Shown in pieces: positions 1 to 43,108 of a stretch of 43,108 nt of DNA. How positions within the stretch are numbered: position 1 is the stretch's first letter; every line of letters starts with the position of its first letter. This DNA is from Candidatus Geothermarchaeota archaeon. GTDB lineage: Archaea; Thermoproteota; Nitrososphaeria; Geothermarchaeales; JDFR-13. The notes below the pieces were generated by a model. It worked only from the letters and a program-made list of their open reading frames with translations, had not been told where the DNA came from and searched no databases. Location of the stretch: NCBI GenBank assembly GCA_015523725.1, contig WAJV01000060.1:1-43108 (forward strand). Reading direction: 5' to 3'. The position numbers were made by a program, and so were the translations under genes.

Positions 1-2399
<2,399 letters not shown>

Positions 2400-2578
2400 A
2401 TCGCCTCCAGAATCTCGGCACCATTAATAAATAAATTAAGTGATATTAAGAGTGGGAATATTAATAAATTTAAATATATTATTACCCTCTGGTGGAAAAT
2501 ATATAACGTTGTTAATAATTAGTATGTCATAAGTAGGGTTCAAAAATATTTATGACCTGTTATGTAGATATGTTTATT

Positions 2579-4204
2579 ATGACTAGATACATATTCGTGA
2601 CTGGTGGCGTTGTATCGGGATTGGGTAAGGGGGTTATAACTGCTTCGATTGGTAAACTCCTCCAGAGTAGAGGCTATTCCGTCACTGCAATTAAGATCGA
2701 TCCTTATCTAAATTATGATGCTGGTACTCTTAGGCCGACGGAGCATGGCGAGGTATGGGTGACGGAGGATGGGGGTGAGATTGATCAAGATTTAGGTCAT
2801 TATGAGCGCTTCATGGATATTACTTTATCTAAAGACCATAATATAACTAGTGGTAAGATTTATGCTTCTGTTATAGAGAAGGAGAGGAGGGGGCGTTATT
2901 TAGGGAAGACTGTTCAGCCGATTCCACATGTAACTGATGAGATTAAGAACTGGATTTATAGGGTATCTAGGAAGAGTGGTGCTGATTTCACTCTTGTTGA
3001 GATCGGGGGGGTTGTTGGTGATTATGAGAATATTCTTTTCTTAGAGGCTGCTAGGCAGATGAGGATGGAGCATCCTGGGAAGGTTTTATTCGTTCATGTT
3101 GCATATGTACCGATTCTTAAATCGTTAGGTGAGATGAAGACTAAGCCTGTGCAGCATTCCGTGAAGGAGTTGAGGGCTATTGGAATACAGCCTGATTTCA
3201 TTGTGGCTAGGGGAGAGGGTGAGTTGGATGATGTGCGGCGGGCTAAGATATCACTATTTACTAATGTGGATGAGAGGGATATTTTTTCTGCACCCGATTT
3301 AGAGGTTGTGTATGAATTACCTTTAATATTTGATAAGATGGGGTTTGGAGACCGTATATTGGAGAAGTTTGGCTTGAAATCTGTGGCTAAAGATTTGAGT
3401 GAGTGGTCTAAGTTTGTTGATGTTCTTAAGAATTCTAATAAAATTGTTAGGGTTGGGATTGTTGGAAAGTACTTTAGGACAGGTATTTATAATTTACCCG
3501 ACGCCTATATCTCGGTTATTGAATCTGTTAAACATGCTGCTGCATTCCATGGTTATAAGCCTAGTTTCATGTATATTAATTCAATGGATATTGAGAAGGA
3601 TCCTTCGCTACTTAGGATGCTGGATTCTGTAGATTGTGTTATAATTCCTGGTGGGTTTGGTGCTAGGGGTGTTGAGGGAAAGATTATGGCTATTAGGTAT
3701 GCGCGTGAAAGGAGGATTCCTTTATTGGGGTTATGTTATGGTTTTCAGTTAATGGTTGTCGAGTTCGCTCGAAATGTCGTCGGCCTTGTTGATGCACATA
3801 CTACTGAGGTCGATAAAAATACTAAGAATCCAGTAATTACTATATTGCCTGAGCAGGAGAAGCTGCTTGTTGAGAGTAGGTATGGTGGTACGATGAGATT
3901 GGGTGCGCATAAAGTCATAATTAAGCGTGGAACACTTGCATACGAAATTTATCGTGCTGAAGCTATTTATGAACGTTTTAGGCATAGGTATGAGGTTAAT
4001 CCAGAGTATGTAGATTTGTTGGAGTCTCATGGCTTCATTTTTTCTGGTATGTCTGAGGATGGGATAAAGCAGATGGGTGAATTGAGGAGGGATTTACACC
4101 CCTTCTTCATTGGGAGTCAGTTTCATCCAGAATTTACCTCCAGACCTCTGAAACCTAATCCCTTATTCAGTGCATTAATTAAGTATTCCGTCTCGGGTAA
4201 ATAA
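2579..4204 (+). CDS. pyrG: CTP synthase
   Basis: MTRYIFVTGGVVSGLGKGVITASIGKLL, KIDPYLNYDAGTLRPTEHGEVWVTEDGGEIDQDLGHYERF, glutamine amidotransferase LLGLCYGFQLMVVEFARN. ORF track starts at 2552, but the conserved start and TATA spacing favour 2579. Confidence 0.97.
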   Translation: MTRYIFVTGGVVSGLGKGVITASIGKLLQSRGYSVTAIKIDPYLNYDAGTLRPTEHGEVWVTEDGGEIDQDLGHYERFMDITLSKDHNITSGKIYASVIEKERRGRYLGKTVQPIPHVTDEIKNWIYRVSRKSGADFTLVEIGGVVGDYENILFLEAARQMRMEHPGKVLFVHVAYVPILKSLGEMKTKPVQHSVKELRAIGIQPDFIVARGEGELDDVRRAKISLFTNVDERDIFSAPDLEVVYELPLIFDKMGFGDRILEKFGLKSVAKDLSEWSKFVDVLKNSNKIVRVGIVGKYFRTGIYNLPDAYISVIESVKHAAAFHGYKPSFMYINSMDIEKDPSLLRMLDSVDCVIIPGGFGARGVEGKIMAIRYARERRIPLLGLCYGFQLMVVEFARNVVGLVDAHTTEVDKNTKNPVITILPEQEKLLVESRYGGTMRLGAHKVIIKRGTLAYEIYRAEAIYERFRHRYEVNPEYVDLLESHGFIFSGMSEDGIKQMGELRRDLHPFFIGSQFHPEFTSRPLKPNPLFSALIKYSVSGK

Positions 4205-4262
4205 TTTTAATAAATGTGTTTTGATACTTCTAATAAATTAATTATAATCTAATTTATTTGGA

Positions 4263-5642
4263 GTGAATGTTATGAGGATGTGGTCTATCTTATATTATCT
4301 ACGTAATGATGTTGAGGTATTATTGAGGAATATGGATGTGAGGGGGTTATCTAGGGAACCTATCTATAAGGCGGTGGAACTGGATAAAAAAATTAGAGAG
4401 TTGGGTATGGAACTTGATGAATTGAGGCATAGACGAAATATTATTAATAAGAATATTTCTAAGGCGGATCCGGAGGAGAGAGGAAAATTAATTAGTCAAG
4501 CTAGAGAATTATCAAAGATGATTGACGAGAAGGAGTCGATGTATAAAGATATGAAGAGTAGGTTGGACAAGATTCTCTTAAGTATACCAAATGTCCTTCA
4601 TCGTGATGTGCCAGTTGGTAAAGATGAGACTGAGAATAAGCCCATTAGATTTTGGGGTAGACCGAAGGTTATGCGGAAGCATCTAGATAGTTTCCTTAAA
4701 CAGATAAATGGATTCAATGTTGATTATGAGGTTATTGATTACGAGGTTGTTGGACATGCTGATTTTGGTGATAAGACGCATCTAACTGATACTGCTAGGG
4801 CTGCTAAGGTAGCTGGTTCAAGATTCTATTATATGTTGGGTGATCTTGTTTATCTACAGATGGCTTTAATCAATTATGCAACTGATTTCCTCACCTCGAG
4901 GGGATATATTCCAGTCTATCCTCCTCCCTTGATGAATAGGAGGGCTTATATGGGTGTTACTAGCCTCTCAGATTTTGAGGATGCTATATATAAGTTGGAA
5001 GGAGAGGATCTATATTTAATAGCTACTAGTGAGCATCCTATGGCTGCAATGTATATGAATGAAGTACTTGAGATTGGTGAGTTGCCGATTAAGTTGATGG
5101 GGTTTAGCCCATGTTTCCGTAAGGAGGCCGGTGCCCATGGCAAAGATACCAAAGGGATTTTTAGGGTTCATAATTTCGATAAGATTGAACAATTTATATT
5201 CTGTCATCCAGATGAGTCTTGGGATTATCATGAAGAGATAATTCAGAATGCAGAGATGCTTTTTAGGGGGCTAGAGATACCCTATAGAGTTGTTGACATA
5301 TGTACCGGTGACATCGGTGTTGTAGCGGCTAGGAAGTATGATTTAGAGGCGTGGATGCCCGCTCAAGGTAAATATAGAGAGATGGTGTCTGCCTCCAATT
5401 GTACCGATTGGCAGAGTTATAGACTCAATATTAGATTTGCTGAGAAGAGAGGGTATCCTTCATTAGGATATGTTCATACCTTGAATTCAACTGGATTGGC
5501 CATACAGAGGACGATAACGGCAATAATAGAGAATCATCAGGATGAGGAGGGGAGGGTTAGGATCCCATCTGTCTTGAGGAAATATTTGGATGTTTTTGAG
5601 GGTGCTCCTAAAGATTATTTAAGGCCAGTTAATCTCCCGTGA
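4263..5642 (+). CDS. serS: Seryl-tRNA synthetase
   Basis: N-terminal coiled coil plus class II motifs (FRKEAGAHGKDTKGIFRVHNFDKIEQFIFCHPDES; LNSTGLAIQRTITAIIENHQ). Confidence 0.96.
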   Translation: MNVMRMWSILYYLRNDVEVLLRNMDVRGLSREPIYKAVELDKKIRELGMELDELRHRRNIINKNISKADPEERGKLISQARELSKMIDEKESMYKDMKSRLDKILLSIPNVLHRDVPVGKDETENKPIRFWGRPKVMRKHLDSFLKQINGFNVDYEVIDYEVVGHADFGDKTHLTDTARAAKVAGSRFYYMLGDLVYLQMALINYATDFLTSRGYIPVYPPPLMNRRAYMGVTSLSDFEDAIYKLEGEDLYLIATSEHPMAAMYMNEVLEIGELPIKLMGFSPCFRKEAGAHGKDTKGIFRVHNFDKIEQFIFCHPDESWDYHEEIIQNAEMLFRGLEIPYRVVDICTGDIGVVAARKYDLEAWMPAQGKYREMVSASNCTDWQSYRLNIRFAEKRGYPSLGYVHTLNSTGLAIQRTITAIIENHQDEEGRVRIPSVLRKYLDVFEGAPKDYLRPVNLP

Positions 5643-5715
5643 ACTAATTATTTAATTAAGCCCCCTATACTTTATTCATTATCTTTATAGATGAATTGTG
5701 GTTCCGGGTGTCAAT

Positions 5716-6252
5716 ATGATTTTGAGTGATAGGGATATAAAGCGTTATATTGATAGCGGGGAATTATTGATAAATCCTTTGAACCGAGATACTATTCGTG
5801 AGAATGGAGTTGATCTACGTATTGGAGGTGCTATCGCTAGACTCAAGAGAATTAATAGGTCCTTCGATCCACGTCGGGATGATCCATCGGAGTTTATTGA
5901 GGTTGTTGAGGGAGATGAATTTACTGTTTATCCAAATGAACATGTATTGCTTCATACGATGGAGTATATAAAGTTGCCAAAGGACTTGATGGCATTCGTT
6001 AATCTGAGGAGTAGTTATGCTAGGATTGGTTTAATAATACCTCCTACTATAGTCGATGCTAATTTCGAGGGTGAGTTAACTATCGAGTTGATTGGCGGGA
6101 ACTTTCCAGTTGTATTGCATAAGGGTGACAGGTTTCTACACCTAATATTTGCGAAACTGTTGAGTATTCCTGAGAAGCCATATATGGGTAAATATCAAGG
6201 CCAGAAAGGTGTTCAGATACCTATATTTAAGGAGTCTCCTTCTTCTCCATAG
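5716..6252 (+). CDS. dcd: dCTP deaminase
   Basis: [21 protein letters not shown]...[10 protein letters not shown]...[31 protein letters not shown]. Confidence 0.94.
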
Positions 6253-6457
6253 TCAGAGATAATAATAATGTTCTTATAATTGATACGGCTCCCCCCAGAA
6301 TTAATATGCCTACTGCTAGGCTTGCTACACCAGCTACGACGGCATATTTACCCGGCATCATTAGATCTATTCCCCATAATATAAAGTAAAATGCGAGGAT
6401 TATCAGGGCAGCTGATATAACTTCGGCTATTATGTGCTCTATCTTTGCCATAAACAT
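6227..6457 (-). CDS. Small membrane protein (about 2 TM), last gene of the MoxR island
   Basis: 76 aa, hydrophobic; overlaps the dcd 3' end by 26 nt convergently; same strand as upstream island genes. Confidence 0.6.
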
Positions 6458-6483
6458 ATTAATTGTAGTGCAAAGTAATTAAA

Positions 6484-6669
6484 TTACTTATTGCGGCCTC
6501 TCGATATCATTGAGTTTATTTTTGATATAGAATATATGAAAATGAATGCTGCAATTATATTCTCAATTATTCTTGAGACTACTATTTGAGGTGGATAAAG
6601 AATGGCATGTATGAATATAAGGAGGGATATTATTAGGGTTGCTAATGGTATTAACATCATTTTATTCAT
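6484..6669 (-). CDS. Small membrane protein (about 2 TM)
   Basis: 61 aa with two hydrophobic stretches; tight spacing in the island. Confidence 0.6.
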   Translation of the reverse strand: MNKMMLIPLATLIISLLIFIHAILYPPQIVVSRIIENIIAAFIFIYSISKINSMISRGRNK

Positions 6670-6679
6670 TTTTCAACCT

Positions 6680-7774
6680 CTAGAATAATAGGTACATAAT
6701 AAATCTTATGAATGCTTCTATCCTCTCTTTCAATGAATCTATTAAGCCTAGTATATTGATTTTCGATAGTATTAAATCTATATTCGTTGGTGAAACCTCC
6801 CATCTAAACCTAATTAAATTTTCTAAGGTGTCTGCCAATACTTTCCATGTTAAGTTCGGGGTGCGAAACAGTAATATTATAATTGGAACTAGAATTAGGG
6901 TGAGCGCTGTGCCTCCTATAAACACGTATTTATAAATGTTTTTAATATAGCCCTCTTCTTTGAGCAACAATTTTTTATAATCATTTTTCAATATATCCAT
7001 GGCTTGGCCTTTACTCCCTGTCAGATATATTATGGTCGGCTCTACCAGATTATAAAGAAAATATGTGATAATTCCTAATGCTATTAAGTTTATTATAATT
7101 CTACCGACATGTGATGATACATATATATTAATTAATTCACCTAGTTCGGGGGTTCCGTGGGTGGCGATCGTTGTAAAGGTATTTACCAAATATTGTGTAA
7201 AATATATTATAATCATTGCGGAAGCTGATAAAATGGATATATAAATCACTATATCTAGTAGTGTAAAGGAAGGTTTCCAATTGACTCTTCTTGATATTCT
7301 CCTATATGTTAAAAGTGGCCTAAAATATTCTATGATGAGTAATGCTAATGTTGTCAGTGCTATGTCTCTAGATAAATTGTTGATTCCATTGATTAATAGA
7401 TTATTTTGTATTATTTCAGTTGAGTATATGCTCCATAATGTTACTATATAAAAAGTGTATACAATTATTACCCCTATGAGCATGTATTTTATTTGGTTTC
7501 GGTATAAAGTGTATATTGATAAAGCCGCTGATATTAGGAGTATGACTAGATTAATTATATTCCATTCACTAAATAAGTAATTTATGTATGGGTTGACATA
7601 GGCTGGGAGAGGTGTTTCTAAATTGATATTCTTCACCGCATTTATTATATGAGTAACAAATAGATTATTTTCCTGTATCCTATAGTAGATAACTCCAAAG
7701 GTGATTAAAAGAATTACTCTATATCTTGATCTAACTAAGGTCTCTAATAATTTTTCTTCGTCGAGTCTAATCAT
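6680..7774 (-). CDS. Multi-pass membrane protein of the MoxR/DUF58 island
   Basis: 364 aa, multiple TM segments; overlaps the DUF58 gene stop by about 4 nt. Confidence 0.75.
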   Translation of the reverse strand: MIRLDEEKLLETLVRSRYRVILLITFGVIYYRIQENNLFVTHIINAVKNINLETPLPAYVNPYINYLFSEWNIINLVILLISAALSIYTLYRNQIKYMLIGVIIVYTFYIVTLWSIYSTEIIQNNLLINGINNLSRDIALTTLALLIIEYFRPLLTYRRISRRVNWKPSFTLLDIVIYISILSASAMIIIYFTQYLVNTFTTIATHGTPELGELINIYVSSHVGRIIINLIALGIITYFLYNLVEPTIIYLTGSKGQAMDILKNDYKKLLLKEEGYIKNIYKYVFIGGTALTLILVPIIILLFRTPNLTWKVLADTLENLIRFRWEVSPTNIDLILSKINILGLIDSLKERIEAFIRFIMYLLF

Positions 7775-9141
7775 ATTACAATCATCCTCCTATACTGCTC
7801 TATTTTAACCAGTGTGTAGGGAATTAAGTCGTTTGGACCCACATCTATAACAGGGACACCCAACTTAATCAGTTCATCAATGTATTTTTTCCTTTCCTGT
7901 ATGGATATATATCCAATTACTTTATAGATGGCTGCATCAATCCCCCTCAATAATTTTGTTTCGAATAGAGTTGTTAATGGGGATATGATTATAACCTCGT
8001 GTCTTAAGCTTCTTAATATTCTGGCGATATTTCTAACATTGGATGTCACATATTCACTCTCCAAATCACTGATTATAATGAATAGGGTTTTATCCCTGAG
8101 ACCTAGTTTCTCTAACGCCTTACTTATATAGGTATCATTCCACTTTATAGATTCTTCAAAAGGATACACTGGTATGCTAGAAAGTTTTAATAATACTGAC
8201 TTGATTAATGTCTCGGAGGCAGTAGTTATCGGGATCACGTCAGCATGTCTCGGTGTCAATATGATTAATCCAACATTATCTTTTTTTGAATATGCATAAT
8301 TAAAGATTAATGTGATGGTTCTAGCGGCATAATCTATTTTCCTAGTGCCTAGTTCTCCTAAAAACATGTTTCTCGATAATTCCAGGATTATTACAATGTT
8401 GCTTTTCCTCTCCAGTTCATATTCTCTTATCATTAGTTTGTTTAGCTTGGCGGTTGCTTTCCAATCAATTCTCCTAGTCTCGTCTCCAGGGACATATTCT
8501 CTAATATCTCTAAACTCGGTGCTTAATCCACTGTGAGGCGTCTTTTTCGCTCCAAGCTCAAGTTTAAATCCTTTGGCTAATATCTCTGTAATATCTATAT
8601 GCGGGATAGTAGGCATAACTCTTATTCTATCTGTATTTATTTCGGTATAGTGGATTGATGTATGGAATAGTCCTAGGGGGTCCCATACTTTGATGATTAC
8701 CCCCATAAAGATGTGCTCCCCTATTCCTCTGGCTTGTAATGTATATTTTATCTCTATCTCTGATTTTGGATATATTTGAACTACTCCAAGGTTATGACCT
8801 GTTTTTCTCTTCATAGTCTCTGGATAAATATCTTCAATAACTACATTGTAGATTCCGAGGGGTGTTTTGTTAGTTATATAAAGTTTGACGGGCACTTCAT
8901 CTAATTCATAGACATATTTTGGTATTATTCTTTTGATGTCTAGTTTCTCTGCTACAAATATTTTTCCCCTACTTATAATCCATGAGCTTATTAGAATGGC
9001 AAGTAGAATGAATGATATGGATGCAGTGTCTATGCCAGCTATTGACCATGGCTGGAAAATATTTATTATTAGTATTAGAGCTGATACGAATATTATTGCT
9101 TTGGCTTTTATTGTTAGGCCGAATTCTATCGTCTTTCTCAT
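7771..9141 (-). CDS. DUF58 / vWA-like protein
   Basis: Two N-terminal TM segments, then GLSTEFRDIREYVPGDETRRIDWKATAKLNKLMIREYELERKSNIVIILELSRNM, the DUF58 signature region. Confidence 0.92.
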   Translation of the reverse strand: MRKTIEFGLTIKAKAIIFVSALILIINIFQPWSIAGIDTASISFILLAILISSWIISRGKIFVAEKLDIKRIIPKYVYELDEVPVKLYITNKTPLGIYNVVIEDIYPETMKRKTGHNLGVVQIYPKSEIEIKYTLQARGIGEHIFMGVIIKVWDPLGLFHTSIHYTEINTDRIRVMPTIPHIDITEILAKGFKLELGAKKTPHSGLSTEFRDIREYVPGDETRRIDWKATAKLNKLMIREYELERKSNIVIILELSRNMFLGELGTRKIDYAARTITLIFNYAYSKKDNVGLIILTPRHADVIPITTASETLIKSVLLKLSSIPVYPFEESIKWNDTYISKALEKLGLRDKTLFIIISDLESEYVTSNVRNIARILRSLRHEVIIISPLTTLFETKLLRGIDAAIYKVIGYISIQERKKYIDELIKLGVPVIDVGPNDLIPYTLVKIEQYRRMIVI

Positions 9142-10085
9142 ATTGGTACACTCACTCTATGTATCGCGTCATCAATTATGTCTGTTGGTGTAATGCCCTT
9201 GAATAATGCTTCTGGTGACAATATTATGCGATGATTGAGTACGGGCTTCAAAACTCTTTTAATGTCTTCTGGAGTAACATAGTCTCTTCTATTCATTAAT
9301 GCGTATGCTTTGGATGCCTTTGCAACTGCTATGCCTCCCCTAGGACTTATGCCCCACTTAACATTATTATTTTCTTCTATCTCCTTGATTATAGATGCTA
9401 TATAATCGAGTAATTCTTTGGATAAAATGACTTTATCTATGGCTTTCTGTATATCTCTTATGTCTTCTTTTGACACTACTTTATCAGCATGGTAGACATT
9501 ATATCCCCCGTACATATCCATTATGGTAATGTAATCATCTTTTGATGGATACCCTATGATTGATTTTATTAGGAATCTATCTAATTGTGCTGATGGTAGT
9601 GGATATGTCCCCTCTACCTCCACCGGATTCTCGGTAGCTATTACTAAGAATGGGTCTGGCAATTCATATGTCTCCCCCTCGATCGTGACTTGTCTCTCCT
9701 GCATTGCCTCTAGTAGTGCCGATTGTGTCTTTGGACTAGCTCTATTTATCTCATCCGCAAGTATTAGATTGGCGAATATAGGCCCTTTTTTTGTCACGAA
9801 TTCTCCCTTAATTTGATTAAATATCTTGACACCTATTATATCGGATGGCAATAGGTCGGGTGTGAATTGTATTCTCTTGAAATCAAGGTCTAGGATTGAT
9901 GCAACCGTTTTCGCCATAGTTGTCTTCGCTATACCAGGGGGCCCCTCAAGAAGTATATGTCCCTGGCATAAGAGTGTGATAAAGATCTCTTCAAGTATTT
10001 CATCCATACCTACTATAACTTTCTTTACTTCATTCTTTAGCTTCATCCAAATTTCATAAACTTTTGATAATTCATCTGTAGACAT
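9138..10085 (-). CDS. MoxR-family AAA+ ATPase
   Basis: Walker A LLEGPPGIAKTTMAKT, Walker B LILADEINRASPKTQSALLEAMQERQVTIEG, ATENPVEVEGTYPLPSAQLDRF. Start taken at MSTDELSKV (10085) rather than ORF-track 10148. Confidence 0.95.
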   Translation of the reverse strand: MSTDELSKVYEIWMKLKNEVKKVIVGMDEILEEIFITLLCQGHILLEGPPGIAKTTMAKTVASILDLDFKRIQFTPDLLPSDIIGVKIFNQIKGEFVTKKGPIFANLILADEINRASPKTQSALLEAMQERQVTIEGETYELPDPFLVIATENPVEVEGTYPLPSAQLDRFLIKSIIGYPSKDDYITIMDMYGGYNVYHADKVVSKEDIRDIQKAIDKVILSKELLDYIASIIKEIEENNNVKWGISPRGGIAVAKASKAYALMNRRDYVTPEDIKRVLKPVLNHRIILSPEALFKGITPTDIIDDAIHRVSVPI

Positions 10086-11670
10086 CTTCCACTCCACTCT
10101 CCACATCCGTAGATATAAATCCATAACCCAGTTTCCTAAATATTTCATCCGATTCTTTTATTAGTCTTTTAATCTCCCTACCCCAAGATAATATTATTGG
10201 GAATCTCTTTACTCCACTTATCTTTAATCTTATTCTCTCCATTCTCTCACATAATTTCTTTAATTTCTCTAAGTCAATGTCATATTTTTTTAGGAGTATA
10301 TTATCTACTTCTTTGCCAGCAGCAATTTCACTAATCGATTTATGGAGAATATTATTTAATATAAAATTCAATAATGAATATAGGCCATTGAATAATTCCC
10401 TGTATCTGCTTTTTATGAATCTCCCTCTCTCTATTTCCATGGCTACTTCACTTTTATAGACAAACCATCTCTCCATTACCTCTTCAGGATCAATTTCACC
10501 GATATCCTTGACCTTGATTTTTTTCTTTAGATACGCATATGTAGAGGGAATGGTTATTAAGAATATTATAAACAATCCAGCCGGGGTTAGTGTAGTTAAG
10601 TAATTGTTGTAATTATTTATGAATGCATTTGATGTATTTATTACTAGGTCGAGGATTAGTCTCCCCAGTCTAGGTATAGGCTGCTTAACTATAAAAGGTA
10701 TATAATGTGTATTGTCGATAAGTACTCTACCTCTTTCTCCATGGGAGAGCCATGTAATCATACTTACATGGAATTTAAAGATAGATGAGTCTATATTATT
10801 TTTGGAGATGAGTTGATTTGTGAATATGCTTGTGTCTGCAATTACATAAGCCCTAAATAATTTATGTTGATATCTAGCCGAGTACACATATATAGATTTC
10901 TTGTTTATGTAGGTGTCGAGACCAGTTTCTAGATACTGAATAAGATTTTCATGATCGATGGTGAGTATATATCCCATTGGAGTTAATATGCCTAGTTTGC
11001 CAATATACGATGATATGCTAGGATTGAAGAAGATGATGTCTCGCCTCTCTTGTGGTTTTGTAAATAAATTTATGGTTTCATAATAGAATTTCTTTGTCTC
11101 ACTTGTTGGTGTATTGTTTCCAATAACGTTGAATTCTAGTGATGAATTATACAATGGGATTAGGGCCCCCTGTGCATACCTCGAGGCTAGCAATGTTACC
11201 GGATTTATCGCGTCTACAAAAACTTTCTTTAGAGAATAGTAATATTGTTTTGCATAATTTGGATTTATTTGTGCATCGAATAATTCATTTAGTAAATTGT
11301 TCACTGTTCCGAATTCATCAGCTATTAAGATGGATCCCCCTCTGTTGAGGAATTCTTTAATATGTAATAGTTCATCGTCGGTTAGTGGCTTATCTGGACC
11401 CAATAGTATATATACATCTCCGAGTGAGTAGTCGTCTAGTTGGGTAGGATTCCCCAAACTCACTTTATATCCTATAAATTTAAGTAATTCAACATAATTG
11501 CTTGAGCCTAGTGGGTCTCCATTATCTGGACTAGGTTTTCCAGCATAAGTTTTTACAGATATTGTTTTTGGTGGTGCATATATCATTCCTAGAAAGAGTA
11601 GTATTAGTATTAGGAACAAAATGTTTCTTTTATTTATCAATATTCTCTTCCCCCAGTTTCTCGATAACAC
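10072..11670 (-). CDS. DUF4350-type membrane protein
   Basis: 532 aa; N-terminal TM, then SSNYVELLKFIGYKVSLGNPTQLDDYSLGDVYILLGPDKPLTDDELLHIKEFLNRGGSILIADEFGTVNNLL; DUF4350-like glutamine-amidotransferase-like fold region; C-terminal TM. Confidence 0.8.
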   Translation of the reverse strand: MLSRNWGKRILINKRNILFLILILLFLGMIYAPPKTISVKTYAGKPSPDNGDPLGSSNYVELLKFIGYKVSLGNPTQLDDYSLGDVYILLGPDKPLTDDELLHIKEFLNRGGSILIADEFGTVNNLLNELFDAQINPNYAKQYYYSLKKVFVDAINPVTLLASRYAQGALIPLYNSSLEFNVIGNNTPTSETKKFYYETINLFTKPQERRDIIFFNPSISSYIGKLGILTPMGYILTIDHENLIQYLETGLDTYINKKSIYVYSARYQHKLFRAYVIADTSIFTNQLISKNNIDSSIFKFHVSMITWLSHGERGRVLIDNTHYIPFIVKQPIPRLGRLILDLVINTSNAFINNYNNYLTTLTPAGLFIIFLITIPSTYAYLKKKIKVKDIGEIDPEEVMERWFVYKSEVAMEIERGRFIKSRYRELFNGLYSLLNFILNNILHKSISEIAAGKEVDNILLKKYDIDLEKLKKLCERMERIRLKISGVKRFPIILSWGREIKRLIKESDEIFRKLGYGFISTDVESGVEDVYR

Positions 11671-12643
11671 TACTTATTCTTTGGGCCTCAATATACTCAT
11701 CTTTACTTAACTCTTTTTTACCATATTTGATCTTTTCAAATAGGTGGGCTATTTTTATCCCAATATTTTTTAACGTATCATCTGTAATCCTATTTACGTG
11801 TTCTATAGGGCCCTCGTGAGGTTCTTTTCCGAATCCTTTTTCGTGAGACTTATCTAAAAACCTATAGTATGTGTTTATGATTGGGTGGCTCGACTCATAT
11901 GCTCGTGTCTTCATTCCACTTATTTTATTTGATAGGGTTATGATGGCTTCCCAAAAATTATTTCTAACTTTTTTGCTACTAATTAGGACTGTTATCATTA
12001 ATAATATCAATGTGAAGCCTCCGAGCAAGTATATGTCATTAGTATTGAGTTCTGGTAATGATGGTGCATATATTTTTGGGATATTTATATTTAGGCTGGA
12101 TGGATTAGCGATACTTCTATTCATACCTATATTATTTAGTCCACTGCTAATATCTGAGATGTTCCTTAGGTCTATGTTAGAATTTAGTACCTGGCTTATG
12201 TCTTTAGGATTGGACCCTGGCGACATATATTTCCATAAATTCTCGTTCAAAATATCGATTAGCCTCTTATAGTCCTCTGGATTCAAGTTGGATAATAAAT
12301 CGCTCAATGTCTTCAACTCATCTTGTAGTTTAATATATTTATACTCTGCATTCCCTATCTTACCCATCATCAGATCCATCTCGATGTCCGATATTTGGCT
12401 GGCTAATGTTGTATTATATTTCGACACTATTTTTCTAAGTTCCTCTAGTCTTTGTAATAGATATACGATGTTTTCTGGTATTGTTTGATTTGTTATTGAA
12501 TTATTAGTTTGGTTTTCTCCATATGTTATTAAGTTTCTAGGCACTTCAGACGCATACACGGGCTGTATATAATAAACTAGTGATATTGATATTGCAAGTA
12601 TGTATATGATTAAAGTCATTGCTGAACCATATATTTTCATCAT
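11630..12643 (-). CDS. DUF4129-like membrane protein with N-terminal coiled coil
   Basis: Signal/TM N-terminus, central TM, C-terminal TYYRFLDKSHEKGFGKEPHEGPIEHVNRI...FEKIKYGKKELSKDEY, typical of DUF4129 C-termini; 41 nt overlap with the next gene. Confidence 0.72.
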   Translation of the reverse strand: MMKIYGSAMTLIIYILAISISLVYYIQPVYASEVPRNLITYGENQTNNSITNQTIPENIVYLLQRLEELRKIVSKYNTTLASQISDIEMDLMMGKIGNAEYKYIKLQDELKTLSDLLSNLNPEDYKRLIDILNENLWKYMSPGSNPKDISQVLNSNIDLRNISDISSGLNNIGMNRSIANPSSLNINIPKIYAPSLPELNTNDIYLLGGFTLILLMITVLISSKKVRNNFWEAIITLSNKISGMKTRAYESSHPIINTYYRFLDKSHEKGFGKEPHEGPIEHVNRITDDTLKNIGIKIAHLFEKIKYGKKELSKDEYIEAQRISSVIEKLGEENIDK

Positions 12644-12687
12644 CTCTATAAACTAAGTATTAAGTTAAACTATAATAATTTACTGTA

Positions 12688-13317
12688 TTATTCCATAGAT
12701 ATCTTATATTTCATTTCATTTGCTTTGATATGTGCTAGTCTCGTAGGTTCGGGGATACTGTTTCTCAGGACATGCTTAACTATTTCTATGGCTGATTCTA
12801 ATGATACTCTATGCCCTATTGATATGTATAGTTTCGGGGAGAATTTATACCCCACCCTCTTATTGTTGACGTGAATATAGCCGTCTTTATCGACCTTACC
12901 GACTAGAGGTGACTTTGCAACTCCTATTGTGGGTAGGTTTAGTACTACTCCTAGGTGAGTAGCGGCTCCGAATCCTCTTGGATGTATTAATCCATGTGAA
13001 TCGACTAGAGTTATGTCGGGCTTTATTTTTAGTTTTAGAAGAGCTCCGGCCATGGGCCATATTTCCCTAAATGCTAGGTATGTTGGTATATATGGTACTT
13101 TTGATTCAACTATATATACTGAATAGGTTAGGGGCTCTACTTTATCATAGTCTAGAATATATGCAACCCCTATTGCATATTTTTTCCTATAAGCTACATC
13201 CACTCCAGCTATATATTTAATTGGTTTGTTAAACATGTCTTTGGTTATAACTAGTTCAGATAATTTTCTTTGAAGGTATGCGGCTTTTTTGAGATTTAAT
13301 CGAACCATGTTTATCAA
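12688..13317 (-). CDS. nfi: Endonuclease V
   Basis: YIAGVDVAY, PYIPTYLAFREIWP, TLVDSHGLIHPRGFGAATHLGVVLNLPTIGVAKSPLVG; catalytic acidic residues present. Likely start at the second Met (13308). Confidence 0.94.
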   Translation of the reverse strand: MINMVRLNLKKAAYLQRKLSELVITKDMFNKPIKYIAGVDVAYRKKYAIGVAYILDYDKVEPLTYSVYIVESKVPYIPTYLAFREIWPMAGALLKLKIKPDITLVDSHGLIHPRGFGAATHLGVVLNLPTIGVAKSPLVGKVDKDGYIHVNNKRVGYKFSPKLYISIGHRVSLESAIEIVKHVLRNSIPEPTRLAHIKANEMKYKISME

Positions 13318-13390
13318 GAAAATATTGTCGATGTTTAGAATATAACTTATCTAGAATAAATATTTTATTGAGTTTGTATCGATTTGATGT

Positions 13391-14119
13391 TTGAGTGTGG
13401 TGATGACTTTGATTAGGGTTAGGGTTTATGGCTCGCTGAGGGATTTGGTTGGGAAGCCTTACATCGATATAGATTTAACAGAGGCTGATTTAAGAGAATT
13501 GTTTAATTATATAAAATTAAGGGATGGTGGCTCGTTAGCCGATTATATATCGGATGGTGGAGATATAAAGAGGCCATATAGGGTTTTTATTAATGGTAGA
13601 CGAATTCCAAATGAGGATGGATTGATGGTTAGAGTCAAGGACGGTGATGAGGTTGTACTGACACCCCCTGTATCGGCTGGGGGTGGTATGGTAGATATAT
13701 CTGGTAAAGAGATTATATATAGAGAAGCTATGGCTCGTGGAAGGATTAGACTTAGACGAGATACTATTAAATTAATTAGGGAGAAAAGGGTTGAAAAGGG
13801 AGATGTGTATGAGGCTGCTAAGATTGCATGTATTAATTCTGTAAAATCGACCCCCAATATATTGCCTTATTGTCATCCCATTAATATCACACACATAGGT
13901 TTTGACATGGATATAGAGGATGAATATGTGGAGGTGTCGGTTACAGTCAAGGCGTTTGAGCGAACTGGTGTGGAGATGGAGGCTCTCACTGGGGTGGCGG
14001 CCGCATTATTAACTATATGGGATATGGTTAAGAAATATGAGAAGGACGAGTCTGGTAACTATCCATATACGGTGATTAAAGATATCTTTGTTGTTAGAAA
14101 AATTAAGGGTGGTCACTAG
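13391..14119 (+). CDS. MoaD-MoaC fusion (molybdopterin synthase small subunit + cyclic pyranopterin monophosphate synthase)
   Basis: Residues ~5-98 are MoaD/ThiS-like ending DGDEVVLTPPVSAGGG; residues 100-242 are MoaC (MVDISGKEIIYREAMARGRI...NSVKSTPNILPYCHPI...TGVEMEALTGVAAALLTIWDMVKKYEKDE). No stop codon between them. Confidence 0.92.
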   Translation: MSVVMTLIRVRVYGSLRDLVGKPYIDIDLTEADLRELFNYIKLRDGGSLADYISDGGDIKRPYRVFINGRRIPNEDGLMVRVKDGDEVVLTPPVSAGGGMVDISGKEIIYREAMARGRIRLRRDTIKLIREKRVEKGDVYEAAKIACINSVKSTPNILPYCHPINITHIGFDMDIEDEYVEVSVTVKAFERTGVEMEALTGVAAALLTIWDMVKKYEKDESGNYPYTVIKDIFVVRKIKGGH

Positions 14120-14121
14120 GT

Positions 14122-14646
14122 ATGCCTCATGAGGAGGCTAATATTGGGTATACGCCGAAAGTAGGTGTTGTGACAATTAGTGAGAGCAGATATATTAAGT
14201 ATATGCGGAATCTGCAATATAGCGATCCTTCGGGGGATCTGGCTGAAAGAATACTTCGGAATGCTGGATTTAAGGATATAGTTAGGGAGTTGGTTGGGGA
14301 TAAAGACTGGTTGATCATCAACACCGTTAAAAAATTGGTTAGGCGAGGTTGCGAGTTGATATTCTTGATAGGGGGAACTGGTGTATCGAAGGGAGACGTG
14401 ACCAAAGATGCATTGGAGTGTATGTTGGATAAGAAGCTTGATCTCTATCCTGTAGCATATACATTGGAGTCTTATGGTGATGTTGGGAGTAGGGTGTTAT
14501 CGAGCAGACCTGTAGCGGGTTTCTATGGTGATATTTTAGTAATATCTATGCCTGGGAATCCGGATGCGGTGGAAACTGTTTTAAAGAATGTTCTAAAAAA
14601 TGAGTATATTCATTTATTATGGTTAAATAAATTTGGTAGAATCTAG
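14122..14646 (+). CDS. MoaB/Mog-family molybdopterin adenylyltransferase-like protein
   Basis: KVGVVTISESRY...LIFLIGGTGVSKGDVTKDALE...SMPGNPDAVETVLKNVL; 2 nt after moaD-moaC stop. Confidence 0.9.
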   Translation: MPHEEANIGYTPKVGVVTISESRYIKYMRNLQYSDPSGDLAERILRNAGFKDIVRELVGDKDWLIINTVKKLVRRGCELIFLIGGTGVSKGDVTKDALECMLDKKLDLYPVAYTLESYGDVGSRVLSSRPVAGFYGDILVISMPGNPDAVETVLKNVLKNEYIHLLWLNKFGRI

Positions 14647-14702
14647 ACATATATTTAATTAAATATTCTATCCACACTAGTAATTATTTTATTGAGGTTG
14701 TT

Positions 14703-16565
14703 TTGGTGTTTAATATGGTGCCCGGATATGCTGGTAGACTTCTCCATATTGACCTAACTAAGAATATTGTTAAGAAGATCCGCTTGAAGAAATCCTTTAT
14801 TAAAGAATATATAGGTGGAAAAGGATTTGGAGCTAGGCTTATGTATGACATGGTTCCGCCGAGAATTGATCCATTGAGTCCTGTGAATCCATTAATTTTT
14901 TTAACTGGTCCTGTGACAGCTACGGGGGCGCCTGCTTCGGCTAGGGATGTTGTAGTCACTAAGAGCCCTAAGACAGGCACCTTCCTTGACTCCAACTCTG
15001 GAGGTTATTGGGGGTGTTGGCTAAAGATAGCTGGTTATGATGGCCTGATAATTACAGGGAGGGCGTCTAAACTTAGTTATATTTATATAAATGATGGGAG
15101 TGTTGAGTTGAGGGATGCGAGTGGATATGCTGGATATGGTGTATATGCGACTACCAAAGGTTTGATTAAGGAGGTAGGTGACAATAATGCCAAGGTAGCG
15201 GCCATTGGACCCGCGGGGGAGAATCTCGTTAAATTGGCTGGAATAGTTAATGACCTTCATCATGTACATGCTAGGGGCGGGCCTGGAGCCGTCATGGGTA
15301 GTAAGAATCTTAAAGCCATTGTAATATCTGCAGATCACAGGAATCCTAAATTTGATTTAGCTGATAGAGACGGATTCAATAAGTATAACCTGAAGATCAT
15401 TAGGGAGGTTGTGAGGGGGCCACCTGAAGAGTGGGCTAGAACTGATGGAACACCGATTATAGTTAGATGGAGTAATGATGTAGGTGTATTACCTACGAGG
15501 AATTTTCAAGTGGGTGTATTTGAATATGTGGATAATATAGATGCGGAGGTTATGCGTAGTTTTAGAACTTCGAAGGGGGCTTGTTACCGATGCTCCATAG
15601 CCTGCAGGAATTTAACTAGACTTAAGGATGATAAATGGGGTGAGATTGAACTAGATGGACCGGAATATGAGACGATAGCGATGGGTGGCTCAAATACTGG
15701 TGTAGGTGATTTTAAAGCGATTATTGCATGGAATAATTTGGTTGACGACCTTGGTATGGATACGATATCATTAGGTAATGTTACTGCATTGGCTATGGAG
15801 GCTTATGAAAAAGGCTATATAGATAAAAATATTACCAATGGATTGGAATTGGGTTTTGGGAATATAGATGCCCAGATGGAATTGGCAAGGATGATTGCAT
15901 ATAGGAAGGGTATAGGGGATATATTGGCAGAGGGAGCTAGAGAGTTCGTTATGTGGCTCGGGGGAGATGCATATAAAATGGCTTTGGAGACTAAAGGCTT
16001 GGAATATCCTGCTTATGACCCTAGGGGTAGTGTTGGGATGGCATTGGCATACGCTACGTCTGATAGGGGAGCCTGTCATTTAAGGGCGTGGCCCATTGCT
16101 GAAGAGGCTTTTGGTGATATGGATCCATTCACCCCGGAGGGTAAGGCAGAATTGGTGATTAACATGCAGGACTTAAATGCAGTTAAGTGGAGTATGATTT
16201 TCTGTGATTTCTTGGATGCAGATTATGAAATGATAGCTAATTACTTCAATTATGTAACTGGTTTAAATTATAGTGCTGATACTATGAGGTTAATAGGTGA
16301 GAGGATAAACAATTTGATTAGGCTCTTTAATGTGAGGGAGGGTTTCAGCCGCAAAGATGACTACATACCTTACAGGATAGCTCATGAAAAGATGCCTAGG
16401 GGACCAAACAAGGGATTCAGTGTCAAGCCTGAGATTTTCAATAAGATGTTAGATGATTATTATGAATTGAGAGGCTGGAACCGAGATGGTGTTCCGAAGA
16501 AGGGTAAGCTACGACGTTTAGGATTATATAAAGACTTTTTCAAGACTAATATACACTCAATGTAG
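14703..16565 (+). CDS. AOR-family (tungsto)pterin oxidoreductase, aldehyde:ferredoxin oxidoreductase-like
   Basis: 620 aa; YAGRLLHIDLTKN, GKGFGARLMYD, TGPVTATGAPASARDVVVTKSPKTGTFLDSNSGGYWG, CYRCSIAC, DRGACHLRAWP, late Cys in SMIFCDF. Start may be ATG 14715. Confidence 0.95.
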   Translation: MVFNMVPGYAGRLLHIDLTKNIVKKIRLKKSFIKEYIGGKGFGARLMYDMVPPRIDPLSPVNPLIFLTGPVTATGAPASARDVVVTKSPKTGTFLDSNSGGYWGCWLKIAGYDGLIITGRASKLSYIYINDGSVELRDASGYAGYGVYATTKGLIKEVGDNNAKVAAIGPAGENLVKLAGIVNDLHHVHARGGPGAVMGSKNLKAIVISADHRNPKFDLADRDGFNKYNLKIIREVVRGPPEEWARTDGTPIIVRWSNDVGVLPTRNFQVGVFEYVDNIDAEVMRSFRTSKGACYRCSIACRNLTRLKDDKWGEIELDGPEYETIAMGGSNTGVGDFKAIIAWNNLVDDLGMDTISLGNVTALAMEAYEKGYIDKNITNGLELGFGNIDAQMELARMIAYRKGIGDILAEGAREFVMWLGGDAYKMALETKGLEYPAYDPRGSVGMALAYATSDRGACHLRAWPIAEEAFGDMDPFTPEGKAELVINMQDLNAVKWSMIFCDFLDADYEMIANYFNYVTGLNYSADTMRLIGERINNLIRLFNVREGFSRKDDYIPYRIAHEKMPRGPNKGFSVKPEIFNKMLDDYYELRGWNRDGVPKKGKLRRLGLYKDFFKTNIHSM

Positions 16566-16622
16566 AATTAGTAAATAATTCCACTATTTATTCCTTTTAT
16601 CTATTATATTGGGTGGTAAGTA

Positions 16623-17777
16623 TTGAAGGTAATGGTTATTGGAGTTGGTAATGTAGGTAGAGTGATTATCAAAGATTTGTTGAGTTATGGAGATAAGATT
16701 GATAATGTATTAGCTGTCGATTATAGATATGATGTATTGGATAAATTGGCTAAAGAGATTAATGATTCGAGGCTCGATATTGCTAGGGGGGATATTAGGG
16801 ATATAGATACTATGTCTGAATTAATGAAGAGGGTTGATGTAGTGGTAAATAGTTCTTGGTATGAATATAATTTATATGCAATAAAGGCCGCTATAAAGGC
16901 AAAGAGAGATTTGGCTGATCTTGGCGGGCTATATTGGATGACTAGAAAAGAGCTTGAGATGGATGAGGAGGTTAGGGGAGCCGGGATCACTGTATTAATC
17001 GGCGTGGGCGATGATCCAGGTACATCTAATGTATTAATAGCATATGGAGCATCTAAATTGGATGAAGTTGATGAAATTCACATAAGGTGGGGTAGTCACT
17101 CCGAAACGGAGGCCACACCCTTCGGTTTCAGTGTATTGACTGTCTTGGATGAAGCCACGATGCCCGCTGTCTTATATCTCAATGGTAAGTTAGTAGAAGC
17201 ACCTCCACTCAGTTACCCCGAGATCACCTATTTCCCGGATCCAATTTCATACAAAAAGACTTATGCAATTATTCATAGTGAGCTTGCAACTATACCTTAT
17301 ACGATCAAAGGTGTTAAAACAGTTACATATAAAGATACGTGGGATGATGATTTCTTACCCATTATCAATTTTATGAAGAAAATAGGCTTGACTTCAAGAG
17401 AGCCAGTTAAGATTAATGATTTTGAAATATCGCCACAGAAATTCTTAGCATCACTGACAAAGCCAGGTGAGCCTAAAGATATAATTGGATGCCTTAAGGT
17501 TGAGTTGAAGGGATATAAAGACGGTGTAGAGACTATAATACGTTACTATTTGGGTCCAGTCGGATATCATGAGGAGTGGGGAGCCGGTGTTACAGCTTAT
17601 ACTACTGGCGTGGGTGCTAGTATAGGCGTACAGATTCTAGGGAGCGGCGGTGTAAGTAGTAAAGGAGTTGTTCCCCCTGAGTTAATAGATGAGCCTAGTT
17701 TATGGCTTAAGAACCTGGCGAAGCGGGGAATACCGGTTAAGGAGGAGGTAGTTAAGATCGGTGAAGTGATGATGTAG
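16623..17777 (+). CDS. Saccharopine dehydrogenase-like / L-lysine dehydrogenase-like oxidoreductase
   Basis: N-terminal Rossmann KVMVIGVGNVGRVIIKDLLSYG, VVVNSSWYEYNLYAIKAAIKAKRDLADLGGLYWMTRKELEMDEEVRGAGITVLIGVGDDPGTSNVL. TTG start. Confidence 0.85.
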   Translation: MKVMVIGVGNVGRVIIKDLLSYGDKIDNVLAVDYRYDVLDKLAKEINDSRLDIARGDIRDIDTMSELMKRVDVVVNSSWYEYNLYAIKAAIKAKRDLADLGGLYWMTRKELEMDEEVRGAGITVLIGVGDDPGTSNVLIAYGASKLDEVDEIHIRWGSHSETEATPFGFSVLTVLDEATMPAVLYLNGKLVEAPPLSYPEITYFPDPISYKKTYAIIHSELATIPYTIKGVKTVTYKDTWDDDFLPIINFMKKIGLTSREPVKINDFEISPQKFLASLTKPGEPKDIIGCLKVELKGYKDGVETIIRYYLGPVGYHEEWGAGVTAYTTGVGASIGVQILGSGGVSSKGVVPPELIDEPSLWLKNLAKRGIPVKEEVVKIGEVMM

Positions 17778-18052
17778 TATTAAATAAGAATGCTATGCGA
17801 AAATAAGGTTAGTGATATAATTAATGTTCAAATTTTTATCTATTAGATAAAATATCTTCCTTTATTAATCATTAATATTTAAAACAAATAATCTAAATAT
17901 ATAAGATTATTAACCCCCTCACTAGAATATATTATTGTATTTTTGGGGTGCTTTTAAGCCTTGTGCGATGAGGACGAATCGTCTGATATGATATTCAGTT
18001 ATATGATTTGGTGTATGGCTTCTTCTATCTATAACTCCTATTTATTTGAGGC

Positions 18053-19474
18053 TTGAGTATTATGTTTGAGGCATATTTGGTTGATTGGGAGGATTTCGGT
18101 CCAGAGGTTGTTAGTGAGGTTAGAAAGTACCTGGAGCGGACGCCTAGGAGTAGAGAAATCTTCGAAAATGTCTCAGAATATATTCCTCTGGGTGTAAATA
18201 GCAATCAAAGGTTCTATTCACCATATCCAATTTATTTCAGGGAGGCTAAAGGATCACGTATATGGGATGTTGATGGAAATGAGTATATTGATTTCAATAT
18301 GGGGTATGGTGCATTAATTACTGGTCATGCTCATCCAAAGCTCGTCGAGGCTTGGAGGGAGCAAGTTTCTAAGGGGATTCTTTATACTTATCCATTCGAA
18401 CTATTGGAGGAACTAAGTGATTTGATACCAGAGCTATTTGATATAGATATGTTTAGATTCAGTAATAGTGGTAGCGAAGCTATAATGTACGCCTGCAGAT
18501 TGGCTAGAGCATACACGGGGAGAGATGTTATCATTAAGATAGAGGGTAGTTACCATGGTACTTATGATTATGTCTTGGTAAGCAGTTGGCCGACTAGGGG
18601 GTTGGCTGGGCCTAGGAGGATGCCCGTTAGTGTATTAGATTCCCTTGGGTTGCCTGAGAATACTGAAGATTTGGTTAGAGTAGTTCCTTATAATGATGTT
18701 GAACCACTTATCGAGTTGTTGGAGGAGGAGGGTGATGAGATTGCTGGTCTTGTTGTTGAGCCCATTATGATGAATGCTGGAATAATTTACCCTGAGAAAG
18801 GTTATTTAGAGAGATTGCGGGAATTAACACGTGAGTATGATATAGTATTAATTTTTGATGAGGTCAAGACCGGTATGAGGGCCTTCCCAGGTACTGCAGC
18901 CCAGATGTTTGGTGTCGAGCCTGACCTAATAACCTTAGCCAAAGCAATTGGTGGCGGCGCAACTATTAGTTTGATTGGGGGAGATGAGGATATCATGAGT
19001 CTAATCGCTCCCTCTGAAGCTCCACGTTATCAAGGTGTCATCCATGCTGGTACCTATAACGCGAATCCATTTGCCTTAACTAGTGTATATGTAACCTTAA
19101 CAGAGATCTTGACTAAGGATGAGTATCCTAGAATAATTAAGTTAAATGAAGAGATTAAGAAGAGTTATGAGGAGGCTTTCGATAAATATGGTGTCGATGC
19201 CTATGTAGAATTATTTGGTGTCAGTGGAGCTATTATGTATAGTAAGGAGAAGATCAGGAATTTCAGACAGGTTTTAAATAGTAGATTAGAATTATGGTAT
19301 CCACTTTATTTCAGGATGCTTAATAATGGAGTGATACCTAATGCAACTGGGCCAGAGGAGATGTGGACACTGAGTGTACAGCATTCGGAGGAGGATGTGG
19401 AGAATTATATTGAAAATATAGATAAAGCTGTAAAACTCATGTCGATATCTGATCAGTATTTAAGAGAAGAATAA
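18053..19474 (+). CDS. Class III aminotransferase, glutamate-1-semialdehyde aminomutase-like
   Basis: PLGVNSNQRFYSPYPIYFREAKGSRIWDVDGNEYIDFNMGYGALITGHAHP, FSNSGSEAIMYACRLARAYTGRDVIIKIEGSYHG, IFDEVKTGMR, LAKAIGGG (PLP lysine). Confidence 0.9.
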   Translation: MSIMFEAYLVDWEDFGPEVVSEVRKYLERTPRSREIFENVSEYIPLGVNSNQRFYSPYPIYFREAKGSRIWDVDGNEYIDFNMGYGALITGHAHPKLVEAWREQVSKGILYTYPFELLEELSDLIPELFDIDMFRFSNSGSEAIMYACRLARAYTGRDVIIKIEGSYHGTYDYVLVSSWPTRGLAGPRRMPVSVLDSLGLPENTEDLVRVVPYNDVEPLIELLEEEGDEIAGLVVEPIMMNAGIIYPEKGYLERLRELTREYDIVLIFDEVKTGMRAFPGTAAQMFGVEPDLITLAKAIGGGATISLIGGDEDIMSLIAPSEAPRYQGVIHAGTYNANPFALTSVYVTLTEILTKDEYPRIIKLNEEIKKSYEEAFDKYGVDAYVELFGVSGAIMYSKEKIRNFRQVLNSRLELWYPLYFRMLNNGVIPNATGPEEMWTLSVQHSEEDVENYIENIDKAVKLMSISDQYLREE

Positions 19475-19562
19475 TATCCAGTTTACGTAAATATTTCTTG
19501 TATATCTCTGAATATATTCATTAAATTACTTTATTTAGAAAAGTATATTATTGAGAAAGTAA

Positions 19563-19598
19563 CTACATGTAGTAGTAAGTCAGTGTACATTGCTGACT
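19563..19598. repeat. CTACATGTAG palindrome followed by AGTCAG-9nt-CTGACT hairpin just upstream of the ClC start
   Basis: Palindrome 19563-19572; inverted repeat arms 19578-19583 and 19593-19598; ATG at 19618. Confidence 0.5.
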
Positions 19599-19617
19599 CT
19601 TTACGAGGTGTACAATA

Positions 19618-21474
19618 ATGTCAGCGTTGAGGAATATTAAGGAGCGAATGAAATGGGTTATTGGTAAGGGTTATAGGGAGCTAATGTTCATATCTCTTGT
19701 AATTGGGATTGCATCTGGTGTGGGTTCAATTATTTTTATAGAATTATTGAAGTGGTTACAAACAATATTCTATAATAATCTAGTTGGATTTAATATTCCT
19801 TCAGCTGAAAAATTTGTCAATACTTCACTCTCGATAACACGTCCATACATAATTCCTTTAGCTGTAGCCATAGGAGCGTTAGTTTCCGGTTTCCTCGTAT
19901 ATACTTTTGCTCCAGAAGCGGAGGGGCACGGTACTGATGCCGCTATAGCTGCCTTCCATAGGTTTGCGGGACGGGTTAGGAGAAGAGTACCGTTCATTAA
20001 AATGGTTTCATCAGTTTTTACGATTAGTAGCGGGGGTAGTGCAGGTAGAGAGGGTCCTATGGCTCAGATTGGGGCGGGCATTGGCTCTTATTTTGCCGAT
20101 TTGCTTAAAGTAAATCCCTATTATAGGCGGTTAGCGGTTGTAGTTGGCATTGGCGCGGGTATAGGTACTATATTTAAGGCTCCTTTGGGTGGCGCAATTT
20201 TTGGTATAGAGGTTTTGTATAAACGTGATTTTGAGGCTGAAGCACTTTTACCGGCATTTATAGCTTCCGTAATTGGGTACTCGATTTTTGGTGCATATTC
20301 TGGATATAAACCGATTTTTGATATACCTGTAGTAGCCTTTTCACATCCTAATGAACTAATTTTCTATTCTATATTGGGAGTTTTGACTGCATTGTTTGGA
20401 GTTATTTATGTGAAGCTATTCTATTCCTTTAGAGATATATTTAAGGGTTTTTCGATTCCTAATGTGTTTAAACCTGTTTTTGGAGGGATTTTAGTTGGGT
20501 TACTGGGTATAATGGCTCCTGAAGTATTGGGGACTGGATATGGTTGGATACCCTACTATACTAGAGGGAGTTTTCCAATATATGATGTTTTTAGTGGGAG
20601 ATGGGTTACTATAGATAATTGGGTGTTACTGTCTCTGTTATTGTTTATTCTCGCATTTCTCAAGATTCTTGCGACTTCATTGACTATTGGTAGTGGAGGT
20701 AGTGGTGGAGTATTTGCACCTGGGCTAGGGATCGGTGCCTTTGTGGGCGCTGCATCGAGCATCATATTTATACATTTATTCCCTGGATTTGTTACTAATC
20801 CTGATTCATTCTTAACGTCTTCTATAGTTATAGGGATGATGTCTTTATTTGCTGGTGTTTCTAAGGCCCCTGTAGCTGTATTAATAATGGTTAGTGAGAT
20901 GACTGGTAGTTATGAACTAATTGCTCCGTCTATGTTATCGATAGCCATATCATATTTACTCAGTGGTGAATATACGATTTATGATGAGCAGGTTGAGGAT
21001 AGACCTCATTCACCTGCACATATCAGGGATTATCACAAGATGATACTTGAGGAGATTCATGTAAAAGATGTTGTAAATTCTAGATATCCCTTTTTAACTC
21101 CAGATGTTAGCGTGAGTCGGGCTCTTTCAACTATGTTGAAGAGAGGAATTAGAGTTCTCCCTGTAGTCTCTGATAATAAGTTTATTGGCGTCGTCTCTTT
21201 CGATAAGTTGAAAAACATATCTAAAGATAAAAGAAAGTCTATGAGTGTCTCAGAGGTTATTGATAAACGGGTTCCTGTATGCTATCCTGAAGAGACTTTG
21301 TTTGAGATATTAAGAAAGATGACGAAGTATAAATTGAATGCACTACCCGTGATTCAGAATGAATTTACGAAAAAGTATTTAGGTATGATTACAAAGAATG
21401 ATGTAACTGAAGCCCATGACCAAATGATTAGGTTCCTAATAGGTGAGGAGGGAATTGAGGAGACTCTGGGCTGA
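19618..21474 (+). CDS. ClC-family chloride channel/transporter with C-terminal CBS pair
   Basis: SSGGSAGREGPMAQIGAGIGS, FKAPLGGAIFGIEVLYKRDFEAEALLPAF, GSGGSGGVFAPGLGIGAFVG, then two CBS-like repeats to the C-terminus. Confidence 0.94.
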   Translation: MSALRNIKERMKWVIGKGYRELMFISLVIGIASGVGSIIFIELLKWLQTIFYNNLVGFNIPSAEKFVNTSLSITRPYIIPLAVAIGALVSGFLVYTFAPEAEGHGTDAAIAAFHRFAGRVRRRVPFIKMVSSVFTISSGGSAGREGPMAQIGAGIGSYFADLLKVNPYYRRLAVVVGIGAGIGTIFKAPLGGAIFGIEVLYKRDFEAEALLPAFIASVIGYSIFGAYSGYKPIFDIPVVAFSHPNELIFYSILGVLTALFGVIYVKLFYSFRDIFKGFSIPNVFKPVFGGILVGLLGIMAPEVLGTGYGWIPYYTRGSFPIYDVFSGRWVTIDNWVLLSLLLFILAFLKILATSLTIGSGGSGGVFAPGLGIGAFVGAASSIIFIHLFPGFVTNPDSFLTSSIVIGMMSLFAGVSKAPVAVLIMVSEMTGSYELIAPSMLSIAISYLLSGEYTIYDEQVEDRPHSPAHIRDYHKMILEEIHVKDVVNSRYPFLTPDVSVSRALSTMLKRGIRVLPVVSDNKFIGVVSFDKLKNISKDKRKSMSVSEVIDKRVPVCYPEETLFEILRKMTKYKLNALPVIQNEFTKKYLGMITKNDVTEAHDQMIRFLIGEEGIEETLG

Positions 21475-21575
21475 CTATTGGATAGCTAAGAGTTTTATTG
21501 TAGAATTAGCATAGTATTTTTAATCACGGTTGTCAAAAAATTTATTTTTACATATGCACTATAATTATAAAATTT

Positions 21576-21622
21576 GGGTTATATAGGTATAGTTTATATG
21601 CCGATATAATCCTATATAGCCC
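21576..21622. repeat. 12-bp-arm inverted repeat upstream of inositol-1-phosphate synthase
   Basis: GGGTTATATAGG (21576-21587) and CCTATATAGCCC (21611-21622), one G.U/mismatch; spacer 23 nt. Confidence 0.6.
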
Positions 21623-21664
21623 CTAATATTAGATTTACCCATTTCTCGAGTTGGGTTTTGGGGG

Positions 21665-22852
21665 GTGATGTTAGTGATAAGAGCTGTGATTTTGGGGCAT
21701 GGGATGGTGGCTAGTCATTTAGTGGTCGGGTTAGAGAGGATTAAAAATGGTGATTTAAAACCATATGGTGTTCCATTTGGATTTAGGGAATTGGGTATTG
21801 ATTTTAATGATATTGAGATTGTAGCTTCATATGATGTTGATTCGAGGAAAGTAGGTAAATCCATGTATGATGTAGCGGTTGAGTCTTTGGGGGACGGGAT
21901 ACCGATACCAGAGTCGTTAAAGGAATTATTCATTAAGGAGGGGGTGCATCTTGGTAGTGTAAAAGGCCTTCCGGTGGAAGCGGTCGGACTAGAATCAAGA
22001 TATACTTTAAATGAGTTAGTTGATTATTTAGTGGATGAATGGCATAATTATAAACCAGATGTGTTCCTCAATATGTTAACTACTGAGCATGCAGAGCCAT
22101 TCAAGGATTTGGAGGAGTTAGAGCGGGTGATCGAAGAGAATGATGTGGCAAGAATTACGGCGACTCAATTTTATGCATATGCTGCTGCCAAGTACTCAAG
22201 AGAACATAAGAATGCTGTGTTCGTGAACGTAATACCTGTGCCACTAGCTAATGACCCAACTTATGTTAAATTATTTGAATTAAGCAAGGGACTCGTTTTG
22301 GGTGATGACGGTGCCACTGGAGCCACTCCTTTAACCGCTGACTTGCTTGAGCATATGTCTGAGAGAAATAGGCATGTTTTATCTATAGCACAATTCAATA
22401 TAGGCGGGAATATGGATTTTCTGGCATTGACGATTCCAGAGAAGAACAAGATGAAAGAATTTACTAAGAGTAGTATTGTGGAGGATATACTCGGCTACGA
22501 GGTTCCACATTATATCAAGCCAACTGGATATCTAGGGCCATTAGGGGATAAGAAGTTCGTGTCTATGCACATAGAGTACATAACATTCAATGGATTGAGG
22601 GATGAAATTTTTGTTAATTATAGGATTAATGACAGTCCGTCGCTCGCTGGTATGTGTGTAGATTTAATAAGAATTGGTAAGATTGCGTTAGATTCAGGAT
22701 GTTATGGGACATGCTATCCTGTAAATGCCTTCTTTATGAAGAAGCCCGGTCCATCTGATGCAAAGTCGATAAGCAAAATAGTTGCTTATCATGAGTTGAA
22801 GAGATTCTTGATTGAGCGGGGGATATCACTAACAACTAGGATCGAGATTTAA
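21665..22852 (+). CDS. Myo-inositol-1-phosphate synthase
   Basis: LTADLLEHMSERNRHVLSIAQFNIGGNMDFLALTIPEKNKMKEFTKSSIVEDIL, GYLGPLGDKKFVSMHIEYITFNG; N-terminal NAD-binding AVILGHGMVASHLVVGLERI. Confidence 0.93.
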   Translation: MMLVIRAVILGHGMVASHLVVGLERIKNGDLKPYGVPFGFRELGIDFNDIEIVASYDVDSRKVGKSMYDVAVESLGDGIPIPESLKELFIKEGVHLGSVKGLPVEAVGLESRYTLNELVDYLVDEWHNYKPDVFLNMLTTEHAEPFKDLEELERVIEENDVARITATQFYAYAAAKYSREHKNAVFVNVIPVPLANDPTYVKLFELSKGLVLGDDGATGATPLTADLLEHMSERNRHVLSIAQFNIGGNMDFLALTIPEKNKMKEFTKSSIVEDILGYEVPHYIKPTGYLGPLGDKKFVSMHIEYITFNGLRDEIFVNYRINDSPSLAGMCVDLIRIGKIALDSGCYGTCYPVNAFFMKKPGPSDAKSISKIVAYHELKRFLIERGISLTTRIEI

Positions 22853-22971
22853 TTCCACTTGGTTACGAAATCATAAATTTAATTTATTTCTATTTATAAA
22901 TACCTCTATTTATATATACATCGAATTGCATAAAGATTATTCATATAATTTTAGGTTAGCCATTTACAGAG

Positions 22972-25050
22972 GTGGTTAGCTTGCCCATGGATTTATTCAT
23001 CGCACCAGTCGTGGGAATAGTATCATTAATCGTAGTGGCCTTCGTGTCATGGCTAGTTTTAAAGGAGGATCAGGGTACAAAAAGGATGAGGGAAATAGCT
23101 TCATATATCCAAGAAGGTGCTAATGCATTCATGAAGAGAGAGTTTACAACAATAGCATATTTCATAGTCATTTTAGCCATTCTATTATACTTCATTGGAT
23201 GGCAGATATCTGTAGGCTTTGTGATAGGTGCAGTGTGTTCTTTGATAGCTGCATATGTCGGCATGTCTATTGCTGTAAGAGCGAATGTAAGGACATCCAA
23301 TGCCGCGAGGATGAGTGCTGAAAAGGCGTTGAAGATAGCTTTTTTAGGAGGCTCCGTTACTGGATTGAGTATAGTTGGGATTAGTTTAGTCGGTGTTGGT
23401 GGCCTGTTTCTACTCTTCAATAGAGATCCTTCACTGGTTGTTGGTTTTGGTTTTGGAGCTAGCTTGGCAGCATTATTCGCTCAATTAGGTGGAGGTATAT
23501 ATACTAAGGCTGCTGATGTTGGCGCCGACTTGGTGGGTAAGGTTGAGCAGAAGATTCCCGAGGATGATCCGAGGAATCCAGCTGTAATAGCTGATCAAGT
23601 AGGTGACAATGTAGGTGATTGTGCAGGTAGGGGAGCGGATTTATTCGAATCCTTCTCTGACAATATTATAGGTATTATGATACTTGGTGCAGCGTTTGCA
23701 TCTATTTTAGGGGCTAAATATATAACTTATCCATTAGTAGCAGAATCGATTGGGGTAATAGGTGTAATTATTGGCGTCCTAACATTTAGACCGGGGAAGA
23801 ACCCGATGAGATCCATTTATATGAGTTTTGCAATCGCTACAATAGTTTCGTTAATTGGCTTTTATTGGCTTGGTGCCTATTATATGAATGACATAATGTT
23901 ATTCTACACCTCTACCCTAGGTGTAGTGACTAGCTTCATTATAGCATTAATTATATTGTACTATACAGGTAATCATAAGCCAGTTATAGAGATCGCTAGG
24001 GCCTCTCAAAGTGGTGCCGCGATAAATCTGATTTATGGTCTGGCCTATGGATTAGAGAGTTCGGTGTTGCCAACTATAGTTGTCGGTATAGTTATTGGGA
24101 TATCTTATTTGATTGCCGGTGGAGGTATTAGGGGGATATATGGTATAGCTTCTGCAGCGGCTGGAATTTTATCCACTACAGGGATAATTATGGCTGCAGA
24201 TACATTTGGACCAATATCTGATAATGCTGATGGAATTGCTGAGATGGCTGGTATATCTGATGAAGTCTCGGATAAGACTGAGGTTCTGGATGCTGCTGGG
24301 AATGTTACCAAGGCTGTCACAAAGGGTTATGCCATGGCTTGTGCCTCAATTACTAGTATAGTTTTGTTATTTGCATTTATTGTCGAGGCCGGTGTCAAAT
24401 ATTTAGGTATAGGTGTTAATGAGTTAGATGGTTTGCTCAAAGGATTCATAATAGATTCGCCAGAGGCACCTAGATTAATGGCCTATATATTTGAGCCCAC
24501 AGTTATAATACCATTATTCATAGGTGCAACGGTTCCTTTCCTATTCTCATCTATGGCAATAAAAGCAGTTGGTAAAACCGCATTCCAGATGGTGGAGGAG
24601 GTTAGGAGACAGTTTAGAGAGATAAAGGGTCTTTTGGAAGGTAAGGCGAAGCCGGACTATGCGAGAGCCGTAGATATAAGCACCAAAAATGCTTTACGGG
24701 AGATGGTCGCCCCTACATTACTAGGACTACTGAGCCCAGTCATCATAGGATTAATATTCGGTGTTAGGGGGATGATGGCCTACTTAGTAGGGGTGACTGT
24801 CATTGCTGTATTGCTGGCTCTATTCATGTACAATGTCGGTGGTGCGTGGGATAATGCTAAAAAATATATTGAGGCGGGTAATTTTGGTGGTAAGGGTACC
24901 GAGGCCCATGCTGCCAGCGTTATAGGCGATACTGTCGGAGATCCTTTGAAGGATACGGCAGGGCCTTCTCTACATATTTTAATTAAGTTACAGAATATAA
25001 TAGCAATAACACTGTTGCCTATCTTCATATTATATGCCTTAATAGCTTAG
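22972..25050 (+). CDS. hppA: Membrane-bound ion-translocating pyrophosphatase, predicted K+-independent type
   Basis: GGGIYTKAADVGADLVGKVEQKIPEDDPRNPAVIADQVGDNVGDCAGRGADLFESF, TFGPISDNADGIAEMAG, GNVTKAVTKGYAMACAS, GTEAHAASVIGDTVGDPLKDTAGPSLHILIKL. Confidence 0.97.
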   Translation: MVSLPMDLFIAPVVGIVSLIVVAFVSWLVLKEDQGTKRMREIASYIQEGANAFMKREFTTIAYFIVILAILLYFIGWQISVGFVIGAVCSLIAAYVGMSIAVRANVRTSNAARMSAEKALKIAFLGGSVTGLSIVGISLVGVGGLFLLFNRDPSLVVGFGFGASLAALFAQLGGGIYTKAADVGADLVGKVEQKIPEDDPRNPAVIADQVGDNVGDCAGRGADLFESFSDNIIGIMILGAAFASILGAKYITYPLVAESIGVIGVIIGVLTFRPGKNPMRSIYMSFAIATIVSLIGFYWLGAYYMNDIMLFYTSTLGVVTSFIIALIILYYTGNHKPVIEIARASQSGAAINLIYGLAYGLESSVLPTIVVGIVIGISYLIAGGGIRGIYGIASAAAGILSTTGIIMAADTFGPISDNADGIAEMAGISDEVSDKTEVLDAAGNVTKAVTKGYAMACASITSIVLLFAFIVEAGVKYLGIGVNELDGLLKGFIIDSPEAPRLMAYIFEPTVIIPLFIGATVPFLFSSMAIKAVGKTAFQMVEEVRRQFREIKGLLEGKAKPDYARAVDISTKNALREMVAPTLLGLLSPVIIGLIFGVRGMMAYLVGVTVIAVLLALFMYNVGGAWDNAKKYIEAGNFGGKGTEAHAASVIGDTVGDPLKDTAGPSLHILIKLQNIIAITLLPIFILYALIA

Positions 25051-25088
25051 GACTCTCCACGCATCTTTTTTATTTTAATTATAGTTTT

Positions 25089-25658
25089 TTAAATTAGAGA
25101 AGATAGTATCGCAGTTGTTATGAAGGCCTCTATAAATGCGGCTATTAAGAAGAGAGGGATAATTATCTTAGGTATCTTTTTAAGCATAGATACATAGTAA
25201 TTTGTAAGTTCTTTGCCTTTAAACCCGGATTCCAAAGCTCTTTTAGCTAATTTAAGCCCCACTATAGCTGAGTAGAGGAAGGTGGGTAATTCTATGACTC
25301 CATGTGGCAACACTCCTGCTAATGCAAATTCTAGTGATGCTTTTTCCGCAGCGATTGAGGTTAACCCCCCGATAAGATATCCATTGAAGAATACCGTAAA
25401 TATTGGGAAAAGGCCTAATATGGGTCCAAGCGCTATATTCAGTGTGGCTACTATTGTATTCCTTATCCAAATAATTAGGAATAGTATTGTTTTTGTATAG
25501 ATTGTTAGTTCATGATCCTTGGTAAAGTAATCCCCCATACCATATAGTGACTTTGCTAACTGCAATGTTGTTTCCCTATGATCTATTCCTATTATTATTG
25601 ATGCAGCGAATAATATTATCACTAAGGTCGTTATGACAATCGTTTCTTTATCCATCAT
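25089..25658 (-). CDS. SpoIIM/DUF95-family membrane protein
   Basis: IALGPILGLFPIFTVFFNGYLIGGLTSIAAEKASLEFALAGVLPHGVIELPTFLYSAIVGLKLA, the DUF95/SpoIIM core with PHG and E. Confidence 0.88.
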   Translation of the reverse strand: MMDKETIVITTLVIILFAASIIIGIDHRETTLQLAKSLYGMGDYFTKDHELTIYTKTILFLIIWIRNTIVATLNIALGPILGLFPIFTVFFNGYLIGGLTSIAAEKASLEFALAGVLPHGVIELPTFLYSAIVGLKLAKRALESGFKGKELTNYYVSMLKKIPKIIIPLFLIAAFIEAFITTAILSSLI

Positions 25659-25716
25659 AATATAATTTGATATTAATCCAAGTAATAAAGTTCTAATTAA
25701 TGCTTAGTAAAATAGT

Positions 25717-26151
25717 TTAATCGGTATTTATTTCCTCTTCCTCGAAAACTATCTCTTTTACGTTTATGCATTTACTGTATAGGATGAGTCTATTTATTTT
25801 GCCCTTGACATATATTTTCCCAATGTTCATTAATCTATATATCTTCTCCTTTACATGCGTTGTCTCCACATCCTTCTCGAGGACTAGCTCATCTACATTC
25901 TGAATAAGTATCTTCTTATCTAATTCTTTTAGTTCCTCGCCTGATAGGGTTAGTCTACTGATTCCCTCTATTAGAAGGATTGTTGAGTCTATACTCTCTA
26001 TCTTTCCCCTAAGCGTTATTATTAAGGACATGGCTTCATTCATAAGTTCCCCCACGGTCTTATTAAGTTCCTTGGCTAATCCACTTAGTTTATTGTATAT
26101 CTTTTTATCAATTCCCCTTATGGTTACAGTGCTTTTCTCCTTCTCGCTCAT
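25717..26151 (-). CDS. Hypothetical protein: N-terminal ribbon-helix-helix-like region plus repetitive beta-rich C-terminus
   Basis: STVTIRGIDKKIYNKLSGLAKELNKTVGELMNEAM resembles RHH/CopG-type; C-terminal half has periodic hydrophobic strands. Confidence 0.6.
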   Translation of the reverse strand: MSEKEKSTVTIRGIDKKIYNKLSGLAKELNKTVGELMNEAMSLIITLRGKIESIDSTILLIEGISRLTLSGEELKELDKKILIQNVDELVLEKDVETTHVKEKIYRLMNIGKIYVKGKINRLILYSKCINVKEIVFEEEEINTD

Positions 26152-26262
26152 ACATCATTATTTATTTTGTGTACTTGTATTTAAAGTTTTACTTGCTTTA
26201 CATAGTCTAAACGAATTATTAAATTTTATATATAACATTTTTTGATTTAGTGGTGTCTAATT

Positions 26263-28167
26263 ATGGCTACTGGGACTGGGGTTAAGCGATTAATTTTGCT
26301 AGGTAATGAGGCTATAGCATATGGTGCGGTGGAGGCTGGACTGGGTTTTGCTTCAGCATATCCAGGTACACCGTCTACAGAGATAATAGAGACTTTGTTT
26401 CGACTTGCCCCTGAATATGGGTTTTATGTTGAATGGAGTGCTAATGAGAAGGTTGCTCTTGAGGCTGCGTATGGAGCTGCTATTGGCGGTTTGAATAGTT
26501 TAGTTGCGATGAAGCATGTTGGTGTTAATGTCGCTATGGATCCGTTGACATCTAGTGCATATACTGGGGTCGAGGGTTCTTTTGTCATCGTCTCTGCCGA
26601 TGACCCTGGTATGTGGAGTAGCCAAAACGAGCAGGATAATAGGTGGTATGGTGTTAGGAGTTATATTCCTGTTATCGAGGCGGGTACTGTTGCTGAATTA
26701 AAGGAGGTGACGAAGGCGGCTTTTGAGGTTAGTAAGAGGTTTAAACACCCTGTTTTGCTTAGGACTACCACTAGGTTGAGTCACTCTAGGTGTGTCTTTG
26801 ATGTGTATGAGCCGGAGGGGATCCGTAGATGGGGGGATATCGTTAGGAGGCCTGAGAAATATTCAATGGTGCCTTCCGTGGCTCGAAGGCTGAGGTCGGA
26901 GATGTTGAGGAGGTGGAGGGATATTGAGCGTTTCATGGAATCCTTTAGATTTAATTGGTTGGAGGGTGATGGGGATATATTACTGATAGGAGTTGGGGCT
27001 TCATATGGTGTTTTAAAGGATTCTATTGATGTTTTGGGTATTCAAGGTCATGGAATTAGAATATTGAAGTTAAGTGGATTTATTCCCTTACCAAAGGGAT
27101 TATTATCGAAGGCTTTTGATGGTGTTTCGAGGGTATTGATAGTTGAGGAGCTTGAGCCTGTTATTGAGACATTAATTAAGGCTTGGGCATTTGATATGGG
27201 TTATAATATTCCCATTTTTGGTAAGAAGTTTATCCCTCTTGAAGGTGAACTAACGATAGAGAGAGTTGTTTCGGGATTGGCGCGATTTCTCGGTATGGCT
27301 AATCCTTTAATCGAGAATAGAGTTAGTAATGATGTTTTAGAGGAATTGCCGCCTAGGCCTCCGAATCTATGCCCTGGCTGCCCACACAGGGGTTCATTTT
27401 ATTCTCTTAGGAAGGCCTTGGCCAAGGCAGGTGTGAGACCGATATATAATGGTGATATAGGTTGCTATAGTCTTGGTATATTACCTCCTTATCGTATGCA
27501 GGATACTCTTGTTGATATGGGGTCAAGTATAGGTTTTGCAAATGGTTTTGCTCATATACTTAAGGATAATAAGGTCCCGGTGGCTATAATTGGTGACTCA
27601 ACTTTCTTCCATAGTGGTTTACCTGCACTTGTCAATGCAATATATAATAGGGCTCCAATGTTGGTGGTGATATTGGATAATAGGGTTACAGCTATGACTG
27701 GGGCTCAACCCCATCCCGGTAGCGGTTATTTTCAGGATGGTTCTAAGGCTCCTAGGATTGATTTAGAGTCTGTTGTGAAGGGTATGGGTGTAGAGTTTGT
27801 TGTTAAGTTTGACCCCTTTAATATAAATGATTCTATTGAGAAGTTGTATGAGGCGGCGAAGTATGTAAAGGAGCGTAATGCTGTTGCCGTAGCTATCGCT
27901 GAGAGGGCGTGTACTCTGTATATAGTTGCTCAGGCTAGGCGTAAAGGCATCGAATTACCGCTATATGCTGTTGATATGGATAGATGTACTGGATGTGGGA
28001 TATGTTATAATGCTTTCTCATGTCCGGCAATTCTACCTCTAGATGATAAGAGGGCGTATATTGATCCCTCCTTATGTGTAGGCTGTGGAGAGTGTGTATA
28101 TGTATGTCCCCACGATGCATTTTATGAGGTTAAGCCTTGGAGTAAGGAATACACTTCTTTGTGGTGA
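26263..28167 (+). CDS. iorA: Indolepyruvate:ferredoxin oxidoreductase alpha subunit
   Basis: GNEAIAYGAVEAGLGFASAYPGTPSTEI, LCPGCPHRGSFYSLRKAL, two C-terminal [4Fe-4S] motifs CTGCGICYNAFSCP and CVGCGECVYVCP. Confidence 0.95.
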   Translation: MATGTGVKRLILLGNEAIAYGAVEAGLGFASAYPGTPSTEIIETLFRLAPEYGFYVEWSANEKVALEAAYGAAIGGLNSLVAMKHVGVNVAMDPLTSSAYTGVEGSFVIVSADDPGMWSSQNEQDNRWYGVRSYIPVIEAGTVAELKEVTKAAFEVSKRFKHPVLLRTTTRLSHSRCVFDVYEPEGIRRWGDIVRRPEKYSMVPSVARRLRSEMLRRWRDIERFMESFRFNWLEGDGDILLIGVGASYGVLKDSIDVLGIQGHGIRILKLSGFIPLPKGLLSKAFDGVSRVLIVEELEPVIETLIKAWAFDMGYNIPIFGKKFIPLEGELTIERVVSGLARFLGMANPLIENRVSNDVLEELPPRPPNLCPGCPHRGSFYSLRKALAKAGVRPIYNGDIGCYSLGILPPYRMQDTLVDMGSSIGFANGFAHILKDNKVPVAIIGDSTFFHSGLPALVNAIYNRAPMLVVILDNRVTAMTGAQPHPGSGYFQDGSKAPRIDLESVVKGMGVEFVVKFDPFNINDSIEKLYEAAKYVKERNAVAVAIAERACTLYIVAQARRKGIELPLYAVDMDRCTGCGICYNAFSCPAILPLDDKRAYIDPSLCVGCGECVYVCPHDAFYEVKPWSKEYTSLW

Positions 28168-28799
28168 TAGATGTGTCGAGTGATGTATTGAATATTTTAT
28201 TGACTGGTGTAGGAGGTCAGGGGATTATTACTCTCGCTAAGGTTATCGGTAGGGTCTCTCTTAATCGTGGTGTTAATATATTGATGGCGGAGACACATGG
28301 GATGAGTCAGAGAGGGGGTAGTGTGGTTGTTCATGTGAGGCTTGGGAATGCTAGTTATCCATTAATTCCCAAGGGTCTTGCTGATGTCATTCTGGGATTA
28401 GAATTGATAGAGACTTTTAGGGTTTTGGATTATGCTTCTAGAGATACTATTATCATAGCTAATGAGGGGGTGGTGAGACCTGCCTTACCCAATATTAAGA
28501 TGCCTTCGCGGGATATGTTGATTAGATATGCTAGGGATTCTGGGTTAAATGTGGTATATTTAAATGCTAGAGAGCTTGCCGAGAGGGCTGGGGACCCAAT
28601 TACCTTGAATATGGTTATGTTAGGTGCATTGGTTGCTTCGGGGGTATTGCCCGATGAGCTTGATATAAATGCGTTTAAGAATGTTATTATCTCTCTTCCA
28701 ATGGGGGATATTAATCTGAGAGCCTTTGAATATGGTTATGATGCTTTCCATAGAATAGTGAGTGGAGATATACGTAGTCTGCAGGATGCGCTTCCTTAA
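28161..28799 (+). CDS. iorB: Indolepyruvate:ferredoxin oxidoreductase beta subunit
   Basis: ILLTGVGGQGIITLAKVIGRVSLNRGVNILMAETHGMSQRGGSVVVHVRLG; overlaps iorA. Confidence 0.93.
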   Translation: MVIDVSSDVLNILLTGVGGQGIITLAKVIGRVSLNRGVNILMAETHGMSQRGGSVVVHVRLGNASYPLIPKGLADVILGLELIETFRVLDYASRDTIIIANEGVVRPALPNIKMPSRDMLIRYARDSGLNVVYLNARELAERAGDPITLNMVMLGALVASGVLPDELDINAFKNVIISLPMGDINLRAFEYGYDAFHRIVSGDIRSLQDALP

Positions 28800-28816
28800 A
28801 GATTTATATAGTACGT

Positions 28817-29155
28817 GTGCCTATACCTATTCAACCGAATTTGTTATTGGCGAGCGAATTGAAGATTGGAGAAATTGATAAGGTAATGGACGGAGTGTCT
28901 GTCGAGGGTACTATTACTTCTAAAGGGAAGACGAGGAGCTTCATTTCTAGAAAAAGTGGTAAAAGGGTTTATGTTGCAAATGCTACTTTAACTGATGAGA
29001 GCGGAGAGATTACTCTTGTATTATGGAATAGGCAGATACTCAATTTCGATGTCGGGGATAAGGTTAGAATAGAGAATGGATATGTCACTGAGTTTAATGG
29101 GAACCTCCAACTTAATGTTGGGAAATATGGGACTATAACGAAGGTTGAAGAGTGA
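28817..29155 (+). CDS. Single OB-fold ssDNA/RNA-binding protein (crenarchaeal SSB/RPA-like)
   Basis: KIGEIDKVMDGVSVEGTITSKGKTRSF...VANATLTDESGEITLVLWNRQILNFDVGDKVRIENGYVTEFNGNLQLNVGKYG. Confidence 0.88.
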   Translation: MPIPIQPNLLLASELKIGEIDKVMDGVSVEGTITSKGKTRSFISRKSGKRVYVANATLTDESGEITLVLWNRQILNFDVGDKVRIENGYVTEFNGNLQLNVGKYGTITKVEE

Positions 29156-29185
29156 GTCTTAAGAGGAAATATTTTTAACTATACT

Positions 29186-29200
29186 CCCTTTTTTCTTTTT
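29186..29200 (+). terminator. Pyrimidine/T-rich termination signal after the SSB gene
   Basis: cccttttttcttttt ~30 nt after the SSB stop; archaeal termination is oligo-T dependent. Confidence 0.4.
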
Positions 29201-29270
29201 ATAAAATAGAAATTATTTGAAGAAATAAAGCACTATATTTTTCTTCTATTTGGTTATGAAAATATAACCA

Positions 29271-29278
29271 TATAAATT
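29271..29278 (+). promoter_or_regulatory. TATA box for tmcA, embedded in inverted repeats
   Basis: ACCA-TATAAATT-TGGT, about 58 nt upstream of the GTG at 29336. Confidence 0.45.
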
Positions 29279-29335
29279 TGGTCATATCATGAGGTTTTAC
29301 AAAAATTACTTTATCGTTGTAATAGGTGATTAGCA

Positions 29336-31648
29336 GTGAATCTAAATAGAGAACGGTTGGAGATGATTATTAGGAGGGCTAGGGAGAATTTCCATAGGGC
29401 TCTAATCGTTGTTGAGGATGATGTTAGTCCAGCGGCCGAAATCCTATACATGTATTCAATGGTTAGGCAGAATAAATTCTCTATATTAGTTTCTTCGAAA
29501 TTGGATAGGGAGGATGTGGAGTGGTTAGAAAGTCTATTGGATCCAATCAGAGGTTTGGTTGATAATGAATTTGTTGAATGGAGTTATGTTTCTTTCAAGA
29601 CTTTGGAAAAGATTATGGGTACTACTTGGGATGTTCTAGTTGCGGACTTTAGACATGATTTTAGGCCAAATGATTTGGGTAGATTGGTTGAGGTTGTTAG
29701 GGGTGGGGGATTAATAATTCTTGTTACACCAAGGTTGGATGAGTGGGTTGATATGAAATTGCCTTTTCATAGGGATATGGTTACTGAGCCATACTCAATT
29801 AATGATGTTCGGCCTATATATTTGAGGCATGTAGTTGAGACGCTGAGGTCTAATCCTGGAGTATATATTCTTAGTGATGATGGAGAATTGATAGGTGATA
29901 TTCCTCCGAGAATCGTATATAGGAGGAGGGAGACGCATATTCCAGGCGACTCTACTCTAGATGAATATGTATATAGGCTTGCATTGACTCAAGATCAGGT
30001 GGATGCAATATATGCAATAGATAGGGGGACTTTGCTTAATAAGCCTGTAGTAATTACTGCGGATAGGGGGAGAGGTAAATCGGCCGCGTTGGGCTTGGCT
30101 ATAGCGGGAGTCTTGCTTAGGGACTATGGTAGGGAGAGAAAGATGCGTATCGTTATTACCGCACCTGAACCAGTTAATGTAAGGGAGGTGTTTAATTTTG
30201 CTAGAAAGGTGCTTAGGTTTAAGGGTGTTAAATTTAATGTTAAGAGGTTGGGGGATTATATTGTTGAGTTAAATAGTGAGGTTGGGCAGTTAAGATATGT
30301 ATCACCTATTGAGGTGTTTAGGGAGAGGATGGATTATTTGTTTGTCGATGAGGCTTCTGGAATACCTGTAAATCTTCTTGAGGGATATTTGGAGAGATTT
30401 CGGTTCGGTGTGTTTTCAACGACTCTTCATGGCTATGAGGGTGCGGGTAGGGGATTTCAAGTCAGATTCTTACCTATGATACGTAATTTAAGTAAGGGTG
30501 GGTTGTTAGAGGTTAATATGTCTGAACCCATAAGATATGCTATTAATGATCCGATTGAGGATTGGTTATTTAAAGCTCTACTACTTGATTCCGATCCTGC
30601 GAAGGTAGGCTCTGAAATTAGGGACTTAATTGATGAGGGTGATTTAGAATATGTTAAGATTGATTTAGGGGAGTGGCTGTTCAGGAGGTTGAATCTATTC
30701 AGACAATATGTTGGCATATATATTTTTGCCCATTATCGGAATAGACCCAATGATATTATGATGTTGTGTGATGCGCCTCATCACTTTGCTAGGTGTATAA
30801 TGTATAGGGATATGGTTGTCAACAGTTTACATTTATCCTATGAGGGTGGTCTCTCAGAGGACGCTGTTAGGAGATCTTTGGCGGGCGCCCCGCCTTCTGG
30901 GCATCTTATACCAACCGTCCTTATTAGGTATTATCCTATGTATAAAGATTTTAGTAAATTAAGGGGTATTAGAGTCGTAAGGATAGCTACTCATCCTGAG
31001 CTGATGGATAGGGGGATTGGGAGTTATGCGTTGAAGAAGCTTATATCTGAGGCTAAGAGATTGGGTTTTGATTGGGTTGGGGCTAGTTTTGGGGCTACCA
31101 TAAATTTGTTAAACTTTTGGTTTAAGAATGGATTTGTTCCAGTGTATCTTAGCCCTATTAAGAACCCGGTCTCAGGGGAATTTAGTACGATCGTTGTTAA
31201 TCCTTTGAATAGGGTGGCTAGGAGGTTTGTCAAGCGTTTCAGGATAGAGTTTAAAAAACTATTTGTTGACTCGATGGTGGATACATACTTTGTTTTGGAT
31301 GAGGCTTTGGCCTATCATTTATTGTCGTTGGATAGGTGGAGTATTGATTATGTGCCTGAGTTGAGGGGGAATAGTCTGGAGAGGCTTAAGGAATATTGTA
31401 TGGGTGCATTACATTATGGAGGTGCGGTTGACGCTATTAGGGAGGTGGTTAAGGCTCATTTCGTTAGGAGTCCTGATAAGAGAGTCTCCATCCCTCGCAA
31501 GTATGAATATGCGATTATCTCTAAGGTTTTGCAGGCGAGGAGTTGGGAGAAGGTGTCTTCGAGATATGATATTAGTAAAGATGAGTTGATTGCGAGGATT
31601 AGGGAGTATATTGGGAAGATGAGGTTGAATTATCTTAGGAGGTTGTGA
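29336..31648 (+). CDS. tmcA: tRNA(Met)/RNA cytidine N4-acetyltransferase
   Basis: 770 aa; TADRGRGKSAALGLAIAGVLL (P-loop), FVDEASGIPVNLLEGYLERF, GNAT region VVRIATHPELMDRGIGSYALKKLISEAKRLGFDWVGASFG. Confidence 0.94.
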   Translation: MNLNRERLEMIIRRARENFHRALIVVEDDVSPAAEILYMYSMVRQNKFSILVSSKLDREDVEWLESLLDPIRGLVDNEFVEWSYVSFKTLEKIMGTTWDVLVADFRHDFRPNDLGRLVEVVRGGGLIILVTPRLDEWVDMKLPFHRDMVTEPYSINDVRPIYLRHVVETLRSNPGVYILSDDGELIGDIPPRIVYRRRETHIPGDSTLDEYVYRLALTQDQVDAIYAIDRGTLLNKPVVITADRGRGKSAALGLAIAGVLLRDYGRERKMRIVITAPEPVNVREVFNFARKVLRFKGVKFNVKRLGDYIVELNSEVGQLRYVSPIEVFRERMDYLFVDEASGIPVNLLEGYLERFRFGVFSTTLHGYEGAGRGFQVRFLPMIRNLSKGGLLEVNMSEPIRYAINDPIEDWLFKALLLDSDPAKVGSEIRDLIDEGDLEYVKIDLGEWLFRRLNLFRQYVGIYIFAHYRNRPNDIMMLCDAPHHFARCIMYRDMVVNSLHLSYEGGLSEDAVRRSLAGAPPSGHLIPTVLIRYYPMYKDFSKLRGIRVVRIATHPELMDRGIGSYALKKLISEAKRLGFDWVGASFGATINLLNFWFKNGFVPVYLSPIKNPVSGEFSTIVVNPLNRVARRFVKRFRIEFKKLFVDSMVDTYFVLDEALAYHLLSLDRWSIDYVPELRGNSLERLKEYCMGALHYGGAVDAIREVVKAHFVRSPDKRVSIPRKYEYAIISKVLQARSWEKVSSRYDISKDELIARIREYIGKMRLNYLRRL

Positions 31649-31654
31649 TTTGGT

Positions 31655-31993
31655 ATGCCACGGCATAGGCATCTGAAGTTTAAGCCTGAGTATTTGAGAG
31701 ATTTGTTGAGTGGTAGGAAGAGGACTACTATTAGGCGTGAAAAGAAATATGATGAAGGGGAGGTTGTATATGTTTGTGATTTGAAGGGTAGGGTTTATGG
31801 GCGAGCTTTTATCTATAGAGTAGATTCTAAGAGAGTTGGTGAACTTAGTGATGAGGATGCTAGGAGAGATGGGTTTAGAGATCTTGGGGAGTTGTTGAGG
31901 GCCTTAACTAATATATATGGTAAGCTCGATAAGAATGATGTAATTTATATATATCATTTAGAGGTTTTGGAGGTGTATAGAGATATCCAATAA
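31655..31993 (+). CDS. ASCH-domain protein
   Basis: LKFKPEYLRDLLSGRKRTTIRREKKYDEGEVVYV...ELSDEDARRDGFRDLGELLRALTNIYGKL; GRKxxTIR motif of ASCH domains. Confidence 0.88.
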   Translation: MPRHRHLKFKPEYLRDLLSGRKRTTIRREKKYDEGEVVYVCDLKGRVYGRAFIYRVDSKRVGELSDEDARRDGFRDLGELLRALTNIYGKLDKNDVIYIYHLEVLEVYRDIQ

Positions 31994-32027
31994 GCCGGAT
32001 AAAGATACGGTTCTCAATGGTGGGGAG

Positions 32028-33176
32028 ATAAATATTTACATATATTTTCCGGTTTTAGTTGTCGTTTTTTCTGCAGTATCATTGATTCCAGTTATTAGTT
32101 ATTTAATGATTAGGCTGACTGGTAATGAAATGCTATCAACCATATCTGTTAGCATATTTGGTTTAACTTATGCGTTGTCAAGTTTGTTGGCTGGCGTGGT
32201 TCATAGTATCTTCGGAGATGAACTACGGGTGGTGTCATACAGTTTATTAGGAATGGTTGTATCTATGTTCCTATTTTATCTGGATAATCCCATATTATTT
32301 ATTGTAGCCAGGGCTTTGATAGGATTATTTGAGTCTTTTATATTTGTTGGTTATATGGCTTTGTTATTGAATTTATTTAGATCTCATGAGGAGGGAACCT
32401 ATGCAATAGGTAAATTTTTCTCTATAATGGGTGTTGGCTTGGTATTTGGGCCGATGGCTGGAGCTATTTACGTTGATAGGGGTCTATATAAATTGGCGTT
32501 TACGGTTTCCATACTGCTGCTGACCTTAATATATTTCCTTGTTAGAAGGGGAATGAGAATCATTGGTGTACCCCATTCAAACCGAGGTCTTTATCTTCAT
32601 TTGTCTAGTATGGGTGGGTTAGTTCTTGGGGTTGCGTTAATAATGGTATTGTCTGTTGGATCGGTTGATGGTGTTATTCAATCGCGTAGTGTAATATGGT
32701 TTGATAAGTTGGGCGTCGCTCCATCCATTGGGGGTATATTAATGACTACTTATTATTTCTTTACAATAATTACCGAGACACTGGTTCCATATTTGTATAA
32801 GAGGTTTGGATTAAAGGTTTTATCGATGCTAATTATTCCTTCATTGATTGGGTTAGCGCTAGTTCTTATTAGACCTTTAAGCGGCTCCAGTGGTGATAGT
32901 CTTTATTATTTCGTGTATTTATCTGTTGTGGCTTTTATTTTTGCATTAGATATGGGTTTGATTTCCCCTATGGGAAGTGAGAGACTAGCCAGATCCATAA
33001 GTGATAATTATCTAATTGGGTCTGGTATTGTGAACGCAGTTTGGTCTATAAGCTATTTTATTACGCCGTCTTTATTGGGTTTTATGGGGACTCCACCTAC
33101 GATAGATATAGTACTACTACTAGTTTTTTTAATTATGGTTCTACTCGGTATTCCAATGGCTAGGGGAAAAGATTAA
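32028..33176 (+). CDS. MFS transporter (start uncertain; ORF track begins at TTG 32082)
   Basis: About 12 TM segments; first TM (IYIYFPVLVVVFSAVSLIPVI) extends upstream of 32082 with no ATG/GTG/TTG available. Confidence 0.85.
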   Translation: MNIYIYFPVLVVVFSAVSLIPVISYLMIRLTGNEMLSTISVSIFGLTYALSSLLAGVVHSIFGDELRVVSYSLLGMVVSMFLFYLDNPILFIVARALIGLFESFIFVGYMALLLNLFRSHEEGTYAIGKFFSIMGVGLVFGPMAGAIYVDRGLYKLAFTVSILLLTLIYFLVRRGMRIIGVPHSNRGLYLHLSSMGGLVLGVALIMVLSVGSVDGVIQSRSVIWFDKLGVAPSIGGILMTTYYFFTIITETLVPYLYKRFGLKVLSMLIIPSLIGLALVLIRPLSGSSGDSLYYFVYLSVVAFIFALDMGLISPMGSERLARSISDNYLIGSGIVNAVWSISYFITPSLLGFMGTPPTIDIVLLLVFLIMVLLGIPMARGKD

Positions 33177-33448
33177 TCACTAATTAATTTTTTGATTATC
33201 GTTTCTTTATCATAATCGGCATAAATTCTTATGATTTTTATCCTGTCTTTGGTTCCTCTTATTAATGTAATTTTATCTATGCCAATACCCAATTTTTTTG
33301 ATATCTTCTTTATTAATGCTTTGTTGACTCTGCCTTTAATTGGTTTCTCTGGAGTTTCATATATAATTATATCATTCTCCAAATACAATTTCTCTCTCTT
33401 TTTCATTGGTTTAACATGTATTTTTATATCAATATATTTGTTGTTCAT
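33173..33448 (-). CDS. DUF167 (YggU-like) family protein
   Basis: DIKIHVKPMKKREKL...IYETPEKPIKGRVNKALIKKISKKLGIGIDKITLIRGTKDRIKIIRI. Confidence 0.88.
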   Translation of the reverse strand: MNNKYIDIKIHVKPMKKREKLYLENDIIIYETPEKPIKGRVNKALIKKISKKLGIGIDKITLIRGTKDRIKIIRIYADYDKETIIKKLISD

Positions 33449-33633
33449 ATAAAGATTTGAGTCTGTATAACTTAATATCCTTTACTTAGTTAATAGGTAT
33501 TAGTATTTTTTTCTATATGGCTATAAATGTTTGTTACACTATTAATTTTTGTTTGTTATATATAAAATATCTTTATATCCAGCCCATTATAATAAGGTTA
33601 ATATTCAGCTATATGCAAATTATGGTGAGACAT

Positions 33634-34572
33634 ATGAGGAGTTATTTTAAGGGTAAAGATTTTCTGACCTTGATGGATTTTAGAAGGGATGAAATAGAAT
33701 ATATTATTGATGTGGCCTTGGAATTTAAGCGGTTATTTGGAGTTAGGGCTCCTCATGAGTTTCTTAAGGGTAGGGTTATCGGTCTATTGTTTGAGAAGCC
33801 CTCGACTAGGACTAGGGTCTCCTTTATGGCTGCTGCTTCTCATCTGGGTGCAACTCCTATTCAGTTGAATCCAAATGTTATGCAACTCTCTAGGGGGGAG
33901 CCTATTAAGGATACTGCAAGGGTTTTGGATAGGTATTTAGATGCATTGGTTATAAGGACTTTTGGGCAGGAGATTGTCGAGGAATATGCTGATTGGATGG
34001 TGAGACCAGTTATCAATGCATTGACTGATTTAACGCATCCTATGCAGGGGTTAGCCGATTTGATGACGATTTGGGAGTATAAGGGGCGTAGGAGAAGGAT
34101 TAAGTTGGGGTATGTCGGTGATATATGGAATGTTTGTCATAGTTTAATGATTGTGTCTAGCATGTTTGGTTATGAGATGTATATTGCTAGGCCCAAGGGA
34201 TATGAGGCTGATAAAAGGATTCTAGAATATGTTGATGATATGTCGAAAAGGAGTGGGGCGAACATTGTTTTTACTGAGGATGTTGAGGAGGCCTTCAAGG
34301 ATGCTGATGTAGTATATGCTAATACTTGGCATAGTATGGGTGGCCCTGAGGCTGAAAAAGATAAGAGATTGAGGGACTGGTCTGGTTATCAAGCTAATGA
34401 GGATAATACTGTGGTGGCCAAGGATGATTTCATATTTATGCATTGCTTACCTGGATATAGGGGGGAGGAGATGAGTGATGGTATTATCGAGGGTTCTCAT
34501 AGTGTTGTTTTCGATCAGGCTGAGAACAGGATGCATACAGAGAAGGCTGTTTTGGCTTTGGTTGTTGAGTGA
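33634..34572 (+). CDS. argF: Ornithine carbamoyltransferase
   Basis: LLFEKPSTRTRVSFMAAASHLG (carbamoyl-P STRTR), HPMQGLADLMTIWE, FMHCLPGYRGEEMSDGIIEGSHSVVFDQAENRMHTEKAVL. Start probably Met 33634 (or 33622), not 33517. Confidence 0.96.
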   Translation: MRSYFKGKDFLTLMDFRRDEIEYIIDVALEFKRLFGVRAPHEFLKGRVIGLLFEKPSTRTRVSFMAAASHLGATPIQLNPNVMQLSRGEPIKDTARVLDRYLDALVIRTFGQEIVEEYADWMVRPVINALTDLTHPMQGLADLMTIWEYKGRRRRIKLGYVGDIWNVCHSLMIVSSMFGYEMYIARPKGYEADKRILEYVDDMSKRSGANIVFTEDVEEAFKDADVVYANTWHSMGGPEAEKDKRLRDWSGYQANEDNTVVAKDDFIFMHCLPGYRGEEMSDGIIEGSHSVVFDQAENRMHTEKAVLALVVE

Positions 34573-34628
34573 TTAATTATTTAATATTTATTGTGTTAGG
34601 TAGTATAGAGGGAGGGTGATAATTAGGG

Positions 34629-35801
34629 TTGGTGGAGTCGAGGGTAAGGTATCTATTGATTATAGTTTCTATATCGACCTTTGCTTTTTGGGTATCTAGT
34701 ACTATGATTAGGCCAATATTCCCTCTGTATTTGAGTGATATTGGTTTTAATACTATTGAGATAGGTATTGTGCTGAGTATACCTCAGTTTCTAGCGATAT
34801 TTTTACGTGTTCCATTATCGAGTAGGGCTAAGCCGATGGGTAGGACGAGGTTTCTAACTATTGCTATGTTATTAAATTCAGTAGCCATATTGCTTTATTT
34901 CTTGGCTTTTAATAAACCAATTGTGGTCGGCGCCAGGCTTCTACATACTCTTCCAATAGCGGCTTTTGGTCCCGTGGCTATGGCCTATGTTTCGATAATT
35001 AGTCCGAGGAGGCGGAGGGGAGGTATAATGGGGATGTACCTTACTTCTGTGGGGTTATCTGTTTTCTTGGGTCCATTAATAACGTCTTTATTAACTACGT
35101 GGATTGATTTGAAATATGTTTTTTTAGCGGCTGCTCTACCTAGTTTATTATCGACTTTTTTGTTATTTAGTGCATCAGATGCGGATATTGAAGGTGATTC
35201 GGATTCTACTGTTAGTTATAGTTTGGTGGAAGGTTTAAAAAGACTTTGGAAAAATAAGGGCTTTGTATTGATCTGCCTGTCGGCATTACTATATAGTAGT
35301 TCCATGGGGTTTATGAGGTCGTTTTTCCCCTTATTTCTAAAGGAGGAGTATTTGATTGGGGCTGGCTTGATTAGTTTATTGTATTCTTTGAGGGGTTTAA
35401 CTAATGTGTTGAGCCGACCGCTTTCGGGGTTTTTATCTGATAGAGTGGGTGTAGGTATTTTAGTTGTGTCTGGATTGCTTATTTCTTCTCTTACTATATA
35501 TATAATATCTTTGGCTCCTCCCCTTGAGATTGTCGCCGTTATGATGGCTTTATTTGGAGTTGGTTGGGGTATAAGAGCTGTGTCAAGCATTAACTTTATA
35601 GGATTTTATTTGGGTAGGGATGATAGAGAGGTGGGTATGGCTATTTTTTATAATATGTTTGATATTGGTGTAACCATCGGCTCTATGAGTGGCGGGATAT
35701 TATTAACATTTTTGAGTTTTAATTCTATTTTTTGGTTATATTCTGTTATTATATTTATAGCTGCCTTGATAACTTTGCCATTGGTAATAAAGAAGTTGTG
35801 A
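34629..35801 (+). CDS. MFS transporter
   Basis: 12-TM pattern, loop RAKPMGRTRFLTIAML and GFLSDRVGVGILVVSGL. Confidence 0.9.
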   Translation: MVESRVRYLLIIVSISTFAFWVSSTMIRPIFPLYLSDIGFNTIEIGIVLSIPQFLAIFLRVPLSSRAKPMGRTRFLTIAMLLNSVAILLYFLAFNKPIVVGARLLHTLPIAAFGPVAMAYVSIISPRRRRGGIMGMYLTSVGLSVFLGPLITSLLTTWIDLKYVFLAAALPSLLSTFLLFSASDADIEGDSDSTVSYSLVEGLKRLWKNKGFVLICLSALLYSSSMGFMRSFFPLFLKEEYLIGAGLISLLYSLRGLTNVLSRPLSGFLSDRVGVGILVVSGLLISSLTIYIISLAPPLEIVAVMMALFGVGWGIRAVSSINFIGFYLGRDDREVGMAIFYNMFDIGVTIGSMSGGILLTFLSFNSIFWLYSVIIFIAALITLPLVIKKL

Positions 35802-36182
35802 TTATGGAATTATTGCGATTGCATCCATCTCTATTAATAAGTCTTCCCTTGGGGGTTTAGCCGCTACCGTTGTGCGTGCTGGTCTCCATTCATTGAAATA
35901 TTTGGAATATATTTCATTGAATTCCTTGTATAAGTCTGGCTTCGATAGATAAACATTTATTTTTACAATGTTCTTTAAATCTCCACCAGCTGCTTTTACT
36001 ATGGCTAAGATGTTTTTTATTACTCTATCAGTCTGTTCTTTTATGTCTTTACCTACAACTTGGCCATTACTTGGGTCTATTGCTACCTGTCCAGATATAT
36101 ATAATGTATTCCCCGCTTTAATGGCTTGGGAGTATGCTGCTAATGGCTTTGGAGCTTCCTCAGTATAGATTATTTTATTCAT
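35802..36182 (-). CDS. RidA/YjgF family protein (enamine/imine deaminase-like)
   Basis: APKPLAAYSQAIKAGNTLYISGQVAIDPSNGQVVGKDIKEQTDRVIKNI...RPARTTVAAKPPREDLLIEMDAIA. Confidence 0.95.
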   Translation of the reverse strand: MNKIIYTEEAPKPLAAYSQAIKAGNTLYISGQVAIDPSNGQVVGKDIKEQTDRVIKNILAIVKAAGGDLKNIVKINVYLSKPDLYKEFNEIYSKYFNEWRPARTTVAAKPPREDLLIEMDAIAIIP

Positions 36183-36244
36183 GATTACACACCTACTAAT
36201 TAAGATTATAATTATATCTTTCTTGATACAATAATAAATATAAA

Positions 36245-37141
36245 TTATACTCGTTTAGAGAGCCATCTCCTCTCCAAATTTTTTATGGAGATGTATTTAT
36301 CGATAAGTTTTTTTGCACGCAGGTAAATTGGTTTATCCACCAGTTCTCCCTCGATTGTGGTAGCCCCCAATCCCTTCTCGGTAGCTTCCTCATATTTTTT
36401 CACGACTTCTAATGCAATATGATATTCATCTTCGGAGGGTGTAAATACTCTGTTAACTATGGGTATTTGCCTTGGATGAACCACTAGTTTTCCTAGATAA
36501 CCCAATTCCACTGCTTTTTTCGCTTCTTCTTCGAGACCTATCATATCATGTATCTTTGTATATACTTTATCAATTGGTAGTTTTTGATATGCGTGTGCAG
36601 CTATCGCGACTAATGCCCTTGGTAGGAATGTATTGGTTTCTGTTGGTTGTTCTATACCCATATCAAGTAGTAAATCTTCTATGCCTACAGCTACTCCAAA
36701 TATTCTATTATCAATGTTTATCAAGTTGTTTATGTTTAGTAGGGATTTAGCGGTTTCTATTATTAGTATAATTCTCAATTCACCATTTTCTAATTGTCTT
36801 TCCTTCTCTAGATCTGAGATTAATCCGATTATTTTTTTAATTTTTGCTGGGTTTTCGGCTTTCGGTATAACTATACCTCTTAAGCCTTTTTGTACTGTAT
36901 GTATGAGGTCTTTCTCGTACATGTCTTCTTCTGAGTTAATTCTTATATATACGTGGTGACCATAGTCATTTAGTTTCTTGATGCTGTCCCTTATGAAGAG
37001 TCGTGCGGTATCCTTTTCTCTAAGGGGTACCGAGTCTTCTAGGTCTAGTATTACTGCATCTGGATGGACTCCATATGTTAATTTAAATATCATTCTTAGA
37101 TTATTTCCTGGTGTAAATAATATGCTTCTATAGATTATCAT
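36245..37141 (-). CDS. CitE-like HpcH/HpaI aldolase family lyase (citryl-/malyl-/citramalyl-CoA lyase-like)
   Basis: RSILFTPGNNLRMIFKLTYGVHPDAVILDLEDSVPLREKDTAR, GIVIPKAENP, IIETAKSLLNI, GYLGKLVVHPRQIPIVNRVFTPSEDE. Confidence 0.92.
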   Translation of the reverse strand: MIIYRSILFTPGNNLRMIFKLTYGVHPDAVILDLEDSVPLREKDTARLFIRDSIKKLNDYGHHVYIRINSEEDMYEKDLIHTVQKGLRGIVIPKAENPAKIKKIIGLISDLEKERQLENGELRIILIIETAKSLLNINNLINIDNRIFGVAVGIEDLLLDMGIEQPTETNTFLPRALVAIAAHAYQKLPIDKVYTKIHDMIGLEEEAKKAVELGYLGKLVVHPRQIPIVNRVFTPSEDEYHIALEVVKKYEEATEKGLGATTIEGELVDKPIYLRAKKLIDKYISIKNLERRWLSKRV

Positions 37142-37146
37142 TTTAA

Positions 37147-38037
37147 TTACCTGATTAACTTTTTAATTATTTTAGGTATATCACTTGGTTTATCAGCGAT
37201 CTTGACTCCAGCTCTCCTTAATGCCTCTATTTTACTTAGATAGTCGTTTCTACCCTCTACTAATACACTTGAATGTGAATACCTTATCCCTCTCTCTATT
37301 CCTCTTCCAACTATGTATGCGACAATGGGTTTATTTATCTCTCCATCGAGGATTAGTTGGGCAGCCTCCTCCTCCATAACACCTCCTACTTCCCCAAATA
37401 TAACTATTGCATCCGTATCATCATCTTCTTCGAAGAGCTTGAGTATTTCTGCTATAGTTGTCCCTACTATCGCTTCACTACCCACATGGATAGCTGTAGA
37501 TATTCCTAGGTCATTTAGAGTCAGACTCCATGATATTGTAGTCGTCTGACCTCCGCTTCTAGATATAACTCCGACTCTACCTCTTTTAAATACCTTTTCA
37601 GCCATCTCAAATGAGCCTCCTATCCAGCCAACTACAGCTTCTCCCGGGCTTATAACTCCAATCGACCCTGGTCCAATTATTCTACATCCCTTCTTTTTTG
37701 CAATCGATATTATCTTTATAATGTCGTGCAGTGGAACCCTCTCAGTTGGTATAACGATGGTGTTGATTTTATTATTTATACTCTCCAATGCCGCCTCTAA
37801 AAGGTTTGGAGCTGGTACGAATATTACGGAGACATCTATACTTCCTACTTTATCAATCGCTTCTGCTATCGAATTAAATACTGGTACACCGTAGACACTA
37901 TACCCTCCCTTGCCAGGCGTAACTCCTGCTACTACATTTGTACCATAATCAATCATGAATCGAGTTCTCGAGCTACCTTCCCTACCAGTTATTCCTTGGA
38001 CAAGAACTCTACTTTCCTTACTAATTATTATACTCAT
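37147..38037 (-). CDS. Succinyl-CoA synthetase alpha-like subunit (SucD family)
   Basis: SRVLVQGITGREGSSRTRFMIDYGTNVVAGVTPGKGGYSVYGVPVFNSIAEAI, GRVGVISRSGGQTTTISW, VIFGEVGGVMEEEAA, SHSSVL phospho-His region. Confidence 0.92.
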   Translation of the reverse strand: MSIIISKESRVLVQGITGREGSSRTRFMIDYGTNVVAGVTPGKGGYSVYGVPVFNSIAEAIDKVGSIDVSVIFVPAPNLLEAALESINNKINTIVIPTERVPLHDIIKIISIAKKKGCRIIGPGSIGVISPGEAVVGWIGGSFEMAEKVFKRGRVGVISRSGGQTTTISWSLTLNDLGISTAIHVGSEAIVGTTIAEILKLFEEDDDTDAIVIFGEVGGVMEEEAAQLILDGEINKPIVAYIVGRGIERGIRYSHSSVLVEGRNDYLSKIEALRRAGVKIADKPSDIPKIIKKLIR

Positions 38038-38310
38038 TCATGCCTCCCCTTCTATGGGTAATATGATTTCTATAGCATTATATGGACACATTATCTCACA
38101 TGCTAGGCATTCTATACACCTTCTCCTAAACTCGTCGATATCATAATTAAGTATTGGTCCTATGCGTCCATACTCCATTCTATAAAGGTGTCTACCATAT
38201 AGGCTACATGCCTTTACACAATCATAAGTATCACATTTTTCACATTTATGTAAGTCTATCTTTAATTTTCCGGTTCTGAGGGTAATGGATATATTTCTAA
38301 TTTGACTCAT
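38038..38310 (-). CDS. 2[4Fe-4S] ferredoxin-like protein
   Basis: CEKCDTYDCVKAC and CIECLACEIMCPYNAIEI; overlaps the sucC-like gene by 14 nt. Confidence 0.88.
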   Translation of the reverse strand: MSQIRNISITLRTGKLKIDLHKCEKCDTYDCVKACSLYGRHLYRMEYGRIGPILNYDIDEFRRRCIECLACEIMCPYNAIEIILPIEGEA

Positions 38311-39544
38311 CTAACATCCCCTTTAATTCTATGGCTAGTCTGTCTATATTGCTATATATATCTTCATATGGTCCTACTACTGGATCTACTGTATAGATCC
38401 TTAATCTAATTGGTAGATCTTTTGTCTTTTCCAATATTATTCTTGTAGCTTCACTGGCTTTATTTCCGCCCCAGAGAATTGCCACAGGAAAACCTTTTCT
38501 CATGGTAAGTTCTTCTCTAAAAGCTTTTATTAGGCCGAATGCGGTGTACCACATCTCTTGATTAGCTATATTTGGTGATATTAATACGTATGCTTTTATA
38601 TTCGGAATAGATAAAATTAGTTTTGCTATCCGGTATATTTTTGATGATGGTGGATTCCCACTTGTATCGCTATAATTAGCTACTGCAAATCCGTGTTTCA
38701 ATAGTGCGTCTAATCCAATCAGAGCTCCTCCTCCACCTATTCCATGGAATCCTATTAAGGGTCCATCTCCTTTATGACTATGCTCGATTAGGTATGATAC
38801 TCCTCTATAATCATTTCTCTCGATTTCATATGCTAGTCTTTCCAGTTTAGTGGGTTCCCTATCCATCTCAATAGGGATTAGGTGGCTGAATTCAGGGTGT
38901 CTAAACAAGGAGTTGTCGTCTATGCTTATTCTAGCATCCAATGCTATATATCCCTTATCAGAGTATGCCAATGGATTTATCTCAACTACTCGGCAGTCAT
39001 AATCGACAAATATCTTGTATACTTTGTAAATTATCTCCAGTAGTTGATCAAAATTCTCTGGATTAATGGTTGGTTTGATCTTTTTGGTAATCAATTCTTT
39101 ATTAGGGCCTTCTAAATAATCTATCGGAATCCTGATTACCTTCTCAGGCTTCTCTTCTATATTTATGCCTCCTTCTCCAAAGAGAAGGATCGGTCCCTTG
39201 ATTTTATATGAATTGGATATAGTGATTGAGAGATAATATTCTCGAATTTTTTCTTTAATGTACTCCTCTACCAATATTCTGGGATGTTCATGATGCAGTT
39301 TCAAATACTCGATTAATTCAGATATATTTTTTCTCAGCTGAGTTTCTGCCAGGGATGTTTTAACCAATCCTTTTAACCCTCTTTTACCGTGCAGGACTTG
39401 TGCCTTGACAACATATGGTGGCTTAATACTATTTATAATCGATGCTATGTCGATGTTTTCATCACTAATTAGTATGCCTCTTGGTATTTTTATTTCATAT
39501 TTTTTAAATATTTCTTTTGCTTGATACTCGTATAGTCTTACCAT
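38297..39544 (-). CDS. Succinyl-CoA synthetase beta-like subunit (SucC family, ATP-grasp)
   Basis: LYEYQAKEIFKKYEIKIPRGILIS, YVVKAQVLHGKRGLKGLVKTS, VVEINPLAYSDKGYIALDARISID. Confidence 0.9.
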   Translation of the reverse strand: MVRLYEYQAKEIFKKYEIKIPRGILISDENIDIASIINSIKPPYVVKAQVLHGKRGLKGLVKTSLAETQLRKNISELIEYLKLHHEHPRILVEEYIKEKIREYYLSITISNSYKIKGPILLFGEGGINIEEKPEKVIRIPIDYLEGPNKELITKKIKPTINPENFDQLLEIIYKVYKIFVDYDCRVVEINPLAYSDKGYIALDARISIDDNSLFRHPEFSHLIPIEMDREPTKLERLAYEIERNDYRGVSYLIEHSHKGDGPLIGFHGIGGGGALIGLDALLKHGFAVANYSDTSGNPPSSKIYRIAKLILSIPNIKAYVLISPNIANQEMWYTAFGLIKAFREELTMRKGFPVAILWGGNKASEATRIILEKTKDLPIRLRIYTVDPVVGPYEDIYSNIDRLAIELKGMLDESN

Positions 39545-39551
39545 TAATAGT

Positions 39552-39586
39552 ACTAATATTTGTCTTATCCTATATAACTAATATTT
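39552..39586. promoter_or_regulatory. 10-bp direct repeat ACTAATATTT x2 with a 25-bp period in the sucC-like promoter
   Basis: Copies at 39552-39561 and 39577-39586; minus-strand TATA (CTATAAATATT) overlaps the distal copy. Confidence 0.45.
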
Positions 39587-40937
39587 ATAGATTGCCGTGC
39601 TTTTCCAGAATTCTAGTATCAAGTAGCCATTTATATGCTATTAGTAGTGCAGTAAATGTTAGTGATGCTGCTAAGATAAATATTAAGATTACTCCGTCAG
39701 TATAGAATATGTTCCTATGTGCATAGTTTATATATAGATATGCACTGATTATTGCTCCCAATCCCATTCCTAAGTTAAACATCGCTTGTTGATATCCGAA
39801 TATCCTCCCTCTGTGGGTGGTCTTAGTTAAGTCTGCTTGGATAGCTCTGATGCTGGGCATCCCTGTATTGAATGATATATTAGCTAAAGCCATACCTATA
39901 AGTAGTCCAACTATTTCTCTACTTAATCCTATTATTACCATGGCGAGGGTCCTCATACTCATGGAGAATAGGAACATGTTTTTCTTTCCCCATTTTTTAT
40001 CAGTATATGATGCTATTGGATAGGCGGCTAATAATCCAGTTAGGCTGGCGATTAACTGTATACTCCCTATATAGATTGGTTCTTTAACAATATATTCGCT
40101 GATATACACTATCATTATTGAGGCTATTATCCCTACACTGAATCCATTTATCAATCCCGAGAAAAATATTACGTGTATGGATCTTCTAATCGCTCTATCT
40201 AGATGTATTGAGGATTCTAGAGATATTGCTTCTTTTATTGTAGGTGTAGGATCATAATAATCTAAATTAGTTATTGATGTTTTCTTATTTTCCCTTAGTA
40301 GGAAGCTAAGGATGAATCCGGCTGCGAATAATGGAACTGGAGACAATATTGTCGGCCTTAGTATGTCTATTGCTCTCTTAGATTCAATTAATATATAGAA
40401 GAATTGGTATATGGCTCCTCCTATACCAGGTCCCACGAGATTAGCTACATTTAGTGACATTACATATAGAGTCATAGCCCTTGTCCTCAGTTTGGGATCT
40501 ATTTTATCCATCATCAGTGCCTCTGCTACTGGCCATACCATTGCTGATGTTATTCCTTGTAGTGCTCTAACCAATACTACGTCTATGGCGTTCCTAGATA
40601 TCCCAAGCAGTATTCCGACGATGACATAGAGAAATAGGCCGGTCACTATCAGTCGTTTTCGCCCGATTTTGTCGCTTAGTCTGCCGAAGACCGCTGCTGA
40701 GGGGGATCTAAGTATCATGAATGCAGTCATATTGAATGCTATATACCATATGACTTCCGGGGTGAATCTTATACTGGCCCTCGCTTCTGGTGGTGGTATG
40801 GAGGGGTTCTCGAGTGCTTCTATATAATATTGGATTACTGGTTGTAGCATGCTAAATCCCAGTTGTACTGCTAGGGCTATGAATATGATTATTGCCCCCT
40901 CTCTACCTATTCTTTTTAGAATATTTTTGTCGTTCAT
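39585..40937 (-). CDS. MFS transporter
   Basis: 12-TM pattern; FGRLSDKIGRKRLIVTGLFLYVIVGILLG signature loop. Confidence 0.92.
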   Translation of the reverse strand: MNDKNILKRIGREGAIIIFIALAVQLGFSMLQPVIQYYIEALENPSIPPPEARASIRFTPEVIWYIAFNMTAFMILRSPSAAVFGRLSDKIGRKRLIVTGLFLYVIVGILLGISRNAIDVVLVRALQGITSAMVWPVAEALMMDKIDPKLRTRAMTLYVMSLNVANLVGPGIGGAIYQFFYILIESKRAIDILRPTILSPVPLFAAGFILSFLLRENKKTSITNLDYYDPTPTIKEAISLESSIHLDRAIRRSIHVIFFSGLINGFSVGIIASIMIVYISEYIVKEPIYIGSIQLIASLTGLLAAYPIASYTDKKWGKKNMFLFSMSMRTLAMVIIGLSREIVGLLIGMALANISFNTGMPSIRAIQADLTKTTHRGRIFGYQQAMFNLGMGLGAIISAYLYINYAHRNIFYTDGVILIFILAASLTFTALLIAYKWLLDTRILEKHGNL

Positions 40938-41029
40938 TGTGAATCGCTTTGGGATAAAGTAAAATTATTATTGGATTTATGTGTGATAATTAATTTTAAT
41001 ATATTCATTTGTTTTGGAGTTGGTCGTAG

Positions 41030-41950
41030 ATGGATATTAGGAAGGCGCATACGTCGGAACATATATTTATGGGTGCTTTGACAAAGATTAGGGATGATAT
41101 TAGGGTTAGGAAGGTTGAGCATAAGATTAATGTTAATGAGGTGTATATTGAGGCACAATCTTTATCATGGGATGATATTATTAGGGCGAGTTTTATAACA
41201 AATATGGTTATACTTGACAATAGGAGGGTTTTGATTGAATATTATGATTCTATTGATGAAGCAATGGTTAAGTATCCGGGTCTCAGGGCATTTGAGGAAC
41301 GTATTACTCCTCCTGTCAGGGTGGTTGTTATCGAGGGATTTGACTATGCTGCTTGTAAGATGCCGCATTTGTCTAGGACTGGGGATGCATATTTATTTAT
41401 ACCGGTCTCCCTTAATAAGGCTAAGAAAAATAGGTATGTTCTGAGATTTTTGGTTGATACATCTGCCATAAGTTATGCGGTTGAGTCAGCCAGGCTAATA
41501 GATGAGGCGTCAAATAAACTCTCCACCGATTTTTATAGATTTTTAAATGCATTAGATAATTTATTGGAGAAGAATTTATCTCTTAGTAGGAGGGTTAGGG
41601 CTTTATCTCGGCATCTTTTTAATGAGGCTCCTGAATATGCCTTGGCTGGGTATAGAGTTAAGTTTCTGGTTGCGCCTGGCTTAGATATGAATGAAGTGGG
41701 TAGGCTTACTGGAGAATGGATTAAAAATAATTCTGGTTTTGTAATTGCTGTATCTCTATCTGACGGCACCAATAGTTTATTGTTGGCTGGGAGCCGGGAT
41801 ATTGATTTGGATTTAAGGGATTTGGCTAATGAATTATTTAGTTATTTCGGTGGGAAGGGTGGAGGCAGGAGGGATTGGGTTATGGGTGTTATAAATAGGG
41901 TTGACGGTATTCTGTCATTTATTCTGGATAAAGTTAATAAATATGGTTAA
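41030..41950 (+). CDS. AlaX-like alanyl-tRNA synthetase editing-domain protein with DHHA1-like C-terminus
   Basis: HTSEH metal-binding motif at N-terminus, CKMPH second pair, C-terminal GGKGGGRRDWVMG resembling DHHA1 glycine-rich loop. Confidence 0.75.
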   Translation: MDIRKAHTSEHIFMGALTKIRDDIRVRKVEHKINVNEVYIEAQSLSWDDIIRASFITNMVILDNRRVLIEYYDSIDEAMVKYPGLRAFEERITPPVRVVVIEGFDYAACKMPHLSRTGDAYLFIPVSLNKAKKNRYVLRFLVDTSAISYAVESARLIDEASNKLSTDFYRFLNALDNLLEKNLSLSRRVRALSRHLFNEAPEYALAGYRVKFLVAPGLDMNEVGRLTGEWIKNNSGFVIAVSLSDGTNSLLLAGSRDIDLDLRDLANELFSYFGGKGGGRRDWVMGVINRVDGILSFILDKVNKYG

Positions 41951-43108
41951 TTAATTCTATTAGCCATTTATTTACTTCTCTATTCGTGTCTTCCGGGTTA
42001 ATTACCTTTATTTTAGCTGGGTATTTTTCCACTCCAATGTTTATGTATTCACTTTTATACCAAGAATAGTATCTTTCATATTCGAAATCATCCTTTTTAA
42101 ATGATATGGTGTATGCATCCTCTGGTGATAATACCCCCATTCCACTATTTCTCCATTGTAATATTTTGGATGTAGACAGATTTAATGAGGATAATAATAT
42201 GTATGCAGGCCCGAATGATTCTTTAGTTACGATTGATAATGCCCTATTTCTAATATTATATATTTCTTTAATAGTCTCGACAAATTCCTGAATAATCCTT
42301 GATTTTTCTGCCTCTGGAGTATCTTGTAACCCACTATGATTGACTTGATATATTATAGGTATATTGGTTTTCCTGAGCAGCCTTATAAAGAACCTAAGTT
42401 TAATTAGATCTTTAATATCAACTCTATGCGTCTGTTCGATATTGGGTGAAGTAACTACTCCAATCGGTACTCTCCTTATTTTGCATAAATATGTTTTTAG
42501 GGATGTTCCCGATTCGGGATAGACTTCTATCGATTCTTCTACATTAATTATCCTGAGGAATTCATTATCTTCTTGATGGTCATTGGGCGCCTCAGTTGAA
42601 CCCTTTATTTTTTCGATTATTTTTGGCCTTTTCCCACTCCATATCTCCAATGCATCGATTAAATACTGTATTAGTTGAATTACTTTCTTGTAGTCCCTAT
42701 TTATATTGTTAACGATTAATGTGGGTAGGGAGTTTTGTGTGTGTACATTTATGCCTCCTAATTCGGCTGCCTCTATCTTCCTATCTAATAATTTACTCGA
42801 AATCTTTGGTCCATGGATGAAGAGCATGCTTTTATTGGCCAGAAATATTCTTATATCTGATAAGTAGGTGATTATTGAAGCCCCTCCTGCTGCCACCCCA
42901 TCTATAATTGATATGTTTAAAGCAATGTTGTTGTTCATCGTGTTGATTAATTGGGATATGCCTTCCAATGAATTTATACCGTCGTCTATTCTTGCTCCAG
43001 CGCTATTGATTATGAATATATTGAGTCCATCCTTATTGTTTAGTGTTTTTACTAGTAATTCAGCTTCTCTCCAACCGATGGTGCCTGCCTTATAGTCGCT
43101 GTCTCTTA
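41934..43108 (-). CDS. Divergent acyl-CoA carboxylase carboxyltransferase subunit (5' part outside window)
   Basis: Frame is open past the ORF-track TTG to the window edge: RDSDYKAGTIGWREAELLVKTLNNKDGLNIFIINSAGARIDDGINSLEGISQL...DGVAAGGASIITYLSDIRIFLANKSMLFIHGPKI, matching the carboxyltransferase SGGARIQEG and AGGA-YSPALTD regions. Confidence 0.82.
   Translation of the reverse strand, partial: RDSDYKAGTIGWREAELLVKTLNNKDGLNIFIINSAGARIDDGINSLEGISQLINTMNNNIALNISIIDGVAAGGASIITYLSDIRIFLANKSMLFIHGPKISSKLLDRKIEAAELGGINVHTQNSLPTLIVNNINRDYKKVIQLIQYLIDALEIWSGKRPKIIEKIKGSTEAPNDHQEDNEFLRIINVEESIEVYPESGTSLKTYLCKIRRVPIGVVTSPNIEQTHRVDIKDLIKLRFFIRLLRKTNIPIIYQVNHSGLQDTPEAEKSRIIQEFVETIKEIYNIRNRALSIVTKESFGPAYILLSSLNLSTSKILQWRNSGMGVLSPEDAYTISFKKDDFEYERYYSWYKSEYINIGVEKYPAKIKVINPEDTNREVNKWLIELINHIY

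Follow-up and report, generated by a model that had tools for sequence, protein, structure and literature searches.

A MoaD–MoaC fusion in a family of Nitrososphaeria whose MoaD-like domain may be a lasting module of MoaC

A single uninterrupted frame at positions 13391–14119 (forward strand) of the window, the 43,108-nucleotide stretch of Candidatus Geothermarchaeota archaeon DNA analysed here (contig WAJV01000060.1, assembly GCA_015523725.1), encodes a MoaD/ThiS domain and, immediately after it, MoaC. Sequence comparison indicates that this fusion is conserved in relatives and kept by purifying selection, that its MoaD tail is altered, and that alternative MoaDs with free ends are encoded in the same genomes. 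Our preferred reading, held with confidence evenly balanced, is that the protein is a MoaC with a permanently attached, lineage-specific MoaD-fold tether or docking module and that the MoaD domain is not an ordinary sulfur carrier in the window's genus. We infer that the domain stays uncleaved, carries no sulfur and serves for docking, and we place this above the possible but less probable alternative of a sulfur carrier released by processing. The source is a deep-branching, probably thermophilic lineage of the Nitrososphaeria (the habitat is presumed). The features of the locus are as follows.

12688–13317, reverse strand: endonuclease V, the divergent upstream neighbour (Pfam Endonuclease_5), which marks the same locus in relatives
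13403–14119, forward strand: MoaD–MoaC fusion gene, stop codon at 14117–14119 (open frame, ThiS and MoaC domains, fusion kept in five relatives)
13403–13681, forward strand: MoaD/ThiS beta-grasp domain, residues 1–93, ending PPVSAG (Pfam ThiS, TIGR01687, PDB profile matches, AlphaFold2 pLDDT)
13676–13681, forward strand: canonical Gly-Gly position, here Ala92-Gly93 (alignment with 96 other MoaD-like rows)
13682–13687, forward strand: linker Gly94-Gly95, variable in relatives (GG, SG, YGG, NGG, G)
13688–14116, forward strand: MoaC domain (cyclic pyranopterin monophosphate synthase), residues 96–238, starting MVDIS (PF01967, NF008999, TIGR00581)
14122–14646, forward strand: MoaB/MogA-like molybdopterin-binding protein, next in the apparent operon (Pfam MoCF_biosynth, 60.5 bits)
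14703–16565, forward strand: tungsten-type aldehyde:ferredoxin oxidoreductase family protein (Pfam AFOR_N and AFOR_C; conserved order)
16623–17777, forward strand: saccharopine dehydrogenase-like protein (Pfam; conserved order)

Read from the ATG at 13403 the protein has 238 residues. The TTG at 13409 or this ATG is a more likely start than the TTG at 13391, and 13409 appears the likeliest, since relatives begin at the equivalent residue and GGTG stands 6 nt ahead of it. Pfam ThiS (PF02597) matches residues 6–91 with 28.2 bits (cut-off 22.5) and Pfam MoaC (PF01967) residues 96–236 with 157.6 bits. The MoaC part is a full-length match over the curated cut-off, also scores above the cut-offs of NCBIfam NF008999 and TIGR00581 (equivalog level) and carries the motifs K..CHP..TGVEMEA..WDMVKK; none of the five fused proteins aligned has lost an active-site motif, which bears out the view taken of the MoaC catalytic residues in an earlier, sequence-only reading of this DNA. 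As expected of an archaeal MoaD, the other part gives a beta-grasp match above cut-off (TIGR01687 moaD_arch, 53.9 bits against 49.5), a cut-off that the MoaD domains of two relatives, G002 and G003, do not reach, and its profile matches solved MoaD and SAMP1 chains in the PDB. It does not have the free C-terminus of an archaeal MoaD, running instead in frame into MoaC. An AlphaFold2 model, made from an alignment of fused and MoaC rows only, has two folded domains (pLDDT of the MoaD domain mostly about 80–90, pTM 0.61), and the linker is predicted to be flexible at residues 91–94, where pLDDT falls below 50. Such a modelled join would fit either a tether or a processing site.

The fusion is found in six of the 11 genomes of the family, belonging to three genera: the window's own (G000, the genome of the window, with G001 and G002), a second (G005 and G008) and a third (G003). 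The search for this architecture in related archaea that the sequence-only reading proposed has thus yielded five further genomes, and the single-frame fusion that it described stands, by its open frame, its Pfam and NCBIfam domains and the recurrence of the join. The remaining five genomes have a separate MoaC, that of G010 being only a contig-end fragment. In each of the six, the fused MoaC is the sole MoaC found; in G008 a scaffold gap breaks the MoaC part, and the join was read as far as that gap. Wherever it is readable, the gene order is shared (endonuclease V, moa(D)C, moaB), with the AOR-family and saccharopine dehydrogenase-like genes following in most. No further MoaD–MoaC fusion was found among 398 sampled Thermoproteota genomes (294 with a match), nor in a GTDB contig scan as far as its listing of the best 80 of 526 relatives went, where the G002 contig alone matched over the full length. 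Long N-terminal MoaC extensions in family f14 and others proved to be read-through in an unrelated frame and not MoaD. All of the data come from metagenome-assembled genomes, that of the window being 1.43 Mb in size and 72.7% complete, so that an indel or other sequencing or assembly error might be suspected of having erased a stop codon that separated two genes. This explanation, which had been raised for the window, we regard as ruled out for practical purposes: the identical in-frame join occurs in five relatives from separate species and genera, including G005, whose genome is a single 1.58-Mb contig.

The canonical end of the MoaD in the window's chain is residue 93 (PPVSAG, codon 13679–13681), a placement on which two NCBIfam models (TIGR01687 and SAMP1), the profile hits to MoaD and SAMP1 structures and the spacing from the conserved Gly-Asp all agree, the C-terminus of canonical MoaDs lying 11 residues past this pair (GD+11). 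The natural end that had been proposed, PPVSAGG, is therefore out of register. Since the canonical end is residue 93 and the leaders of unfused MoaCs in the family end in G-M (MSKG-MVDI, MPG-MVDI and PEG-MVDI), the two glycines that follow PPVSAG in the junction SAGGGMVDISGK are linker and MoaC leader, Gly95 being the counterpart of the Gly that precedes Met in the unfused proteins. The joins of the six fused proteins are:

PPVSAG-GG-M: G000 and G001
PPVSAG-SG-M: G002
PPISAG-YGG-M: G005
PPISAG-NGG-M: G008
PPVVGG-G-M: G003

The catalytic Gly-Gly that the sequence-only reading took to be buried at GG|GM is present there in only three of the six (G000, G001 and G003), which rules this out as a conserved cut site; the tail of G002, PPVSAGSGM, has no Gly-Gly in any register. 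At the penultimate position of the canonical register, 93 of the 96 other MoaD-like rows have Gly, MoaD–MoeB and MoaD–MoaE fusions included, while the fused rows have Ala in five of six, the window among them, and Gly in G003 alone, the only one with Gly-Gly in this register. The position five residues past the Gly-Asp (GD+5), shortly ahead of the tail, is hydrophobic in 94% of the 96 rows but Thr or Gly in all six; we take it to be the equivalent of E. coli MoaD Phe75, which contacts MoeB and MoaE. All six keep the last canonical Gly (Gly93), and PP[VI]SAG is common to the five fused proteins of two genera. These five Ala-Gly tails probably go back to one change in a common ancestor and are therefore not five independent observations. 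A Gly-Gly is not lost simply by being buried, because MoaD–MoeB fusions of the same class retain an exact ..AVAGG|S; the MoaD–MoaE fusions examined likewise have an exact GG in this register. The G003 protein (L202:6286–6999) has a second Gly-Gly at its own C-terminus (..KDVVGG), which is not conserved in relatives.

In pairwise comparisons of both domains, synonymous change far exceeds replacement, the synonymous sites being mostly saturated; for the close pair G005–G008, dN/dS of the MoaD domain is about 0.07. Judged from these substitutions, both domains are under purifying selection and the MoaD domain is not decaying. The case that had been put forward against a function for the fused domain, that another standalone MoaD with a free Gly-Gly does the work while this one is degenerate, holds in one half: every fused genome also encodes one or more standalone MoaDs that end exactly in a free GG, and the fused tail is indeed altered, but at this dN/dS the domain is not degenerate. 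The tree gathers the fused MoaD domains into a single clade, with the AOR-linked MoaD that these genomes also encode as its sister group (supports 98/90 and 96/92, the latter for the sister relationship), and this placement dismisses the idea that the fused domains are orthologues of the MoaD linked to moaE in the unfused genera. The sister type (TIGR01687, type B) differs from the fused one in being a standalone gene with a GG end, in G000 directly beside an AOR gene; the GG end is free in four of five genomes, the G001 copy being extended by ITPSQPT. Terminal branches in the window's genus are 0.31–0.42 in the fused clade against 0.08–0.20 in the AOR-linked sister.

A single origin would account for these features, in which a MoaD of the AOR-associated type was joined exactly at its canonical C-terminus to a short MoaC leader, a join (PPVVGG+GMVDI) still visible in G003. 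Later changes in the window's genus and in the second one would have turned Gly-Gly into Ala-Gly and the hydrophobic contact position into Thr, and would have inserted one or two variable residues at the join. In the Ala-Gly lineages the MoaD domain would stay joined to MoaC by a flexible linker and serve it as a tether or docking module. The MoaC part would be the cPMP synthase of the cell, because the genome yielded no second MoaC, and sulfur would be delivered to MoaE by ordinary free-GG MoaDs encoded elsewhere.

The rest of the pathway can be traced in the same genomes. All six have a lone MoaE gene whose active-site region (..PPIFKKE..) looks intact, that of G000 lying near a contig end so that what precedes it can be seen only in part. 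This MoaE groups with a type from other families of the class; the MoaE of the unfused genera is a different one, encoded in a moaD–moaE pair whose genes overlap, and the moaE-linked MoaD of these genera is absent from the fused genomes. E1-like MoeB/ThiF proteins are present. Three genomes have an exact GG end on the moaE-linked MoaD, and in two others (L118 in G007 and L120 in G004) 15–21 non-homologous residues follow PPVSGG. Genes for MoaD-like proteins that end in SPRALFV(V/L), without Gly-Gly, lie immediately upstream of a GG-ending MoaD gene in G009, G004 and G007 (L181, L182 and L183, respectively), and it is possible that these are non-catalytic partners of the adjoining MoaD.

The main competitor to a permanent tether is that a JAMM/MPN+ protease cuts past the MoaD tail (SAG93| or GG|M), freeing both a sulfur carrier and a MoaC with its native N-terminus; we consider this possible, though doubtful. 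A JAMM1-type protein with an intact E..HSH..PS..D motif is encoded in five of the six fused genomes (G000, G001, G002, G003 and G005), and among solved chains P. furiosus JAMM1 is the closest to it (E 1e-18). None was found in G008, and JAMM proteins occur in 111 of 120 genomes of the class, so that their presence has little weight and was dropped as a discriminating test. In the family proteins (L216:4367–4771, reverse strand, and relatives) six residues separate HSH from the motif Ser, compared with seven in P. furiosus JAMM1. Precedent for processing exists, as HvJAMM1 cuts a linear SAMP1–MoaE fusion exactly after Gly, making it active and restoring MPT synthase (PMC4443979), and the activity of MoaX depends on cleavage (PMC4326299). 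Also in its favour are the several standalone MoaDs of the family with non-conserved residues past GG (VWDGYF, WLWI, DS, VY and L), which would agree with tail trimming by some protease, the lack of a moaE-linked MoaD in the fused genomes, the canonical GG|GM kept in G003 and the invariance of Gly93. Against it, Gly-Gly is at no constant place (AG in the canonical register in five of six, no GG at all in G002), a tail cut before Met would be 1–3 residues beyond canonical length, and cleavage by HvJAMM1 in vivo was not observed without GG (PMC4443979). In MoaX both glycines are required for activity, and G81A, at the penultimate Gly, blocks cleavage (PMC4326299). By analogy with these two systems, G003 could be processed classically, and the Ala-Gly proteins of the other two genera would make poor substrates; it is for this reason that we favour a permanent tether in the Ala-Gly lineages.

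The tethered reading has its own difficulties. The invariant Gly93 and the shared PP[VI]SAG exceed the needs of a free linker, an intact-motif JAMM1-type protease is encoded in most fused genomes, and loss of the hydrophobic position may weaken binding to MoaE or MoeB too, which would tell against a docking role.

An in-frame ATG does lie at 13688, as the sequence-only reading claimed, and it might additionally yield MoaC alone, so that two forms coexist. Every fused gene has this in-frame ATG where MoaC naturally begins, and the Gly codons give a G-rich stretch upstream. We think this unlikely: the GGTG is 2 nt from the ATG, compared with 6–8 nt at the fusion start and moaB, and the fused genes share no conserved G-rich motif ahead of it (G002 has GGATCTGGT). 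Nor could it provide a route to a free MoaD, since there is no stop codon after MoaD. A programmed frameshift freeing MoaD was likewise rejected, the +1 and −1 stops lying at no conserved distance.

Fusions of MoaD and of MoaC are each known already, and we found no report of the pairing of the two. A 2024 survey of archaeal fusions contains MoaC–MoaC, MoaC–MoaE, MoaC–MoaB, MoaD–MoaE and MoaD–MoeB but not MoaD–MoaC (PMC11237513), an analysis of Ubl proteins in archaea from 2010 makes no mention of MoaC (PMC2948915), and the papers searched contained no report of such a fusion, in agreement with the earlier view that the arrangement is not known to have been described. Among the nearest relatives in design are MoaX and other MoaD–MoaE fusions (M. 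tuberculosis, D. radiodurans, Thermoproteales), which likewise have an N-terminal MoaD whose Gly is buried by a partner from the same pathway. They differ in that the partner is MoaE, here a separate gene, and in that MoaX keeps its Gly-Gly and is cut at Gly82|Ser83, whereas the fusion described here has MoaC and, in most members, Ala-Gly; the encoded JAMM/MPN+ protease of G000, a feature shared with MoaX-type systems, is not specific. In the MoaD–MoeB (Ubl–E1) proteins of Nitrosopumilaceae, of the same class, the partner also follows right after the tail of an N-terminal MoaD, but all those read have an exact ..PAVAGG|S and the partner is an E1 enzyme. MoaC is joined to another cofactor protein in MoaC–MoaB, MoaC–MoaE, MoaC–MoaC and human MOCS1AB, the last being a MoaA–MoaC fusion that is cleaved to free the MoaC part (PMC9607355).

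Other sulfur-carrier fusions were seen in the sampled genomes. A ThiS-like domain ending LLPVVSGG is fused directly to an NcsA/TtuA-like PP-loop tRNA thiolase in G007 (L184:660–1820, reverse strand) and G004 (L185:1170–2447, forward strand), joining a sulfur carrier to its own sulfurtransferase; in the two other genomes of that genus the carrier is a separate ORF of 67–68 residues with a GG end. G007 also encodes a ThiS-like domain ending TYVSGG (match just below the Pfam cut-off) fused to an 8-oxoguanine DNA glycosylase (L190:883–1773, reverse strand; Ogg-HhH, 161.5 bits), with a similar ORF in G004 (L192). In G034 (L301:1808–2386, forward strand) a Ubl with HGG before the join is fused to the KEOPS subunit CGI-121 (match under the Pfam cut-off); a Cgi121–Ubl fusion was reported earlier in Thaumarchaea (PMC2948915).

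The MoaD–MoaC protein pairs a carrier with the enzyme one step upstream in cofactor synthesis. Somewhat short of an even judgement, we suggest that the MoaD domain is a permanent, non-sulfur-carrying ubiquitin-fold module of MoaC, or else a carrier with an Ala-Gly end, which in these deep-branching Nitrososphaeria tethers cPMP synthase to the next step of the tungsten/molybdenum cofactor pathway. The intact Gly-Gly of G003 and the Ala-Gly of the other two genera form a natural series in which a buried tail may be cut, tolerated or abandoned. If the MoaD domain works uncut, the rule of a free Gly-Gly would fail for some MoaD-fold proteins.
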